A stretch of DNA of 64,000 nt from Thermococcus sp. (GTDB lineage: Archaea; Methanobacteriota_B; Thermococci; Thermococcales; Thermococcaceae), in assembly GCF_026988555.1 (NCBI RefSeq), contig NZ_JALSLB010000062.1:1-64000 (forward strand), given 5' to 3'. The notes below the pieces were generated by a model. That model worked only from the letters and a program-made list of their open reading frames with translations. It searched no databases and was not told where the DNA came from. The translations under genes and the position numbers were made by a program. Position 1 is the stretch's first letter, and each line of letters opens with the position of its first letter. Below, one piece after another: positions 1-64,000 of the stretch.

Positions 1-571
1 TAACTTTAACACCTTTGAAGTAAAGCACGGAGAAAGGATAATCGACTATCATGAAGAGGATGAACGCCATCACACCCACAACCACACTCTGTACAATGAC
101 GCTCTCAAACCCTATGAGGGCTGAGACCACCATGCTCCCAATGAAGCTGATGATGAAGTTCACGAGGGATCTGTGTTTGTGCCTAGCTCCTGAGATTCTC
201 TTTTCAACTATCATCCGCAGGAGGGCCTCAAATCCCTCCTCACTGCCCACCTCAAAACCGATGGCAAACTCGGGCTTCATCAGGTCTTCAACATCAAAGA
301 TTTCTCCTGTTGAAAAGATGTAGAATACCCTGCCGAGCTCACCCCTGACTTCCAGAATTGTGATAAAATCGCCCTCTCTGTAGAGAGTCCCCGGATCAGG
401 GTTAATGAAATCCGGATCAGGGTCTGCCAGCATCCTGAAGCTAATTCCCTTTGAGGACAAGTAGGCCTCCACCTCCCGCATGCCGGTGGAGACGTGGTCA
501 AATCGAAAGCAGGCGTAAACACACCTCTTCTTTTTGCGAAAAATGTGGAACTTTCTTTCAATGCTTCTCAT
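1..571 (-). CDS. Membrane protein paralogous to its upstream neighbour (3' end outside window)
   Basis: Open frame on the minus strand from an ATG at 571, with no stop before the window edge, so the C-terminus is missing. The ATG follows a GGTGGGGG ribosome site and lies 14 nt after the stop of the next gene, suggesting co-transcription. About 150 residues form a soluble N-terminal region, followed by at least two hydrophobic segments (around FIISFIGSMVVSALIG and a second one near the edge). The stretch FEVGSEEGFEALLR matches YEIGKEKGLEAVLR in the neighbour, and the flanking order of elements is the same, so I read the two as tandem paralogs. I do not recognise a characterised family. Confidence 0.75.
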   Translation of the reverse strand, partial: MRSIERKFHIFRKKKRCVYACFRFDHVSTGMREVEAYLSSKGISFRMLADPDPDFINPDPGTLYREGDFITILEVRGELGRVFYIFSTGEIFDVEDLMKPEFAIGFEVGSEEGFEALLRMIVEKRISGARHKHRSLVNFIISFIGSMVVSALIGFESVIVQSVVVGVMAFILFMIVDYPFSVLYFKGVKV

Positions 572-585
572 ATTCCCCCACCATC

Positions 586-1104
586 TCAGCGTTTCTTCTT
601 TTTGTACCCTCTCCTGAATCCCTCTATCAGACCTGAAAGCAGAAAAACCAGAGGAAGGAGATTACTGACCCATCCCGCCTGATCGTTTTTATATCCAAAG
701 TAGCTCAACACAAAAAAGCCTCCCCACAGAATAATCTGAAGAACGGTGGAGATTTTATTTACGCTCCATTTCCTGTGAGCCTTTCCCTCCGCAATCTCTC
801 TGAGAACCGCCTCCAGACCCTTCTCCTTCCCGATTTCATATTCGTATGCCGCTTCCGGTTTTTCAATGTTTTCCACGACCGGAGCTATGTAGAACCACCT
901 GCTCAGCTCATCCCGGAGCTCTATGATATAGACCTTTCCGGAACTTCTCAGAATACCCCTGGAATTTTCAAAAAGGCTGTACTCATCGGGATTCACAAGC
1001 CTGACGAAGTGCTTCAGATGCCTCTCCATTTCTCTCGCATATGCACTCATCGGCTGGTTCCGGAGCTCAAAGAGATAATAGATGACTTTCATCTTTTCTG
1101 CCAT
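586..1104 (-). CDS. Membrane protein, tandem paralog of the downstream gene
   Basis: 172 residues from the ATG at 1104. A GTG at 1113 and an ATG at 1092 are also possible, and none has a strong ribosome site. The N-terminal 115 residues look soluble. Two transmembrane segments follow (around ILWGGFFVLSYFGY and LLPLVFLLSGLI), and the tail is very basic (KKKKR). It shares the motif EIGKEKGLEAVLREI and the domain order with the gene starting at 571. Function is unknown. The layout of a small cytosolic domain on a membrane hairpin suggests a sensor or scaffold, but that is only inference. Confidence 0.8.
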   Translation of the reverse strand: MAEKMKVIYYLFELRNQPMSAYAREMERHLKHFVRLVNPDEYSLFENSRGILRSSGKVYIIELRDELSRWFYIAPVVENIEKPEAAYEYEIGKEKGLEAVLREIAEGKAHRKWSVNKISTVLQIILWGGFFVLSYFGYKNDQAGWVSNLLPLVFLLSGLIEGFRRGYKKKKR

Positions 1105-1148
1105 GGTTCCCACGATAAAAGGTAAAACGAGAAATTTAAAAACTTAAC

Positions 1149-3038
1149 TCAACCGCTCAGCTCCTGAATCTTTTTCCTCACGAGCGAGCTGACGAGCTTT
1201 CCGTCTGCCCTTCCGCGGAGCCTTGCCATGGCCCTTCCCATGATCATGCCCATCGCTCCCATTCCCTTGGCCTTTATGACTTCTATGTGGGCCTGAACAA
1301 CCTCATCTATTATCCTCTCGGCCTCCTCCTCGCTGAGGAGCGTCAGGCCCTTCTCCTCAGCCACCTGGGCGGCGCTCTTCCCGGGGTTCCTTGCCAGCTC
1401 CTTGAATATCTCCTCGAAGGCTTCCTTCGCTATCTTTCCGTTGAGGTAGAGATCAAAGGCTTCCTTGATGTGCCTATCAGTTATCCTGTCGATGGGGGCC
1501 TCCTTCTTCAGTCCCTTAAGGACGACTATGAGGACCGAAGCGACCAAGGATGGTTTTGCTCCAAGTCCTATGATCTCCTCAAACAACCCATCACGTTCAT
1601 CGTTAATAATAGTCTCTGCGAGGCTTCTGTCGATCCTGTACTCTTTAATGTAGCGCTCGACCTTTTCCTGCGGCAGCTCTGGAAGGCCGGATCTTATACG
1701 TTCCTTCTCCTCTGGAGAAAGGAATATGGATGGTATGTCTGTCTCGGGGTACATCCGGGCCTTGCCCGGCAGGGGGCGCATGTACTGGGTGTTTCCGTCC
1801 GGCAGAGCCCTTCTCGTCTCCTCAGGCACGCCTTCAATTGCTTCCCTCGCCCTCTTAAGAACCTCGCGGAGGGCGTTCTTTGCAGTCTCCTCCTCGGCCG
1901 CGACGAGAACGAAGGCGTCTTCCTTCCCTAGACCAAGTTTTTCGATAACCGCATTAACCTCTAATTCGGTAATTCCATAATTCGGCAGCTCATCGATGTG
2001 AAAGATGCCCTTCACGTACTTCTTGGCCCTGTCCGCCATCTCGGTGCCCAGGCGCCTGCCGGGCTGTATCTCCTTCCCGATCAGGCCGCGGAACTTGGGG
2101 AGTTTAACGGCGAGAACCCTTCCGCCCTTCTTTACGGTGCGAGCGATTATCTTCGAGCCGGTGTTTTCGAATATCTCGGTGACGTCGTGGAACCCCTCCT
2201 TGAGATCTTCGGGTTTAACGCCGCGCTTTCTGAGCTCGTCCCGAATTTTCAGGAGGTTCACCTGCCTCCCAACTTCGCGTTCAACGATTAAGGGGATCAT
2301 GTCAAGCTCCTGGACACCCTTAATCTCGACCCTTGCCCCACCCCTGATGGAGACGTTCAGGTCCTGCCTGATGGTTCCGAGGCCGCGCTTGACCTTCCTC
2401 GTCGCCCTCAGAGCATCGCCTATGTACTTGGCCACTACCTTCGCCTGCTCAGGGTGGTGTATATCAGGTGTTGTCGCTATCTCGACAAGGGGGATTCCAA
2501 GGCGGTCAAGGCGGTAGATTACCTCCCTCTCCTTCCTTTCGACGATGCGGCACGCGTCCTCCTCAATGCATATCGTTGGGATTCCGACGCTTCCCCAGGG
2601 GGTATCAACCTTTCCGTTCATGGCTATTATCGCCGTCCTCTGGAAGCCGGAGACGTTGGAGCCGTCTATGACTATCTTGCGCATGAAATGAACCTCGTCA
2701 ACCGGCTTGGCGTTGAGCAGGTATGCGATCTGAAGGGAAACTTCAAGTGCCTCCATGTCCGGTCCACGGGGCGGCTCCTCATCGATGTAAACGAGGTCCG
2801 CCAGGTGGTTGTTTCCCTCGTAAATGTAGGTTCGCCCCTTCTTGAATTCTTCAAGTGCCGCCGGATCGATCTCACCAATCTCACTCATCGTCGGGCGCAG
2901 GCGCCTCTGGAACTTGAACTCTACATTATCGTTCAGCTCACTGGGAACTGGCGAGAACAGCTTTTTCGTGTCCAGCTGTCTGTGAATCTCAAGGCCGACC
3001 TTGAGACCGAGCTTTCTGTAATCGAACTTCTCTGTCAT
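1149..3038 (-). CDS. gatE: Glu-tRNA(Gln) amidotransferase subunit E
   Basis: GatE is the tRNA-binding and transamidating subunit of the archaeal GatDE enzyme. It phosphorylates mischarged Glu-tRNA(Gln) and converts it to Gln-tRNA(Gln) with ammonia from GatD. The 629-residue product opens with the GatB/E signature [18 protein letters not shown], has the GatB-type core with [14 protein letters not shown], a central AspRS-like GAD insert, and a helical YqeY-like tail ending in the [15 protein letters not shown] region. The ATG at 3038 is preferred over an upstream GTG at 3047 because GGTGAT sits 5 nt before it. It follows gatD almost without a gap, as expected for an obligate complex. Confidence 0.97.
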
Positions 3039-3043
3039 CTTAA

Positions 3044-4363
3044 TCACCTCAGGAACGTGTCAAACCTCGTGTAAGGTGTTATCTCCCCGGCGTAGTTGGT
3101 GAGCATCATCTCCCTTGCCTCGCCCGGGTCGTTAGTATGGCCGAGAACCCACATGAGTTTGACGTACGCGGTCTCTGGAAGCATGTCCTCACACGGAACA
3201 ACGCCGGCTTTAAGCAGCCGTCTGCCGGTGGAGTAGACATTCAGGTTAACGCGACCGTAGATGCACTGGCTCGTCATACAGACCGTGACCCCCTCCTCCG
3301 TGGCGCGTTTTAGGGTGTCTATAACGTAGGTGGGTACGTGACCGAGTCCCGTTCCCTCAATGACCAGTCCTTTATACCCCTCGTCAACCAGGAAATCTAT
3401 TATCCCCGGGCTCATTCCCGGAAACGCCTTGACCAGGGCGACCTTCGTCTCCATCCTGTCATCAACAACGACCTCGGATTTCCCCCTCTTTTTGTGGTCT
3501 TCCCCGAGGAATTCAACCTTACCCTCCGGCCACACTTTGGCTATGGGAACGTCGTTTATGCTCCTGAAGGCGTCTCTCCTGCTGGTGTGCATCTTCCGGA
3601 CTTTGGTGCCGCGGTGGGCCAAGCAGTACGTATCACCCGTCTCGCCGTGCATGACGACGGTGACCCCTCCAAAGTCCGCTGTTGCCATCCTTACTGAACA
3701 GGTCAGGTTCATCGCGGCATCACTGCTCGGCCTGTCGGAGCTTCTTTGTGCCCCCACGAGGACCACCGGCTTTGAAAGGTTCCTCAACATGAAGCTGAGT
3801 GCCGCGGCGGTGTAGGCAAGCGTGTCGGTACCGTGGGCAATAACGACTCCGTCTTCTCCGGAATTGAGGGCGTCTGCTACCTCACGGGCTACTCTTGCCC
3901 AGTATTCAGGTTTCATATCTTCACTCAGGATGTTCATCAGGAGCTTTGGGGTGATGTTGGCTATTTCAAAAATCTCAGGAACAGCCTTGGCGAGCTCTTC
4001 CGCTGTGAACGCCGGGTGAACTGCACCTGTTTTATAATCTATCCTGCTGGCTATCGTTCCCCCGGTTCCAAGAATCGTAACGTTTGGAAGTCCCTGCTTC
4101 TTGGGGAAAACCTCCTGGAACGAAATGGTTTCGGGAATTCCAGGCCTCTCAATTAGTTCGACACGCTTTATACCATCTATCAATATTCCCACGTTGTATC
4201 CGTTGTCCAGTTTGATGGTCAGTGTCTCGCCCTCCGATAGTTCATACGGGCTCATCACCCTGCCCTCGTACACCGTTTCTTCCCCTTTATAGACCTTGAC
4301 GATTCTAATGTAGTCCCCAACCCGAATGTTGTTCTCGTCCATAAACCGCTCGACCTTTCTCAT
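3044..4363 (-). CDS. gatD: Glu-tRNA(Gln) amidotransferase subunit D (asparaginase-type)
   Basis: GatD is the type I asparaginase-like glutaminase that supplies ammonia to GatE. The 439-residue protein has an N-terminal beta-barrel extension (residues 1-85), then the asparaginase domain with GTGGTIAS (T103 as the likely nucleophile), [11 protein letters not shown], and a conserved C-terminal region with [19 protein letters not shown]. The ATG at 4363 is chosen over one at 4381 because a GGAGGGAG site lies between them. It is the first gene of the gatDE pair, and its stop lies 6 nt before the gatE start, indicating translational coupling. Confidence 0.97.
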
Positions 4364-4418
4364 GCAACTCCCTCCGGCCATATTTGGGAGCCATTAATAT
4401 AAACCTTGGCTTGGGGGT

Positions 4419-4715
4419 TCATAACTTGGGCTTTATCCTGAACCTGGGCTCATCAATCCACTCTGATCTGCACCGGGGACATCTGCTGGGAACCTTTATC
4501 TCAGGTTTAAAAACGAACCCGCACTTTCTACATTCCGCGGGCTTTACCAGGAGGACTTTGCCCTCCCGTTTCAGTGTCCTTTGAATTGTGTGGAGGTCTT
4601 CCAGTACTGTTTTCTTTGCTCCCCTTCCCCTGAGCCCCAGTGCCAGGGTCAGCTCGCTTGGCGCGTAGTCTCTCTCCTCCAAAAGCTTTATTATGCGTGC
4701 CCTGCGAGTCATCAT
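4419..4715 (-). CDS. Predicted transcriptional regulator, HTH fused to a zinc ribbon (COG3357-like)
   Basis: 98 residues, or 97 from the second of two adjacent ATGs. Residues 5-55 form a winged-HTH-like region (ARIIKLLEERDYAPSELTLALGL). A zinc ribbon follows, with the pairs CRKCGF and CPRCRS, and a basic end. This HTH plus zinc-ribbon layout matches the small archaeal family COG3357, whose targets are unknown. It diverges from pus10 with only 49 nt between the chosen starts, so both promoters share a short AT-rich spacer. No clear ribosome site is present, so the mRNA may be leaderless. It is separated from gatD by 55 nt. Confidence 0.82.
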   Translation of the reverse strand: MMTRRARIIKLLEERDYAPSELTLALGLRGRGAKKTVLEDLHTIQRTLKREGKVLLVKPAECRKCGFVFKPEIKVPSRCPRCRSEWIDEPRFRIKPKL

Positions 4716-4764
4716 CGCATGGGGTTTGGGTGATCATATTAAAAACTTAAGGGCCGGTGAGACC

Positions 4765-5925
4765 ATGATCCTGGAAACTGCTGGGAGAGTTCTCGATGAG
4801 CATCAACTGTGCGATCGCTGCCTTGGAAGGCTTTTCGCCAGACTCGGCAGGGGTACCAATGAGGAGAGGGGCAGGGCAATCCGGCTGGTGCTGAGGATGG
4901 AGCGGCAGGCTCAGGGGGACTTCCCGGTACTGGGTGGAGAAAAGTGTGAGGTTTGCGGCGGGATATTTGATGAACTTCCCAATATGGCCGGCATCTGCCT
5001 GGAAAAAGCCCGGGAGATTGAGTTCTCAACGTTTTGGGTGGGTTCCAGATTTCCCGCTGAAGTTCTTGAGCGGGAGCGTGCCCTATGGGAAAAATACGGA
5101 ATAGGTACCGCCGAGAGTATAAAGACCGAGTTCAACAGAGAACTCGGAAAGCTCCTGAGCGAGAAGCTTGGAAAGGAACCTTCGAGTGTGGGAGATCTGA
5201 CCTTTATAGTCAACCCGTTTGGGAAAACCGTGGAGCTCCAGATAAAGCCGGTGTACATCTACGGTCGTTACAGAAAGCTCGTGAGGGGGATCTCACAGAC
5301 GCCGTTGAAGGGGTACAGAGATAGCGTCTCCTCAATAATCTGCAGGCCCGTTTCACGTGAGGCCGGGGGAAAATGTGTTTTCAAGGGGGCTGGCAGGGAG
5401 GACAGTGATGTTAGGATGCTGGGCAATGGAAGGCCATTCATACTCGAGATAAAGAACCCACGGAGGAGGAGCCTTAACCTCAAGTCTCTGGTAGTTGAGA
5501 TAAACTCCGGGGGCAAAGTTGAGGTTCTGGACGTACGATTTACATCAGGAGACGAGGCAAGGAGGGTTCTAACGAGCAGTCATCGGAAGGAGTACCTGGC
5601 CACGGTTTTCGTTGAGGAGGGGGTAAGTCCCAAGGAGGCCGCGATAGTTGCAAGGATGCTTAAGGGCGCTGAAATCCGGCAGAGAACTCCCCGCCGCGTA
5701 AAGCGTTCGAGAACAGATAAAACCCGGATAAAAAAGGTGTACCACGCTGAAGTTAGGTGGATGGATGAGCAACGCTTCGAGCTTAGGCTTGTAACCGATG
5801 GAGGCCTTTACATCAAGGAGCTTATTTCGGGAGACGAAGGAAGAACGAACCCCTCCGTTAGCGGTATCTTGGACAAGCCGGCGTTGTGCGAGAGCCTCGA
5901 TGTTATTAACATCCTCGACGACTGA
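4765..5925 (+). CDS. pus10: tRNA pseudouridine synthase Pus10
   Basis: Pus10 makes pseudouridine at positions 54 and 55 of archaeal tRNA. The 386-residue protein has the N-terminal cysteine motifs CDRCLGRLF and CEVCGG, a THUMP-like middle region, and the pseudouridine synthase core. The catalytic segment GREDSDVRMLGNGRPF carries the expected aspartate. The ATG at 4765 is chosen because GGTGAG precedes it and the cysteine motif starts soon after. A longer frame from 4693 would overlap the divergent regulator gene and lacks a ribosome site. Length matches known archaeal Pus10 (about 390). Confidence 0.96.
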   Translation: MILETAGRVLDEHQLCDRCLGRLFARLGRGTNEERGRAIRLVLRMERQAQGDFPVLGGEKCEVCGGIFDELPNMAGICLEKAREIEFSTFWVGSRFPAEVLERERALWEKYGIGTAESIKTEFNRELGKLLSEKLGKEPSSVGDLTFIVNPFGKTVELQIKPVYIYGRYRKLVRGISQTPLKGYRDSVSSIICRPVSREAGGKCVFKGAGREDSDVRMLGNGRPFILEIKNPRRRSLNLKSLVVEINSGGKVEVLDVRFTSGDEARRVLTSSHRKEYLATVFVEEGVSPKEAAIVARMLKGAEIRQRTPRRVKRSRTDKTRIKKVYHAEVRWMDEQRFELRLVTDGGLYIKELISGDEGRTNPSVSGILDKPALCESLDVINILDD

Positions 5926-5926
5926 A

Positions 5927-5938
5927 AACTTTATAAAC
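5927..5938 (+). promoter_or_regulatory. TATA box of the rpl21e operon
   Basis: The sequence aactttataaac is a strong archaeal TATA element placed directly at the end of pus10. Transcription would start near 5960, giving a leader of about 100 nt before the rpl21e start at 6064, unusually long for this genome. Confidence 0.7.
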
Positions 5939-5960
5939 GCTTCCTTCTGATTGGGTTACG

Positions 5961-5997
5961 AAGCCATAACAGGCTTAGTCTGTATGCTGAAAAGGCT
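5961..5997 (+). other. Predicted hairpin in the rpl21e leader
   Basis: Within the long leader, an outer AGCC/GGCT stem encloses an inner stem in which ATAACAG pairs with CTGTAT (one bulged A) around a GCTTAGT loop. An asymmetric 3' bulge contains CTGAAAA. The pairing is visible by eye; no folding was computed. It could be an autoregulatory site for the ribosomal protein or part of a small RNA. Confidence 0.4.
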
Positions 5998-6063
5998 GTC
6001 GTTGAGAACGCTACGACCCTTCGCTTAATTGCGGGATGGGTAAAAGGTTGTGAGGTGATTGAG

Positions 6064-6360
6064 ATGGTCAAAAAGGCGCACAGCTTTAGGAAGAAGACGA
6101 GAGGCAAACTCGGCAAGAGCCCGAGGAGGAGAGGTATCCCCCCACTTACTAGGTTCCTTCAGGACTTTGAGGTTGGCCAGAGGGTTCACATAGTTATCGA
6201 ACCCAGCTACCACAGGGGGATGCCGGACCCGAGGTTCCACGGAAGGACTGGAACGGTTGTTGGCAAACGTGGGGACGCCTACGTGATCCAGATAAGGGAC
6301 GGCGGCAAGACTAAGACGTTCTTTGTTCACCCCGTTCACCTCAGGCTTCAGAAGGGATGA
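6064..6360 (+). CDS. rpl21e: 50S ribosomal protein L21e
   Basis: 98 residues matching the archaeal/eukaryotic L21e family along its whole length. It has the basic N-terminus [15 protein letters not shown], the [13 protein letters not shown] segment, and the SH3-like core with [20 protein letters not shown]. The ATG at 6064 follows GGTGAT; a GTG at 6055 would add three residues and overlap this site. The stop overlaps the rpoF start by four bases (ATGA), so the two are translationally coupled. It is first in an L21e-rpoF-DUF655-rsmA operon, an arrangement conserved in many euryarchaea. Confidence 0.97.
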
Positions 6361-6725
6361 AGATGATAAGCAGGAAGAAGCTCGAGGAGAGGTATCTCAC
6401 CATAGCCGAGGCAAAGGAACTCCTCGAGAAGCGCAAGGCCGAGGGTGTTGAAGAAAACCCCGAGGAGCCGATGTTCTATGAAGCCAGGATTAGTCTTGAG
6501 CATGCGGAGCGCTTTGTGAAGCTCCGGCCGGAACAGGCAGTGAAGCTCAAGGAAAAACTCATCGGTCTCTTTGAGTGGCTTGATGAGCGCCTTGCCGCGA
6601 AACTCGTTGACTTGATGCCGGAGGATTACTTCGACATCCGCATCATCTTCTCCAAGGAGGACTACATGCCTACTCCTGAGGAGGCCGAGGAGATTATAAG
6701 GCTCCTCGGTGATTACAGGGAGTGA
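6357..6725 (+). CDS. rpoF: DNA-directed RNA polymerase subunit F (Rpo4)
   Basis: 122 residues of the Rpb4 family. With subunit E it forms the stalk of the archaeal RNA polymerase, helping open-complex formation and binding nascent RNA. The sequence is charged and helical, with the conserved segments [27 protein letters not shown] and a C-terminal HRDC-like [12 protein letters not shown]. The start is the ATG overlapping the rpl21e stop; a second in-frame ATG at 6363 is equally possible. Length is normal for archaeal subunit F. Confidence 0.95.
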
Positions 6726-6791
6726 ATCCCCTTTCCCTTTTCTCAACAAAGTATAAAAACTCTGAATCGGTATAGTTTTGGGGGAGAGAAA

Positions 6792-8744
<1,953 letters not shown>

Positions 8745-8778
8745 GTGTACCACCAATTACGTCATTCACCCTCTACCT

Positions 8779-8797
8779 TTTTAAACCCTCTTAAACG
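8779..8797. promoter_or_regulatory. AT-rich divergent promoter region
   Basis: Between the ferritin-like gene and the radical SAM gene, two TTAAA-type boxes (tttttaaacc and cttaaacg) lie within 63 nt. They probably serve the two divergent genes; which box belongs to which gene is uncertain. Confidence 0.4.
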
Positions 8798-8807
8798 AGG
8801 TGCTAAC

Positions 8808-10550
8808 ATGATAGTGGCCATTGTGGATGGTTATACCGACGAGCCGGCAGGTTTGGGGGTTCCACCGTATCTGGGGATATACCCGCGTTATGCGTATGGC
8901 GCCGTAAAAAAGGCTCGAAGAGACGCCACGGTCTTTTATCTGACAATAGATGACCTTCGGGCAACCTTCGAGGGCGAACAGTGGATATCCACCAAAAACA
9001 AGACCCCGAACTTCTCCAGAGCGCGGGAAGTCCTCCAAAAAGCTAACCTCATCGTTTACATCGGCGGCCTACATACCCCTGGCAAATATTTATCGGCGGT
9101 TCCCTCTCAGATTGAGGAGGTAGCGAGGTTCCTCCGGCCGTTTCAAGGGGTTAAAATCCTGGGCGGCCCGGCGTTCATGGGCTCCGCCCACGCCGGCGGG
9201 ATGAGGATAACTTCCCGCGAGCTTCTCCTTGCCCAGTCCGTCTTTGATTACATAGTCTACGGTGATCTCGAGGCGTTTCTCTTCGACTACCTGACCAATC
9301 CAAGGGATGCGGACCCCTTCCGCTTCAGAGCATATACCGAATTACACGATTATGCAATTATTGGGGCTGAGATCGTCAAACAGTTTCCAGACTACCCCGA
9401 CTTCATCATCGTTGAGGTCGAAACCCAGCGGGGCTGCCCAAAGGCAATGGGTATAGGTGGCTGCTCCTTCTGCACCGAGCCTGTGCGCTACAGAAACATT
9501 GAGGACAGGCCTATTGAGGACGTTGTTGCGGAGGTCGAGGCCCTTTACACACTTGGGGTGAGACACTTCCGGGTCGGGAGGCAGAGCTGTATCTTCTCGT
9601 ATATGGCCAAACCGGACGGAAGGGTCCCGATACCTAATCCCGAGGCTCTGGAGAAGCTTTTCCAGGGTATTCGCTCCGTCGCGCCCGGGCTTAAGGTCCT
9701 CCACGTGGACAACGCAAACCCCGCCGTCATAGCCAACTACCCCAAGGAGAGTGTTAGGATAGCCAAGACTCTGATAGAGTACGGAACCGCTGGAAACGTC
9801 GTTGCCTTCGGCCTCGAGAGCGCCGACCCGAAGGTGGCGAAGCTCAACAACCTGAACGCCACCGCCGAGGAGGTCTACGAGGCGGTGAGGATACTCAACG
9901 AAGTGGGGACAAAGAGAGGACCCAACGGCATGCCGTGGCTACTGCCCGGGATAAACGTGATTTTTGGCCTTCCCGGGGAGAGAAAGAGGAGCTACGAGCT
10001 CACGTTCCAGTTTTTCAAGAGGCTCCTGGACGACGGGCTGATGGTTCGCAGGATAAACATCCGTCAGGTCGTTGTGTTCCCGGGAACCCCCCTGTGGCAC
10101 ATGAGGGACAAAGTGAAAACCGAAAAGCACAAGAAGCTCATCCAGCACTACAAATACAAGATAAGGCACGAGATAGACCTCCCGATGCTCAGGCGTGTTG
10201 TTCCCGTGGGAACCATCCTCCGCGATGTCCGTGCGGAAGTCATTGAGAACGGTCTCACTTACGGAAGGCAGATTGGGAGCTACCCACTGATAGTTGGCAT
10301 GCCCAAAGAACTTAACGTAAACCGGTTTTATGACGTCCTGATAGTGGGTCATGGGTACAGGAGCATAACAGGTGTGCCCATCCCCATAAACATAAACCAG
10401 GAGGATCCAAAGGTCCTCCAATATCTCCCCGGGATTGGGAAGAAAAGGGTCGCCAGGGTACTTGCGATGAGGCCGTTTAAGGATAAAAAGGAGATAGCCC
10501 GGGTTTTGGGTGAGGGGATAAAATCCATCGAGAACCTCATTGCTCTCTAG
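8808..10550 (+). CDS. Radical SAM protein with C-terminal helix-hairpin-helix (COG1031-like)
   Basis: 580 residues. An N-terminal alpha/beta domain of about 200 residues resembles a B12-binding-like fold but lacks a recognisable cobalamin-ligand motif. The radical SAM core begins at C210, with cysteines C210, C219 and C222 (RGCPKAMGIGGCSFC, spacing CX8CX2C rather than the standard CX3CX2C). The C-terminus carries the helix-hairpin-helix LPGIGKKRVARVL. This combination matches the archaeal family COG1031, whose substrate is unknown; the helix-hairpin-helix suggests nucleic acid. The ATG at 8808 follows GAGGTG. The in-frame extension upstream to 8526 runs antisense to the ferritin-like gene and is rejected. 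Confidence 0.88.
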   Translation: MIVAIVDGYTDEPAGLGVPPYLGIYPRYAYGAVKKARRDATVFYLTIDDLRATFEGEQWISTKNKTPNFSRAREVLQKANLIVYIGGLHTPGKYLSAVPSQIEEVARFLRPFQGVKILGGPAFMGSAHAGGMRITSRELLLAQSVFDYIVYGDLEAFLFDYLTNPRDADPFRFRAYTELHDYAIIGAEIVKQFPDYPDFIIVEVETQRGCPKAMGIGGCSFCTEPVRYRNIEDRPIEDVVAEVEALYTLGVRHFRVGRQSCIFSYMAKPDGRVPIPNPEALEKLFQGIRSVAPGLKVLHVDNANPAVIANYPKESVRIAKTLIEYGTAGNVVAFGLESADPKVAKLNNLNATAEEVYEAVRILNEVGTKRGPNGMPWLLPGINVIFGLPGERKRSYELTFQFFKRLLDDGLMVRRINIRQVVVFPGTPLWHMRDKVKTEKHKKLIQHYKYKIRHEIDLPMLRRVVPVGTILRDVRAEVIENGLTYGRQIGSYPLIVGMPKELNVNRFYDVLIVGHGYRSITGVPIPININQEDPKVLQYLPGIGKKRVARVLAMRPFKDKKEIARVLGEGIKSIENLIAL

Positions 10551-11316
10551 ATCCGGCTGGCCATGAGAATCCTATTAATTTCTCCACGAGTACTATCTCC
10601 GCCCGGAGCGTATCATCGGTTTTGCCCTCTATTACCAGGAGGCCTCTGCGTGGTGTAAAGACCCTGTTTGCCGTGGCCCCCTCTGCTGGCCCGATAAGCA
10701 GTACTGCCAGATCGTTTTGGTTCCCCAGTTTGCCCCGCCCTATGCTAAGCTTTGTCATGAAGGTGAGATACGTCTTCCTGTAGCGTAGCCATGTCTGGTT
10801 GTAAGCGTACTCTTTCGCTGTGACGTTGTTGTATCCCTTGTCGAGTCCTTCAATGTAGTAGTTCGTTTTGAACACGTTGGCAATCATCGCAGTTACCTCT
10901 GAAACCGCTGCCGTTCTGTACTGGCAGTTACCGTTGTAGAGTTCCGGGGTCTGGGTGCATTCCTTGACGGACGGGTCGCCGAGGATTATGGTAAACGAGT
11001 CGTAAACGCTTCTTATAGTCAAGTTGAGGTCGACCTCTGGGCTTCCCGTTATGTAACTGTCCACGCTCACGTTGTAAATCCGCGAACCTTCGGGGGGCTT
11101 CTGTCCCCTCGCCAGCATCTCCCGGTACCCCCTCTCACTGAGGACGTAGAATCCCTCGGAGGCTGGAGGGCTGATGACTACGTACTCCTCCGAAGCCTTG
11201 GGTGTTCCGGGGTGCACGACCTGGGAGAACTGGTGGTACGCGTAGAGGACGTACGCCGTAGGGCTGAGGACGATAATCAGAAGTATACTCAGGGCTATTA
11301 GCTTATCCCTGTCCAA
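10537..11316 (-). CDS. Membrane-anchored envelope protein downstream of the S-layer gene
   Basis: 259 residues with an N-terminal hydrophobic anchor (LIALSILLIIVLSPTAYVLYAY) and a large external part with several N-glycosylation sequons (YNVS, LNLT, YNNVT, YNQT). Two cysteines near the middle (VKECTQ and GNCQY) could form a disulfide. The start is TTG at 11316, 8 nt after GGGGG; there is no ATG or GTG that keeps the anchor. It lies 43 nt after the S-layer stop and is probably co-transcribed, suggesting a partner in envelope assembly. I do not recognise a named family. The 3' end overlaps the convergent radical SAM gene by 14 nt. Confidence 0.8.
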   Translation of the reverse strand: MDRDKLIALSILLIIVLSPTAYVLYAYHQFSQVVHPGTPKASEEYVVISPPASEGFYVLSERGYREMLARGQKPPEGSRIYNVSVDSYITGSPEVDLNLTIRSVYDSFTIILGDPSVKECTQTPELYNGNCQYRTAAVSEVTAMIANVFKTNYYIEGLDKGYNNVTAKEYAYNQTWLRYRKTYLTFMTKLSIGRGKLGNQNDLAVLLIGPAEGATANRVFTPRRGLLVIEGKTDDTLRAEIVLVEKLIGFSWPAGSREQ

Positions 11317-11359
11317 CGCTAAAACCCCCAGAAGAGAGAATTAAAAGGAAGGAAGGCCT

Positions 11360-13150
11360 TCAGAGGCCAGCGAGGTACTGCATAAGGGCCTTGGCGGCGA
11401 CCATGGTCTCGTTCCTGGTGGCACCAGCAACTATGACAACGTCGTAGTTGCCGATGGCTCCCTGGATGTACTCAACGTTGCCGGGGCTGTGGTACCAGTC
11501 AACCGTGCTCTTGTTCTCTTCGACGAGATACTTGGTGACGCTGTTGGCAACTGGACCACCGACGAGGATGAGGTTGCTTCCCGGGTCGTTGAGGTTGACC
11601 TGGTAGTCCATGATGGTTATCGGCTCGGTGACCGGCTTGATGATGGTGGTGTTGGCGTATATTCCCTCAACGGCGTAGTCACTGTCCGGCAGGGTGCCCC
11701 CGACCTTGAGCTCCTTCTCGATGACCTGTCCCTGCTTCTCCTTGAGGCAGATGTAGGCGTAGGCAACGACGTAGTTGGTATCGGTTATGTTGCCATCACC
11801 GTTAATGTCGTAGCCGACGTCCTTCTCGTTGAGGGTCTTCATCTCGAACCTGTACATGAGGTTGTACTTGCCGAAGACGTCGAGCGGGTTGCCCTTAAGG
11901 ACGTCCTTGTTGGTGAGGGTGACGTTTGTTATGTAGGTGCCGTCGGTGTGGATGGTCATCTCCCAGTCCTTACCGTCGTAGCTGAGGACCTTACCGCTTG
12001 AGTACTCCTCCTTGTTGACGGTGGCCTTTATGCTGGCTATGAGGTGTCCGTCGATACCGACGAATGTGTCGAGCAGTTCGAGGACGACTGAACCGTCACC
12101 GAAGACGTCCACTGGCTGGTTCTCCTGGAGGATTATCTGGTCGCTTGACTGGCCGGTGACCGCGTTCTTGACGGTCACGAGTGCCCTCTGGTCGATTATG
12201 CTTATGTCAAGGACGGTAACAACCCAGTTGGTCCCCTGGATGGTCTGGGGCTGGCCGACCTGATACCAGGCGGTACCCTTGTCGAGACCGGCGGTGAAGG
12301 TGTCGTTTCCAACGCTGAGGACGTAGAACGTCTGGCCGAGGACGGTAAAGCTCTCACCGGCCTTAACTCCGTCGCTGTAAGTGCTGACTATGCTTCCGCC
12401 GTTTGCGGCAACGTTTTCGGCGTCACCGATGTAGTAGTTGGTGACGTTCTGGTAAGCCGCGGGGACTCCCCACTCGGGGTAGGCGTTCCTGGTCTGTTCG
12501 GTTGTGGTGACACTGTAGTTGTAGAGTTTGTAGTCGATGAATATGGTGGCGTTTCCGGGGGTTATCTCTATCTGAGCGCTCTGAGGTGGCATGCTCTTGT
12601 CCCAGTTGCTCGGGTTGGTTGAGACGAGCTGAAGGTTCTTGAAGGTGATGTGCCAGTCAACGAGCTGCTCGTTGCCGATGCTGTCCTTGTCCTGTATGGT
12701 GGTGGTCACCATGCTGTTAGCCGACCAGTCGGCGTAGGTGGCGTTGTACCCACCGGCGCCGTTGTACCAGTAGTCACCTGGAAGCTCGCTGTACTTGGTC
12801 GCCCAAGCGGTCTGGTTCCTTATGGTGGTGTAGTTGTAAGCGTAAATGGTCCACATGGCCGCGGTGGCCGGAGGTATCTCCTCCTTGACCTTGACGTAGG
12901 CGTTCTGGGCCTCAACCTGCTGGGTGGTGTAGAGAAGGCTTCCAAGGGCAACGGCTATGTCAGCGGCACTGGCAACATCCATAGCTGCGGCGTTGCTTCC
13001 CACGACGATTTTAACGTTCGGGGTTCCATCTGCGTTAACGAAAAAGCTCTTCGGTATCTGCGGGACTGTCGGCTGAGCGCTGGCAAAGCCGACGGTTGCT
13101 CCAACCATGGCGGCTCCAACTGCAAGGGCCGCGATCTTCTTTATCTTCAT
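11360..13150 (-). CDS. S-layer protein
   Basis: 596-residue major surface protein of the Thermococcus type. It has a Sec signal peptide (MKIKKIAALAVGAAMVGATV, cleavage near GFASA-Q), a long beta-rich acidic exterior with many NxT/NxS sequons, and a conserved C-terminus with YDVVIVAGATRNETMVAAKAL. The ATG at 13150 is supported by the signal peptide and by GGAGGTG just upstream; the frame extends to 13186 without such support. Its promoter is very strong and its codon choice is highly biased, as expected for an abundant protein. Parts of the segment AADIAVALGSLLYTTQ resemble other archaeal S-layer N-domains. Confidence 0.93.
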   Translation of the reverse strand: MKIKKIAALAVGAAMVGATVGFASAQPTVPQIPKSFFVNADGTPNVKIVVGSNAAAMDVASAADIAVALGSLLYTTQQVEAQNAYVKVKEEIPPATAAMWTIYAYNYTTIRNQTAWATKYSELPGDYWYNGAGGYNATYADWSANSMVTTTIQDKDSIGNEQLVDWHITFKNLQLVSTNPSNWDKSMPPQSAQIEITPGNATIFIDYKLYNYSVTTTEQTRNAYPEWGVPAAYQNVTNYYIGDAENVAANGGSIVSTYSDGVKAGESFTVLGQTFYVLSVGNDTFTAGLDKGTAWYQVGQPQTIQGTNWVVTVLDISIIDQRALVTVKNAVTGQSSDQIILQENQPVDVFGDGSVVLELLDTFVGIDGHLIASIKATVNKEEYSSGKVLSYDGKDWEMTIHTDGTYITNVTLTNKDVLKGNPLDVFGKYNLMYRFEMKTLNEKDVGYDINGDGNITDTNYVVAYAYICLKEKQGQVIEKELKVGGTLPDSDYAVEGIYANTTIIKPVTEPITIMDYQVNLNDPGSNLILVGGPVANSVTKYLVEENKSTVDWYHSPGNVEYIQGAIGNYDVVIVAGATRNETMVAAKALMQYLAGL

Positions 13151-13228
13151 TTTCCAAACACCTCCATGTTTGGGTTTACACCCCAAGGTGGTCTAATATA
13201 TGCTGTCAATGGCATTCTTGCCGTTAAG

Positions 13229-13246
13229 GGTATATATACTTTTCGC
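13229..13246 (-). promoter_or_regulatory. Strong S-layer promoter
   Basis: Read on the minus strand, gcgaaaagtatatatacc combines a purine-rich BRE with a full TATA box. It lies about 80 nt upstream of the S-layer ATG, giving a leader of about 50 nt. The spacer between 13250 and 13349 holds no other gene. Confidence 0.75.
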
Positions 13247-13348
13247 TTTCAGACCCTTTCTAAAGCAAAAATAAGCACGATTATTGCCGTAAAAATAAAA
13301 GGGAGCTTAATTAAATGACTACAGGTCATTCGCCTTTTGCCGATAATA

Positions 13349-14185
13349 TCATGGATTCAGCTTGAACTCTGTGTTCTTCCTCTCCTTAAGCTGCCGCTGT
13401 ATCGGTCTCGTGAGAAGCTCGTTGACGAAGCTGGAGAGGTCAGTTAGGGTGTTCTGAGCCTCATTGGCTAGTATATCCACGACCTCCGGTTCGAGTATGG
13501 ATATCGCAACCGGGGCGTACTTGGCCGTCAGCTGGAACAGGGTCTCCAGGGAAGACACGAGTTCCGCGGCCAGCAGTCCTTTGAATCGGCCCTCCTCCAT
13601 CTCTCCCTGCACCACGAGCTTGTTCACCCTGCAACCTTCGACATCAAAGGCCTTTGCCATCGTGGTCTCAATGGCCCCCTGGCTTTCTCCGAAGACCTCT
13701 ATGACGAAGCGGTAGAGGATGCCCCGATCTCCCAGGATAAACTCCTCTATCTCCTCCCTTTCGTACCCTATACGGGGTGCGGGGACGTCTTCCAGTTTGG
13801 GATAGACCGCGAGCCCTCCGAACTCCTTCATCAGTTTTCCCATTACAAGTGACACATCCCCGAGGATCTTCATGAGCTCCTTGGACTCCAGCTCTATCTT
13901 CCCTGGCCCGAGGACTTCAACCATGGCAGGCGAGTACTTCAGGGCCAGCTGAACTACCCTGCCAAAATCCCCCTTAAGACCGGCCTCTATAACGCCGGAG
14001 TACTTTAGAACATCTTCCTCATTTGATTCGATGATGTCCTCCACCATAACGTACTTGATCTCCACGTCTTTCTCCCTTTTTAGCTCTTCGGCGGTCTCTT
14101 TCATGGCGTTTTCTAAAGCTTTCTTCTCGTTGCTCAAGCCTTCGATATAGAATACAACCTCCACTTCCGGCAATTTCACCACCAT
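13349..14185 (-). CDS. Uncharacterised conserved protein after an AmrS-like gene
   Basis: 278 mostly helical, acidic residues with no signal peptide or membrane segment. Two parts look related: ALKYSPAMVEVLGPGKIELESKEL and TAKYAPVAISILEPEVVDIL have similar spacing, suggesting an internal duplication of about 110 residues. The start ATG overlaps the last 10 nt of the preceding AmrS-like gene, so the two are tightly coupled. I do not recognise a family. The coupling suggests a substrate or partner of the radical SAM enzyme, which is only inference from position. Confidence 0.85.
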   Translation of the reverse strand: MVVKLPEVEVVFYIEGLSNEKKALENAMKETAEELKREKDVEIKYVMVEDIIESNEEDVLKYSGVIEAGLKGDFGRVVQLALKYSPAMVEVLGPGKIELESKELMKILGDVSLVMGKLMKEFGGLAVYPKLEDVPAPRIGYEREEIEEFILGDRGILYRFVIEVFGESQGAIETTMAKAFDVEGCRVNKLVVQGEMEEGRFKGLLAAELVSSLETLFQLTAKYAPVAISILEPEVVDILANEAQNTLTDLSSFVNELLTRPIQRQLKERKNTEFKLNP

Positions 14186-15222
14186 ATCCAGTTATACTGC
14201 TTTTTGGTGTACATTCCAACCACGGGGACCGGTTCTCCACAGTATTCACACTTTCCATCCTTCACCCGGTACTCAACGACCTCAAATCCCCTACGAACTA
14301 TTAAAGGTTTCCCACACTTTGGACAATACGTGTTCTCCCCCGGATGCCCCGGCACGTTTCCAACGTAGACGAACTTTAGGCCCTCCTCTCTGGCGATCCG
14401 GTAGGCCATCTCCACGCTTTCGATTGATGTGGGGGGAAGGCTCGTCAGCTGGTAGTTGGGGAAAAAACGGGAGAAATGAACGGGGGTATCCTCTCCAAGC
14501 GCTTCAAAGACCCAGCGGGCGAAGCTTCTTATCTCTTCCGGTTCATCGTTGAGGGTTGGGATTATGAGGTACGTCAGTTCTACATGTATTCCGAATTCGT
14601 TTTTGGCTATCTCCGCCGTCCTCCTGCTGGGTTTCCCGCTTGGAACGCCCGCTATCTTCATGTAGAACCTGTCATCAAACGCCTTAATGTCGATGTTCAT
14701 GGCGTCCAGGTAGGGTGCCAGCTCTCTGAGGGGCTCTTCGTTTATATACCCGTTGGTTATCATGAGGTTGTACAACCCTTTCTCTCTGGCCAGCTTTGCG
14801 GTTTCCAGTATAAACTCATACCATATTACAGGTTCGTTGTACGTGTACGCGATGCTCTCGCAGCCGGATCGTTTTGCAATGGCCACCACCGCCTCAGGAG
14901 TCGCGTCGTGGAGGTGGGGGAAGTTCTCATCCGTTTGACTTATCTCCCAGTTCTGGCAGTGCTTGCAGTGCATGTTGCATCCAACTGTTGACACGGATAA
15001 CGCGCATGACCCGGGCCAGAAATGGAACAGGGGCTTTTTCTCCACTGGGTCGGCGGCCAGGGATGATACCTTACCGTAGTTAAGAGCGTACAGCCTTCCG
15101 TTTATATTTTTTCTCACTCTGCATGAACCGCGTTTTCCCTCGTTGATCATGCAGTTCAGGGGACACAGTTTGCACCTCACCTTCCCGTCCCCAAGCGGTT
15201 CCCAGTACATGGCCTCCCTCAT
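14176..15222 (-). CDS. amrS: AmrS-like radical SAM protein (AmmeMemoRadiSam system)
   Basis: 348 residues. An N-terminal cysteine cluster (C17, C20, C24, C34) precedes the radical SAM motif GCNMHCKHC (C82, C86, C89; CX3CX2C). Core motifs YTYNEPVIWYEF and ITNGYINEEPL follow, and the C-terminus has CPKCG and CEYCG pairs that could hold another metal. This architecture matches the AmmeMemoRadiSam family related to PflA (COG1180); the reaction is unknown. The usual partners MEMO and AMMECR1 are not in this window. It starts 33 nt after the deacetylase stop and overlaps the next gene by 10 nt. Confidence 0.9.
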   Translation of the reverse strand: MREAMYWEPLGDGKVRCKLCPLNCMINEGKRGSCRVRKNINGRLYALNYGKVSSLAADPVEKKPLFHFWPGSCALSVSTVGCNMHCKHCQNWEISQTDENFPHLHDATPEAVVAIAKRSGCESIAYTYNEPVIWYEFILETAKLAREKGLYNLMITNGYINEEPLRELAPYLDAMNIDIKAFDDRFYMKIAGVPSGKPSRRTAEIAKNEFGIHVELTYLIIPTLNDEPEEIRSFARWVFEALGEDTPVHFSRFFPNYQLTSLPPTSIESVEMAYRIAREEGLKFVYVGNVPGHPGENTYCPKCGKPLIVRRGFEVVEYRVKDGKCEYCGEPVPVVGMYTKKQYNWIWW

Positions 15223-15255
15223 TCAGACCACCGAAAGAATATCACCTTTGGGGGT

Positions 15256-15969
15256 TTAAGGTTTGGGGTTGATTGACAAGAGCTCCCGCAGGGTTACGAA
15301 CTTGGCACCGGAGTTCATTTGATAGTCTATGAGTCTTCCCAGTTTTTCAAGGGCACCCTCACCCGTGCCAAACCAGCAGTCGGGTCTAAGTCGTTTTGGC
15401 ATCTCAACGAACTCCCAGGGGTGGAAGATGTAAACGATCGGGCTTTCAAATTTTCCGTGGAACCTCTCCTGTAACCTCCAGGGAAGACGGGTGACTATTG
15501 ATGTGGTCGTTGCCGGCACCTCCAGGACCCCATTTATCCACGTCACACCGTTCTTCCACCCTTTGTGGCGGGCTTTTGTCGAGTCGACTTCAAAACCCAG
15601 CTCGTGGAGTATGGGATAGTAACCGTCCGGAAATTGAAAGTTTGGTGCCCTGAATGAGACCACGTTCCCAAAGTGCTCCAGTATTACCTTTGCCTCCTTC
15701 AACCTCCTCTTCACTTCCTGGGCATCCATCCTGTCGAACCTCTCGTGCTCAAGTCCGTGGCATCCAAGTTCATGCTTCTTGCCCGCCCTTCTGGCGAGTT
15801 CTGGGAATTCCCCAGCCATCCTGCCGGTGAATAAGAAGGTTCCCTTGACTCCCTTCTCCTCAAGCAGGTCCATGACCCTGGGAAGACCCTCCTTCATGCC
15901 CACTCTGGTGTGGGCGAAGGGAGGACAGTCGTGTTCAACATCAAAAGTCAGGGCCACCAATTTTGTCAT
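15256..15969 (-). CDS. Polysaccharide deacetylase family protein (NodB-like)
   Basis: 237 residues with the NodB carbohydrate esterase motifs: TFDVEHD for the catalytic base and first metal ligand, GCHGLEH giving the HxxxH metal pair, RAPNFQF, and the C-terminal FHPWEF. It has no signal peptide, so it likely acts on a cytoplasmic lipid-linked sugar or nucleotide sugar. The start overlaps the end of the glycosyltransferase gene by 29 nt, implying one transcript. With the upstream glycosyltransferase and flippase-like genes it suggests a small glycolipid pathway; the substrate cannot be told from sequence. Confidence 0.9.
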   Translation of the reverse strand: MTKLVALTFDVEHDCPPFAHTRVGMKEGLPRVMDLLEEKGVKGTFLFTGRMAGEFPELARRAGKKHELGCHGLEHERFDRMDAQEVKRRLKEAKVILEHFGNVVSFRAPNFQFPDGYYPILHELGFEVDSTKARHKGWKNGVTWINGVLEVPATTTSIVTRLPWRLQERFHGKFESPIVYIFHPWEFVEMPKRLRPDCWFGTGEGALEKLGRLIDYQMNSGAKFVTLRELLSINPKP

Positions 15970-17107
15970 CGTTGGACACCCCGTTAAGTACTTCTACGTA
16001 AGCTGACTCGATCTTCTTTGCTATTATCCTCCAGTCGTAGAGCTTCTCCACGCGCCGCCTTCCCAGCTTTCCAAGTTTGCCGGCCAGATTCTGGTTGTTC
16101 AGGAGGAGGTTTACGGCATCCGCCAGCTCATCGGCGTTGCCTGGTGTGACCACTATACCGCAACCGTCGATTATCTCAGGTATGCCTCCAGCGCTGGTTC
16201 CTACAACGGGTACCCCGCTGGCCATCGCCTCCAGAAGGACTATTCCAAAGGCCTCGCTGAGACTGGGGAGTACGAAGACGTCGCTGGCCCCGTACAGTCC
16301 GGGGAGCCGGGAGTATTCAACGTGTCCCATGAACCTGATCTTATCCAGTATCCCAAGGTGTCTCGCCTTTTCCCTCAGTAAGGGAAGGGTACTTCCGTTA
16401 CCTACGATAACAAGGTTCCCGTCTATGTTTCTCATCGCTGATATGAGGACTCCGATACCTTTCCTTGGTTCTATCCTCCCCACGTACAGGATCAGTGGGC
16501 CCTCAATACCCAGTTCGTTCTTTAGAGATTCCCTGTCCCAGTCGTTCCTAAACCTCTCAAGACTTATACCGTTGTAGATTATGTCAACGGGGACGTCCGT
16601 GAACTTTTTTATGAACTCCTTTGATGCCTTGCTGACGGCGATTATCCTGTGGGGGTTTTTGAGGTAGTACTTAAAATACGGGAACGCCCCCTTTGCGAGC
16701 ATCTTCAGTGTCTTGGAGTTCTCAAAGTTTACGCTGTGCGTCGTTAGAAGCGCCCCCTTCCCGGCCTTCCTGGCGGAGGAGACCGCCTTTAACGCGAGCG
16801 GTGTGAACGCATGTTGGCCGTGCACAACATCGTATTTCTCAAGTATTGGCCGCAGATTGTGTGCGTTTCTAGCGAACACCGTCATGTTTATCCCGACGCC
16901 TTCCATAACGTGGCCCGGAACCTTCACCAGTCCAACGCCTTCCCCCTTGAGCTCGTCCTCCTTCCCGGTCTTCAAGTCGTTCGTTATTATATCAACCTCA
17001 TGTCCCCTTCTGCTGAGGTGAATCGCAAGGTCGTGCATGTGAACTGCAACGCCACCGACCTTGGGGTAGTACCAGTCCGACACTAACGCGATCTTAAGGC
17101 TCTCCAT
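15941..17107 (-). CDS. GT4 family glycosyltransferase
   Basis: 388 residues with the GT-B fold of family 4. The N-domain has ALVSDWYYPKVGGVAVHMHDLA and HGQHAFTPLALKA, and the C-domain has YVGRIEPRKGIGVLI and the EX7E element SEAFGIVLLEAMASG. It transfers a sugar from a nucleotide or lipid donor at the cytoplasmic face and resembles PIG-A-like and mannosyltransferase members. It overlaps the flippase-like gene upstream by 25 nt and the deacetylase downstream by 29 nt. The acceptor is unknown; a surface glycolipid is likely from context. Confidence 0.92.
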   Translation of the reverse strand: MESLKIALVSDWYYPKVGGVAVHMHDLAIHLSRRGHEVDIITNDLKTGKEDELKGEGVGLVKVPGHVMEGVGINMTVFARNAHNLRPILEKYDVVHGQHAFTPLALKAVSSARKAGKGALLTTHSVNFENSKTLKMLAKGAFPYFKYYLKNPHRIIAVSKASKEFIKKFTDVPVDIIYNGISLERFRNDWDRESLKNELGIEGPLILYVGRIEPRKGIGVLISAMRNIDGNLVIVGNGSTLPLLREKARHLGILDKIRFMGHVEYSRLPGLYGASDVFVLPSLSEAFGIVLLEAMASGVPVVGTSAGGIPEIIDGCGIVVTPGNADELADAVNLLLNNQNLAGKLGKLGRRRVEKLYDWRIIAKKIESAYVEVLNGVSNDDKIGGPDF

Positions 17108-17961
17108 ACTTCCCTTCCTCCGGATGTGAGGAGCACTATTATCCCTGGTACACTGCCGAGCACATAGGAGATAAACCTTTCGAGTACAACCACCGAGACG
17201 GCTATTGTGGGGGAGAGTCCCACATACGTAAAGGCACCCACAAGGCCCCCCTCAACAACTCCGATTCCACCCGGTGTAAAGGCCGCAATCCCAAGGATCA
17301 GGTTGACGACTGAGATGAACACGATGACTATGAGGGATATGTGAAGACCAAACGCAAGGGTTATGAGTTTCAACCGAGCAACGTCGAGAATCCATACCGC
17401 CGAGCTCATAGCTATTCCTATGAGGTTGACACTGTGGGCGTTTCTGAGGGCCAGTATGCGCTCTCTGTCACCCTCTGACACCTTGACCCTGAAAATCCTC
17501 AGGGTGATCTCTATGAACCTCTCCCATTTTACCCATATGAACACCACGGTGATTCCGAGTATCAACCCCAAAAGGGCCTGGGTTGACGTGAAGTAGAGTA
17601 TGCCAATGGCCGTCATAAACATTACCGGAACAGACTCAAGGATCCTCTCGTAGAGTACCGTAACGGCGGAGATGCCCATCGGAACGTTGCTTCTCTTCGA
17701 GACCCACAGCATCCTCAGAAACTCCCCACCGCCCCTGCTCATAGGGGTTACGTTGTTCATGAACAGCCCTGCGAGGTTGGCCTGAAACAGTTCGCCAAGA
17801 GGTACCTCCATCCCCACCCCGCGCAGTATGTACTTCCATCGAACCGAGAACAGGAAAACGCTTACGTAGTAGGTTGCCAGGGCTATGGCGAAATATTCCG
17901 GATCGGCACCTTTAATCCCCTGAATCCCCCGTGTTATTATCATACCTATACCACTGAACAT
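17083..17961 (-). CDS. Flippase-like integral membrane protein (UPF0104 / COG0392)
   Basis: 292 residues with about seven transmembrane segments and the family signature NVTPMSRGGGEFLRML followed by FTPGGIGVVEGGLVGAF. The family includes the lysylphosphatidylglycerol synthase membrane domain and predicted glycolipid flippases. The protein starts directly at what is usually the second helix, and an in-frame stop lies 24 nt upstream of the ATG, so it appears to lack the usual first helix. A TATA box 27 nt upstream of the ATG and the absence of a ribosome site indicate a leaderless mRNA. It heads the flippase, GT4, deacetylase gene set. Confidence 0.87.
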   Translation of the reverse strand: MFSGIGMIITRGIQGIKGADPEYFAIALATYYVSVFLFSVRWKYILRGVGMEVPLGELFQANLAGLFMNNVTPMSRGGGEFLRMLWVSKRSNVPMGISAVTVLYERILESVPVMFMTAIGILYFTSTQALLGLILGITVVFIWVKWERFIEITLRIFRVKVSEGDRERILALRNAHSVNLIGIAMSSAVWILDVARLKLITLAFGLHISLIVIVFISVVNLILGIAAFTPGGIGVVEGGLVGAFTYVGLSPTIAVSVVVLERFISYVLGSVPGIIVLLTSGGREVWRALRSR

Positions 17962-17983
17962 ACGGAGGATGTTATCAGTTCGC

Positions 17984-17993
17984 AGTTATAAAC
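17984..17993 (-). promoter_or_regulatory. TATA box giving a leaderless mRNA
   Basis: Minus-strand gtttataact lies 27 nt upstream of the flippase-like ATG at 17961. This places the transcription start on or next to the start codon. Confidence 0.55.
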
Positions 17994-18018
17994 ATTGCTG
18001 CTGGTGATGTGTACGTGG

Positions 18019-18939
18019 TTATACCGTATGGTTCCATCCCCTGGCAGGCATGGGGGTTCCATCAAGGTAAACTCCTCTGCCCGCCCCGGCTTTGCCTATC
18101 ACATTGAACTCAAACCCTACATCGTCTTTTCTATCCGGTGGAATCGTAAAGAGCAGTTCAAACTCCTCCCCGCTTGAGATGGCCAGTTCGACCGGGTCCC
18201 TTCCAAGGGCTTCGGCTACTTCAAATACCTCCTCGTATATCGGGAGCGCTCCCGAGTGAACGTCTATTCTTACCCCGCTCATTTTGGAGAGGATATTGAG
18301 TTCCTTTGAGAGGCCGTCGCTTATATCTATCGCAGCGTTTGCGACATCCTTTAGGACCATGCCTTCGCGAACTCTCGCAGTTGGTTCAAGGAACTTCTGG
18401 TAGAGTACTTTTCTTGTTCTTGGAGATACGTTGAGCTTCTCCTTCCACACCAGTAAACCTGAGAGGGAGCGGCCTATATCCCCAGTAACACATACTAGGT
18501 CGCCAGGTTTAACGTTTGAGCGGGTTAATAGCCTGTTAGTGGTCCCCAGGGCTATTCCATCGATTATCAAGTCTGCCGCTTCGTTCGTGTCTGCGCTTAA
18601 AACCGGAACTCCATAAAACTCAAGCCCCCTACCCAGTCCCCGTGCAATGCCGTCGAGGTAGTCCACTTCGATGCCTTTCGGGAGCCCTATGGAGAACAGA
18701 AAACCTAAAGGCCGTGCTCCCATCGCCGCCACATCGCTCACGTTCATCGTCACCGCTTTAAAACCCACCTGCTCAGGGGTCATGACATCCGGGACGTCGG
18801 TTTCTCTCACGAGCATGTCGTTGGTGACCACGAGCCATTCATCGCCGAACCTCACGGCCCCGGCATCGTCACCCAGCGGGAGGTCTCCACTCCTCCCCAG
18901 GTACTTGAGGAAGATGGAGATGATCTCAGATTCGTGCAT
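18019..18939 (-). CDS. thiL: Thiamine-monophosphate kinase
   Basis: ThiL phosphorylates thiamine monophosphate to the active diphosphate cofactor. The 306-residue protein shows the PurM/AIRS-like family motifs: SGDLPLGDDAGAV for nucleotide and metal binding, TNDMLVRETDVP, the MNVSDVAAMGARPLGF segment, the glycine-rich GDLVCVTGDIG loop, and IDISDGLSKEL. It overlaps the end of the PHP phosphoesterase gene by 14 nt, so it is the last gene of a ClC, PHP, thiL operon. Confidence 0.96.
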   Translation of the reverse strand: MHESEIISIFLKYLGRSGDLPLGDDAGAVRFGDEWLVVTNDMLVRETDVPDVMTPEQVGFKAVTMNVSDVAAMGARPLGFLFSIGLPKGIEVDYLDGIARGLGRGLEFYGVPVLSADTNEAADLIIDGIALGTTNRLLTRSNVKPGDLVCVTGDIGRSLSGLLVWKEKLNVSPRTRKVLYQKFLEPTARVREGMVLKDVANAAIDISDGLSKELNILSKMSGVRIDVHSGALPIYEEVFEVAEALGRDPVELAISSGEEFELLFTIPPDRKDDVGFEFNVIGKAGAGRGVYLDGTPMPARGWNHTV

Positions 18940-20206
18940 CGTTGGAACCTCCGAAGAACTCCGTGATACTCATCTGCTTTGGCCTTCTGCCATCGTTATC
19001 ACCCGTTTCAACCTCAACATTCTCAAGTTCGTCCACCCCCGCGTTTTTGATCTCCTCCGGGAGCTTTATCTCACCGTACTTTCCTCCCCCTCCCGGGATG
19101 ACGACGAGCTTTCCTGTGCGGTACGCCCAAACTGCCTTTGCAACATCCTCATGAACCCTGGCTAGCTCTTCAACAGGGACATCAACAAGAACCCTTATCT
19201 CGCTCCTGAACTCCCTCAAAAAGCGCTCCCAGATGACCCTTACCGCCTTTGTCTCGACTCCTTTCCCCACCACCATTGCGATTATCTCCGCCAGGGGAGC
19301 CAGGTGGAGGTAGGGTGGCCTGTCATTTGGCCTCTCACCGGTATCGGCCAGCTCCAGAATTCTGTCTCTCACGCCCTTCTTTATTCTCCCCCCGCACCTC
19401 GGGCACTTCCAGTGGAATGCCTTTGCTTCCCCCAGCGAGTACTGGGCATAGCAGCGGGAGCACGCCGTCATATGGTACTTTCCGAGCCGGGGATCAAGAC
19501 CCGCGTTAAGCACGACCCTCTTTCCCCCCCGTCGGAGTATGGCTTTTCTGACCTCCTCAAAAGTTACCTCCCCTATATCAAAACGGTTGAACTCGCGTCC
19601 GAGACGATGTGGCATCGGTGAATGGGCGTCGGAGTTGCTGAGGTACGTAATGCTGTGATGGGCCTTTATTCGGTCGGCCATTTCGCTGTCGGCGGAGAGT
19701 CCAAGCTCCAGGAAATGGACTTTGGCACCCTGATACGCTTCATTCAGGCTGTTGTGTTCCTTATACAGGCTCGTCCAAGGAGTGAATGCGTGGGCTGGTC
19801 CGATCAAAACCCCTAGGTCATTCGAAAGGTCCGCTATCTCGGCAGCGGAGAGGGTCAGATGTGGTCGTCCCTCTGTTTCGATGTTTGAGGAGTACCGTTT
19901 GAGGGCTCCACGTATCTCATGAACAGTCTCCAAGTTCGGAAATATCAGAACGTGGTGAACCCTCCTTGAGTCTTCCACCTCAGCCGTCAGCAGGAACCGT
20001 ATGCCCCCCCTTTCATAGGTTCCTTCATCGATTTTTTTTGTGTATTTAAGCAACTCCCCTTCCCATTTCGGGTTCAGTATATCTCCCGTACCGACCATCT
20101 TGAGTCCCTTGAACAGCGCGTTTTGGGCGAGGTTGGGTACAGTCATGGCCTTTGAGACGGCTTTAGAGTAGTGTGAGTGGATGTGGAGGTCAGCGTCAAC
20201 GAGCAT
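18926..20206 (-). CDS. PHP-domain phosphoesterase with zinc ribbon and C-terminal PIP-box (COG1379 / TIGR00375)
   Basis: 426 residues. The N-terminal PHP domain starts with DADLHIHSHYSKA and has further metal-ligand segments GTGDIL, GPAHAFTP and LSNSDAHSP. A zinc ribbon follows near residues 255-285 (CSRCYAQ and CPRCGG), then a helical region. The end carries QMSITEFF (residues 411-418), an exact match to the PCNA-interacting PIP-box pattern QxxIxxFF, followed by eight residues. The family is uncharacterised; PHP domains hydrolyse phosphoesters, as in polymerase proofreading. The PIP-box points to DNA replication or repair. It lies 9 nt after the ClC stop. Confidence 0.92.
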   Translation of the reverse strand: MLVDADLHIHSHYSKAVSKAMTVPNLAQNALFKGLKMVGTGDILNPKWEGELLKYTKKIDEGTYERGGIRFLLTAEVEDSRRVHHVLIFPNLETVHEIRGALKRYSSNIETEGRPHLTLSAAEIADLSNDLGVLIGPAHAFTPWTSLYKEHNSLNEAYQGAKVHFLELGLSADSEMADRIKAHHSITYLSNSDAHSPMPHRLGREFNRFDIGEVTFEEVRKAILRRGGKRVVLNAGLDPRLGKYHMTACSRCYAQYSLGEAKAFHWKCPRCGGRIKKGVRDRILELADTGERPNDRPPYLHLAPLAEIIAMVVGKGVETKAVRVIWERFLREFRSEIRVLVDVPVEELARVHEDVAKAVWAYRTGKLVVIPGGGGKYGEIKLPEEIKNAGVDELENVEVETGDNDGRRPKQMSITEFFGGSNDARI

Positions 20207-20215
20207 GGTATCACC

Positions 20216-21934
20216 TCATTCTATGTACATGGCCTCAAGTCCGCGGTAGTACGCCTTGTATATGTCTCTTTTGGTCACGACGCCAACGAGTTTACTGCTC
20301 TCCCTGGACTCCAGGACCGGAAGAAGGTTCTGATCGTAAGCCATGAGCTTTTCAAAGGCATCTGCGGCCGTTTCACTGGGATACGTGACCCCGTAGTCTC
20401 CATGGACGAACCTTTTCACCGGCAACCTCTTCAGGGAAGTCGGCCGCTTTATGAAGTCCTTAACCCCCACGACCCCTCCCACCTCGAGGTCCCGGTTCAC
20501 GACCGGAAAGCAATCGTGCCCGGTCTTGGCAACGAGGTGTTCAACGTCCAGCAGACTCTGATCCTCGTAAACGTAAACCGGTTCCTTCGTCATTATCTCG
20601 CCCACCGGGATGGTTTCGAGTATAACGGGCTTTCCGGTTCTTATGGTGTAACCCTTGTGGGTGAGTTTTAGTGTGTATATGGAGTCCCCCTTCAGAAAGA
20701 ACCTTGAGGTCAGAAAACCCATCGTCGCTGAGGTCATTATCGCCGGGAGAACGGCGTAGCTGCGTGTCAACTCGGTTACCATCAGTATCTGGGTTACCGG
20801 GGCCTGTGTTATTCCGCTGAAGAATGCCGCCATTCCCGCCAGAGCGTAGACCGTAGGGTTGGCCCCCAGTGTGGGGAAGATGGCTTTGACGACCATCCCG
20901 AAGGCCGCCCCGAACATGGTCCCTATGTACAGACTTGGAGCAAATATGCCTCCGCTGTGGCCGGAACCGAGCGTGAGGGCCGTTGCTAGCATCTTGGCAA
21001 TGCCCAGGACTACCAGAAGCCCCAAGCTGAGTTTCCCATAGAACGCCATGTTCATGCCCCCGTAGCCAACTCCGAAGATTCCGTAAAGGGGGAGGAGGGT
21101 CCCTATTATGCCGACCCCGATCCCTCCGGTTATCGGTTTGATAAACTCTGGAACCTTCCAGCTGGAGAACGAATCCGTTAGGTAGTATATGAAGCGTGCA
21201 TAGAACGCCGCGAGGATACCTAAAAGGAGTCCCATCACAAAAAATATGGGGAGTTCAAAAGCCGTGTGTCCAAGACCCCCAGGTATCTCGACTTCGAAGG
21301 CTCTCTGGAGGATTGCGAGGGTCACGGCGTTGCCGGTGACGGAGGCAATGAATATGGGCACGAGGTTTATCGAGAACGTCCCCATGTAGACAACTTCAAG
21401 TGCGAACATCGCCCCCGCTAGGGGGGTGTTGAAGGTTCCAGCGATGCCCGTGGCCAGTCCACAGGTTGTCAGGAGCTTTTTCATATCCCTTGAGAGGTGA
21501 GCACGGCCCGCCAAGAACGAAGTTAGGGAAGCCCCTATGAACCCTATCGGCCCTTCACGTCCAACGCTTCCCCCCGAGCCTATCGTTATTGATGTCGCCA
21601 GTATCTTGATCGTGGCGAACTTCCCGCTTATGTTTCCGCTCTTGAATATAATCGCTTCCACAACCTCGGGAATGCCGTTTCCTTTTATCTTGGGGTACTT
21701 AACGACAAGAACCGCGACGCCTATACCCCCAATCGCCGGGAGAAGGATGTAGCCAAGATTGAAGCCATCAACGTGAAAACTTATCCTTGGAAGGAGCCAC
21801 ACGAAGAATATCTCGTGGGTTGCTTTTATCAGGAGCCTGAAGATGACCGCACCTAACCCGCCGACTATCCCTGCGGTTATTGAAAAGGCTATTACCTCCC
21901 CCCACTTCAGGACATAGGAGTTTCTCCCGACCAC
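20216..21934 (-). CDS. ClC-type anion channel or transporter with tandem CBS domains
   Basis: 572 residues: an 18-helix ClC core (1-430) and two CBS domains (about 445-565). The selectivity segments are GNGIPEV (85-91), GSGGSVGREGP (119-129, with the gating glutamate E127) and HSGGIFAPS. Asn86 stands where E. coli ClC-ec1 has the chloride-binding serine. At the internal proton-glutamate position the segment FNTPLAGAMFALEVV has Val181 instead of Glu, as in eukaryotic ClC channels. This suggests a channel or atypical exchanger for chloride or another halide. The CBS pair probably senses adenine nucleotides. First gene of the operon with the PHP protein and thiL. Confidence 0.94.
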   Translation of the reverse strand: MVGRNSYVLKWGEVIAFSITAGIVGGLGAVIFRLLIKATHEIFFVWLLPRISFHVDGFNLGYILLPAIGGIGVAVLVVKYPKIKGNGIPEVVEAIIFKSGNISGKFATIKILATSITIGSGGSVGREGPIGFIGASLTSFLAGRAHLSRDMKKLLTTCGLATGIAGTFNTPLAGAMFALEVVYMGTFSINLVPIFIASVTGNAVTLAILQRAFEVEIPGGLGHTAFELPIFFVMGLLLGILAAFYARFIYYLTDSFSSWKVPEFIKPITGGIGVGIIGTLLPLYGIFGVGYGGMNMAFYGKLSLGLLVVLGIAKMLATALTLGSGHSGGIFAPSLYIGTMFGAAFGMVVKAIFPTLGANPTVYALAGMAAFFSGITQAPVTQILMVTELTRSYAVLPAIMTSATMGFLTSRFFLKGDSIYTLKLTHKGYTIRTGKPVILETIPVGEIMTKEPVYVYEDQSLLDVEHLVAKTGHDCFPVVNRDLEVGGVVGVKDFIKRPTSLKRLPVKRFVHGDYGVTYPSETAADAFEKLMAYDQNLLPVLESRESSKLVGVVTKRDIYKAYYRGLEAMYIE

Positions 21935-21981
21935 AAATGTATATTTGGGCGGTTATGATACAAAGCCTTTTTGCTCGTCAG

Positions 21982-21991
21982 GTTTTTATAC
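21982..21991 (+). promoter_or_regulatory. TATA box for the 156-residue protein gene
   Basis: The element gtttttatac lies about 35 nt before the ATG at 22024 in the short spacer between this gene and the divergent ClC gene. Confidence 0.5.
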
Positions 21992-22023
21992 TGAGGTACG
22001 AGAACTCAGAAACGGTGAACACT

Positions 22024-22494
22024 ATGAAAGTCGAAGGTTTTCTGGCTTCCCTCAGGAATGCTGAGACGATCAGTGGCTTGTTTGGGGCACTCAAGAGGAG
22101 TGGGACCCCTGTAAAGGAACTCGATGCTCAGAGGTTCCTGATAATCATCGAAGGCGATTTTGAGGGACGGAGGTTTTGGACCGAGATCAACGGGGAGAGG
22201 GCGAACCATGCCCTCGGAGATGCGATGCTTAATTCATCAAGCTTCCCATTCAGATGCAGAAGGGCCTACACCGGCGGAAACGCGATTTTTGTGAAGTTCG
22301 AAGACGTAGAAACGGATAAATTCTTGGTCTCGTACCGCAGTGAAGACGAAGGTGTTTTTTACATCGTCGAAGAGGGTAGAGCCCGGGAGATAACGGAGGG
22401 AGAGCATGACAAGCTCAAAGGCGAGATGCCGGAGTTCAAGATAAGATCCATGAGCGAGGAGCAGATGGCGGGGATGGGTGCGTTCTTTGGTTAA
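22024..22494 (+). CDS. Uncharacterised 156-residue protein
   Basis: The start ATG at 22024 follows GGTGA and a TATA box; longer readings to 21880 lack a ribosome site and run into the ClC promoter. The protein is soluble, of mixed alpha/beta character, with conserved-looking segments FLIIIEGDFEGRRFWTEING and FRCRRAYTGGNAIFVKFED. It ends in a methionine-rich tail. I do not recognise the family. It is a single-gene unit between two convergent or divergent ion-transport genes, and its 3' end faces the CPA2 antiporter. Confidence 0.82.
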   Translation: MKVEGFLASLRNAETISGLFGALKRSGTPVKELDAQRFLIIIEGDFEGRRFWTEINGERANHALGDAMLNSSSFPFRCRRAYTGGNAIFVKFEDVETDKFLVSYRSEDEGVFYIVEEGRAREITEGEHDKLKGEMPEFKIRSMSEEQMAGMGAFFG

Positions 22495-22512
22495 TAATTA
22501 AAAGATGAGGGT

Positions 22513-23829
22513 TTATCTGCTTCCCTTGAGCTCTTTTATCCTTTCCTTGGTTTCCTGGATCTTTCCCACCTTCTCCGCAGCTTTTGCATCTTTGGCCTCC
22601 TGTATCTCCTTCGCGAAGGCCCACTTCAGGAGGGGCGGGGTTATGAGGACGGAGACCGTGATGAATATCAGCGTTGCGGCTATGAACTTTGGCGCGTCGC
22701 TTGGTGGGATGGCTTTCCCCTGTATCGCGACCATCAGGTCAACGAGGGCGACTTCGGTTCTTGGAATGGAGCCTATTCCCATCTGGAGGGACATCCACGC
22801 GTTCTCTCTGGTGGTAAGGAACTCCCTTCCACGGCCCCATGCTGTGATCCAGGCACCGAAGCCCCTTCCAAGTATCTTCCCTATAACGGCTATCACGCTC
22901 ATGACGGCTGCAAGAACCAGTGCGTTGGCGTTCTCAAAGACCTTCATGTCGAGCATGGCACCGGTGTGGACGAAGAAGAATGGCACCAGGAGACCGTAGC
23001 CTATTGCCCTGGCGTCCTCCATGAGGCGCTTTCCTTCCGGAAGTTTGGAGAGGATGAGACCCATCATGAAGGCACCCTCGATGGCGGCCGCGAACCATCC
23101 CTCGGCCAAGGACGCGAAGATGAACATCATACCCACTGCCATCCCGAGGATGCCCTTCTCAACGTGGAGCCTCTCCGCGAATTTGATGTAGTAGTCCACG
23201 AGGTACCAGCCTATGACACCAGTTATTATGAAGAACGCGACTATCTTCACCGTGAGGTTCAACAGGCTACCACTGCCCACGGCGAAGATTACGAGTGCTA
23301 TACCGAGGAAATCGTCCATCACGCTCGCACTGAGGGACGCTGCGCCAACCTCACTCCTCAGCACGCCTAGGTCCATCATAACCCTAACCGTGAGCCCGAT
23401 GCTGGTGGCTGTGAGCAGAACGCCTCCGGCGAAGGCCTCCCTGCTGGGGTATCCCATTGCCATGAGGGCGTACCAGGCCAGTATGAGTGGAGTGAAGACA
23501 CCCAGAACCGTTGACACGGTTGCCGTTACGCCGGTCTTCTTGAGCTGATCTATGTCCGTGTCCAGGGCACCGAGGAAGAGCAGGAATATTATACCCAGCT
23601 TTGCGAGGAAGTCCGCTATCTCCGTTGCGCTCGTTGTGAATCCGCTTCCGCTGACTATTGGAAGGTACTGTGGGGCCACTATACCGAAATAAACAAGGTT
23701 ACCCAGTATCATGCCCATTATAAGCTCCCCCAGGACCCCGGGGAGTTCGAAGCGCTCTATTATGCTGTCACCTATCTTGGCCAGTATCAGGGCAACTCCG
23801 ATTGTGAAGAGGATCCAAGTGACTTCCAT
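22513..23829 (-). CDS. Cation:proton antiporter, CPA2 / KefB-like
   Basis: 438 residues with about 12 transmembrane segments and the CPA2 features: ELPGVLGELIMGMILGN in the first repeat, a LLFLGALDTDID segment, TATSIGLTVRVM, and the ASVMDDFLGIALV motif with the transport aspartates. The C-terminus is a short charged coiled coil (KEIQEAKDAKAAEK) rather than a TrkA-N domain. It probably exchanges sodium or potassium for protons. It overlaps the CBS-domain gene by 43 nt, so a CBS regulator is probably made with it. Confidence 0.93.
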   Translation of the reverse strand: MEVTWILFTIGVALILAKIGDSIIERFELPGVLGELIMGMILGNLVYFGIVAPQYLPIVSGSGFTTSATEIADFLAKLGIIFLLFLGALDTDIDQLKKTGVTATVSTVLGVFTPLILAWYALMAMGYPSREAFAGGVLLTATSIGLTVRVMMDLGVLRSEVGAASLSASVMDDFLGIALVIFAVGSGSLLNLTVKIVAFFIITGVIGWYLVDYYIKFAERLHVEKGILGMAVGMMFIFASLAEGWFAAAIEGAFMMGLILSKLPEGKRLMEDARAIGYGLLVPFFFVHTGAMLDMKVFENANALVLAAVMSVIAVIGKILGRGFGAWITAWGRGREFLTTRENAWMSLQMGIGSIPRTEVALVDLMVAIQGKAIPPSDAPKFIAATLIFITVSVLITPPLLKWAFAKEIQEAKDAKAAEKVGKIQETKERIKELKGSR

Positions 23830-24311
23830 GTTGCACCACCTACCCTCAGTAATCTTAGGAACTCATCAATCAGTATGCGAAGGCTTATCTCCCCGACGAG
23901 GACATCACCTTCAACGACGGCCAGAACCTGGCTTCTGTATCTGCGCATCTTTATCAGTGCATCCAGAACCGTTGCGGTATCCTCTATCGCAAGAACCTCC
24001 CTCTCAGCGACGTCCCCTGCTTTTTCGGCGCCGCCGAGGAGGGAACGCAATGTCCTGCTGGTCATGCCAAGTTTGAACTTATGGGCGTCAGGGGGCAGGA
24101 ATATGTCCATGACGTCCAGGTAGTGGATCACCCCTACAAGCTCCATGCTCTTCTTGTCCTTAACCACCCATACGTGGTGTCTGGTTCTGAGGATCTTGAG
24201 CACGCTCATGATGTCCGTGTCCTCTGTGACGACTGGCATGCTCTCCGGTTTTGGTATTAAGCCGGCAAGCTTAAGCGAGTGAAACTTCTCAAGGGCAGAC
24301 TCAAGTTCCAT
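23787..24311 (-). CDS. CBS-domain pair protein coupled to the CPA2 antiporter
   Basis: 174 residues forming two CBS motifs: about 30-80 (MPVVTEDTDIMSVLKILRTRHHVWVV) and 105-165 (VLAIEDTATVLDALIKMRRYRSQVLAVVEGDVLVGEI). Such pairs bind adenine nucleotides or SAM and regulate partners. The ATG at 24311 follows GGTGG, preferred over a GTG at 24320. Its end overlaps the antiporter start by 43 nt, so it probably acts as that transporter's sensor subunit. The first CBS lacks the usual final acidic residue of the nucleotide site, so binding there is uncertain. Confidence 0.88.
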   Translation of the reverse strand: MELESALEKFHSLKLAGLIPKPESMPVVTEDTDIMSVLKILRTRHHVWVVKDKKSMELVGVIHYLDVMDIFLPPDAHKFKLGMTSRTLRSLLGGAEKAGDVAEREVLAIEDTATVLDALIKMRRYRSQVLAVVEGDVLVGEISLRILIDEFLRLLRVGGATWKSLGSSSQSELP

Positions 24312-24428
24312 GGTTACCACCCTTTGCTATTTTCTTGTTGGGTATTTAAGAGTTAGCGGTTTTTTTAGAACATCGAAGGAACTCTTATACCATTGTACCA
24401 CTTTGGCAGATTTTTGACAAGCCCCTAA

Positions 24429-24440
24429 GGTTTAAATACT
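24429..24440 (+). promoter_or_regulatory. TATA box of the CPA1 antiporter gene
   Basis: ggtttaaatact is a typical TATA element 46-57 nt before the ATG at 24486. The spacer from 24312 to 24485 holds nothing else recognisable. Confidence 0.6.
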
Positions 24441-24485
24441 GCTTTTGACCTCCAGGGGTATAGAGGATCGGCGGGAGGGAGTTCA

Positions 24486-25817
24486 ATGACGCCCATAGAG
24501 ACCCTGACTAGGATACTAGTCGCGGTGGTTGGCATTGGCATAGCTTCAATGCTCATTGGCAGGAAGTTTAAAGTCTCTTACGTGCCCCTCTTCATCGTGT
24601 TCGGGATAATATTCGGGCCGGTGGCTCTTGTAATCCCAAGAGAAACTGCACACGAGCTCTTTGACTATGTAAGGGTCTTTGGCCTTGTGATGATACTCTT
24701 CACCGAGGGCCACAACCTGAGCATAAAGCTCCTGAAACGGAACTTCTCGACTATAATCACTCTGGATACCCTTGGGCTTGTATTAACCGCTCTCCTCTCT
24801 GCGTGGTTTTTTTCCTGGATATTTCATGCCCCGTTCCTTGTGGGGCTCCTCTTCGGTGCCATAATAAGCGCTACGGACCCGGCGACTTTAATCCCTCTAT
24901 TCAGGCAGCACAGGGTAAGGCAGGATATTGAAACGACGATAGTGACTGAATCCATCTTCAATGATCCCCTCGGCATCGTTCTTACTGCCGTGGCGATTTC
25001 AATGATAGTGCCGGAGGCCAGTGGCGGCCTTTTTGCGGCCCTGAGTTCCCAAGTTGGTGTTTATGGTGGGGCCGTTGTGTACTTCTTCTACGAGGTTCTG
25101 ATCTCGGTGCTGGTTGGAATTGCTATCGGACTGTTTGGGTACTGGTTTATAAAAAGGGCGGAGATTTTTGAGTTTCCAGAGATAGAACTGTTCTCACTTC
25201 TTCTGGCGTTCACGAGTTTCTTCTTGGGGGAGCAGCTTCAGGCTTCTGGTTATCTCGCGGCGACGGTGGCCGGGATAGTCCTCGGAAACTACAAACTGAT
25301 CGGGCATTGGAGGCGGATAGACATCATGGACGAGGTTTTGACAGCCATTGAACGGGAGGTTGAATTCAACGAGAGCCTTGCGGCCATAGCGACGGTTTTC
25401 ATATTCATCCTCCTCGGGGCGAGCCTCAACCTCTCTCTCTTCGGTAAGAACCTAGTTGGTGGCATTCTGGTGGCGTTTTTCATAATGGTCGTAGCCCGTC
25501 CACTGGCGGCGGTGTTCCTACTAAAATGGTGGAGTCCCAAGGAGTACCTTTTCATATCACTTGAAGGTCCAAGGGGGATAGTTCCCTCAGCCCTTGCCGC
25601 ACTGCCCCTCTCCCTTGCCACAAGGTACCCCAATGCAACGTTGACCGTGTACTGGGGTGATGTGATACTGGCCGTTACCGTTCTGACGGTGCTGGTATCC
25701 GTGATAATGGAGACGCTCTGGCTTCCTTTGCTCCGTTCAAAGCTCCTCAAGGGCGAAACGCTGGAGGACAGGATACGAAGGTACGAGGAGGTGAAGGACA
25801 ATATAAAAACCCCCTGA
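24486..25817 (+). CDS. Cation:proton antiporter, CPA1 / NhaP-like
   Basis: 443 residues, 12-13 transmembrane segments. CPA1 signatures are present: the FTEGHNLSIKLLKRN re-entrant region, SATDPATLIPL, and the transport motif ESIFNDPLGIVL with the paired Asn-Asp. A short cytoplasmic tail of about 35 charged residues ends the protein. The role is exchange of sodium for protons across the membrane. It is transcribed alone, divergently from the CBS/CPA2 pair, so two antiporter types sit back to back. Confidence 0.94.
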   Translation: MTPIETLTRILVAVVGIGIASMLIGRKFKVSYVPLFIVFGIIFGPVALVIPRETAHELFDYVRVFGLVMILFTEGHNLSIKLLKRNFSTIITLDTLGLVLTALLSAWFFSWIFHAPFLVGLLFGAIISATDPATLIPLFRQHRVRQDIETTIVTESIFNDPLGIVLTAVAISMIVPEASGGLFAALSSQVGVYGGAVVYFFYEVLISVLVGIAIGLFGYWFIKRAEIFEFPEIELFSLLLAFTSFFLGEQLQASGYLAATVAGIVLGNYKLIGHWRRIDIMDEVLTAIEREVEFNESLAAIATVFIFILLGASLNLSLFGKNLVGGILVAFFIMVVARPLAAVFLLKWWSPKEYLFISLEGPRGIVPSALAALPLSLATRYPNATLTVYWGDVILAVTVLTVLVSVIMETLWLPLLRSKLLKGETLEDRIRRYEEVKDNIKTP

Positions 25818-25846
25818 GTACGAGCCCCCCTTTAATTTCGAGGGAG

Positions 25847-26710
25847 TCACCTCCTGCCTCCTGTCACCCCTATAAAATAGAAGAGCAATTTTGCGGCTGT
25901 TAGCGCAGTGGGGTCTCCCAGCTCAGTCCCACCTACCTCCATTATATCGAAACCTGCTATACGCTTGCTGTGTGCGAGCCACTCTATTGCCGCCACAACG
26001 TCCCAGAAGCCCAATCCGCCGGCCTCGGGTGTTCCGGTACTCGGAACCATTGAGACATCGAAGGCATCTATGTCTATGGAGAGGTATATAGGTTCCGGAA
26101 GGGCCTCCACGAGCTCTATAAATGCATCCAGGCTGTAATCCCTCGCATGAACCCATTTTATCCCATGATCCTCCGCGTACTGGACCTCCTCTCTGGTGCC
26201 GCTTCTGATTCCGAACATCGCCTCCCTGATTCCGAGCTCGCTTATCCTCCTCGCCACGCAGGCGTGGTTGTAGTGATTGTCCTCGTAATGGTCGCGCAGG
26301 TCTAGGTGGGCATCAAAGACAACGTAGCTTGCAGGCTTGAGCGCTTCAACCGCACCGAGGGTTTGGGAGTGTTCTCCACCAAGAAGCACAGGGAGTGCGT
26401 TGGGGTTGCTCTTTAGGATATCTTCAACGGTCTCTCTAACCCTATTCGCCGTTCTCCTGGGGTCACCGGCTACGACCGCTACGTCCCCGATGTCGGCGAG
26501 TGGCAGGTCCGCAACATCTATATCATAATCTAGAATATAACTCTCGAGGTTCAGTGTTGCCTGCCGTATCAGTGTTGGCCCGAATCGTGCTCCCGCCTTG
26601 TACGAGGTGGTGCCGTCAAAGGGAACTCCAATGAGGACGAACCTTGCGTTTTCCGGTTCAGTTAAGGGAAACTCCAGTTTGAGCGTCTCGTAAGTGTACA
26701 AGAAGTCCAT
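25847..26710 (-). CDS. speB: Agmatinase / ureohydrolase family enzyme
   Basis: 287 residues of the arginase-agmatinase family with all binuclear manganese ligands visible: GGEHSQTLG, DAHLDLRDHYEDN and SIDIDAFDVSMVPST, plus the family start GVPFDGTTSYKAGARFGP. The product is putrescine from agmatine. In Thermococcus kodakarensis the homolog prefers N1-aminopropylagmatine and yields spermidine directly, so that substrate is likely here too. It faces the CPA1 gene convergently with a 30-nt gap. The 3' half has normal genome-like codon use. Confidence 0.95.
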   Translation of the reverse strand: MDFLYTYETLKLEFPLTEPENARFVLIGVPFDGTTSYKAGARFGPTLIRQATLNLESYILDYDIDVADLPLADIGDVAVVAGDPRRTANRVRETVEDILKSNPNALPVLLGGEHSQTLGAVEALKPASYVVFDAHLDLRDHYEDNHYNHACVARRISELGIREAMFGIRSGTREEVQYAEDHGIKWVHARDYSLDAFIELVEALPEPIYLSIDIDAFDVSMVPSTGTPEAGGLGFWDVVAAIEWLAHSKRIAGFDIMEVGGTELGDPTALTAAKLLFYFIGVTGGRR

Positions 26711-26765
26711 GGTCTTACCCCCAGAGTGGCTGAGGTGCAGGGTTTTAAAGTTTAAGGGTGGGCCT

Positions 26766-27215
26766 TCACTTCACTATCATGACCGGGGGCTCAATATTCC
26801 CAACAACGTCCTCAAGCAGGGAACCTATCCTAGTCTTCCCGCTCTTTCCGTATGCCCCCATCACGACCAGTGAGTACCTCCCGCTGTTCGCCTCTTCGAG
26901 TATCTTATCCTTGGCTGACCCCTCGATTATCTTGAAGGAGCAGTTCACCCCCTCCCTGTGTCCCAGTTCTAGGAGGGTTGTTATAACCTCTTTTATACTC
27001 CGCTTGGTGTCTTTCCATGCCGTTTCCTCAAAGCGCTGGATGTCATCGATGCTTTCACTTCTTATGCTTAGATGAAACGCTATTGCACGAACCTCTTTTC
27101 TATCCAGAACCGAGAACAGAATCACTTTGGCGTTCTTCCTTTTGGCCACTGAAAAAGCGTGAAGGGCCGCTTTTTGACTCCATTTTGAGCCATCGACGAG
27201 GACCAGTATCTTCAC
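26766..27215 (-). CDS. Universal stress protein (UspA family)
   Basis: 149 residues from a GTG at 27215, with GGTGG 8 nt upstream. The fold is a Rossmann-like UspA: a first strand KILVLVDGSKWSQKA, and a C-terminal nucleotide loop VVMGAYGKSGKTRIGSLLEDVV where the usual G-x2-G-x9-G-S/T becomes GAYGKSGKTRIGSLLEDVVG. ATP binding is plausible. It begins 11 nt before the permease stop region ends, placing it third in a Usp, permease, Usp operon. A role in regulating that transporter is inferred from position. Confidence 0.9.
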   Translation of the reverse strand: MKILVLVDGSKWSQKAALHAFSVAKRKNAKVILFSVLDRKEVRAIAFHLSIRSESIDDIQRFEETAWKDTKRSIKEVITTLLELGHREGVNCSFKIIEGSAKDKILEEANSGRYSLVVMGAYGKSGKTRIGSLLEDVVGNIEPPVMIVK

Positions 27216-27225
27216 CTCTACCACC

Positions 27226-28509
27226 TCAGAGACCAACGTACCTCAACCATATAAGTGCACTCCCCAAGCCAACAGTGGCCACCATTATGACCATTCCTAC
27301 CTTCAGAAAGTCCCCAAAGGTTATCTTTATCCCCTCCCTGTACGCCATACCAACCACAACCACGTTGGCACTTGCACCTATAGCAGTTCCGTTTCCGCCC
27401 AAGCATGCTCCCAGTGAGAGGGCCCACCATAGGGGGTAGGTGCTCATGCTGTTTCCCATGGCCTTGATAAGGGGTATCATGGTGGCGGTGAAGGGTATGT
27501 TGTCAACTATAGCGCTGGAGAACGCGGAAAACCATGAGATCAGGAGGATTGCCTGTCCCTCCGTGTGCACGTACCCCAGCATCCAGTCCGCCAGCTGGTC
27601 TATCGCCCCGGTCTCGACGAGTGAACCCACTATTATGAACAGCCCCCCAAAGAAGAACAGCGTTGCCCATTCAACCTTTTCCAGGGCGTACTCCGGCGAT
27701 GCCCCACTCCACAGCAGGAGTATGGATGCTCCTGTCAGCGCTATTACCGCAGGCTGGAGCCCCAGTTTGTCATGGAAGAAGAACGCCACTATTATGGCCG
27801 CTATCATGACAATCGATTTCCTGAAAAGCATCCTGTCTTTGATAGCGTCCTCTTCGTTGAGGGACATGATGCTGAGTGTTATCACCTCCGATCTGTTGCT
27901 GTGGGCGTTCATAGCGCTTCTGTAGGCCAGGTAGATTATCCCCACCGTCACGAAGAGGTCTAGGAACGCTATGGGTGCCATGTTGAGGATAAAATCGTTG
28001 AAACTCAGCCCAGCGGCAGACCCTATCATGATGTTTGGTGGGTCCCCGATGAGCGTCGCGGTTCCACCGATGTTCGAGGCGAAGACCTCCGCGAGCAGGA
28101 ACGGAACCGGATTGACGTCCATCTGTCGGGTTATGTAGATTAGCATTGGGGTCAAAAGGAGGACGGTGGTAACGTTGTCCAAAAATGCACTCACCAGCGC
28201 TGTGATAACTGAGAACAGAAGGAGAACTTTCATGGGGTCTCCCTTTGAGAGTTTTGCGGTCTTGATAGCGATGTACTCGAAGAGCCCGCTGTCCTTTGCT
28301 ATGTTTACCACAGTCATCATACCCGCCAGCAGGAGTATCGTACCCAGATCCAGGTACTTTGGGATCTTATCCCACGGTACGATGTTTAGAACCATGATCA
28401 CTGAGGCACCCACCATTGCTGCAACGGTTCTGTGTATCTTCTCGCTCATAATCAGGGCGTAAACCCCACTGAACACCGAAAGGGCGATGATCTCTCCAGT
28501 TGATATCAT
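27226..28509 (-). CDS. ArsB/NhaD-type ion permease
   Basis: 427 residues with 11-12 transmembrane segments. Each half has a Asp-Asn helix break typical of the ArsB/NhaD superfamily: SAFLDNVTTVLLLTP and SAIVDNIPFTATMIPL. The loop IGGTATLIGDPPNIMIGS is also characteristic, as is GGNGTAIGASANVVVVG in the second half. It could export arsenite or exchange sodium for protons; no arsenic genes are nearby. The ATG at 28509 follows GGGGGG; a TTG at 28527 overlaps the previous stop. It is flanked by two Usp genes in one operon. Confidence 0.92.
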   Translation of the reverse strand: MISTGEIIALSVFSGVYALIMSEKIHRTVAAMVGASVIMVLNIVPWDKIPKYLDLGTILLLAGMMTVVNIAKDSGLFEYIAIKTAKLSKGDPMKVLLLFSVITALVSAFLDNVTTVLLLTPMLIYITRQMDVNPVPFLLAEVFASNIGGTATLIGDPPNIMIGSAAGLSFNDFILNMAPIAFLDLFVTVGIIYLAYRSAMNAHSNRSEVITLSIMSLNEEDAIKDRMLFRKSIVMIAAIIVAFFFHDKLGLQPAVIALTGASILLLWSGASPEYALEKVEWATLFFFGGLFIIVGSLVETGAIDQLADWMLGYVHTEGQAILLISWFSAFSSAIVDNIPFTATMIPLIKAMGNSMSTYPLWWALSLGACLGGNGTAIGASANVVVVGMAYREGIKITFGDFLKVGMVIMVATVGLGSALIWLRYVGL

Positions 28510-28523
28510 AACTGGGCCCCCCG

Positions 28524-29069
28524 TCAATACAGCACTACAGGCCTCCCGACGTACTGAACGATTCTAAAGACCACGGGGCTCACTGTGTGGGTCTTTGCCG
28601 TTTCAGAGCCGTAGTGCTTTGATATTATGAGCATGTCGTACTCACCGGCAATGCTCTCAACGTACTCGCTTTTGTCCCCGAACACGGTGTCCTCCGCCCA
28701 GATAATACCGAGTTCTCGGATCCTGTCCCTCATTCTGGAGAGTATCTCTCTGGCCCTGCGTTCTTCTTTCTCCCTGAACTTTTTGGCGTCCTCTTCCCCG
28801 AGTGTGTCCTTTATCAATCGGCACACGTTCTCGTCTATCATGTACACCAGCTGGAGCCGCGCGTTGGGGTACGCGGAGATCGTCTCGTAAACCTCGTCCG
28901 GGACGGTGGTGGTGTACCTGTCCAGTGGGATCAGTATCGACTTGATGTCGGGAATCACCATCTCCTCTTCGGTCAGAAAGAACTCCTCGTACGCTTTCAG
29001 TATCTCCTCGTACCTGCTGCCCGCGATATTCTGGAACTTACGCGTTATCAGGTCCGTGAATTTGACCAT
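28524..29069 (-). CDS. Usp-like protein, first gene of the permease operon
   Basis: 181 residues. The region after residue 40 has the UspA fold (KSILIPLDRYTTTVPDEVYET, LQLVYMIDENV, DMLIISKHYG and a final VGRPVVLY). It lacks the usual GxxGxxxxxxxxxGS nucleotide loop, so it likely belongs to the non-ATP-binding kind. The N-terminal 40 residues are helical and extra to the family. The ATG at 29069 follows GGGGGGTG. The stop lies 14 nt before the permease ATG. Confidence 0.85.
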   Translation of the reverse strand: MVKFTDLITRKFQNIAGSRYEEILKAYEEFFLTEEEMVIPDIKSILIPLDRYTTTVPDEVYETISAYPNARLQLVYMIDENVCRLIKDTLGEEDAKKFREKEERRAREILSRMRDRIRELGIIWAEDTVFGDKSEYVESIAGEYDMLIISKHYGSETAKTHTVSPVVFRIVQYVGRPVVLY

Positions 29070-29100
29070 AGCACCCCCCGCCCAGATGATGCCCAGAAGA

Positions 29101-29116
29101 GCTTAAATACGTTATG
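29101..29116 (-). promoter_or_regulatory. Promoter of the Usp-permease-Usp operon
   Basis: On the minus strand, cataacgtatttaagc gives a TATA-like element 32-47 nt upstream of the ATG at 29069. The spacer to aIF5A holds no gene. Confidence 0.5.
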
Positions 29117-29171
29117 TTCAATGCATGAAGGGACACATGTGTTAACTGACGGGCTAAAAGGAAAAGGGAAC

Positions 29172-29582
29172 TCACTCCCCCTTAAGCTTCATGATCTTTA
29201 TCCTTCCCAGGGTCTCCCAGTACTCAACGTTTATGCCCTCCCTAAGCTGATCCTTGATTGAGTCATCAACACCGCTATCGCGGGGCACGTCGTAGAGCTC
29301 GTAGGTCTCCATGTCCATTAACTGGACGGTGTCGGGGGTGAGGGCTATTACTTGGGCGGTTCTTTTGTCTATTATCGGAACCTCAACCTCGGCGCTGGTC
29401 GGCTTGACCATGCCCCTTACCTTCCCATCGAATATCCCCACGGCTTCAATCCTGGCTTTAGCTGAGCCGTGTTTACCCGGTGAGGAAACGGTTATGTTGC
29501 CTATTCTGCAGGGTTCACCGTCTATAAGGATGTACCTCCCAGGCTTGAGCTTGCTCACCTGAACCTTGGTCTTATCTCCCAT
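29172..29582 (-). CDS. eif5A: Translation factor aIF5A
   Basis: 136 residues with the N-terminal SH3-like domain and C-terminal OB fold of the aIF5A/EF-P family. The hypusination loop is [10 protein letters not shown], with K37 as the modified lysine. The factor rescues ribosomes stalled at proline runs. Deoxyhypusine formation uses spermidine, whose pathway enzyme (the ureohydrolase at 25.8 kb) is nearby, though in a different transcription unit. The ATG at 29582 fits the family's usual N-terminus. Confidence 0.97.
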
Positions 29583-29660
29583 TTCTCAGACCTCCGTAAG
29601 CGTTCTAAATGGGTTTGGGGGGGGGCTTTAAAAAATTTTTGAAAGTACTGAGGGCTTCCG

Positions 29661-30263
29661 TCACATATGCCACAGAAACAGCGAGAACTCCATGTCGTAG
29701 TGTTCTGTCAGCACGGTGCCGGGGTACTCGGGGAACACGATGTAGAACTTCTCCTTTGAAACTACCGTGTGCATATCCGATCCGATTTTGTAATCGTAGA
29801 CCTCCGTCACTGGGAGTATGAGAAAGGTCCGTATGATAACAAGGGAATTTACCTTCGTTTTCTCCCCTATGATTGAGTTTGGCTTTACCCCGCTATCAAC
29901 CAGTCGGTACTCCCGCATCATCCCGTACTCAGGTATCCCGAACCTCTTTAAATCTGCGGTGTTGATCCGATAGTGGCCGATCCACGTTTGAGACGTTATA
30001 CACGAACCGCTCAAGCATAACGGGGTTCTACCGTCAGCGTGTACGTAGAGGTACTCGTCGGTGAGCAGGAACAGCATTGAAGACGTTGTTACCAGTGCTA
30101 TGAGGAAGTAAACCCCGAGGCTTTTTAGATGCCGCGCACCCGCCATGATGTCGTCCGAATACCTCATCCACCATACGATGAATGCGGCGGGGATCGAGAT
30201 GTAGTACAGCAGGAGGGGGAATACGTAGGCCAAGATGTTGGGATAATGAGTTATGTATACCAT
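29661..30263 (-). CDS. Uncharacterised membrane protein
   Basis: 200 residues from the ATG at 30263, which follows GGTGGTG. An upstream ATG at 30296 adds 11 residues and has no ribosome site. Two or three N-terminal transmembrane helices (ILAYVFPLLLYYISIPAAFIVWW and YFLIALVTTSSMLFLLT) precede an external-looking domain with a Cys pair (LCLSGSCITS). No family recognised. It stands between aIF5A and a transporter on the same strand with gaps of 75-80 nt, so it may be its own unit. Confidence 0.75.
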   Translation of the reverse strand: MVYITHYPNILAYVFPLLLYYISIPAAFIVWWMRYSDDIMAGARHLKSLGVYFLIALVTTSSMLFLLTDEYLYVHADGRTPLCLSGSCITSQTWIGHYRINTADLKRFGIPEYGMMREYRLVDSGVKPNSIIGEKTKVNSLVIIRTFLILPVTEVYDYKIGSDMHTVVSKEKFYIVFPEYPGTVLTEHYDMEFSLFLWHM

Positions 30264-30337
30264 CCACACCACCGGTATAGAGCTTCTGTGAATCATTTAA
30301 AACCTTAACGGGGTAAAAGAAAAGGATTTTAATGAAT

Positions 30338-31720
30338 TCATCCTCTTCTGCCCTTCAGTAGGACTCCGTTCATCAGGGTTGGAACGAAAAGCACAAGGCC
30401 CAGCAGTATCCCTATCCTTATGCTCAGGGTGCCCTTAGCAAACAGATAGTAGATTGTGATCGCGCTGAACAGGGCCAGCAACAGAACCAGGATGGCCACG
30501 AGCCTCCTGTTCTCCGAGACCTCCGAATGCAGTAGGGGATACGCCTCAAACGCCGCCATCAACGCCCCTACACTGAAAGGCACCGCCAGGAACATCAACT
30601 GGACCTCCTTTATCATCATGGCCCCCACGACGAACATGGCGATGATGGAAACGGCCGTTAGGCTCTTTCCCCTGTTGATCTGCATGACCTCCGAGAACAT
30701 CTGACTCCCCATCTCTATAAGTACTATTATCGTGGTCAGGCCCGCCAGGTAAACCGAGAGCATCAGAAGCCATATAACCCTACCTGCATTCTTAACGTGC
30801 CCTTTAAGAACCCTGGGGATGGTGTAGAACACGTTTATGGCCTTTATCGGCGTCTGGGTGCTGTTTGTGCTGTAGGCCTGCAGATTGGAGAACTTCAGGT
30901 AGAGGTTGATGGTCTGCTCCGGGGATATGTGGGGATTGTGAACCGCATCCTCGTACGCTTGGTAGGCGGTACCCAGTGAGTATGCAACGGTAAAGGCCGC
31001 TGTAAAGCTTAGGATGATCTGAAGGAGAAGCACACCGCCGAGAACCTTTTTCAGGTCCAGATCCTCTGGGCTGAAGCTACCTATGACATAATAGACACCG
31101 GCTCCAAGGCCAAAGGCCATCAGCATTGAGATTACCAGGTAAACAACCCCCTTGAGGGTTAAAGGTTGGTTGAAGGATGTTATCGCCGAGGTCGCCTGGT
31201 TCATGTAAGTCTTTGCCTGGGAGGCTGTAACAGCGGAGAGGGCGCTATTCCTTATCATCAGAGCCGCAACCAGTGCAAAGATGACGAACAGAATGGATAC
31301 CACGGAGATGAACTCCAGAGTTCTTCCCTTTGCCAGCATCAGGAGAAATGCAGCCAGTAGTATTGTGACCACTGCTATCACGGGAACGTAGGCCTCTCCA
31401 AGCCCAAAGAGGTACCTGATGCTGCATGACGTGTAGTAGGTGGTTATGCCCAGCATTATCAGCAGAAACATCATAAGGGAAAATATAACTGCTGGCATTC
31501 TAGCAACTTTAAAGAAGAGCTCGTATATTAGGTACCTCGTTTTCTTCGTGCTTTCTGCCTCCTCGTAGGCCAGGAACATCGCAATTAGCAGGGGCATCAG
31601 TGATATCAGAAACCCCTTCATGCCGAACACTATGTAGTACCTCGGAAGGATCAGAAAGTTCCAGATGCCCAGTATGTATCCCGTTATCAAGAACGCCATT
31701 AAAATGCTTATTTTCCTCAT
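30338..31720 (-). CDS. Multispan transporter, possibly SNF / NSS-like
   Basis: 460 residues with about 12 transmembrane segments. The N-terminal region MAFLITGYILGIWNFLILPRYY followed by a helix ending in MFLAYEEAE is laid out like the first two helices of sodium:neurotransmitter symporters (LGLGNIWRFPY ... LAE), but the match is weak. An extracellular loop of 50 residues carries the segment AYEDAVHNPHISPEQT. The ATG at 31720 follows GGGGGG; upstream frame to 31795 lacks a site. Family assignment is tentative. The spore-germination amino acid permease family (APC fold) is an alternative. Confidence 0.75.
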   Translation of the reverse strand: MRKISILMAFLITGYILGIWNFLILPRYYIVFGMKGFLISLMPLLIAMFLAYEEAESTKKTRYLIYELFFKVARMPAVIFSLMMFLLIMLGITTYYTSCSIRYLFGLGEAYVPVIAVVTILLAAFLLMLAKGRTLEFISVVSILFVIFALVAALMIRNSALSAVTASQAKTYMNQATSAITSFNQPLTLKGVVYLVISMLMAFGLGAGVYYVIGSFSPEDLDLKKVLGGVLLLQIILSFTAAFTVAYSLGTAYQAYEDAVHNPHISPEQTINLYLKFSNLQAYSTNSTQTPIKAINVFYTIPRVLKGHVKNAGRVIWLLMLSVYLAGLTTIIVLIEMGSQMFSEVMQINRGKSLTAVSIIAMFVVGAMMIKEVQLMFLAVPFSVGALMAAFEAYPLLHSEVSENRRLVAILVLLLALFSAITIYYLFAKGTLSIRIGILLGLVLFVPTLMNGVLLKGRRG

Positions 31721-31758
31721 GGCGGTTCCCCCCGTTATTATCATCCCGGATAATGGGA

Positions 31759-31775
31759 CAAAATATAAAAACGTT
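31759..31775 (-). promoter_or_regulatory. TATA box of the SNF-like gene
   Basis: The minus-strand reading cgtttttatattttg is a clear TATA element about 45 nt upstream of the ATG at 31720. Confidence 0.55.
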
Positions 31776-31855
31776 TTGTCGCTTCCTGGATACATCCACG
31801 GTCATTTTGGTGGCAACTAAAGAAAAAACGGGCTGAATAGCGGTAGTTGCCCCCC

Positions 31856-33590
<1,735 letters not shown>

Positions 33591-33616
33591 CCACAACACC
33601 ATCCTGGTTTTCGGGA

Positions 33617-33629
33617 AGATATATATAAC
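33617..33629. promoter_or_regulatory. Near-palindromic TATA element shared by divergent genes
   Basis: agatatatataac sits 27 nt upstream of the dehydrogenase ATG (33590, minus) and 21 nt upstream of the metallophosphoesterase ATG (33650, plus). Only one strong TATA is visible between the genes and it reads nearly the same on both strands, so it may serve both directions. Confidence 0.55.
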
Positions 33630-33649
33630 TCCTTTCCCAATAGTATTCA

Positions 33650-34228
33650 ATGCCCTTCAAACTCCCACTGTTCCGTAGACGGGTGATGGAAACCCTTGCG
33701 TCGTCCGATGAAGTCAAGGTGATGCACGTAAGCGACACCCCCGAGAGTACCTACCGGTTTATTGGGAGTTTGATAGAGAAAGCCAAACCCGACTACATTA
33801 TACACACGGGGGACCTAGCCGACAACATCAAACTGGAGAGGAGGCCCGATTTGAAGCCTGCCTACATCGGGGCCGTTAGAAAGCTTGCCCGCATCCTCAA
33901 GGCCAGCGGAGCAAAGCTGTACATTGTTCCGGGCAACGAGGACGACCCGGACATCATCAGAGAGTTCTTTGGGGAGGACGTTGTTGAACCCGGGACACTC
34001 ATAGAGATTGAGGGCATAAAACTCGCACTAGGACACAGACCGGAGGAGGTCCTGGGGAGGGGCGCCGACTTCCGCCTTTACGGGCACAACTTTAGGCTCA
34101 TAAACGGAGGTCTGAACGGCGTTCTGGGCGTTAACTTCATTCTGCTTCCCAGTGGGAAAACCTACCGTGTTGGATACCCCACGGGGACCGACACGAACAG
34201 AGGTTATAAACTTAGGAGGAGTTTATGA
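33650..34228 (+). CDS. Metallophosphoesterase family protein
   Basis: 192 residues with calcineurin-like motifs in order: VSDTPE (first block; the usual His of DxH is Thr here), HTGDLADN (GDxxD), PGNEDDP (GNxxD), LGH and YGHNF. Four of five metal blocks are complete, so a metal site is likely, but the loss of the first histidine may alter it. The ATG lies about 25 nt from the TATA box, consistent with a leaderless mRNA. The stop overlaps the start of the next gene (ATGATG), so the two are coupled. Substrate unknown. Confidence 0.87.
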   Translation: MPFKLPLFRRRVMETLASSDEVKVMHVSDTPESTYRFIGSLIEKAKPDYIIHTGDLADNIKLERRPDLKPAYIGAVRKLARILKASGAKLYIVPGNEDDPDIIREFFGEDVVEPGTLIEIEGIKLALGHRPEEVLGRGADFRLYGHNFRLINGGLNGVLGVNFILLPSGKTYRVGYPTGTDTNRGYKLRRSL

Positions 34229-35220
34229 TGCGGCTTGTACGCTTTGGGCCTTCCCTGCTCTTCCTGCGGGGGGATGTAGAAGTTTTAAAGACTGGGATAA
34301 GGGAGCTCTTCGACGTTGAGGAGATATCGACTGATGACGCCATAAGGAAGAGCAATGAATTTGAGACGATCCTTCTGGTGACGCCACCGGAGGAGAGAAA
34401 GACCGTGCCCCCGGATACTGGTTTCCTGATCCGGCAGAGTGCCAAGCTGGTGCTAGCTGAGGCGATAAACGGCGGCCTTCCAGCGGACAGAATTGAGGTG
34501 GAGAGCACGATAATTCTCCTCCACGTGCCGGAAAAAGTGAATGAGGCCCTTGAGCTCCTAGCGGAGAAGTTCGGGGGAAAGACAATGAGCCAGCTTGAGG
34601 CCCTCAACATCGGCGAGGCTGGCGATACCGTTATATCCGTAACGAGGAAGAAGCTCAGCTCTCCCGTGGGTCCAGAGGATATCGATGGGGCCATCCTGGT
34701 CAGGAAAAACTTCCTCAACGTTTACAGGGAGTTGCTCATAGACATACCGATGATACTGTTTCGCCTCCTTCCAGAGTGGAACGAGCTTACGATCAAGATT
34801 TACGACACTGAGAGACGCTACGAGGAGAACATAGAAAGGCTCATGACGGTTATAGAAGACCTGGACCTGGGTTTCATCGTCGGTGAGGGTTGGGACTGGG
34901 ACTATCCGAGACCCTTCATGCGCGTTCCTGTCTACAAACTCAAGCTCCTGACCTGGGAGAAGCCGGAGCGCGTCAAGTTTCTGCTCAAAGGCATCGAGTA
35001 CCACGGCTACAAGCGCCTCTGCGACATAGACGTTTTCGTTAAGGGCAAGAAGATACACTGGGCGTCCCTGGGGAAGTACGACTCGAAGTTCGAGCTGGCC
35101 AAGGCCGCGCGGAAAGAGCTGGAGAAGCACCTCAGCGAGGACGTCCTCAAGAGACTCAGGGAGCTGGATGAGAAGCTCGCCACCGAGTCACGGGATCACG
35201 CCCCGGAAAAGATGGGTTAA
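34225..35220 (+). CDS. Uncharacterised protein coupled to the metallophosphoesterase
   Basis: 331 residues, soluble, no signal. Two adjacent ATGs at 34225 and 34228 overlap the stop of the preceding gene. Recognisable features are an early alpha/beta region (LVRFGPSLLFLRGDVEVLKTGI), a middle part beginning VTRKKLSSPVGPEDIDGAILV, and an aromatic segment GEGWDWDYPRPFMR. The last 60 residues are highly charged and helical. I do not recognise the family. Overlap with the phosphoesterase gene suggests a shared process. The 3' end overlaps the convergent methyltransferase by 4 nt. Confidence 0.85.
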   Translation: MMRLVRFGPSLLFLRGDVEVLKTGIRELFDVEEISTDDAIRKSNEFETILLVTPPEERKTVPPDTGFLIRQSAKLVLAEAINGGLPADRIEVESTIILLHVPEKVNEALELLAEKFGGKTMSQLEALNIGEAGDTVISVTRKKLSSPVGPEDIDGAILVRKNFLNVYRELLIDIPMILFRLLPEWNELTIKIYDTERRYEENIERLMTVIEDLDLGFIVGEGWDWDYPRPFMRVPVYKLKLLTWEKPERVKFLLKGIEYHGYKRLCDIDVFVKGKKIHWASLGKYDSKFELAKAARKELEKHLSEDVLKRLRELDEKLATESRDHAPEKMG

Positions 35221-36146
35221 AGTCTTTTGATCTTCGCAACGAAGAAGCCGCTCGCCCCGTGCCTGTCGGGATAGAGCCGCCTTGCCTTCTTTATCTCATC
35301 GCTGAGTTCAACGCCGAAGGGATTCGTTAAAGCCGGCTCGCCGTAGCGGAGCGAGAGAAGCTCGACATCAAAGCTGTCCAGAACCCATTGGATTACGAAC
35401 TCGTTCTCCTCGGGCTCGAGGGAGCAGGTGGAGTAGACGAGGCTTCCTCCCGGCTTCAGAACACTCAGTCCCTTTTCGATGAGCCTCATCTGCAGCCCCT
35501 GGCAGAATTCCACGTCCTCCATCGTCCTGTTGGCCTTTCGCTCGGGGTTCTTGTGTATCGTCCCTGAGCCGGTGCACGGAGCATCGAGGAGGATTTTGTC
35601 GAACTCGACGCCGAGCTCGTCTATGTGAAGTGAGGACTTGTGGAAAAGGATAGTATTAGTGACGCCGAGGCGGGAAAGGTTCAGACGGGTTTCCCTCAGC
35701 CTATCTTCGCCAACGTCGAAGGCGTAGATGCTGCCCTCATTCTCCATCAGCTGGGCCATGTAGCTCGTCTTCCCGCCGGGGGCGGCGGCCATGTCGGCAA
35801 CGACTTCCCCTGGCTTCGGTTCGAGTGCAACCGGCGGGTACATCGAGCTGGCCTCCTGTATGTAGAGGAGGCCGCCCAGGTATTCGGGCGTGGATGTTAT
35901 CGAGAATGGCTCCCTTGTGAGGCAGAAACCTTCCCTCGCCCAGGGGACGCGCCTGAACTGGAAGCCCTTCTTGTTGAGGAGCTTTGTAAGCTTTGGAACC
36001 CCTATACTGAGCGTGTTTACGCGGAAGCACCTCGGCAGAGACTTCTCCATTGCCTCAGCTATCTTTAGGGCCCTCCCGCCCCAGAGCTCGTAGTAGCGCT
36101 CCGCAAAGGTCTTCGAGTAGCCGAGGCTGAAGAGCTTTTCGAGCAT
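35217..36146 (-). CDS. NSUN-family RNA m5C methyltransferase
   Basis: 309 residues of the NOL1/NOP2/Sun family. A short N-terminal helical part (RYYELWGGRALKIAEAM) precedes the catalytic domain with LYIQEASSMYPPVAL, the SAM loop DMAAAPGGKTSYMA, and both catalytic cysteine motifs DAPCTGSG and YSTCSLEPEENE. It lacks a PUA domain. A Pyrococcus homolog of this size makes m5C in tRNA, so a tRNA target is likely. Start ATG at 36146 is the family-typical position. GC content is high and codon use is ordinary for the genome. Confidence 0.94.
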   Translation of the reverse strand: MLEKLFSLGYSKTFAERYYELWGGRALKIAEAMEKSLPRCFRVNTLSIGVPKLTKLLNKKGFQFRRVPWAREGFCLTREPFSITSTPEYLGGLLYIQEASSMYPPVALEPKPGEVVADMAAAPGGKTSYMAQLMENEGSIYAFDVGEDRLRETRLNLSRLGVTNTILFHKSSLHIDELGVEFDKILLDAPCTGSGTIHKNPERKANRTMEDVEFCQGLQMRLIEKGLSVLKPGGSLVYSTCSLEPEENEFVIQWVLDSFDVELLSLRYGEPALTNPFGVELSDEIKKARRLYPDRHGASGFFVAKIKRL

Positions 36147-36211
36147 GTGGTAGATTGGATGAGGGGTTTAAAAGGTTCTCCCCGAGTTATTTCTCGTTTT
36201 TAACAAGGATC

Positions 36212-36278
36212 AAGCAGGAGGTGCCTAAATAGATTGCATATAGTCTACCGAAAGTCTTTTAAGCAGGAGGTGCCGAAA
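36212..36278 (+). repeat. Direct repeat carrying two ribosome binding sites
   Basis: aagcaggaggtgcc appears at 36212-36225 and again at 36261-36274, followed by taaa and gaaa, a period of 49 nt. Each copy contains a perfect GGAGGTG site. The second copy precedes the GTG at 36279; the first precedes an in-frame TTG at 36234. A tandem duplication of the initiation region is the simplest explanation. Confidence 0.65.
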
Positions 36279-36596
36279 GTGGCTCTTTCAGACCATCTAT
36301 TGCCGGGGGAAGATATAAGGTTCCAGAGCAAAGGTCTTGTGGAGTACGGCGGGAGTAGATACCAAGTCATTGTAACCAACAAGAGGATAATACTCTACGC
36401 CCAGAGGGGTTTAGTGTTCAAAAGTGATGATGTGGTAACGTTTAAACTCGAAGATGTTCAGGGAATCAAATACAGGGAGCAGGGAATAATCGGGAAAAAG
36501 GGAATCGTTGAAATACATGCCAAGACTAAGGCCGTCCTTACAGGGCCTGTTTCTGAAATGAAAAGTCTTTACCAGCAGCTCTTGGGGTTCTTATGA
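36279..36596 (+). CDS. PH-domain-like small protein
   Basis: 105 residues from a GTG at 36279, preceded by GGAGGTG. The sequence LLPGEDIRFQSKGLVEYGGSRYQVIVTNKRIILYAQ has the bacterial PH-domain pattern (a VTNKRIIL strand after a loop), and the C-terminal helix is VSEMKSLYQQLLGFL. Such domains bind proteins or lipids; no partner is evident. A second in-frame start, TTG at 36234, is also preceded by a perfect site and would add 15 residues. It is a single-gene unit. Confidence 0.8.
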   Translation: MALSDHLLPGEDIRFQSKGLVEYGGSRYQVIVTNKRIILYAQRGLVFKSDDVVTFKLEDVQGIKYREQGIIGKKGIVEIHAKTKAVLTGPVSEMKSLYQQLLGFL

Positions 36597-36600
36597 AGCT

Positions 36601-37487
36601 CTATTTTTTATATTGACCTCCGTCCTTCCCCAGACTGTAGAGATACAGCGAGACAGGGAGGGCATCCGACCCAAGCTCGTCCTTCGAGACGTAAAGGGTC
36701 GGGAACGGGCAGCGTTTTCTTTTCACCTTTCCATATTTCACCTCGATCCCGAATAACTTTCCCCCTCCCGTACAACGAGGTCGCACTCCTTGTTCCTATT
36801 GTAATAACATCCGGCGAAGGAGTGCTTCTCCCGGAGTATTGGCTCCTCGACGTGCCAGTCTTCTCCTTTCGATGGGCGTGCCTCTTCTACTCACGTTCCG
36901 GGCCTCGAAGGGGTAAATCACCCTTGCGCTCTCAAGGGTTGAGGGATACTCCCTGACCGTGGGGTGGGAAACCCCAATTCTCCAGCCAGGGTTACGTAAT
37001 CAACGCGGTTGCCCTTGAGCCTGAAAATAGCCTTTAAGAGTTCCCTCGCAATCTCTTTACTCTTTCCGGATTTGGCAATCTCGCCGAGGACTAGCCTTAT
37101 TATCTCCTCGTAACGCTCTTCCCCGACAGTTTCCCTGGACCTGAAGTCCAGAACAGCCTCTGGAACACCACCCGTGAGAATGTACGCGTAGAACAGCCCC
37201 TCAAGTTTCTCGTACCTGGGGAAAATTTCATCGACGTTTGGTTTATCGTAAGGAAAAGACACATCGGGCAGTTTAAGTTCATAAACCGTGCGAATTCCCT
37301 GAAATTGAGGGGGTTGAAGTAGTACTCGTTCCCCTCGATGCCCCTCCCGGGTAAAAGCTTCATTTGTCCTAATTTCCTTTCTGGGGATTATACCTTTCAC
37401 ACAGGAGAGATTTGGGTCTTCCTTCTCCCAGCCCTCCCCGTTCCACCAAGGGTTGTGCCTGATGAGTTTGATTATCTCAATCGCCAT
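36601..37487 (-). pseudogene. Decayed archaeal ATPase (AAA/DUF234-type) remnant
   Basis: Three frame fragments of one ATPase are visible. The start MAIEIIKLIRHNPWW ... KEDPNL is typical of Thermococcales AAA ATPases, but the Walker A to B part is gone. Around 37330-37280 the family segment EGNEYYFNPLNFREFARF is in another frame, then TVYELKLPDVSF to GELGFPTP is back in the first frame. Near 36850-36780 GDWHVEEPILREKHSFAG and NRNKECDLVV lie in a further frame, and the C-terminal IEVKYGKVKRKRCPFPTLYVSKDE at 36735-36612 in yet another. A large deletion plus several frameshifts make this a pseudogene. Confidence 0.85.
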
Positions 37488-37588
37488 GTGTGAAGTGTAC
37501 TTTCATAGATTGCACCGTTTATGAAATTCCGCTTTCGCAACGGGCCACTAGAACGTCAAGCGCGGGGAGAATAAAGGGGAAAAGGCCT

Positions 37589-38536
37589 TCAGACCTTTAT
37601 CCCGCCCATGACGAGGGCCATCACTGCCTTCTGGGCGTGGAGCCTGTTCTCCGCTTCATCAAAGACAACGCTGTTTGAGGAGTCAACGACGTCGTCCGTA
37701 ACTTCTTCTCCCCTGTGGGCCGGGAGGCAGTGCATGAAGATGTAGTCCGGCTTGGCGTGCTTGACGAGGTCCTTATTCACCTGGAACGGCTGGAATATCC
37801 TCCTCCTCTCCTCAGCCTCGGCCTCCTGACCCATGCTCGCCCAGACGTCTGTGTAGATAACGTCCGCATCTTTGACCGCCTGAACCGGGTCGTGGAGGAG
37901 CTCGAATGAGCCGCCGCTCTCGGCCGCGTTCTGCTCCGCCCATTTGATGACTCTTTCGTCAGGTTCATAGCCTTCTGGGGTTGCAACGACGACGTTGGCA
38001 CCGAGCTTGGTTCCAGCGATCATGAGGGAGTGGGCGACGTTGTTGCCGTCGCCAACGTAGACGACCTTCAAGCCGGCAATCCTGCCCTTCTTCTCTAGTA
38101 TGGTCTGGTAGTCCGCTAAGGCTTGGCACGGGTGGGAAAAGTCACTGAGGGCGTTTATCACTGGAACGCTACTGTACTTGGCGAGGTCTTCAATGTCCTT
38201 GTGGGCATAGACCCTTGCAACGATTCCGTCCACATACCTGCTGAGAACACGGGCGGTGTCCGCTATTGTCTCACCGCGCCTGAGTTGGAGATCTTGGGCG
38301 TTGAGGTAGAGGCCGTAACCGCCGAGCTGGTATATTCCGACCTCAAAAGAGACCCTCGTTCTAGTTGAGGGCTTCTGGAATATCATGCCGAGTGTTTTAC
38401 CCTCAAGAACCCTGTGTGCTTCTCCAATCTTGTTCCAGATCTTCATCATCTCGGCGGTTTTGAGAACAGTCTCGATCTCTTCCCTTGTAAAGTCCTGAAG
38501 GCAGAGGACATCCCTTCCTGCAAGGCTAACCACCAT
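37589..38536 (-). CDS. argF: Ornithine carbamoyltransferase
   Basis: Makes citrulline from ornithine and carbamoyl phosphate in arginine synthesis (or runs in reverse for catabolism). The 315-residue protein has the carbamoyl-phosphate motif STRTR, SHPCQALAD, DVWASMGQE and HCLPAHRGEEV, all in the usual order and spacing. The ATG at 38536 follows GGTGAT. A GTG at 38545 and an ATG at 38542 are alternatives of three or two extra residues. No other arginine genes are in the window, so this copy is isolated. Confidence 0.96.
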   Translation of the reverse strand: MVVSLAGRDVLCLQDFTREEIETVLKTAEMMKIWNKIGEAHRVLEGKTLGMIFQKPSTRTRVSFEVGIYQLGGYGLYLNAQDLQLRRGETIADTARVLSRYVDGIVARVYAHKDIEDLAKYSSVPVINALSDFSHPCQALADYQTILEKKGRIAGLKVVYVGDGNNVAHSLMIAGTKLGANVVVATPEGYEPDERVIKWAEQNAAESGGSFELLHDPVQAVKDADVIYTDVWASMGQEAEAEERRRIFQPFQVNKDLVKHAKPDYIFMHCLPAHRGEEVTDDVVDSSNSVVFDEAENRLHAQKAVMALVMGGIKV

Positions 38537-38767
38537 GTGCATCACCGATTAAAGCTGGCATTCGCTTTTAATAATCCTTTCGTCGGTTAATGGTTCGGTC
38601 GATTGAAATCTTTTGAGGATGCGGGCCCAGAAGCTTTCTAAATGTAATGTCCATCTATGCTTCTAAGTGGTTTGTGATGTACTTTCGATGGAGCTGAAAC
38701 TGAACATTCCAAATACTCCTCGAAACTTTTTTAAGAGTCTACGTCCATAAGACTTTGAGGTGGTTCC

Positions 38768-39280
38768 ATGACGGAGTTGAAGGATGCCAAGATCTGGGGA
38801 GGTATCGGAGCGATATTAACGGTTGTCGGCCTCGGTTTTGTGGGATTCGTACTGAAGTTGATAGGAGTTAAGAAGATCTCCGATGCCACCGGTAACGGGG
38901 AGATATTCAGTAAGTACCTGTGGTCCGCGGTCTTGGCCATAGTAGCATCTATTCTAATGCTTGCAGGCATGATCTCGGGTATGCTCTCCGGACATATGAT
39001 GGGAATTGGTGCAATGATGATCGTCGGTGCGATCCTGATGATCGTGGCGGCTTACTTTATGAAGCAGAGCTACGACATGGTCGCCGAGGAGACCGGGGTG
39101 AGTATGTTTGGTACCGTCGCACTCCTCTACATTATAGGAGCGGTGCTCACCATAGTGGTGATCGGAGTCATACTAATTCTGATCGCAGCGATCCTGGAAA
39201 TAGTTGCGTTTTTCTCTCTCCCGGATTCTGTCCCAGGAAAGGCAGAGCCCACACCGGCTGGGGAGGAGATTACGTTCTGA
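38768..39280 (+). CDS. DUF996 family membrane protein
   Basis: 170 residues with four or five transmembrane segments; the DUF996 features are the first helix (AKIWGGIGAILTVVGLGFVGFVLKLIGVKKISD) and a glycine-rich second hairpin with AGMISGMLSGHMMG. The C-terminus (PDSVPGKAEPTPAGEEITF) is soluble and proline-rich. Function is unknown. The ATG follows GAGGTGG, and a TATA-like cttttttaag lies about 35 nt further upstream. A run of T-rich sequence after the stop (39284-39300) may end transcription. Confidence 0.88.
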   Translation: MTELKDAKIWGGIGAILTVVGLGFVGFVLKLIGVKKISDATGNGEIFSKYLWSAVLAIVASILMLAGMISGMLSGHMMGIGAMMIVGAILMIVAAYFMKQSYDMVAEETGVSMFGTVALLYIIGAVLTIVVIGVILILIAAILEIVAFFSLPDSVPGKAEPTPAGEEITF

Positions 39281-39283
39281 TCC

Positions 39284-39301
39284 CCTTTTTCTGATTTTTC
39301 T
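39284..39301 (+). terminator. T-rich terminator after the DUF996 gene
   Basis: cctttttctgatttttctg contains two T5 tracts right after the stop codon. Archaeal RNA polymerase ends at such tracts without a hairpin. Confidence 0.4.
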
Positions 39302-39402
39302 GATGAGGACAGACACTGTTATGTTCTATCTGTGGCACTTCGTGTTTGGCGTTGGCTTCTCAAAAAACTAATAAGGTGGAAGTGCCGCTATCCTTGGTGA
39401 CG

Positions 39403-40155
39403 ATGATGGATAGTGGAATCAAGGTGACTCTTGTCAACTATACAAAAAAACCCCTTGAAACTGTCACATGGGCGGCATTGATAAGCTACTGGGAAGACTG
39501 GGAGAGCGGGGCCTTCAAGAGGATGGCTGAGAAGGACGTCGAGATGCACCTGCCGAGGATCCTTGGATATGGGCATGAGTCCATTCTGGAGCACGCGGTT
39601 CTGACCTTTGCAATTGAGGGATGCTCTCGCGTTTGTTCGCACCAGCTTGTTCGTCATAGACTTGCAAGTTACACCCAGCAGTCACAAAGATATATAAAAT
39701 TAAACCCTAAAGACATCGAGGAAACATTTATAATTCCAGAGAGTGTTAAAGAAAACCCCGAGCTCTACGAAAAGTGGAAAAAGCTGATGCGCGAAGCCAT
39801 TGAGCTTTACGATGAGAGCCACAAAGCGGGAATCCACCAGGAAGACGCGCGTTTTGTACTTCCCCAGGCGGTGAGGACGAAGATCGTTGTGACGATGAAC
39901 TTTCGTGAGCTCAAGCACTTCCTCGGCCTCCGTGCATGCGAGCGGGCGCAGTGGGAGATAAGGGAAGTCGCATGGAAGATGCTGGAGGAGATTGCAAAGA
40001 ACGAGGAGCTGAGGCCGATCATAAAATGGGCAAAACTCGGGCCACGCTGCATCCAGATTGGTTACTGCCCCGAAGGGAAATTAATGCCCTCAGGGTGTTG
40101 GAAAAGGACAAAAGAAAAGTGGAAAACCCTGCTGAGTTCTAAACCAACGGTTTAA
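39403..40155 (+). CDS. thyX: Flavin-dependent thymidylate synthase
   Basis: ThyX makes dTMP using FAD, NADPH and methylenetetrahydrofolate (or an archaeal pterin). The 250-residue protein has the signature RHRLASYTQQSQRY (RHRxxSxxxxSxR), plus LGYGHESILEHAVLTF and NFRELKHFLGLRACERAQWE. The start is one of two adjacent ATGs (39403, 39406) after GGTGACG. The in-frame extension to 39346 has no ribosome site. The C-terminus KRTKEKWKTLLSSKPTV is longer than the catalytic core and basic. A stretch around 39680-39740 is AT-rich compared with its surroundings. Confidence 0.96.
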   Translation: MMDSGIKVTLVNYTKKPLETVTWAALISYWEDWESGAFKRMAEKDVEMHLPRILGYGHESILEHAVLTFAIEGCSRVCSHQLVRHRLASYTQQSQRYIKLNPKDIEETFIIPESVKENPELYEKWKKLMREAIELYDESHKAGIHQEDARFVLPQAVRTKIVVTMNFRELKHFLGLRACERAQWEIREVAWKMLEEIAKNEELRPIIKWAKLGPRCIQIGYCPEGKLMPSGCWKRTKEKWKTLLSSKPTV

Positions 40156-40202
40156 GAAAGGCTTTTCTTGAGAGTCAATTTATTAAAAACCGGTGAGAAC
40201 CA

Positions 40203-40899
40203 GTGAAAACCAAAAGCTGTGAAGTCCCAATCTCACATCCTTGGGAGAGCCTTCGGATGGTCCTTGGAGAGCCGGAGAAAACACTTCCATTTTTCCCGTA
40301 TTTTGAGAGCGTGCACGGTGATGTGGTGCGCTTCAAGGTTCCCAAGTTCATCTTCAACTTCGGCTATGAGTTCAGACTCACCGTTGGGTTTCAGGATAAA
40401 AAGGCCATCTACACTTTCACAGGTAACAGGGGCATCCTGACGATCACGTTTGAGATGGTGGGCGAGGGACTCCGCGTCACCGCCAGCTGGGCCGGTTTCG
40501 GTGAGACTTTCATGGGCAGGCCCCCTTGAGAGGTTTGCCAAGGGAATAGCTGAGGCAATAAAGGATTTCTGTGAAGCGCAGGTTAGTTGTCCCGTTGCGG
40601 AGATATTGGAGGAGAGGGGCGTGGTTGAAAACATCTCTCCAAAAACCGCACCTGCCCTGATAAAGCGCATAGCCTGGGAGCTTAACGGAGTGGACTTTAC
40701 AATGGAGGGGCGAGCTGCGGATGGTACTCTCCTATCTGTGAGAATTCAGGATGAGAAGCTGGTGGAACTGAAGGTGAGCGATTCAAAAGGGAAAGCTTCC
40801 ACAATAGAGGCCGACGTTTCCATTCTGGAGCTCGATGAGGCCCTCTTTCACGACCTGCCTCTGAACAAGAAGTTTGAGATAGTGGTGAGAAGACTCTGA
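40203..40899 (+). pseudogene. Frameshifted gene, possibly SRPBCC/START-like (poly-C indel)
   Basis: Two plus-strand frames abut: 40203-40529 (108 residues) and a second frame to 40899. Removing one C from the C5 run at 40521-40525 joins FMGRPL to ERFAKGIAEAIKDF and gives one protein of about 231 residues. The first part begins EVPISHPWESLRMVLGEP and is rich in beta strands like a START/SRPBCC domain; the second ends with SILELDEALFHDLPLNKKFEIVVRRL. The GTG-less start ATG is not seen at 40203 (GTG); it reads from GTGAAAACC. Either a sequencing slip, phase variation or real inactivation. Function unknown. Confidence 0.75.
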
Positions 40900-40902
40900 G
40901 AC

Positions 40903-41403
40903 CTAAACTTTTTCTTTCTTAACTATCCGGTCTATAGCCCCTTTCAGCTCGTAGTAGGCTTCATGCAGTGATTCTGGAATGACTTTGGTGTTCGCTATCA
41001 CGGGCATGAAGTTGGTATCCCCGTTCCACCTTGGAACGATGTGGAGGTGGACGTGATCGTCTATTCCGGCCCCCGCGACACGGCTGAGGTTCACACCCAT
41101 ATTGAAACCGTCCGGGTTCATAACATCCTTGAGAGCCTCTATAACGAGCTGCGAGAGTTTCATAATCTCGAGCAGTTCATCGTCGTTTAGGTCTTCCCAT
41201 TTCCCCACGTGCCGATACGGTGCTATCATCACGTGGCCGGGGTTGTAGGGGTAGTTATTCATGATTATGAAGCTGTGTTCTCCCCTGTAAAGAATGAGCC
41301 TTTCATCGTCTCGATGCTCCTTGGGGAAGTCACAGAATATACAGCCGTTGTGTTTGGGTGAGCGTATATATTCAATTCTCCACGGTGCCCATAGCCGTTT
41401 CAT
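40903..41403 (-). CDS. HIT family hydrolase/phosphorylase
   Basis: 166 residues with the histidine triad DDHVHLHIVPRW, an N-terminal zinc-type pair CIFCDF and the Fhit/GalT-like segment NNYPYNPGHVMIAPYRHV. HIT proteins hydrolyse or transfer nucleotidyl groups; the CxxC plus MKRLWAPWRIEYI start resembles the ATP adenylyltransferase/AP4A phosphorylase-like branch. The ATG at 41403 follows GGTGG. Its 3' end faces the frameshifted gene with only 3 nt between stops. Confidence 0.92.
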   Translation of the reverse strand: MKRLWAPWRIEYIRSPKHNGCIFCDFPKEHRDDERLILYRGEHSFIIMNNYPYNPGHVMIAPYRHVGKWEDLNDDELLEIMKLSQLVIEALKDVMNPDGFNMGVNLSRVAGAGIDDHVHLHIVPRWNGDTNFMPVIANTKVIPESLHEAYYELKGAIDRIVKKEKV

Positions 41404-41444
41404 CTTCACCACCGATGGGAGGTGGGGACCGAGTTTAAAAACTT

Positions 41445-42377
41445 TTAGAGCTTCATCCCTGAGAACATAAGCACCAGGTAGAGGAAGTAAACCGCGAGGA
41501 AGTAAATCCCTATTGGCCTTCCCAATCCGTGAGTCCGCCTTAGGGAGGCCGTCATTGGGAGCATCACGGCGAGCACTAGGGCCACTGTCAAAGCCGATGC
41601 ACCCGTTTGAAGGGGCCGTATGACCGAGGCTATCCCCAGAACCACGAGGGCGTTCATTATATCTGCCCCGATTATGTTGCCCACACTTATACTACCCCTG
41701 CCCCTCACCGCCCCGTACATTGCGTTCGTCATCTCAGGTAGGGATGTCCCGATGGCCACTATGGTCGCTCCTATTACGAAATCCGAGATTCCCATAGCCT
41801 CCGCTATGTTCTCACCACCGTAAACAACCATCTTTGCCCCTGTAACAAGGATCAGGCCAAGGAACAGCAGTATCGCATAATCTAGGAGGGTTGCGTCTCC
41901 CCGTACGCTCCCGCCGTTTTCGTCTCTGGCATGCTTCTTAATGAGCCACTTCAGATAAATCACGTAGCTGCCCAGGAGTATAATCCCGTCAAACCTGGAA
42001 AGAACACCATCCGCAGATAGGAGCATTACCAGGAAGAACGACATCAGCATTATCAGTGAGTTCTCGTACGCGGCTCTGGTCGCTTTGAGGGGCCGTGCCA
42101 GGGCGGCAAGGCCTAATATCAGGGCGATGTTGGCGAATATGCTTCCTAGTGCATTCCCCAGGGCCATGCCGGTCAGCCCCTGATAGCTGGCCACGGCACT
42201 CGTTATGAGTTCGGGAAGTGTGGTTGCGAGGCTTATGAGAACTATGCTTATGACGAGGGTGGAAATACCGGCCTTCCGGGCTACCTCCACTATCTTGTCC
42301 GAGAGCATGTCCCCTGAGACCACCAGGAGCACGAGTCCTATGACTATCGCCATGACCCACAGCACCGCTTCTATCAT
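41445..42377 (-). CDS. Calcium/sodium:cation exchanger family protein (CaCA)
   Basis: 310 residues, ten transmembrane segments in two inverted halves. The alpha repeats are SLATTLPELITSAVAS with GNALGSIFANIALILG, and AIGTSLPEMTNAMYGAV with GNIIGADIMNALVVLG. This is the YrbG-like prokaryotic exchanger pattern. A charged loop (HARDENGGSVRGD) separates the halves. It would exchange calcium or another cation for sodium or protons. Divergent from apgM with about 120 nt between starts. Confidence 0.93.
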   Translation of the reverse strand: MIEAVLWVMAIVIGLVLLVVSGDMLSDKIVEVARKAGISTLVISIVLISLATTLPELITSAVASYQGLTGMALGNALGSIFANIALILGLAALARPLKATRAAYENSLIMLMSFFLVMLLSADGVLSRFDGIILLGSYVIYLKWLIKKHARDENGGSVRGDATLLDYAILLFLGLILVTGAKMVVYGGENIAEAMGISDFVIGATIVAIGTSLPEMTNAMYGAVRGRGSISVGNIIGADIMNALVVLGIASVIRPLQTGASALTVALVLAVMLPMTASLRRTHGLGRPIGIYFLAVYFLYLVLMFSGMKL

Positions 42378-42454
42378 TCACGTCCCCACGGCAACATCGG
42401 GACGGCATTTAATAATCTTTTGGAGGCCCTTCTCTGCGGGTTCACAGGGGGTCA

Positions 42455-42468
42455 GAAAGCTTTTAACC
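42455..42468 (+). promoter_or_regulatory. TATA box of apgM
   Basis: gaaagcttttaacc lies about 31 nt before the ATG at 42499. Confidence 0.5.
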
Positions 42469-42498
42469 AATCCGTGGTATTCACCTGCGGTGATAGGC

Positions 42499-43734
42499 AT
42501 GAGGCAGAGAAAGGGACTTCTCATAATCCTCGACGGCCTCGGGGACAGACCAGTTGAGGAATTCGGCGGTAAAACACCCCTGGAGCATGCTAACACTCCG
42601 AACATGGATAAACTCGCCAAAATGGGGATCCTCGGCCAGCAGGACCCGATAAAGCCAGGCCAGCCGGCCGGAAGCGACACTGCCCACCTGAGCATCTTCG
42701 GCTACAATCCTTACGAGGTCTACCGTGGGAGGGGCTACCTCGAAGCCATGGGTGTTGGCCTCGACCTGAGCGAGGACGACCTGGCATTCCGCGTCAACTT
42801 CGCGACCATTGAGGAAGGGATAATCACTGACAGACGTGCTGGCAGGATAAGCACGGAAGAAGCTCACGGGCTGGCGAGGGCCATTCAGGAGAATGTTAAA
42901 ATTCCAGTCGAGTTCATCTTTGCCGGAGCCACGGGGCACAGGGCCGTCCTCGTCCTCAAAGGAATGGCCGCGGGCTATCACGTCGGTGAAAACGACCCTC
43001 ACGAGGCGGGGAAGCCACCGCACAGATTCACCTGGGAGGACGAGGAGAGCAGGAAAGTTGCCAAGATCCTCGAAGAGTTCGTTGAAAAAGCGCATGAAGT
43101 CCTTGAGAGTCATCCAATCAATGAGAAGCGCAGGAAAGAGGGCAAGCCCGTTGCCAACTACCTCCTCATCCGCGGTGCAGGAACCTATCCGGATATACCA
43201 ATGAAGTTCACCGAGCAGTGGAGGGTCAAAGCAGGGGCGGTCATAGCGGTCTCACTCGTCAAGGGCGTTGCTAGGGCGATAGGCTTTGACGTCTACACAC
43301 CGGAGGGGGCAACAGGTGAGTACAACACCGACGAGATGGCCAAGGCAAGGAAGGTGGTTGAGCTGCTCAGGGACCACGACTTTGTGTTCCTCCACTTCAA
43401 GCCGACCGATGCCGCGGGTCACGACAACAACCCGAGGCTCAAGGTCGAGATGATAGAGAAGGCCGACAGGATGATCGGTTACATCGTCGAGCACATCAAC
43501 CTCGACGATGTCGTGATAGCGATAACGGGCGACCACAGCACGCCATGCGAGGTCATGAACCACAGCGGCGACCCGGTTCCCCTCCTCATAGCGGGCGGTG
43601 GCGTCAGGGCCGACTACACCGAGAGCTTCGGCGAGCGTGAGTGCATGCGCGGCGGTATAGGAAGGATTAAGGGCCACGACATAGTGCCGGTAATGATGGA
43701 CCTCATGAACAGAAGCGAGAAGTTCGGGGCTTAG
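42499..43734 (+). CDS. apgM: 2,3-bisphosphoglycerate-independent phosphoglycerate mutase (archaeal type)
   Basis: Interconverts 3- and 2-phosphoglycerate in glycolysis and gluconeogenesis. The 411-residue alkaline-phosphatase superfamily protein has the metal-binding start LLIILDGLGDRP, the catalytic serine region PAGSDTAHLSIFGY, KPTDAAGHDNNPR and ITGDHSTPCEVMNHSGDPVP. The ATG at 42499 follows GGTGAT. The in-frame extension to 42205 runs antisense to the exchanger gene. Its last 4 nt overlap the stop of the convergent small membrane gene. Confidence 0.97.
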   Translation: MRQRKGLLIILDGLGDRPVEEFGGKTPLEHANTPNMDKLAKMGILGQQDPIKPGQPAGSDTAHLSIFGYNPYEVYRGRGYLEAMGVGLDLSEDDLAFRVNFATIEEGIITDRRAGRISTEEAHGLARAIQENVKIPVEFIFAGATGHRAVLVLKGMAAGYHVGENDPHEAGKPPHRFTWEDEESRKVAKILEEFVEKAHEVLESHPINEKRRKEGKPVANYLLIRGAGTYPDIPMKFTEQWRVKAGAVIAVSLVKGVARAIGFDVYTPEGATGEYNTDEMAKARKVVELLRDHDFVFLHFKPTDAAGHDNNPRLKVEMIEKADRMIGYIVEHINLDDVVIAITGDHSTPCEVMNHSGDPVPLLIAGGGVRADYTESFGERECMRGGIGRIKGHDIVPVMMDLMNRSEKFGA

Positions 43735-44024
43735 GTCGGTCTGCCCTTTGTTCCTTTTTTCACCATTAGGTAGATGGACATCGGGAGAAGGGTCAGCGCG
43801 AAGGCCCATATCACCGCGGCGTAGAGGGCCGCGTCGATTCTGCCCCGTCTCAGAAGAAAGGTTAGTGCCCCAAGGGTTACGAGGTAAGCGCCCAGCTCCA
43901 GCGTGAAGATCCAAGAAACCCTTGAGGTTTTTCCAGTATAGGATAGCTTCTGCCGGACTTCAGCCACAAGGTAAACAACACCCATAACTATGGCCAGCAG
44001 GACTGATATCCCTCCCCAGTCCAT
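43731..44024 (-). CDS. Small membrane protein, unknown function
   Basis: 97 residues with three transmembrane segments (ISVLLAIVMGVVYLVAEV, WIFTLELGAYLVTLGALTFLL and YAAVIWAFALTLLPMSIYLMV) and a basic tail KKGTKGRPT. No family recognised. The ATG at 44024 follows GGGGGAGACCTG. A TATA-like cttttttacttaaaac lies upstream on the minus strand around 44050-44064. It overlaps the stop of apgM. Confidence 0.75.
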   Translation of the reverse strand: MDWGGISVLLAIVMGVVYLVAEVRQKLSYTGKTSRVSWIFTLELGAYLVTLGALTFLLRRGRIDAALYAAVIWAFALTLLPMSIYLMVKKGTKGRPT

Positions 44025-44078
44025 CAGGTCTCCCCCGTACTGCCTGACCTTTTTTACTTAAAACGTTTCCCGACCAAA

Positions 44079-44090
44079 AACTTTATAAAC
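44079..44090 (+). promoter_or_regulatory. TATA box of the DUF2202 gene
   Basis: aactttataaac is a clear TATA box 50-61 nt upstream of the ATG at 44140. Confidence 0.6.
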
Positions 44091-44139
44091 CAGGCATGCA
44101 TATGTAATATTGAACTTACACATGAAGAGGTGAAGATAC

Positions 44140-44949
44140 ATGAGGAAAAAGTTGGTTGGATTTGGGTTGCTGGTGCTGGGCCTCTTCGGTCTGGTGATTG
44201 GGGGGGCTGCTGCATACAGGGGTACCCTCTGGCCAAATCCGGAGGCACCGCAGACATATGCGGATGAATACAGCGCCCCACTGAGCGATGACGAGGCCAG
44301 CGGGCTTATTTACATGGTCGAGGAAGAGAAGCTCGCGAGGGATGTTTACCTGACGCTCTACAACGAAACGGGTCTTGAAGTCTTCGAGCGCATCGCCGAG
44401 AGCGAGCAGACCCATATGGATGCCGTGCTCTCATTGATAGGGAAGTACAACCTGACGGCTCCGGCGACGCTCGATCAGGTTGGTGTTTTCCAGAACGAGG
44501 AACTCCAGAGTATCTACAACCAGCTCGTTGAGCAGGGAAGCCGGAGTGAAGTTGACGCTCTAAAGGTTGGGGCCCTGATAGAGGAAACCGACATCAAAGA
44601 CCTCGAGAACTGGACCGCCCAGACCGACAACGAGGACATCAGGGGGGTCTACAGCCACCTAATGGCGGGTAGCGAGAACCACCTGCGGGCCTTTACGGCT
44701 CAGCTTGATGCCCGGGGAGTTAGTTATACCGCTCAGGTACTCCCACAGGGGCAGGTTGACGAGATACTCAGCGAAGAGAACGGACACGGAAAGATGAGGG
44801 GAGAAGGCCACCGTATGGCGGGTAGAGACGATGGTACCGGGAACCACAGGGGAATACACGGAGAGAGCAGTGCACGCGGTACCCGTGGTGGGGGCATGAA
44901 CGGCCCTAAAGGTGAATGTGGTGGAAGTGGAAGGGGCTTCCGCGGCTGA
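44140..44949 (+). CDS. Secreted DUF2202 ferritin-like protein
   Basis: 269 residues. An N-terminal signal/anchor (LVGFGLLVLGLFGLVIGGAAAY) leads to a helical DUF2202 domain (about 45-205) with possible diiron ligands: EEEKLARDVYLTLYNE, ESEQTHMDAV, EETDIKDLENW and GSENHLRAFTAQLD. DUF2202 is a member of the ferritin-like superfamily. The last 55 residues are rich in Gly, His, Arg and Met, which may bind metal ions. Likely acts outside the cell in metal or peroxide handling; that is inference. The ATG follows GAGGTG. A short inverted repeat follows the stop. Confidence 0.9.
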   Translation: MRKKLVGFGLLVLGLFGLVIGGAAAYRGTLWPNPEAPQTYADEYSAPLSDDEASGLIYMVEEEKLARDVYLTLYNETGLEVFERIAESEQTHMDAVLSLIGKYNLTAPATLDQVGVFQNEELQSIYNQLVEQGSRSEVDALKVGALIEETDIKDLENWTAQTDNEDIRGVYSHLMAGSENHLRAFTAQLDARGVSYTAQVLPQGQVDEILSEENGHGKMRGEGHRMAGRDDGTGNHRGIHGESSARGTRGGGMNGPKGECGGSGRGFRG

Positions 44950-44974
44950 TGCCCCTTTTGCATCTTCATTTTGA

Positions 44975-44989
44975 TGGAGAGAATCTCCA
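44975..44989. promoter_or_regulatory. Inverted repeat next to the regulator's TATA box
   Basis: tggaga-gaa-tctcca is a perfect 6+6 inverted repeat with a 3-nt spacer, 6 nt upstream of the TATA-like aagcttttattc (44996-45007). Its place between the DUF2202 stop and the regulator promoter makes it a possible operator; a hairpin at the end of the DUF2202 mRNA is the alternative. Confidence 0.45.
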
Positions 44990-45061
44990 GCGGAAAGCTT
45001 TTATTCTCCTACTTCCTTACTTATGCAGAGCTTCGCTTACACGTACGTCGGTGTGATGATC

Positions 45062-45358
45062 ATGGTTCAGAGCATCACCGAACTTGTGGCAGTAGGGGAG
45101 GCCCTCTCAAACCCGGTTAGGGTCAAGGTACTGAGGATGCTCTGTGAAAAGGAGTGGTATGTCTATGAGATGGCCAAAGAGCTTGGTATATCACGACAAC
45201 TTTTGTATCTTCATCTTAAGAAGCTTGAAAAGGCTGGGCTGGTCGAGAGCGAACTTCGCCTTGAGCCCGGTGATCCCAGGGCCAAGAAGTACTACAGGGC
45301 AAAGCGATTCAGGATCGTTCTCGACAACGACGTGATAAAACGCTTGGGGGAGGTTTGA
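45062..45358 (+). CDS. ArsR-like winged-helix transcriptional regulator
   Basis: 98 residues from the ATG at 45062, preceded by GGTG; ATGs at 45023 and 45056 are possible. The wHTH spans residues 5-75: VGEALSNPVRVKVLRMLCEKEWYVYEMAKELGISRQLLYLHLKKLEKAGLVESEL, then a wing with PRAKKYYRAKRFRIVLD. There are no metal-binding cysteines. It overlaps no other gene but is followed after 22 nt by a small membrane coiled-coil gene, so the two are probably co-expressed. Targets are unknown; the inverted repeat at 44975 is a candidate. Confidence 0.87.
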   Translation: MVQSITELVAVGEALSNPVRVKVLRMLCEKEWYVYEMAKELGISRQLLYLHLKKLEKAGLVESELRLEPGDPRAKKYYRAKRFRIVLDNDVIKRLGEV

Positions 45359-45380
45359 AATGCCTTGGGGAGGTGAGCAT

Positions 45381-45569
45381 ATGCAGACCCCTAGTGGATG
45401 GATAAGCATAATCCTTGGTTTGATAATCCTCGTGGTGCTTGGCTTTGCTTTTTACCAAGTTAACAAGACGATGAACGACTTCAAGGTGGAGCTTGAAAGG
45501 CTGAAGGGTGTTCTCGAGGAGACAAGAAAGAACACCGAAGAAGTGAAAAGGAAGCTCGAAGAGGTCTAA
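45381..45569 (+). CDS. Small membrane-anchored coiled-coil protein
   Basis: 62 residues from the ATG at 45381, after GGAGGTGAGCAT. One transmembrane helix (WISIILGLIILVVLGFAFYQV) is followed by a continuous coiled coil (DFKVELERLKGVLEETRKNTEEVKRKLEEV). No family recognised; the length and build recall small accessory subunits. It lies in an apparent operon with the ArsR-like regulator. The upstream ATG at 45360 would overlap the regulator stop and lacks a ribosome site. Confidence 0.78.
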   Translation: MQTPSGWISIILGLIILVVLGFAFYQVNKTMNDFKVELERLKGVLEETRKNTEEVKRKLEEV

Positions 45570-45581
45570 ATTATTACCTTA

Positions 45582-45833
45582 TCATGACCTCAGAACCTTA
45601 ACCTCATTTTTAAACATGTCCCAGTTAAGACCCAGGTGAATCGCAATTAGACTCAGCATGATGAGCCCATATTTCGACTTTAGTTTTAATAGCTCTAACC
45701 CCCTCATGCCTAGGAAAGAACCCTGCTTTACTGCCATCACTTCACCGATTGTGAGAAATACTGCCCCAATGTACACCGCTATCAATATGGACGAAAGCAC
45801 AGCCTTGGTTTTCACCTTTGTTTTCGCGTTCAT
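45582..45833 (-). CDS. Small two-helix membrane protein, DUF4405-like
   Basis: 83 residues from the ATG at 45833, which follows GGTGG. Two transmembrane helices (AVLSSILIAVYIGAVFLTI and KYGLIMLSLIAIHLGLNWDMF). The second has the HxxxxW-type pattern of DUF4405, where a histidine in a membrane helix may ligate heme. That match is short, so the family is tentative. A TATA-like ctaatataaatt lies upstream near 45890-45902 on the minus strand. It faces the coiled-coil gene convergently with 12 nt between. Confidence 0.7.
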   Translation of the reverse strand: MNAKTKVKTKAVLSSILIAVYIGAVFLTIGEVMAVKQGSFLGMRGLELLKLKSKYGLIMLSLIAIHLGLNWDMFKNEVKVLRS

Positions 45834-45889
45834 ACATCTACCACCGTTGGTATGACAGGGGTCACTCATTTAAAACAATTTTGGTCCGC

Positions 45890-45902
45890 CAATTTATATT
45901 AG
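45890..45902 (-). promoter_or_regulatory. TATA box of the DUF4405-like gene
   Basis: Read on the minus strand, cctaatataaatt is a full TATA element about 57 nt upstream of the ATG at 45833. Confidence 0.45.
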
Positions 45903-45986
45903 GAGGGGCTAAGGTTATCTCTATATTTTAGCGTTTAGACCGAAACTTTAAAGAGGTGGAACGCTTTAATTTTATTTGGTGATAGC

Positions 45987-46811
45987 GTGGTTGTGAAGGA
46001 GTTGAAGGTTCTTGGGGGCTATAGGGTAACGGCCATTGGTATGGGGACGTGGGGCATAGGCGGCTACGAGAGGCCCGATTATTCCTACGATAGGGAGAGC
46101 GTCGAGGCCCTGAGATATGGTCTGGAGCTAGGAATTAACCTCATCGATACGGCAGAGTTCTACGGTGCTGGCCACTCCGAGGAGCTCGTGGGCGAGGCGA
46201 TTAGGGGCTTTGAGAGGGGAGAGATTTTCATAATCAGCAAGGTATGGCCGAGTCACTTCAGTTATAACGAGGCGAAGAATGCCGCGAGGGCAAGCGCGAA
46301 GAGACTTGGTACTTACATAGACCTCTACCTCCTCCACTGGCCCGGTGAGGACTGGGGGAAGATAGAAGAGACCCTCCACGCTTTGGAGGAACTCGTTGAT
46401 GAAGGATTGATTCGTTACATAGGCGTCAGCAACTTTGACCTTGAGCTTCTGAAACGCTCCCAAGAGGCCATGAGGAGGCACGAGATAGTCGCCAATGAGG
46501 TGAAGTACTCCCTGAAGGACAGGTGGCCCGAGACGAGTGGATTGCTCGACTACATGAAGCGCGAAAAAATAGCGCTCATAGCCTACACCCCCCTCGAAAA
46601 AGGCTCGCTCGCGAGGAACTCCTGCTTGGGGGAAATTGGAAAGAAGTACGGGAAGACCTCGGCCCAGGTCGCCCTCAACTACCTCATCTGGGAGGAGAAC
46701 GTTATAGCCATTCCGAAGGCTGGCAGAAGGGAGCACGTCGAGGAGAACGCCGGCGCGATGGGGTGGAGACTTTTAAGGGAAGATAGGGAGAAGGCAAGGG
46801 GGTGCGTCTGA
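45987..46811 (+). CDS. adhD: Aldo-keto reductase, AdhD-like alcohol dehydrogenase
   Basis: 274 residues of the AKR superfamily TIM barrel. Catalytic tetrad positions are visible: DTAEFYGAGHSEE (Asp and Tyr), ISKVWPSHFS (Lys) and LLHWPGEDWG (His). NAD(P)-binding C-terminal IPKAGRREHVEENAGAMGW is typical. It resembles the Pyrococcus furiosus AdhD aldo-keto reductase strongly in many segments recalled from that protein. It reduces ketones or aldehydes. The start is GTG at 45987, after GGTGAT. It overlaps the next gene (TGATG), so the two are translationally coupled. Confidence 0.94.
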   Translation: MVVKELKVLGGYRVTAIGMGTWGIGGYERPDYSYDRESVEALRYGLELGINLIDTAEFYGAGHSEELVGEAIRGFERGEIFIISKVWPSHFSYNEAKNAARASAKRLGTYIDLYLLHWPGEDWGKIEETLHALEELVDEGLIRYIGVSNFDLELLKRSQEAMRRHEIVANEVKYSLKDRWPETSGLLDYMKREKIALIAYTPLEKGSLARNSCLGEIGKKYGKTSAQVALNYLIWEENVIAIPKAGRREHVEENAGAMGWRLLREDREKARGCV

Positions 46812-48667
46812 TGTACGGCTATCACAACCTGATTGCCCGGATAAACCTGACGGATGGGAAGGCCACATATGAGAAACTGCCCGATGAGATAATAAGAAAG
46901 TTCATCGGCGGGAAGGGCCTCGGCTACTACCTGATTTATCGCGAGGTTCCGCCGGTAACTGAGCCGTTGAGCGAGGCCAACAAGTTCGTTTTCGCTCCGG
47001 GAGGATTAACCGGCCTAGTGCCGGGCTCAAGCAAGGTCATAGCGGTGAGCAAGAGCCCGGAGACGGGGCTTATCAGTGATTCAAGCGGTGGAGACGCCTT
47101 CGGCCCGAAACTGAAGGGGCACTTCGATGCTCTTATCATCGAGGGAAAGAGCGAGGAGCCCGTTTATCTCCACGTTCACGATGGAAAAGTTGAGATTCTA
47201 TCTGCGGAGCACCTCTGGGGCAGGGGCAACTATGAGGTTGCCAGAAGGCTCTGGAAGGAGCACCCCAAGGCGAGCATGGCGCTCATTGGCCCCGCAGGTG
47301 AGAGACTCAGCAGGATCGCCAACGTCATCTACGACACCGAGAGGGCGAGCGGAAGGGGTGGCCCTGGAGCCGTCCTCGGGAGCAAGAAGGTCAAAGCAGT
47401 TGTAGTCGAACCCGGCGAGAAGCCCAAGGTGGCCAACCCCGAGGAGTTCCAGAGACTCTGGCAGAGCTTTTACGACCACTTCGCCACCGACCCCAAGTAC
47501 GAGCACACGAGGAACTACGGAACGAGCGACGCCTTAAGGAGCGCCGCCTCCCTGGGCATGAGCCCGGCCTACAACTTCTCAAGACCCTACATCCCGGACG
47601 AGCTGGCGAGCAAGTTGGCGGGAGACGAGGTCAAGAAGTATGAAGTCGAGCCTGAGTGGTTCGTTCACGGCAAGAGCTGTCCTATAAAGTGCGCCCGCTA
47701 CGTTGAGGTGGAATACAGGGGCAAGAAGATACGCGTCAAGCCCGAATACGAGAGCATAGCGATGCTCGGAGCGGCTACCGGAGTCTTCAACTTCCCGGCG
47801 GTGGCCTACTTCAACTGGCTCGTTAACGACCTCGGGCTGGACAGCATAGCGACAGGGGCCACGATAGCGTGGCTCTTCGAGATGGTCAAGAAGGGCCTAA
47901 TAAGCGAGGAGGAGATAGGATTCCCCGTTGAGGGCTTCGGCGACGAGGAGGCTGAGGAGAGGCTCATCAGGCTGATGGCAGAGAGGAAGGGCATCGGCGC
48001 GGTTCTGGCGGACGGTGTTAAGCGCGCCTGTGAGAGGCTCGGCAGGGGCTGTGAGTTCGCCGTCCACGTGAAGGGCATGGAGAGCCCAGCCTGGGACCCG
48101 CGCGGAAGGAGAACCTACGCCCTGAGCTATGCAACAGCCGACGTTGGAGCCTCTCATCTGAGGGGCTGGCCGAGGCCGCACCAGCTCCCCAACCAGGGGC
48201 CGGCAAAGGAGCTAGTGCCCTCGATGATAGAGGGCAGGGACGAGAGCTACATAACGGATATGCTCGGAACATGTAAGTTCGTCCCCTACAAGATGGAAGA
48301 GTTAGCCAGGCTCTACTCGCTCGTGACCGGCGAGGAGTGGACGGTTGAAAAGCTCAGAAAGGTGGCTCAAGCGGTCGAGAGCATTGCCAGAATACACGAC
48401 GCCCTCGACTGGGTAACACCGCCGATGGACGACACGGTTCCGCCGCGCTGGTGGGAGCCGGAGCCAGACGGGCCGGCGGAGGGCAACGCGGCTTTCATAG
48501 ACTACGGTGACTTTCTTGAAGCTCGCAGGGAGTTCTACAGACTGAGAGGCTGGCACGAGGAGCTTGGAGTTCCCCTGCCCGAGACAATGGAGGAGCTCGG
48601 CTATCCTGAATTTAAGGGAGATGCTGAGAGGGCGTTGGAGGTAGTGAAGACGAGGATAGGATCATGA
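46811..48667 (+). CDS. Tungsten aldehyde oxidoreductase family protein, WOR4-like
   Basis: 618 residues of the AOR family. Pterin and cluster segments are present: NLTDG-type start, GPAGERLSRIANV, ERASGRGGPGAVLGSKKVKAVVV, DSIATG and DMLGTC. The cluster motif is HGKSCPIKC: C290, C294 and C488 are kept, but the first Cys of the usual CxxCxxxC is Gly287. Three ligands would suit a [3Fe-4S] cluster, as I recall reported for P. furiosus WOR4, which also lies beside the adhD homolog. The ATG at 46811 follows AGGGGGTG. Substrate unknown. The wor4 assignment is inference. Confidence 0.93.
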   Translation: MYGYHNLIARINLTDGKATYEKLPDEIIRKFIGGKGLGYYLIYREVPPVTEPLSEANKFVFAPGGLTGLVPGSSKVIAVSKSPETGLISDSSGGDAFGPKLKGHFDALIIEGKSEEPVYLHVHDGKVEILSAEHLWGRGNYEVARRLWKEHPKASMALIGPAGERLSRIANVIYDTERASGRGGPGAVLGSKKVKAVVVEPGEKPKVANPEEFQRLWQSFYDHFATDPKYEHTRNYGTSDALRSAASLGMSPAYNFSRPYIPDELASKLAGDEVKKYEVEPEWFVHGKSCPIKCARYVEVEYRGKKIRVKPEYESIAMLGAATGVFNFPAVAYFNWLVNDLGLDSIATGATIAWLFEMVKKGLISEEEIGFPVEGFGDEEAEERLIRLMAERKGIGAVLADGVKRACERLGRGCEFAVHVKGMESPAWDPRGRRTYALSYATADVGASHLRGWPRPHQLPNQGPAKELVPSMIEGRDESYITDMLGTCKFVPYKMEELARLYSLVTGEEWTVEKLRKVAQAVESIARIHDALDWVTPPMDDTVPPRWWEPEPDGPAEGNAAFIDYGDFLEARREFYRLRGWHEELGVPLPETMEELGYPEFKGDAERALEVVKTRIGS

Positions 48668-48726
48668 GCCCTTCACGTTTTCTTTGCTTTCGCCACCGTT
48701 TCACATTTCAACGTTTTTATGTCCCT

Positions 48727-49215
48727 TTAAGTCCTCCCTCCGATTTTGACAACTGCCGGGACTATACAGGTGCCATTCTCGTTTTTTATCTCGATATCTT
48801 TACCGAAGGTGGATTTGACCGTGGAGTTGCAGGGGAACACTTTGCCATTGTGTTCCTCAAAAAACTGGAGATACTTCTTTATCTGCGTTTCGTTTGCCGG
48901 AACCAGCTTTACACTCATGTTTTCGAGATCAAAGAAGGCCAGATAAGTCCTGTTTTTCACCTCTATTATACCCTCCATACGGAGTATCCTGCACTTCGGG
49001 CTGAGCTTCGTGCAGGTACTCCCATCAACCCAGTAAGTGAGCTGTGGCTTAAGGGAGAAGTTGCTCAGGTTTGCGTCGTAGAGCATGTTCAATGCGGTAT
49101 CCGGGGCGAGGGTGGGGGAGTTGGGCTTTGGACCCCGTGTCTCGTGGCCTATGATATGGAATGCAAGAAGGAGCGAGGCCACAACAACGATTAATACTAA
49201 GTATCTTTTTCTCAT
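48727..49215 (-). CDS. Secreted/anchored protein of unknown function
   Basis: 162 residues with an N-terminal signal/anchor (YLVLIVVVASLLLAFHII), then a soluble region with four cysteines (STCTK, SPKCR, FPCNS, NGTCIV) that could form two disulfides, and sequons NLSN, NRTY, NMSV, NETQ and NSTV. The pattern suggests an extracytoplasmic protein. No family recognised. The ATG at 49215 fits the signal; a GTG at 49224 adds three residues. Only 59 nt separate its stop from the convergent AOR stop. Confidence 0.78.
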   Translation of the reverse strand: MRKRYLVLIVVVASLLLAFHIIGHETRGPKPNSPTLAPDTALNMLYDANLSNFSLKPQLTYWVDGSTCTKLSPKCRILRMEGIIEVKNRTYLAFFDLENMSVKLVPANETQIKKYLQFFEEHNGKVFPCNSTVKSTFGKDIEIKNENGTCIVPAVVKIGGRT

Positions 49216-49266
49216 GGAGACCACAGTTACAACTTGGAAAAGGGTATTAAAGATGTGTCGGAAAAA

Positions 49267-49992
49267 TCACCCCTTCAAAAACGCCTCCACCAGGTTCCTT
49301 GTCTCGTTGAAGGCCTCCAGCGGGATTCCCTTTGGGAGTCCGCCGATTTCCCCTTTGACATCTTTCAGGACGCCTTCTCCGGCTCCGAGGAACATGCCCT
49401 CGCTGACGATTCCCCTGAAGTTCGCAGGTGGGAGCAGGGCAACGGCGACGCGGTTGCCCTCCTTCACCGTTAGGTCGTTGGTGACAACGGTCAGGGCCCT
49501 ATCACCAAGGTTGACGTTGGTGACGAGCAAGCGGTCGGCGTTCGGGTGCTTGCCAACGCTCATGACTTCTCCGACCTTTATGTCTACCGCTATGACCGGG
49601 TCGTTTATCTTACCTAGGGCCAGGCGTTTGTCGAGGCCGAGTATCGTGTTCAGGAAGAAGCGGACTTTGGCAACTGCCTCCTCAACCTTTTCCTTCTCGT
49701 CCTTGTCCGCCAGATTGAGAAACGTGTGATACCATTCCTCACCACCTAGAGCCCCGATTATTCCATTGGCCTTCTCCTTCAAAGCCCTCATCTGCGGGGT
49801 CTCAATCAGCTCCTTCGGCTCCACGTAGCTGTACCGCATCGCCTGTATCTCCGGAATCATCTCCTTCGCTAACTGAATCGCTCCCTTCTTGTTCCACTTC
49901 CCCTTGAACTTCGCGTGCTCCAGCGTCTTCAGAAACAGCTCCACTGCCTTTTCCGCCACCAGTAAGCGGTAATCCTTGCTCGTGTCCCACAT
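49267..49992 (-). CDS. RNA-binding protein with C-terminal EMAP/tRNA-binding domain (COG2517-like)
   Basis: 241 residues. The first 110 form a helical domain ([25 protein letters not shown]); residues 120-220 are a tRNA-binding OB fold with [30 protein letters not shown] and [18 protein letters not shown], as in Trbp111 and the C-terminus of MetRS. Likely binds structured RNA. The ATG at 49992 follows GGTGAG. Its first 191 nt overlap the end of the TPR gene, which looks anomalous (see findings). Confidence 0.93.
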
Positions 49993-51034
49993 AGCTCTCA
50001 CCCTCCAGTGCCTTCAAAACGCGGTTCTTAACGCTTTCGTCCCTTATCCCCTCGGCTATCGAACGGGCCTTGACTTTGTCACCCCAGCGGGCATAGGCTA
50101 GAGCCACCTCTCCAAGGAGCTTCGACGCTATCTTATCGTCCCCGATAACGCCGGCAAGGATAAGCGGCTCCTCCAGGAAGCCTATGCGGAGGAAGCGCCT
50201 CGCTATCCTGTCAAGCTCTCCGTCGGCCGGTCTAAACTTTCCAACTAGGATTATCTCCATAGCATCGTTGAATACGCGTCTGCCAAGCTTTGGTTGCTCA
50301 TGGAGGTTAAACCAGTACGAGAGTTCAAGCATTGCAAGCGCCCGGTTTTCTAGGGGTAAAAATCTCATCAGCTTCATTGCGACCTCAACATCGCCTCGCT
50401 CCAGTATCCCATCCACCGCACTCTTCCCTCTTTTAAGTACCTCCCCCACCAGTTCCATCCTTTCTTCAAGATACTGAGCTTGAAGGTTGAACTGCAGGGA
50501 CGAATAAACGTCCTTTGCGAGGGAATAAAACTCAATGGCGGCCCCATTGGCAATCTCATCCCCGCTTCGTTCTATGGCCCTGGCCACCGAAAGTAGTGAG
50601 GAAAGTGCGTCTGAAGAGAATCCCCTAGAAAGCTGGAGTAGGTCCACAGCCTTTCGAAAGAGCTTTAACGCATCACTGTATCTATCGGACAGGACAAAGT
50701 TCCTCGCTATGCCCCCAAGGACCTCCCCCCTCAGGCGCAGGGAACTAATTTTTTCGGCCTCTGTGAGGGATATCTCCAGGTACCTCTCGGCTTCTTTGTC
50801 CCTGTTGATGGAATAGAGTGCGCGGCCAACTATAGAATATGCAAACGCCCGTTCTGGTGTTGCCTTAATCTCGTCGAGGGTTTTCAGGACATAGCTGAGG
50901 ACTTCATCCCCGGGGAATGCCGTTAAGACCTCGGATAGTGCAAGCAAGCGCTTGATCTGTTCCGGAATTTCAAGGGCACGTCTGAGGGCTTTCCGGTACT
51001 CCCCCTTGTTGATGTAAACCTCCACGGTCTCCAC
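49802..51034 (-). CDS. TPR-like repeat protein with off-frame C-terminal extension
   Basis: 410 residues from a GTG at 51034 preceded by GGTGAT; the frame is open to 51133 but overlaps the zinc-ribbon gene. It is built of helical TPR-like repeats ([66 protein letters not shown]). Up to about [13 protein letters not shown] the sequence is normal; the last 64 residues are Gly/Glu/Ser/Asp-rich, unlike a TPR, and are the out-of-frame reading of the next gene. The true end is probably near 49990, where a TGA lies in another frame. Function unknown; scaffold is likely. Confidence 0.8.
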
Positions 51035-51083
51035 ATGAATCACCGGCTGAAAGGGGTGGTTTTCAAAGTAAAAAAGGATATCG

Positions 51084-51410
51084 CTATTTTCTGACCTTCC
51101 GGTCCCACCCTTCCAGCATGGTTTCAAGGGCAAGCAGGCTGTTTATTCTAAGCTTGACCTTGTGGTTTTCCCAGTCTATCGAGCCTTTGAACTCGTTGAG
51201 CAACTCAAAGACCTTCTCGGCTTCTTTACTAGATAGATTTCTTCCATAGAACTCTTCCCCACACCTGGGACATTTGAAGACGAAGCTCTCAAATGTCTCC
51301 ATGAACTTGCCTTTATCCTGCAACACCTCTTCCACCCCTTCGATAGTGAGCATCTGCTCTATGAGTTCAGCCCAGTCGAGAACAGCTCCACAACGGGGAC
51401 ACTTTGCCAT
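51084..51410 (-). CDS. Small zinc-ribbon protein
   Basis: 108 residues with an N-terminal CPRCGA and a second CPRCGEEF motif 45 residues later, which could fold together as one zinc site. The rest is helical and charged, including VFELLNEFKGSIDWENHKVKLR. The ATG at 51410 follows GGAGGG and overlaps the stop of the DHH gene, so it is translationally coupled to it. No named family. Its position in the translation run suggests an RNA-related task. Confidence 0.84.
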   Translation of the reverse strand: MAKCPRCGAVLDWAELIEQMLTIEGVEEVLQDKGKFMETFESFVFKCPRCGEEFYGRNLSSKEAEKVFELLNEFKGSIDWENHKVKLRINSLLALETMLEGWDRKVRK

Positions 51411-51412
51411 AT

Positions 51413-52399
51413 TCATCCCTCCATATTCTTCAAAAACCGTTCAATCTCCTTTAGGATGGTTTTTACCCCTTCCTCAAGGTTTGCCTGTCCGTTGGCGCCT
51501 GCGGCACCAGGGTGGCCTCCCCCGGATCCCTGGATAACCGGACCCACCCCCTCCATTATCCTTCCGAGGTGGAGGCCCCTCTTGACGAGTGCCTCCCTCG
51601 CCCTGGCCGAGATTCTGACGCCGTTCTTCTCGCTTCCGACGATGGCTACGTCCGCGCCGAGGTTCAGGAACACTTTACAGGCAAGGGCCTCGTAAGCGGA
51701 CACTCTTGAAACAGCTATTATATATTTCCTGAACTTTTTAACCTCAAGACGCTGGCACGCTTTCAGCACCGCCATCTTCTTTGCCTGGTCGATGTTCTCA
51801 TCGCTTACCGGGGCAACAAGCTGGGATATCTCCCCCAGCTGGATTGGAAAATGCTCCAGCATCTCACTTACGGCTTTGAAAGTCTTCGTGTTTGCGAAGC
51901 GGAAGTTTGCTGTGTCGGTAATTATCCCGGCCAAGAGCGCCCTAACGGCCGTTTCGTTATAAACTCCGAGGTACTTTAAAAGCTCCCACACGATTTCAGC
52001 CGTTGACGTTCTGGATGAATCAACCACGCGGATATCCGCCCGTATCGGCTTCTCCTTCTCGACGTGGTGGTCTATGACTACGAGGGTTCTTCCCTCCCGG
52101 ACCTCGATAGGTTCAAGCTGTTCGAGGGATGATGTGTCGAAGATCACAACGACGTCTTCCTCCACCGGAGGATTCCTCTCAACGGGGACCGGCGAGAGGG
52201 AAAGCAATCTCTTGGCATAGGAGGAGACGCTCTGAGCAACGCCTATCTTGACCCTTTCTACCCCGGTGGACTTCAGGTAGATAGCGAACGCTATAGCCGA
52301 ACCCAACGAATCCGGGTCTGCGTTATGGTGGCACAGCAGGAGGAAGGACCTGTCCTCAGAGGCCCTCAGAAATTTTTTAAGCTTTACCTTCCCCTTCAT
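51413..52399 (-). CDS. DHH-family phosphoesterase (NrnA-like)
   Basis: 328 residues of the DHH/DHHA1 superfamily. Catalytic motifs are CHHNADPDSLGSAIAF, VVIFDTSSLEQ, VVIDHHVEKEK and, in the DHHA1 half, GSGGGHPGAAGA. Such enzymes degrade short oligoribonucleotides or pAp. The ATG at 52399 follows GGGAG; the frame extends to 52474 inside the DUF3194 gene. It overlaps that gene's stop by 23 nt and the zinc-ribbon start by a few bases. Confidence 0.93.
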   Translation of the reverse strand: MKGKVKLKKFLRASEDRSFLLLCHHNADPDSLGSAIAFAIYLKSTGVERVKIGVAQSVSSYAKRLLSLSPVPVERNPPVEEDVVVIFDTSSLEQLEPIEVREGRTLVVIDHHVEKEKPIRADIRVVDSSRTSTAEIVWELLKYLGVYNETAVRALLAGIITDTANFRFANTKTFKAVSEMLEHFPIQLGEISQLVAPVSDENIDQAKKMAVLKACQRLEVKKFRKYIIAVSRVSAYEALACKVFLNLGADVAIVGSEKNGVRISARAREALVKRGLHLGRIMEGVGPVIQGSGGGHPGAAGANGQANLEEGVKTILKEIERFLKNMEG

Positions 52400-52712
52400 G
52401 TGCGATCTCCCACAGTCTTTGTTCGACGGCCCGATACGCCATATCAATGGCTTCATCGATGAGATTCCCAACATCGGTTCTCACAAATATTGGAACCTCA
52501 AGGTAAACCTCGATCTCCAGATCCAGGGTCTTTCCCCGGTTTATTCTAGTCGTGACCTCAAAATCTTTTACCTCGCTCTTGGTGAGGTCCTCAAAGACGC
52601 GGTCGATTATTGTCTCCTGTGCGATCTCCCCTATCTCAACCAACCTTTCCGGCTCAAGGTCAGGCAGACCTATGTAAACGACCTTCCTTTCACTGCTCTT
52701 TTCTGCCCCCAC
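52377..52712 (-). CDS. DUF3194 family protein
   Basis: 111 residues. The DUF3194 pattern is visible as IGLPDLEPERLVEIGEIAQETIIDRVF, then a two-strand part (DFEVTTRINRGKTLDLEIEVYLEVP) and a C-terminal helix (LIDEAIDMAYRAVEQRLWEIA). The family is archaeal, small and of unknown function, and typically follows the prefoldin beta gene, as here. The start is GTG at 52712 after GAGGTG; a GTG at 52721 would add three residues. It overlaps the DHH gene by 23 nt. Confidence 0.9.
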   Translation of the reverse strand: MGAEKSSERKVVYIGLPDLEPERLVEIGEIAQETIIDRVFEDLTKSEVKDFEVTTRINRGKTLDLEIEVYLEVPIFVRTDVGNLIDEAIDMAYRAVEQRLWEIAHEGEGKA

Positions 52713-52739
52713 GTCCTTCACCTCAGAAATGAAAAAGGA

Positions 52740-53093
52740 TCAGCCGGCTACCGGCGGTTTCAGTGAGGACTGTATCTGGGCGGTGAGGTCCTTAAGCTTC
52801 TCATTGAGTTTCTTTTCCTGTCTCTCAAGGGCGTTTAGTCTTATCTCGAGTGTCTCAACCTTTTCCTTCAGCTCTCCAATGGCCTTCTCCTTGGTGGTTT
52901 TTACAACAAGGGTGCCGACGGTCTTGTATATTACCGTCCCATCCTCCACGGCATCAATCTCCTCAAGGGCCTTTTTAGTGTCGTTCAGTTCGATCTGAAG
53001 TTTCTGCTTCTGCTGAATGACAAGCTGAAGCTGCTGCTGGTAGCTCTCAAGTTGCCCCAACATGGCCTGAACCTGCGGTGGAATGTTCTGCAT
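52740..53093 (-). CDS. pfdB: Prefoldin beta subunit
   Basis: 117 residues forming the long coiled coil of prefoldin beta: two helices (QQQLQLVIQQKQKLQIELNDTKKALEEI and KVETLEIRLNALERQEKKLNEKLKDL) joined by a short beta hairpin (VYKTVGTLVVKTTKE region). It assembles with the alpha subunit into a hexamer that holds unfolded proteins. The ATG at 53093 follows GGAGGTG. The gene is usually next to pcc1; here an inserted fragment separates them. Confidence 0.96.
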   Translation of the reverse strand: MQNIPPQVQAMLGQLESYQQQLQLVIQQKQKLQIELNDTKKALEEIDAVEDGTVIYKTVGTLVVKTTKEKAIGELKEKVETLEIRLNALERQEKKLNEKLKDLTAQIQSSLKPPVAG

Positions 53094-53182
53094 AGCCAAC
53101 ACCTCCGTAATCATAATGCCGAGTGAGAATAAGGGGCAGGCTTTAAATAGTTTAGGCTAAAAGAGATTTAAGAGTTATTGGA

Positions 53183-53724
53183 TCAAAAACCGCAAGACCC
53201 TCCTAGAGTATATCCGAACTTCCTGTAATAACACCGTATTTTTCGCCTGGAGAATATCAACATCCTGTTAGCTGCCTCTTTGGCACTAATTTTTTTAATG
53301 TCTGCTAAAACAATGACCCTTTCTTCAGGGGGTAGCCAAGGCTTAAAGGCTTCAATTAGCACCCCCATTGAATGCCATTGGTCAATATTCCCAGAGCTAC
53401 TCCCTCTTCAAAACAATATTCCATTAGTTGGCGAGCGTACTTAGCAACTACTCCCCTCCTTCCAATAATTGACGTCTTTGCACTTTTAGCCTCTAAAAAT
53501 GCTACTGGTTTTCCATCTACGATTAACGTATAATCAGGCCGTTTTTTGTTTCTGGTCTGTTTCTCTGGATATACCTCTTGGGGGTTATCTACTTCCCACC
53601 ATAGCCCGTTTAGAATGGGGAGTATTATATGTTGTTTTGTTGCTTCTTCGTTGGAAATTCTCGGGTATAGCTCCTTAATGGTTTCAATCTTATCCTCTAA
53701 GGGGGATGAAAACAGACCTGACAT
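53183..53724 (-). pseudogene. Frameshifted HsdR-N-like gene (type I restriction R N-terminal domain)
   Basis: The first frame from the ATG at 53724 carries the HSDR_N pattern: KQHIILPILNGLWWEVDNPQEVYPE, RPDYTLIVDGKPVAFLEAKSAKT (the E and K of the nuclease core) and MEYCFEEGVALGILTNGIQW. It then stops at 53356. The second frame (53368-53183) continues the family with GVLIEAFKPWLPPEERVI. One extra G in the G5 run at 53362-53366 would join them as NGIQWGVLIEAFKP. More AT-rich than its neighbours, and inserted between pcc1 and pfdB, so probably acquired by transfer. Confidence 0.8.
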
Positions 53725-53772
53725 AAGCTCTATCACCGATACTAAACTTCGGAACCTAATATTAAAATTTTA

Positions 53773-53997
53773 CTATATTTTAGTAGAATCAATGGCAACC
53801 TTTATCCACCGAAGGTAAGAGTTCAGCGTTCCCCTTAAAGCCGAGTTGTCTTTTGTTAAAAACCTTATCACTATTTTCTTTCCGTCTCTGAGAAACTCTA
53901 TTTTGCTCCTCCGATAAGGGACGGACTCATGCTCGTAGAGAACGCTCTCATAGACCACCCTGGCGGTTTCCTCATCCGGAAAAGAGAGCTCGATCAT
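53773..53997 (-). CDS. pcc1: KEOPS complex subunit Pcc1
   Basis: 74 residues from the ATG at 53997, which overlaps the stop of the Brix gene (ATGA). The Pcc1 pattern is IELSFPDEETARVVYESVLYEHESVP followed by EFLRDGKKIVIRFLTKDNSALRGTLNSYLRWIKVA. Pcc1 dimerises KEOPS, which makes t6A at position 37 of tRNAs reading ANN codons. The longer frame to 54048 lies inside the Brix gene and is rejected. Its downstream neighbour is the inserted HsdR-N fragment. Confidence 0.93.
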   Translation of the reverse strand: MIELSFPDEETARVVYESVLYEHESVPYRRSKIEFLRDGKKIVIRFLTKDNSALRGTLNSYLRWIKVAIDSTKI

Positions 53998-54632
53998 TCC
54001 TTCAATTGGCCAGGTTTTTTCTTTAGAAGAGCCCCTTTGTACTCCCATCTCCGACCGTCCTCCATTATCCAGATCTTGACGCTTATTAAGGGTCCTATGG
54101 GGTTTTTCTTCTCAACATCAAAGCGGTAGAAGTCCACCGCCATTCCGCGCGGATGCCTCTCGATGACGCTCAGAACATCGGTGTTGTATCTGTCGACTAT
54201 TCCGAGGAGCGAGCGCTCCTTTCTCGGCACGAACTTCCCACCGGTAAGTTCGGCAAAGACCTGGGCGAAGGCAACGTGGTCGAGGCCAACGCGCTTTGCT
54301 GTGGTCACAACAAGCGGCATCTCCTCGCGTATGGGCCTTATGTCTCTAAAACCAATCTCGCGCTGGAGCTTTATGCCGTGGAGGTACAGGTAGCCGAGGT
54401 AGCCCCAGTCCTCGGGGTCAACCCGGATGAAGGTCATCTTGAGTGGGTTGCCCTTCCAGACGTTGACTATCAGAAGCCTCTCGTAGTTCCTGTCGTAGGC
54501 TTCCATTAAAAGGTCGTGGAGGGTCTTCTTCCCCCTGGTCAGGTATAAGGAGCCGGGAAAGACCTTCTCCAAGTCGTGACCGAAGCTCCTCGTCCTCCTC
54601 GTGGGTCTGTGGGAAGTCGTTATCAGCATCAT
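53994..54632 (-). CDS. Brix-domain ribosome biogenesis protein (Imp4-like)
   Basis: 212 residues with the Brix fold: ITTSHRPTRRTRSFGHDLEKVFPGSLYLTRGKKTL at the start (the anticodon-binding-like half), VVNVWKGNP-type (LIVNVWKGNPLKMTFIRVD), and the C-terminal half starting KNPIGPLISVKIWIMEDGRRWEYKG. The family acts in rRNA processing. The ATG at 54632 follows GTGAGGG; a second ATG at 54629 is equally possible. It is coupled to pcc1 by the ATGA overlap. Confidence 0.93.
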   Translation of the reverse strand: MMLITTSHRPTRRTRSFGHDLEKVFPGSLYLTRGKKTLHDLLMEAYDRNYERLLIVNVWKGNPLKMTFIRVDPEDWGYLGYLYLHGIKLQREIGFRDIRPIREEMPLVVTTAKRVGLDHVAFAQVFAELTGGKFVPRKERSLLGIVDRYNTDVLSVIERHPRGMAVDFYRFDVEKKNPIGPLISVKIWIMEDGRRWEYKGALLKKKPGQLKE

Positions 54633-54687
54633 GGCCCTCACTCAAAACCGGGTTAACTCGATAAAAGGCTTTCGAAATCCGAAAGAA

Positions 54688-54837
54688 TCAGATCGCTTTA
54701 ACGCGCCTGGCCACACGGGGCCTCGGTTTATAGAGTATCTTGCTGCCGCAGTAGGGGCAGCGGACTTCTCTGGTATTCTCTAGGTCGAGCTCGACCTCCT
54801 TTCCACACTTCGCACAGCGGTAAACACCCATCACCAT
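54688..54837 (-). CDS. rpoP: DNA-directed RNA polymerase subunit P (Rpo12)
   Basis: 49 residues with the Rpc10 zinc ribbon YRCAKCGKEVELD and VRCPYCGSKILYKPRP, ending RRVKAI as in other Thermococcales. It anchors the Rpo3/10/11 platform of the polymerase. The ATG at 54837 follows GGTGAT; longer frames upstream are shadows of the L37Ae gene. It sits between L37Ae and the Brix gene in the conserved archaeal order. Confidence 0.96.
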   Translation of the reverse strand: MVMGVYRCAKCGKEVELDLENTREVRCPYCGSKILYKPRPRVARRVKAI

Positions 54838-54865
54838 GGTCATCACCTGAATAGAAGGAGAGGTG

Positions 54866-55126
54866 TCAGGCCTTGGAGGCCGTGACGCGCTTGGCGACCT
54901 TCCCGGCCGGAGTGGTCGGCAGGTAGGCACCACCGGCGAAGGTGGCACCACACTTCTGGCACTGCCATATACCCGTGCTTATCCTCTTGACGGCCTTCCT
55001 CCCACAGACCGGGCAGACGTGCTTCTGCCGCATCCTGGCTTCAACTGTCGCCACCCGCCTTCTTATCTTAAGACCATACCTGGAACCGTATCTTCCGCCT
55101 GATCCAACCTTAGTGGTTCTTCCCAT
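54866..55126 (-). CDS. rpl37ae: 50S ribosomal protein L37Ae
   Basis: 86 residues, basic, with the zinc finger [13 protein letters not shown] and [15 protein letters not shown] and the N-terminal [22 protein letters not shown], all diagnostic. The ATG at 55126 follows GGTGAT. The TATA box at 55182-55194 lies 56-68 nt upstream, making this the first gene of the translation run that includes rpoP, Brix and pcc1. Confidence 0.96.
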
Positions 55127-55181
55127 GAGCATCACCCCTGATGATGTATTGTTTTCACGACTGAAGGTCTTTTTCGGGGAC

Positions 55182-55194
55182 GTTTTATAAACCT
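55182..55194 (-). promoter_or_regulatory. TATA box of the L37Ae operon
   Basis: Minus-strand aggtttataaaac is a strong TATA element upstream of the rpl37ae ATG. Confidence 0.65.
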
Positions 55195-55614
55195 TGTGCA
55201 TATCCAGTTTGCCGAGCAAAGTTCGGTCAGGAGATTAGTGTCCCTCAGGCACCTCTAGAAAGTGAAACACTCCCAAAACCGACCAGTAGGAAAGAAATCC
55301 CCTCTCAAATGAGTTCACTTAAAAAAATCACTTAATTTTTCGCCAGCGCTGGAGCTTTTGAAAAAAAGCTTTACCAAAAGGCAGTCATCCAATAGAGAAT
55401 CATGACCTTTTGACAAACTTTTCGTCAGACGTGGATTTGATTAAATAAGCTGGTCGGTTTAGAAGGTTTCGTTTTTCTTTTAACGTCCTTCGGGCGTTAT
55501 TTCACAGTGAAAACACTAAAAAACTGCAATTTGTTGAGTAAGCCCAACTTAAGAACTGCCACTTAGAAATGGCATGCCGGCCTTGATCAAACTTCGCCTT
55601 TGCGAATTTTGTAT
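55195..55614. other. 420-nt AT-rich noncoding stretch with several inverted repeats
   Basis: No coding frame is convincing here. By eye there are: ccagcgctgg, a 10-nt palindrome (55343-55352); agctttt/aaaagct (55353-55370); aacgtcc-ttcg-ggcgtt, a UUCG hairpin with one bulge (55482-55498); tgcca/tggca (55557-55574); and ttcgc-cttt-gcgaa (55593-55606). A TATA-like gattaaataagc lies at 55439-55450 on the plus strand. It could hold a small RNA gene or degraded repeats. No folding or search was done. Confidence 0.5.
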
Positions 55615-55692
55615 TGGTGGGCCCGCGGGGATTCGAACCCCGGACCTTCACCGTGTCAGGGTGACGTCATAACCAGTCTAGACCACGGGCCC
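55615..55692 (-). tRNA. tRNA-Val (GAC anticodon)
   Basis: Minus-strand cloverleaf: acceptor GGGCCCG pairs with CGGGCCC, anticodon stem TCACC/GGTGA around the loop CTGACAC (anticodon GAC, reading GUC valine codons), T arm CGGGG-TTCGAAT-CCCCG, and an encoded CCA end (including the discriminator A). Length is 78 nt and no intron is seen. It lies 9 nt after tRNA-Ala, so they share one transcript. Confidence 0.93.
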
Positions 55693-55701
55693 GCCCAGGG
55701 A

Positions 55702-55779
<78 letters not shown>

Positions 55780-55813
55780 ACTCCCATTGACGCCGTAAAC
55801 ACCTACAGGGCTC

Positions 55814-55829
55814 CCTTTATAAATTTTTT
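55814..55829 (-). promoter_or_regulatory. TATA box of the tRNA-Ala/tRNA-Val unit
   Basis: Minus-strand aaaaaatttataaagg is a strong TATA element about 40 nt upstream of tRNA-Ala. Confidence 0.65.
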
Positions 55830-55904
55830 GGTTAGGTCCATATCATTAAAATTTCCATCGAAAAGTTAATATCGAAGTTTGCCCATCTGTGAACGGTGAT
55901 TGTG

Positions 55905-57059
55905 ATGGGAACTTTTAATCCGCGGAGCGAGTCTGAACGAATTAAGGATCAGATAATAGCCTGGAGAAGGGACTTCCACATGCACCCGGAGCTCAAGTAC
56001 GAGGAGGAGAGAACCTCAAGAATAGTGGAAGAACACCTGCGCGAGTGGGGATACTCCATTAAACGTGTCGGAACCGGGATTATGGCGGACATCGGCGAGG
56101 GTAAGAAGACGATAGCCCTAAGGGCCGACATGGACGCCCTGCCAGTTCAGGAGGAGAATGACGTCCCTTATAAGTCCCGCGTTCCCGGAAAGATGCACGC
56201 CTGCGGACACGATGCCCACACGGCCATGCTCCTCGGGGCGGCGAAGATAATAGCCGAGCATATCGATGAGCTCAACGGCAGGGTGAGGCTAATCTTCCAG
56301 CCGGCCGAGGAGGGCGGCAACGGGGCGGTGAAGATGATAGAGGGCGGTGCACTTGAAGGAGTGGATGCAGTGTTCGGCCTCCACGTGTGGATCGACATGC
56401 CCAGCGGGGTGATAGGGATAAGGGAAGGCCCGTTCATGGCCGGTGCGGGCATATTCAAGGCACGGATAATAGGAAAAGGCGGCCACGGGGCATCGCCACA
56501 CCAGACCGTCGATCCAATTCCCATAGCGGCGGAAGCAATACTCGCACTCCAGACCATAGCGAGCAGAAACGTACCTCCAATTGAGACTGGCGTTGTAAGC
56601 GTCACTGCTGTACAGGCTGGGACGGCCTTCAACGTGATTCCAGAGGAAGTCCAGATGAAGGGAACGGTAAGATTCTTCAAGCACGAGATAGGCGAGCTGA
56701 TTCAGAGGCGCATGAAGGAGATACTCGAAGGCGTCACCATGGCACACGGGGCTTCCTACGAACTGTCGATAGAGGAGCTCGTCCCGCCGACCGTTAACGA
56801 TAAGGGCATGGCGGCTTTTGCCAGAAAAGTGGCCGAAAAGTACGGCCTGAGGTACGGCGATGTTGAGCCAACCATGGGCGCCGAGGACTTCGCCTTCTAC
56901 CTCCAGAAAGTCCCCGGAGCGTTCCTGACGCTCGGGATATACAACGAGGAAAAGGGAATAATCTACCCGCACCATCATCCGAGGTTCGACGTTGATGAAG
57001 ATGTTCTCCACCTCGGAACGGCGATGGAAGTCGCCCTTGCCATGGAGTTCCTTAAATGA
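55905..57059 (+). CDS. M20 family metallo-carboxypeptidase / amidohydrolase
   Basis: 384 residues of the M20D peptidase family (thermostable carboxypeptidase, IAA-amino-acid hydrolase-like). Metal and catalytic segments: RRDFHMHPELKYEE, IALRADMDALPVQE, HACGHDAHTAMLLG, QPAEEGGNGAVKMI, GKGGHGASPHQTVDP (dimerisation domain) and EPTMGAEDFAFYLQ near the end. It likely cleaves N-acyl or peptide bonds of amino acids. The ATG at 55905 follows GGTGATTGTG; a GTG at 55896 adds three residues. The stop overlaps the convergent GNAT gene by 8 nt. Confidence 0.95.
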   Translation: MGTFNPRSESERIKDQIIAWRRDFHMHPELKYEEERTSRIVEEHLREWGYSIKRVGTGIMADIGEGKKTIALRADMDALPVQEENDVPYKSRVPGKMHACGHDAHTAMLLGAAKIIAEHIDELNGRVRLIFQPAEEGGNGAVKMIEGGALEGVDAVFGLHVWIDMPSGVIGIREGPFMAGAGIFKARIIGKGGHGASPHQTVDPIPIAAEAILALQTIASRNVPPIETGVVSVTAVQAGTAFNVIPEEVQMKGTVRFFKHEIGELIQRRMKEILEGVTMAHGASYELSIEELVPPTVNDKGMAAFARKVAEKYGLRYGDVEPTMGAEDFAFYLQKVPGAFLTLGIYNEEKGIIYPHHHPRFDVDEDVLHLGTAMEVALAMEFLK

Positions 57060-57885
57060 GGGATTTCGCGAGTATCTTAATTTTTCCCACCCTTTCATCG
57101 CCGAAGCTCTCAACGTCGCCCGGCAAGACTGTCAGAACCCGCTCAAACCCGAGAGTCTTTGCCCTGCTGAAAACCGCCTTCAAGTCCCCAATCCTGCCCC
57201 AGAGAAGGAGTGCAGCGCCCTCCCTCCCGGGGAGACTCTTGAGGACATAGTACGAGCCGCCACTCCTGCCGGATTCGATCGTATAGTGAATCCCGGCGAT
57301 GTTGTCCTTAAAGGCCGAGAAGAACATGCTGTAGGAGCTCTGGAATCTGCCAGCAACCAAGTCAAGGTTTTTAACGTCCTTCCAGCCGAACGCCGAAGGC
57401 TCCACGGTTCCTCCGCCCCTCGCCGGAACCCATACGGTTGTCCCCGTGAAAAGCTCAGCGTCAAAGCCGAGCTTTCTGTAGAATCCCTCCGCATCCTCAT
57501 CCGGCTGGACGGTCAGCATCTCGACCTTCCGCTCCTTAGCGACCTCCCCAACGAACTCCATCAGAAGCCTTCCGATTTCCCTGCCCCTGTAGTCGGGGTG
57601 AACCTCGATAACGTCCACGTGCCCTATTTTCCTGAGCCTTCCACCAACGGGCTCCTCGGAGAACAGAACCTCGACCTCGCCAACTATAATACCTTTTAGC
57701 TCGGCAACGGCCACGAGCTGGTCATCAATGAGGAGGTTGTTCAGATGGATCGCGCAGGTCTCAACGTTCATCCAGGGACCGCCTCTGGTGTAGCGTTCGT
57801 AGAGGTTGCCGTTGAGTCTCTCGCCGGCCGTGTGGAGTGAAACTATCCCCTCGACGTCGTCAAGGGTTGCCAAACGGATCCGCAT
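57052..57885 (-). CDS. GNAT family acetyltransferase with extra C-terminal domain
   Basis: 277 residues. The first 150 form a GNAT domain: [42 protein letters not shown] (the acetyl-CoA loop RGREIG), and [14 protein letters not shown]. The rest (160-277) is a second region with [17 protein letters not shown] and [23 protein letters not shown] that has a GNAT-like layout but no clear motif. Acceptor unknown. The ATG at 57885 follows GGGTGAAG and overlaps the phosphatase gene by 26 nt, so it is co-transcribed. Confidence 0.88.
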
Positions 57886-58594
57886 CGTCTTCACCCAGGT
57901 AGCCGAACTTCCTCAGCACGTGGAGGATTCCCTCCGCTCCGCCCTGACCATAGGTCTTTTCCGTCACGTAGTCGGCTTCTTTTTTCAGGCTCTCCGGCGC
58001 CTGGCCAACGGCGACGCGGTAGCCGACTACTCTGAATGCATCGAGGTCGTTCTCGCCGTCACCTATGTGGGCAACCTCTCCCGGCTCTATCCCGAGCACC
58101 TCGCAGGCCTTCTTTATCCCCGTCCCCTTGTTTATCCAGGGCTTCTTGACGTGTATCGCGAAGCCGGAATCAACGGCGACGAGGTTAAGACCGAGCTCCT
58201 CTATTATGTCCCTCACGGCTTCAACAGGAATTGTGCGCAAAATCACCAGCCCTGCCTTCCTCTCAGGCATCGAGAAGCTGAGCACCGCCTCTGGGTAGCG
58301 CCTCTTCACCTCACTCCAGAGAATCCACTCCTCGTCCATCTTCGTCAGATAAGCCCTCCTCCTCAGCCGGCCGTCCTTAACCGAGAGCGCCCCGCCGTCT
58401 TCACCAACCACGGGGCCACTTGTACCGATGAGGATGGTGGCGGCCTCTCCGAACTGGAGGGTGTTCCCTGTTACCAGCATTACCGGAACCCCGAGGCCCT
58501 CCGCCAGCCTTATGGCTTCTAGTGCCTTCTTGTGGAGCCTCCTATCCGGATAAGTTATTGTGCCATCTATATCAACTGAGATAGCCTTTACCAT
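57860..58594 (-). CDS. pgp: Phosphoglycolate phosphatase (archaeal HAD family)
   Basis: 244 residues of HAD subfamily IIB with motif [13 protein letters not shown], motif [10 protein letters not shown], motif [16 protein letters not shown] and motif [18 protein letters not shown]. The archaeal family (TA0175-type) removes phosphate from 2-phosphoglycolate; some members act on sugar phosphates. A cap domain lies between motif I and III (about 85-150). It is the first gene of the pgp-GNAT pair. Confidence 0.94.
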
Positions 58595-58666
58595 TTTCCC
58601 ACCCCTATCATCTTGCGTGAGGAGAATAAAAACAAAGCGGTTGGTTCCGTTACTCGCGAGGCCGTT

Positions 58667-59917
58667 TCAATGATCCTTCATTATCTCCCTGAGCACGCTG
58701 GTCGCATAAACACCTTTCGGAAGGAAAAACCTGAAGCACATTCCAGTTCCGGGGATGTGGCCGTAGGTGAGGCCAAGGGGCCTAATCAAAAGCTCCCTTC
58801 TTCCTCCGGGCTCGGCCATCGGTTTCGGAAGCTTTCTGAAGACTTCGAGGGATATCCCTTCCGCCTCAAGTATCTCCTCTTCCAGCCTCCCAGGAAGCCC
58901 CTTAGCACGCCTCATGGCAAAGCCAAAGAGCGGGCCACTGACTGCAGCCTCGCCGCGTTGTATCTTCCTGTTTACAAAATCCCTGTTGGTCTCGGTCACT
59001 CGGTAGGTTCTGTCGCGGTAGGGGATTCCTCCCTTCACCTGGACGACGATATCGCCGACGAGGGCCTCGTTCAGGGGAATACCTCTTTCAATCCTCCGGG
59101 AGATGTAGAGGTTGAAGAGGTAGCTCTGGTAGGCATGGATGAAGATGCGCATTATGGGAAGTGGAAGGCTTAGAAAAGCCCTCTTCCAGCTCCCGGTCTC
59201 CTTGTAGCGGTAGAGGAGTGTCCTTTCATAGCGCAGGAAGTTCGGAAATTCCTCCAGAGCTTTCTCAACATCGCCAGTCTCCCAGAAGTGTCTTCTGGCC
59301 TCGTCCCCTTCCATACCCCCTTCGTGCGCTCCGAGGAAGAGCCTCGCGGCACCCTCGAAGTCCCCCTGCAGGAGGAGCTTTCCGATCAGGTGGTTCGTGA
59401 CACGTTTCTCCCCGAAACGCTGGTAGCCAAAGTAGTTGGGAAAGCCACCCTTTCTCTTCAGTTCCCTCACTATCTCTCTGGTTCTCTCAAAGGCATCATC
59501 ACCAACGCCACGGACGATTATCCTGAAGCGGTTTCCAGTGAGGTGGCCGAGCTTGATAAACCTACCGTAGGAAACGAAGCGGAGCTCAACGTCCCTGATC
59601 CGAACGGTTTTGACCTTTTCCTTGGCCTTAGCAGGAACGCTGATGTACTGATACGTCACCGCGTGCCGGTCCTTCGTCCCGGCGAAGCCCACGTCCCTGT
59701 AGCTAATCCCGGCCCGCTTGGCTATCTCCTTGACGGCGCTCATGGTGTCCCAGTTTCGCTTTTTGAGTAGGAAGATGGTGTGCTTCCTGCCCTCAAATAT
59801 CTGGGGCAGGGGGTCTTCGATGACGACGAAGTCCTCAGGAAAAACCTTTATCCTGCCCCCAATGCCGGGTTCTTTGCTCAGATACCTGAACCGGGAAAAA
59901 AACTCGCGGTAGTCCAT
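58667..59917 (-). CDS. truD: tRNA pseudouridine synthase TruD
   Basis: 416 residues. TruD makes pseudouridine 13 in tRNA. The catalytic segment is [18 protein letters not shown] with the key aspartate; others are [46 protein letters not shown] and [16 protein letters not shown]. The TRUD insertion domain covers about 165-320. The ATG at 59917 follows GGTGATTGAG, preferred over a start at 59926. Only 9 nt separate it from the TOPRIM gene upstream. Confidence 0.96.
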
Positions 59918-59926
59918 CTCAATCAC

Positions 59927-60427
59927 CTAAAATCTCCAAAATTCGCGAAAGGATTTGCAATTCCGTTTGAGCTTCTCAAAGTCGAGCTTGTCAGCATACT
60001 TTGGAAGATTGGATTTGGTGTAACGCTCTCTCTTTTTCAGTTCATCGGAAGGTTTGGTACTCCAACTGTAGCCGAGGCTTTTGCATATCCATTCTTCAAT
60101 CTCGTACTCAAAGATGAAAATCTTAACCGGAACCTCCGTTTTTTTAGGGACATGTTTCGCAATGTCCCGTTTACGTGACCCATAATTTGCAGGACCATCC
60201 CCATCGTAAACAATAAGTATGAATTCAGGGAAAGCAATCTCAGCAGCCTTGATAATTTTGGTTAACTTAGGATTGCAGAGATAAGGAGCATGAATCAGAT
60301 TCCTTCTTCCAGAAAGCTTCTTGAGTTTGATGTTAGCAAGCCCCTCATGGTTCAATCTGCCCAAGAGACGTTTGAAGAACTCTCCCCCGTAGGTATCCTC
60401 AGTAATGATGACTATCTCTTTTGCCAT
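59927..60427 (-). CDS. TOPRIM-like protein, partner of the AAA15 ATPase
   Basis: 166 residues. The TOPRIM pattern is visible: a first strand KEIVIITEDTYGGEFFKRLL with the conserved glutamate, and LIVYDGDGPANYG giving the DxD pair. A later EYEIEEWICKSLG block fits the DUF4276/RloB/DUF4435 kind of TOPRIM protein. It would act as a nuclease paired with the ATPase gene just upstream, whose stop lies within the start region (TGATG). The ATG at 60427 is chosen; 60433 and a GTG at 60436 are alternatives. More AT-rich than neighbours, suggesting transfer. Confidence 0.82.
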   Translation of the reverse strand: MAKEIVIITEDTYGGEFFKRLLGRLNHEGLANIKLKKLSGRRNLIHAPYLCNPKLTKIIKAAEIAFPEFILIVYDGDGPANYGSRKRDIAKHVPKKTEVPVKIFIFEYEIEEWICKSLGYSWSTKPSDELKKRERYTKSNLPKYADKLDFEKLKRNCKSFREFWRF

Positions 60428-60432
60428 GCCCA

Positions 60433-61650
60433 TCACTGCTTTTTGTTCTCAAAGAGTGAACCGTAAAGCCATCCCTCACTGAGGGTGATGCCCCTCTCAT
60501 TAAGGAACTCTTTGATTTTTTCGGGATCTTTTATTCTTTTGAAGACAGTCTCACCATTCTCCTTATCGACGAGCACAAGGTCAGAAGGCTCAACGATATC
60601 AACGACAACCGGGGAGTGGGTCGTAATAATAACCTGGCTCTCGCTTTCCTTGAGTGTGTCTATTACCAGTTCAAGGGTTTCGGGATGTAAGGAATTCTCA
60701 ATTTCGTCAATTATCAGGAGAGGAGGTTTGAGATAAACTGCAGTAAGGATTGCAAGAACCTTATAGAAACCGTCAGAGATGCCTGGCGGAGCAAGTTCAA
60801 GATCGTTCTCAAAGACTTTCATCATGACCCTTCCATCCTCAGTGAGCTGGAAGAATATTCTTGTGTTGGGGAAGGCTATGAAGAGAGGCTCAGCTATTTC
60901 CTCCGGCAATCTGCCTTCGCGGAGCCAGATGTTATAGAGGAGCGGAATGAGGTTTGAAGCGTCTTCGTTGAGGGTTGTTTCCTTGCGGGGATATTGTGGC
61001 GTTTTGAGAGCCCTAATAAAAATTTGCCTTAGTATTAATTGTTTCTTTAAAAATTCAAGGTATGCACTTTTTATTGACTTCCAATTGGCGATATCTCCTA
61101 AAAGAACCGGTCGCATAGAAGTATAATCCATAAGAATTTCGAATAAGGATGCATCTTCCAAGTCTTTTGGTAACTTTTCTCGTATGATTCCTAGATTTAA
61201 ATCTGAGAACTCTGAAATCGTAGGGTACTCTAAACCCGAAAAAGCCATTTTTAGCCACTCTTTATCATGAACAACCTTTAGAAGATGGCCCTCCTTCTCG
61301 ATCCTTACGTAACCAGAAACCTCAATAACCTCCTTCAAAATCTCAAAACTTCCCCCAGTTCCAGTAAAAGTCGTTTCAAAATAAACATCATAACCATCAA
61401 CGTCGAAAAGCATCCCCACGATTATCGGTAACTCCTCTTTTCCGGCCCAAACGACATTATTGTAACCCCACCATTCAAGGAATGGATTTGTGTCTTTTTC
61501 AACATAGATTTTCCTAAGAAGCTTGAAGACCTCCACAAGATTTGTCTTGCCCGAGGCGTTGGGACCAATGATAACGTTGAACTTATCCAGCTCTACCTCG
61601 CAGTTCCTGAGACTCTTGAAGTTTCTAACAGTGAGCTTCTTCAGCCTCAC
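60433..61650 (-). CDS. AAA15/OLD-like SMC-family ATPase
   Basis: 405 residues from a GTG at 61650, after GGTGAG. Walker A is VIIGPNASGKTNLVEVF after a RecF-like start KLTVRNFKSLRNCEVELDKF; the signature region is APPGISDGFYKVLAIL; Walker B is LLIIDEIENSLHPETLEL; and the switch is IITTHSPVVVDI. This is the AAA15/OLD/RloA type. The helical middle (140-290) lacks a zinc hook. Coupled to the TOPRIM gene, it makes a two-gene ATPase/nuclease cassette like the split OLD or PARIS arrangement. Noticeably AT-rich. Confidence 0.9.
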   Translation of the reverse strand: MRLKKLTVRNFKSLRNCEVELDKFNVIIGPNASGKTNLVEVFKLLRKIYVEKDTNPFLEWWGYNNVVWAGKEELPIIVGMLFDVDGYDVYFETTFTGTGGSFEILKEVIEVSGYVRIEKEGHLLKVVHDKEWLKMAFSGLEYPTISEFSDLNLGIIREKLPKDLEDASLFEILMDYTSMRPVLLGDIANWKSIKSAYLEFLKKQLILRQIFIRALKTPQYPRKETTLNEDASNLIPLLYNIWLREGRLPEEIAEPLFIAFPNTRIFFQLTEDGRVMMKVFENDLELAPPGISDGFYKVLAILTAVYLKPPLLIIDEIENSLHPETLELVIDTLKESESQVIITTHSPVVVDIVEPSDLVLVDKENGETVFKRIKDPEKIKEFLNERGITLSEGWLYGSLFENKKQ

Positions 61651-61696
61651 GCTCTCACCGAAGATTAAAACGGCTAAATGATTAAAAGACTTCCGC

Positions 61697-62053
61697 TCAC
61701 ACCAGCTTCAAATGGCCGGTAACCTTGTCAACGAGCTCCTCGGGCCCGGGGCCGATTGCCAGAACCGTTAGTGTCCCCGGAGGAATCTCGGTTAAGCCGG
61801 CATCTCTGATGAGCGCCGTTGGGATGCCCAGCTTTTCAGCCTGGGCCTTCAGCTCGAAGAGCTCCTCCTCGTTTTCGGCCTTGACGACGACCTTCTTCTG
61901 CCCCTCATGGAACCAGGCCTTGAACCACTCGGGCTTCTCTTTCTGGGCCTTGAGGGCGGCGGTAACGGCCCCGTGGGCCACCTGGACGGCAAACTTGCCC
62001 TTGCTGAGCTTGAGGTCGTTCCGTGTGACCATAACCTGTTTGTACCTAAACAT
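61697..62053 (-). CDS. pth2: Peptidyl-tRNA hydrolase, archaeal type (Pth2)
   Basis: 118 residues of Pth2, which releases peptides from prematurely dropped tRNAs. Motifs are [68 protein letters not shown] and VLAIGPGP. Length matches the family. The ATG at 62053 fits family alignments. It is a separate gene between the ATPase and the large surface protein, with 58 nt between its stop's neighbour and the surface gene's stop side. Confidence 0.96.
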
Positions 62054-62111
62054 CGTTCATCCCAACCTCCGTTGGGCAGGGGCTTAATAAGTTTAGGGGA
62101 AGAAAAAGAGT

Positions 62112-64000
62112 TCAAAGTTCTTCTATCTCTTTGATTTCCTTCCCGGTTGGACTCTCCTCCTCTTTCTTGGGCAGTCCACCTGGGCGGCTCTTCTTCTTCC
62201 TTTCCAGGACCCCTTTAAGTTTTTCTGCCTCGTACCAGTATCTGTAGGTGAGTCCAGCCAGCACGATGGTTAGGATTATGAACAGTATCCCCACTCCCTT
62301 CCAAGTGTTGCTCTTCGACGGAAGGTATGTCTGTGCAACGGCGGCTATCTCCTTGGCTGTGGGTTCGGGGTTCGTCATGCTTGAGAGGGTCCTGTTTATG
62401 TACCCTGGAAGCTCATCCGCCCTCGGGTAAACCTTGACCTCTTTGAGGACCACCTTCGGTGGGATGCTGTTTATTGTCACGAGGTTTCCCAGGTAGGTCT
62501 GGTGAACATTTCCGATGGGGTCCGTGTACATGAGGGTTGCCCTGATGTTGGTGATGTTTGCGGAGAGGACTTTTAGGTCAACCTGAACCGTTTTTGTTTC
62601 TCCAGCGCGGATCGTTCCGAGTTTTATGGTGGATGGACCGTTAAGGCTGTTGGAGAGGTCCAGGATTAAAGTAGCGTTCTGGACGTACTCGTAGTTTTTG
62701 TTTCCTGTACCTGCGTTTACCGTGAATTTGAGGCTCACTGTTTTGTTCACGTCTGTGGTGATGTAGCTTCCCCATGTTCCGTTGTACGCCAGTGCCTTCA
62801 CGCTTAGGGATGGGACGTTGTAAACCTCAACCCCCGCAAGGGTCGGGGAATAAACGATCCGTTTTTGGCCTGTTTCGAGGCTCTGGTCATCGTAGAACGT
62901 CACGATGGCCTTGCCGATCTCGAACTTCCCAACTTTGGTGGGCTTTAGGATGTAGATGAGTGCCGGCATGTTGGTGAACGCGGAGAGGGTCTTGAGGTTC
63001 CAGCTTTTTGCCTGACTCACCAGCTGGAAATCGTTTGGGATAGGTGCCGCAACGCTGACATCATAGGCGTCTCCCCTGCCGAGGTTCTCTACGTTTATGA
63101 CAACCACGAGGTTGTCACTGAGCATGATTTTTCTGGGGGTGGCGTTTATTGTTGCCATGACGTTTGCCCGCCGTAGGATGGGTGTCACTTCGGTCCCGGG
63201 CGGGGCGTATATCCTTATCGTGGCCCTCTTGTAATTCGGCTCCACGGTTGAGACTGATATCTTGAATGGGCTGTTGGAGATGACTTTGGGAAGGTCTCCG
63301 ACTTCCAGGAGGGCCGTTCCCAGGCTCTGGCTCCCCTTGAGGACCTCGATCTTGGCCACGCTTGGTATCGTCGTCAGGAGCTTGACGTAGTAGGTCGTGT
63401 TCTGGTACTTCACGGGCAACTGCTCGTTGACGTAGAGAAGCCCACTGTAGACCAGTACGTCCTCAACCTGGGAGGGTGTGTTGGTTCCGCCGCCTTCAAC
63501 TCCTCCGTTGGCGCGGAGTATCTTGAAGCTGGTTGAAGCCACCTTCGGTATGTACACGTCGAACGTGGCACCGTTTGTGACGGTGTTAAGAACCTGTATG
63601 TACAGGTAGTTGTTGTAGTAATAATTGTCGCCGAGTTTGTACCTCACGCTTCCTCCAGAGCCCTTGCTTATTATGAGGGTTCTGGTCTCTCCGTAGGGGA
63701 GGGTTACTTGGAACGTCGCTTGGTCGCCTGAAACCGCGGTCAGTTTGATTTTTATCTGGGGCAGTCCCTGTGGGAGGGTTACCTCCCCTCCTACCAGCAT
63801 GCTCTGGTTGGATAGTAACTTCTGGAGTGGTGACTGTATCTCTATCAGGGCACTCTTGTCCTCGCTCTTTATCCAGAGGACTGATACGTTTAAGTACGGG
63901 CTCTGGGTGTTCGGGTACGCGAACCATTCCCCTGTGGAGGCGACGTAGTTCATTGCCCCGGTGGGCCCGGTTACCCTGAAGTATATCTTGGTCACGTTGC
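62112..64000 (-). CDS. Large surface-anchored protein (5' part outside window)
   Basis: At least 628 residues with no start seen; the frame remains open to the window edge, and a GTG at 63995 is probably internal. The visible part is beta-rich with repeats of about 80-100 residues (for example ATINATPRKIMLSDNLVVVINVENLGRGDAYDVSV and LTKVSLKF-type CARDB-like segments) and many sequons. Near the end is one transmembrane helix (VGILFIILTIVLAGLTYRYWY) and a charged cytoplasmic tail (KKSRPGGLPKKEEESPTGKEIKEIEEL). Likely a surface protein with CARDB-like domains; function unknown. Confidence 0.85.
   Translation of the reverse strand, partial: NVTKIYFRVTGPTGAMNYVASTGEWFAYPNTQSPYLNVSVLWIKSEDKSALIEIQSPLQKLLSNQSMLVGGEVTLPQGLPQIKIKLTAVSGDQATFQVTLPYGETRTLIISKGSGGSVRYKLGDNYYYNNYLYIQVLNTVTNGATFDVYIPKVASTSFKILRANGGVEGGGTNTPSQVEDVLVYSGLLYVNEQLPVKYQNTTYYVKLLTTIPSVAKIEVLKGSQSLGTALLEVGDLPKVISNSPFKISVSTVEPNYKRATIRIYAPPGTEVTPILRRANVMATINATPRKIMLSDNLVVVINVENLGRGDAYDVSVAAPIPNDFQLVSQAKSWNLKTLSAFTNMPALIYILKPTKVGKFEIGKAIVTFYDDQSLETGQKRIVYSPTLAGVEVYNVPSLSVKALAYNGTWGSYITTDVNKTVSLKFTVNAGTGNKNYEYVQNATLILDLSNSLNGPSTIKLGTIRAGETKTVQVDLKVLSANITNIRATLMYTDPIGNVHQTYLGNLVTINSIPPKVVLKEVKVYPRADELPGYINRTLSSMTNPEPTAKEIAAVAQTYLPSKSNTWKGVGILFIILTIVLAGLTYRYWYEAEKLKGVLERKKKSRPGGLPKKEEESPTGKEIKEIEEL

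Follow-up and report, generated by a model that had tools for sequence, protein, structure and literature searches.

The association of an ABC ATPase with a TOPRIM protein is a known feature of several defence systems, including PARIS, AbiL, MADS, Gabija and retrons (PMC12409363, PMC11455837). In PARIS, a hexamer of the ATPase AriA holds the nuclease AriB until a viral trigger frees it, and AriB then cuts tRNA-Lys (PMC11455837, PMC12409363). Cran1, an archaeal ATPase of the OLD family, has a cell-cycle role and apparently none in defence (PMC12796447). How an ABC-ATPase/TOPRIM defence system detects infection has been worked out in only a few bacterial cases.

In the 64,000-nt stretch of Thermococcus DNA analysed here (the window), an ABC ATPase gene and a gene for a small predicted TOPRIM nuclease form a two-gene unit between pth2 and truD. 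An earlier note on this DNA had proposed that the pair is a split OLD/PARIS-like defence cassette, or a DNA repair pair, recently inserted between housekeeping genes. The features of the locus are as follows.

61697-62053, minus strand: pth2 (peptidyl-tRNA hydrolase), left flank (PF01981, E 2e-45)
61651-61696, minus strand: 46 nt separating pth2 from the cassette, containing an AT-rich box (CTTTTAAT) and then GGTGAGAG ahead of the start; similar in the occupied pth2-truD sites
60433-61650, minus strand: AAA_21/OLD-type ABC ATPase of 405 aa, from GTG at 61650 to a stop codon at 60433-60435; proposed as sensor and scaffold
61297-61650, minus strand: N-terminal ABC half with Walker A (aa 1-118), conserved by protein identity and dN/dS
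61042-61296, minus strand: central segment (about aa 119-203), hypervariable by identity comparisons; proposed exchangeable sensor
60436-61041, minus strand: C-terminal ABC half (aa 204-405) with signature, Walker B, D-loop and H-switch, conserved by identity and dN/dS
59927-60436, minus strand: small predicted TOPRIM nuclease, 169 aa, start at GTG 60436 or, likelier, ATG 60427; proposed effector
59938-59941, minus strand: run of four T (five in relatives), a 1-nt deletion seen in alignments of the proteins and of the downstream junctions
58667-59926, minus strand: truD (tRNA pseudouridine synthase D), right flank (PF01142, E 1e-131)

The two genes and their nearest described kin

Much of what the earlier note had described at the level of the two genes was confirmed. 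The ATPase open reading frame is present, and its Walker A (GPNASGKT, aa 29-36), Walker B (LLIIDEIE) and H-switch (TTHSP) are intact as judged by eye, together with a D-loop (NSLHP) and an ABC-signature-like motif (ISDGFYK). The ATPase stop does overlap the start region of the small gene, by 4 nt if the latter starts at GTG 60436, and the pair is AT-richer than its neighbours truD and pth2, with a GC content of 0.37-0.46 versus 0.51-0.60 in most intervals either side. Since homologues without the GTG codon (in G036 and G011) start at the position of ATG 60427, this is probably the true start rather than GTG 60436. The 46-nt stretch upstream of the ATPase gene is probably the cassette's own promoter and ribosome-binding site.

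The ATPase covered the full AAA_21 profile of Pfam (104.2 bits, E 1.8e-29; cut-off 27 bits). It also matched AAA_15 (81.4 bits, E 1.3e-22) and, weakly, DUF2813 (4e-6), both of which the earlier note had suggested as checks, and its two halves showed sequence similarity to RecF, Rad50 and SMC. The best matches among the PADLOC profiles were defence ATPases, i.e., HEC-01A (6.3e-37), mad3 (5e-31), AriA (1e-29) and AbiLi (8e-27), which speaks for reading the pair as a defence system. The structure model of the ATPase was poor (pLDDT 45) and unusable for the fold of the central segment.

The small protein had no Pfam match on its own. Across 15 homologues, the two families that the earlier note had named as candidates fared differently: DUF4276 matched 11, weakly (best E 0.0024), and DUF4435 matched none at E values up to 5. 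None of the 15 reached the curated cut-off of DUF4276 (PF14103; 30.2 bits), and at E<=0.01 this profile had no match in the family genomes, the control genomes being equally silent. Matches to the PADLOC profiles mad4 (best 8e-5) and HEC-01B (best 1.4e-4; 9e-4 for the window protein) were each found for 10 of the 15, the mad4 alignment covering residues 4-117 of the window's protein; an AbiLii match was not found with the PADLOC profiles in the window protein or its homologues. Comparison by hhalign of the small family with two plasmid-encoded DUF4276-type proteins was weak (probability 32%).

A canonical TOPRIM fold has the order b-a-b-a-b-a-b-a, with a glutamate after strand 1 and a DxD motif after strand 3. 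The AF2 model of the small protein, made with the family alignment (pLDDT 87), has this order (b1-a1-b2-a2-b3-a3-b4-a4) and these positions, with E13 after b1, D78xD80 after b3 and E112/E114/E115 after b4. Because E13, D14, E19, D78, D80, E112, E114 and E115 are invariant in the 15 homologues (62-95% identity), the TOPRIM-like pattern goes beyond chance. A fold search of the PDB with the model returned only generic matches and nothing at E<=0.001, hence no significant match to a solved TOPRIM protein, so the fold is predicted rather than matched. The small protein is thus a predicted TOPRIM nuclease. The TOPRIM-like E and DxD motifs reported in the earlier note are present, and the structure prediction that it had recommended supports the fold on which its reading depended.

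Like PARIS, which consists of AriA and AriB, the cassette is a split pair of ABC ATPase and TOPRIM genes. The PARIS rule combines AAA_15 at >32 bits or AAA_21 at >27 bits with an adjacent DUF4435 protein at >=27 bits (PMC9122126); the ATPase passes on both profiles, but the partner fails, as DUF4435 is absent from all 15 small proteins. Membership of PARIS was therefore rejected, and the part of the earlier proposal that stands is the broader one, a split OLD/PARIS-like defence cassette, which on homology is the best-supported reading. Activation by an anti-restriction protein and cleavage of tRNA are further marks of PARIS.

By profile similarity, the nearest kin are AAA_21-DUF4276-type pairs, i.e., PADLOC HEC-01 and mad3/mad4 of MADS. 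HEC-01 is an Hma-embedded candidate whose HEC-01A is the best profile for the ATPase, with weak similarity of its partner HEC-01B to the small protein; unlike HEC-01, the cassette is archaeal, has no Hma genes around it and lies at fixed housekeeping junctions (pth2/truD). Both mad3 and mad4 of MADS match their counterparts, but no methyltransferase or other MADS genes adjoin the cassette, and the NCBIfam MAD3 score of the ATPase is 100.9 bits versus a cut-off of 420. The likeness to AbiL is confined to AbiLi and the ATPase. OLD nucleases and GajA of Gabija likewise combine an OLD/Rad50-like ABC ATPase with a TOPRIM domain; in class 1 OLD and GajA, however, the two are not split, whereas here the TOPRIM is on a separate open reading frame and that of the ATPase ends after the second ABC half. 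A GajB-like helicase, as in Gabija, does not adjoin the cassette. No defence island surrounds the pair, its surroundings being housekeeping genes, and this counts against the defence reading.

Distribution, transfer and decay of the cassette

Of the 94 Thermococcaceae genomes, 20 (about a fifth) have the small gene and 18 have an ATPase orthologue, which in each case adjoins the small gene. The cassette was not found outside Thermococcaceae within the phylum searched, and a scan of named genomes for the small protein gave matches in Thermococcus/Thermococci only. A virus- or plasmid-borne origin was rejected, as the phage, plasmid and IMG/VR collections yielded no homologue of the small protein; this absence also counts against the defence reading.

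The cassette occupies precisely the same point between pth2 and truD in 17 genomes, and the carS/GTPase site in 3. Fifteen of the occupied pth2-truD sites, the window's included, are complete, with 1773-1943 nt between pth2 and truD, and two are cut by contig ends, the cassette adjoining pth2 in G060 and truD in G063. Each of pth2 and truD was found in 91 of the 94 genomes. In 69 genomes the junction is empty, with the two genes within 100 nt of each other; the pth2 stop is 3 nt from the truD ATG in the 19 empty examples listed. The comparison among relatives called for in the earlier note thus revealed a patchy presence (17 occupied versus 69 empty junctions). Conservation of both genes as core genes at this site in all Thermococcales, which that note had named as evidence against its reading, was rejected on the basis of the empty junctions and the small number of carriers.

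The products of pth2 and truD have tRNA or peptidyl-tRNA as substrates, and tRNA is also what AriB of PARIS cuts (PMC12409363), so that the cassette might be imagined as a regulatory module linked to tRNA that works together with these two neighbours. We give this explanation almost no credence, because pth2 and truD are intact without the cassette in the 69 genomes, and in two genomes of another genus (G011 and G010) the pair lies instead between carS and the GTPase gene.

At the carS/GTPase site of G005, a 37-residue remnant of the nuclease C-terminus is present and nothing more, and the copy in G010 (L129:3-840) has a TAA stop in the small gene and DG in place of DE in Walker B (IIDGIEN). 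Given its presence in 20 of 94 genomes, its two sites, this remnant and this stop-bearing copy, the cassette belongs to the accessory genome, occupies fixed junctions and disappears through decay.

Between G001, which belongs to a different genus, and G042 the cassettes were 88% identical, and between G001 and G030 84%, with only 70-71% identity in truD plus pth2. Conversely, the G042 cassette was about 71% identical to those of several members of its own genus, with flanks at about 86%. Because cassette identity is above that of the flanks in the first case and below it in the second, these values fit horizontal transfer of the cassette into the same junction, across genera. Strict vertical inheritance is disfavoured by the same identities, although a formal AU test, run on one grouping, fell short of being decisive (p 0.09). 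The cassette itself includes no recombinase gene, and the route of transfer may be homologous recombination in the flanks. Accordingly, the earlier idea of a cassette inserted between housekeeping genes is supported as regards a mobile, accessory insertion, but a recent arrival in this genome is not supported: the junction carries the cassette in 17 genomes from two genera, which indicates a long history with transfers and losses.

The pth2-truD junction of G005 (L164:801-2150) holds another gene, on the opposite strand, for an archaeal ATPase_2/DUF234 protein of 449 aa, and the junction may therefore take various inserted genes. Three genomes (G028, G069 and G024; L165, L166 and L167) have truD upstream of pth2 on the same strand, with a gene for a HAD-like phosphatase between the two in G028 that resembles, by eye, the window's 57860-58594; this order is a local rearrangement of the housekeeping cluster.

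The hypervariable central segment of the ATPase

We aligned 17 ATPases and divided them into an N part (aa 1-118), a central segment (about aa 119-203) and a C part (from aa 204). Pairwise protein identity was 78-97% in the N part (mean 86%), 67-98% in the C part (mean 80%) and 73-97% in the two together, with a median dN/dS of 0.05 and 0.07 in N and C, respectively. For the central segment it was mostly 10-60%, with a mean of 26%, a median of 20% and a range of 10-100%. The segments fall into at least four families: seven genomes have A, three B, six (the window's among them) C and one D. When profiles were compared, A and B were related over their length (E 2.5e-8), and C was related to A, more distantly, over 94 columns (6.9e-5); C matched B over the first 50 columns only, some of which belong to the conserved boundary. 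The segments may thus be versions of one very fast-evolving domain and not unrelated inserts. No Pfam match above cut-off was found for the segment in four representatives, and a sequence search of the PDB with families A and C gave no match.

When the family labels were placed on the tree of the N and C parts, 8 changes were needed versus a mean of 8.5 for shuffled labels, so that the families are essentially random with respect to that tree. Pairs of genomes illustrate this: G042 and G030 are 89% identical in N plus C and 11% in the central segment, and G037 and the window's genome (G000) are 91% and 26% identical, respectively. The opposite was observed for the DNA of G000 and G071, which is 100% identical in the central segment versus 93% in N, 88% in C, 86% in truD and 91% in pth2. 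Among four close family-A genomes, dS was 0.04-0.15 in the central segment versus 0.11-0.54 in N and C, and dN/dS was 0.23-1.15 versus 0.06-0.14, the individual central-segment ratios being rough because the counts are small; the raised dN/dS could reflect diversifying or relaxed selection. As the window's genome has no full-length AAA_21 paralogue, a Rad50-like protein served as the control for hypervariability, and its mid region was 85% identical between G042 and G030 and 92% between G037 and G071, for which the central segments are 11% and 22% identical. A search with the G071 allele found no donor copies of the segment elsewhere in the genomes. On these comparisons, the ATPase is a mosaic, in which the central segment has been exchanged between species and the rest conserved, a feature that the earlier note does not mention.

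A housekeeping or DNA-repair role, i.e., a RecF/Rad50-like ATPase with a TOPRIM nuclease, would suit the similarity of the ATPase to RecF and Rad50 and has a precedent in Cran1, an archaeal OLD-family ATPase outside defence (PMC12796447). The cassette, however, is absent from about four fifths of the family genomes, has been transferred and has decayed, and carries a hypervariable centre; the repair pair that the earlier note had offered as its alternative is, in our opinion, very unlikely. A selfish toxin-antitoxin addiction module, in which the nuclease is neutralised by the ATPase and post-segregational killing maintains the pair, would account for two tightly linked genes that are mobile across genera and use fixed sites, and Pfam labels AAA_21 as a putative AbiEii toxin of a type IV toxin-antitoxin system. 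We consider this distinctly improbable, since it leaves the hypervariable, exchanged segment of the ATPase unexplained, and since PARIS with either gene deleted is non-toxic (PMC9122126).

Proposed mechanism and the state of the window copy

Rapid divergence together with exchange on a conserved chassis is a mark of recognition modules, and it is from this evolutionary pattern that we infer a swappable sensor in the central segment, within a PARIS-like system of sensor and TOPRIM effector. The presence of at least four central-domain families on near-identical ABC halves points to this segment as the part that senses the trigger. Comparable cases would be the domains that set specificity in type I restriction systems and the regions that vary in NLR immune receptors. 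A hypervariable domain exchanged in this way was not found described among the papers searched, which came largely from outside subscription journals. We lean, by a modest degree, toward an allelic recognition domain swapped by recombination, such that Thermococcales would have in common a set of sensor modules, all fitting one ABC-ATPase/TOPRIM defence chassis that returns to the same junction.

The cassette as a whole is probably a two-gene antiviral abortive-infection module, with the ATPase as its sensor and the TOPRIM protein as its effector. In this model, the ABC ATPase would be both sensor and scaffold and would hold the small nuclease inactive in a complex; by analogy with PARIS, the conserved ABC halves would be the engine that holds the effector, and the trigger would be recognised by the variable segment. 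Binding of a trigger from a virus or plasmid by the central domain would change the shape of the ATPase and free or activate the nuclease, which would then cut RNA (probably tRNA, like AriB) or DNA and so stop the cell. Host lineages would alter the trigger recognised by recombining new central domains between the conserved ABC halves, and whole cassettes would be gained and lost at fixed chromosomal junctions. If this is true, hyperthermophilic archaea have an innate defence of the abortive type, and recombination drives the evolution of its specificity.

The same pair could act without suicide, as a restriction system against plasmids or other foreign DNA, if the ATPase sensed DNA ends or structure in the manner of Rad50/SMC and the TOPRIM protein cut DNA. 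The resemblance of the ATPase halves to Rad50, SMC and RecF would agree with this, as would the DNA cleavage by some TOPRIM-linked ABC ATPases (GajA; PMC8136825). Among the plasmid matches of the ATPase, the one listed first is a gene of the cyanobacterium Anabaena with a DNA methyltransferase ahead of it and a DUF4276 gene after it; the pairing with DUF4276 speaks for the antiviral module, and the methyltransferase for restriction. In the window, however, neither a methyltransferase nor a helicase adjoins the cassette, and an exchanged hypervariable domain suits recognition of varied proteins better than that of DNA ends. We therefore regard restriction as unlikely and retain the abortive-infection module as the preferred explanation.

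The window's own copy has two apparent lesions. Its ATPase lacks, in frame, 144 nt (48 aa) relative to G071, the closest full-length relative, with the junction at 61059/61060, inside the central segment; this deletion plausibly damages sensing, and with part of the central domain missing the window copy may be impaired. The 1-nt deletion at 59938-59941 turns the conserved FREFLEILGD into FREFWRF at the end of the small protein and moves its stop; it is predicted to affect the C-terminal tail only. Both lesions could be real or could be errors of the source assembly, which consists of 68 contigs.

A separate observation concerns the Rad50-like protein. The version in the window's genome (contig C42, L180:211-2880) is 59-66% identical to those of the carriers G037, G071, G060 and G072 and about 35-42% identical to those of the remaining genomes, some of which have similar housekeeping genes. 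The genus seems to have two divergent versions of Rad50, one taking the place of the other.
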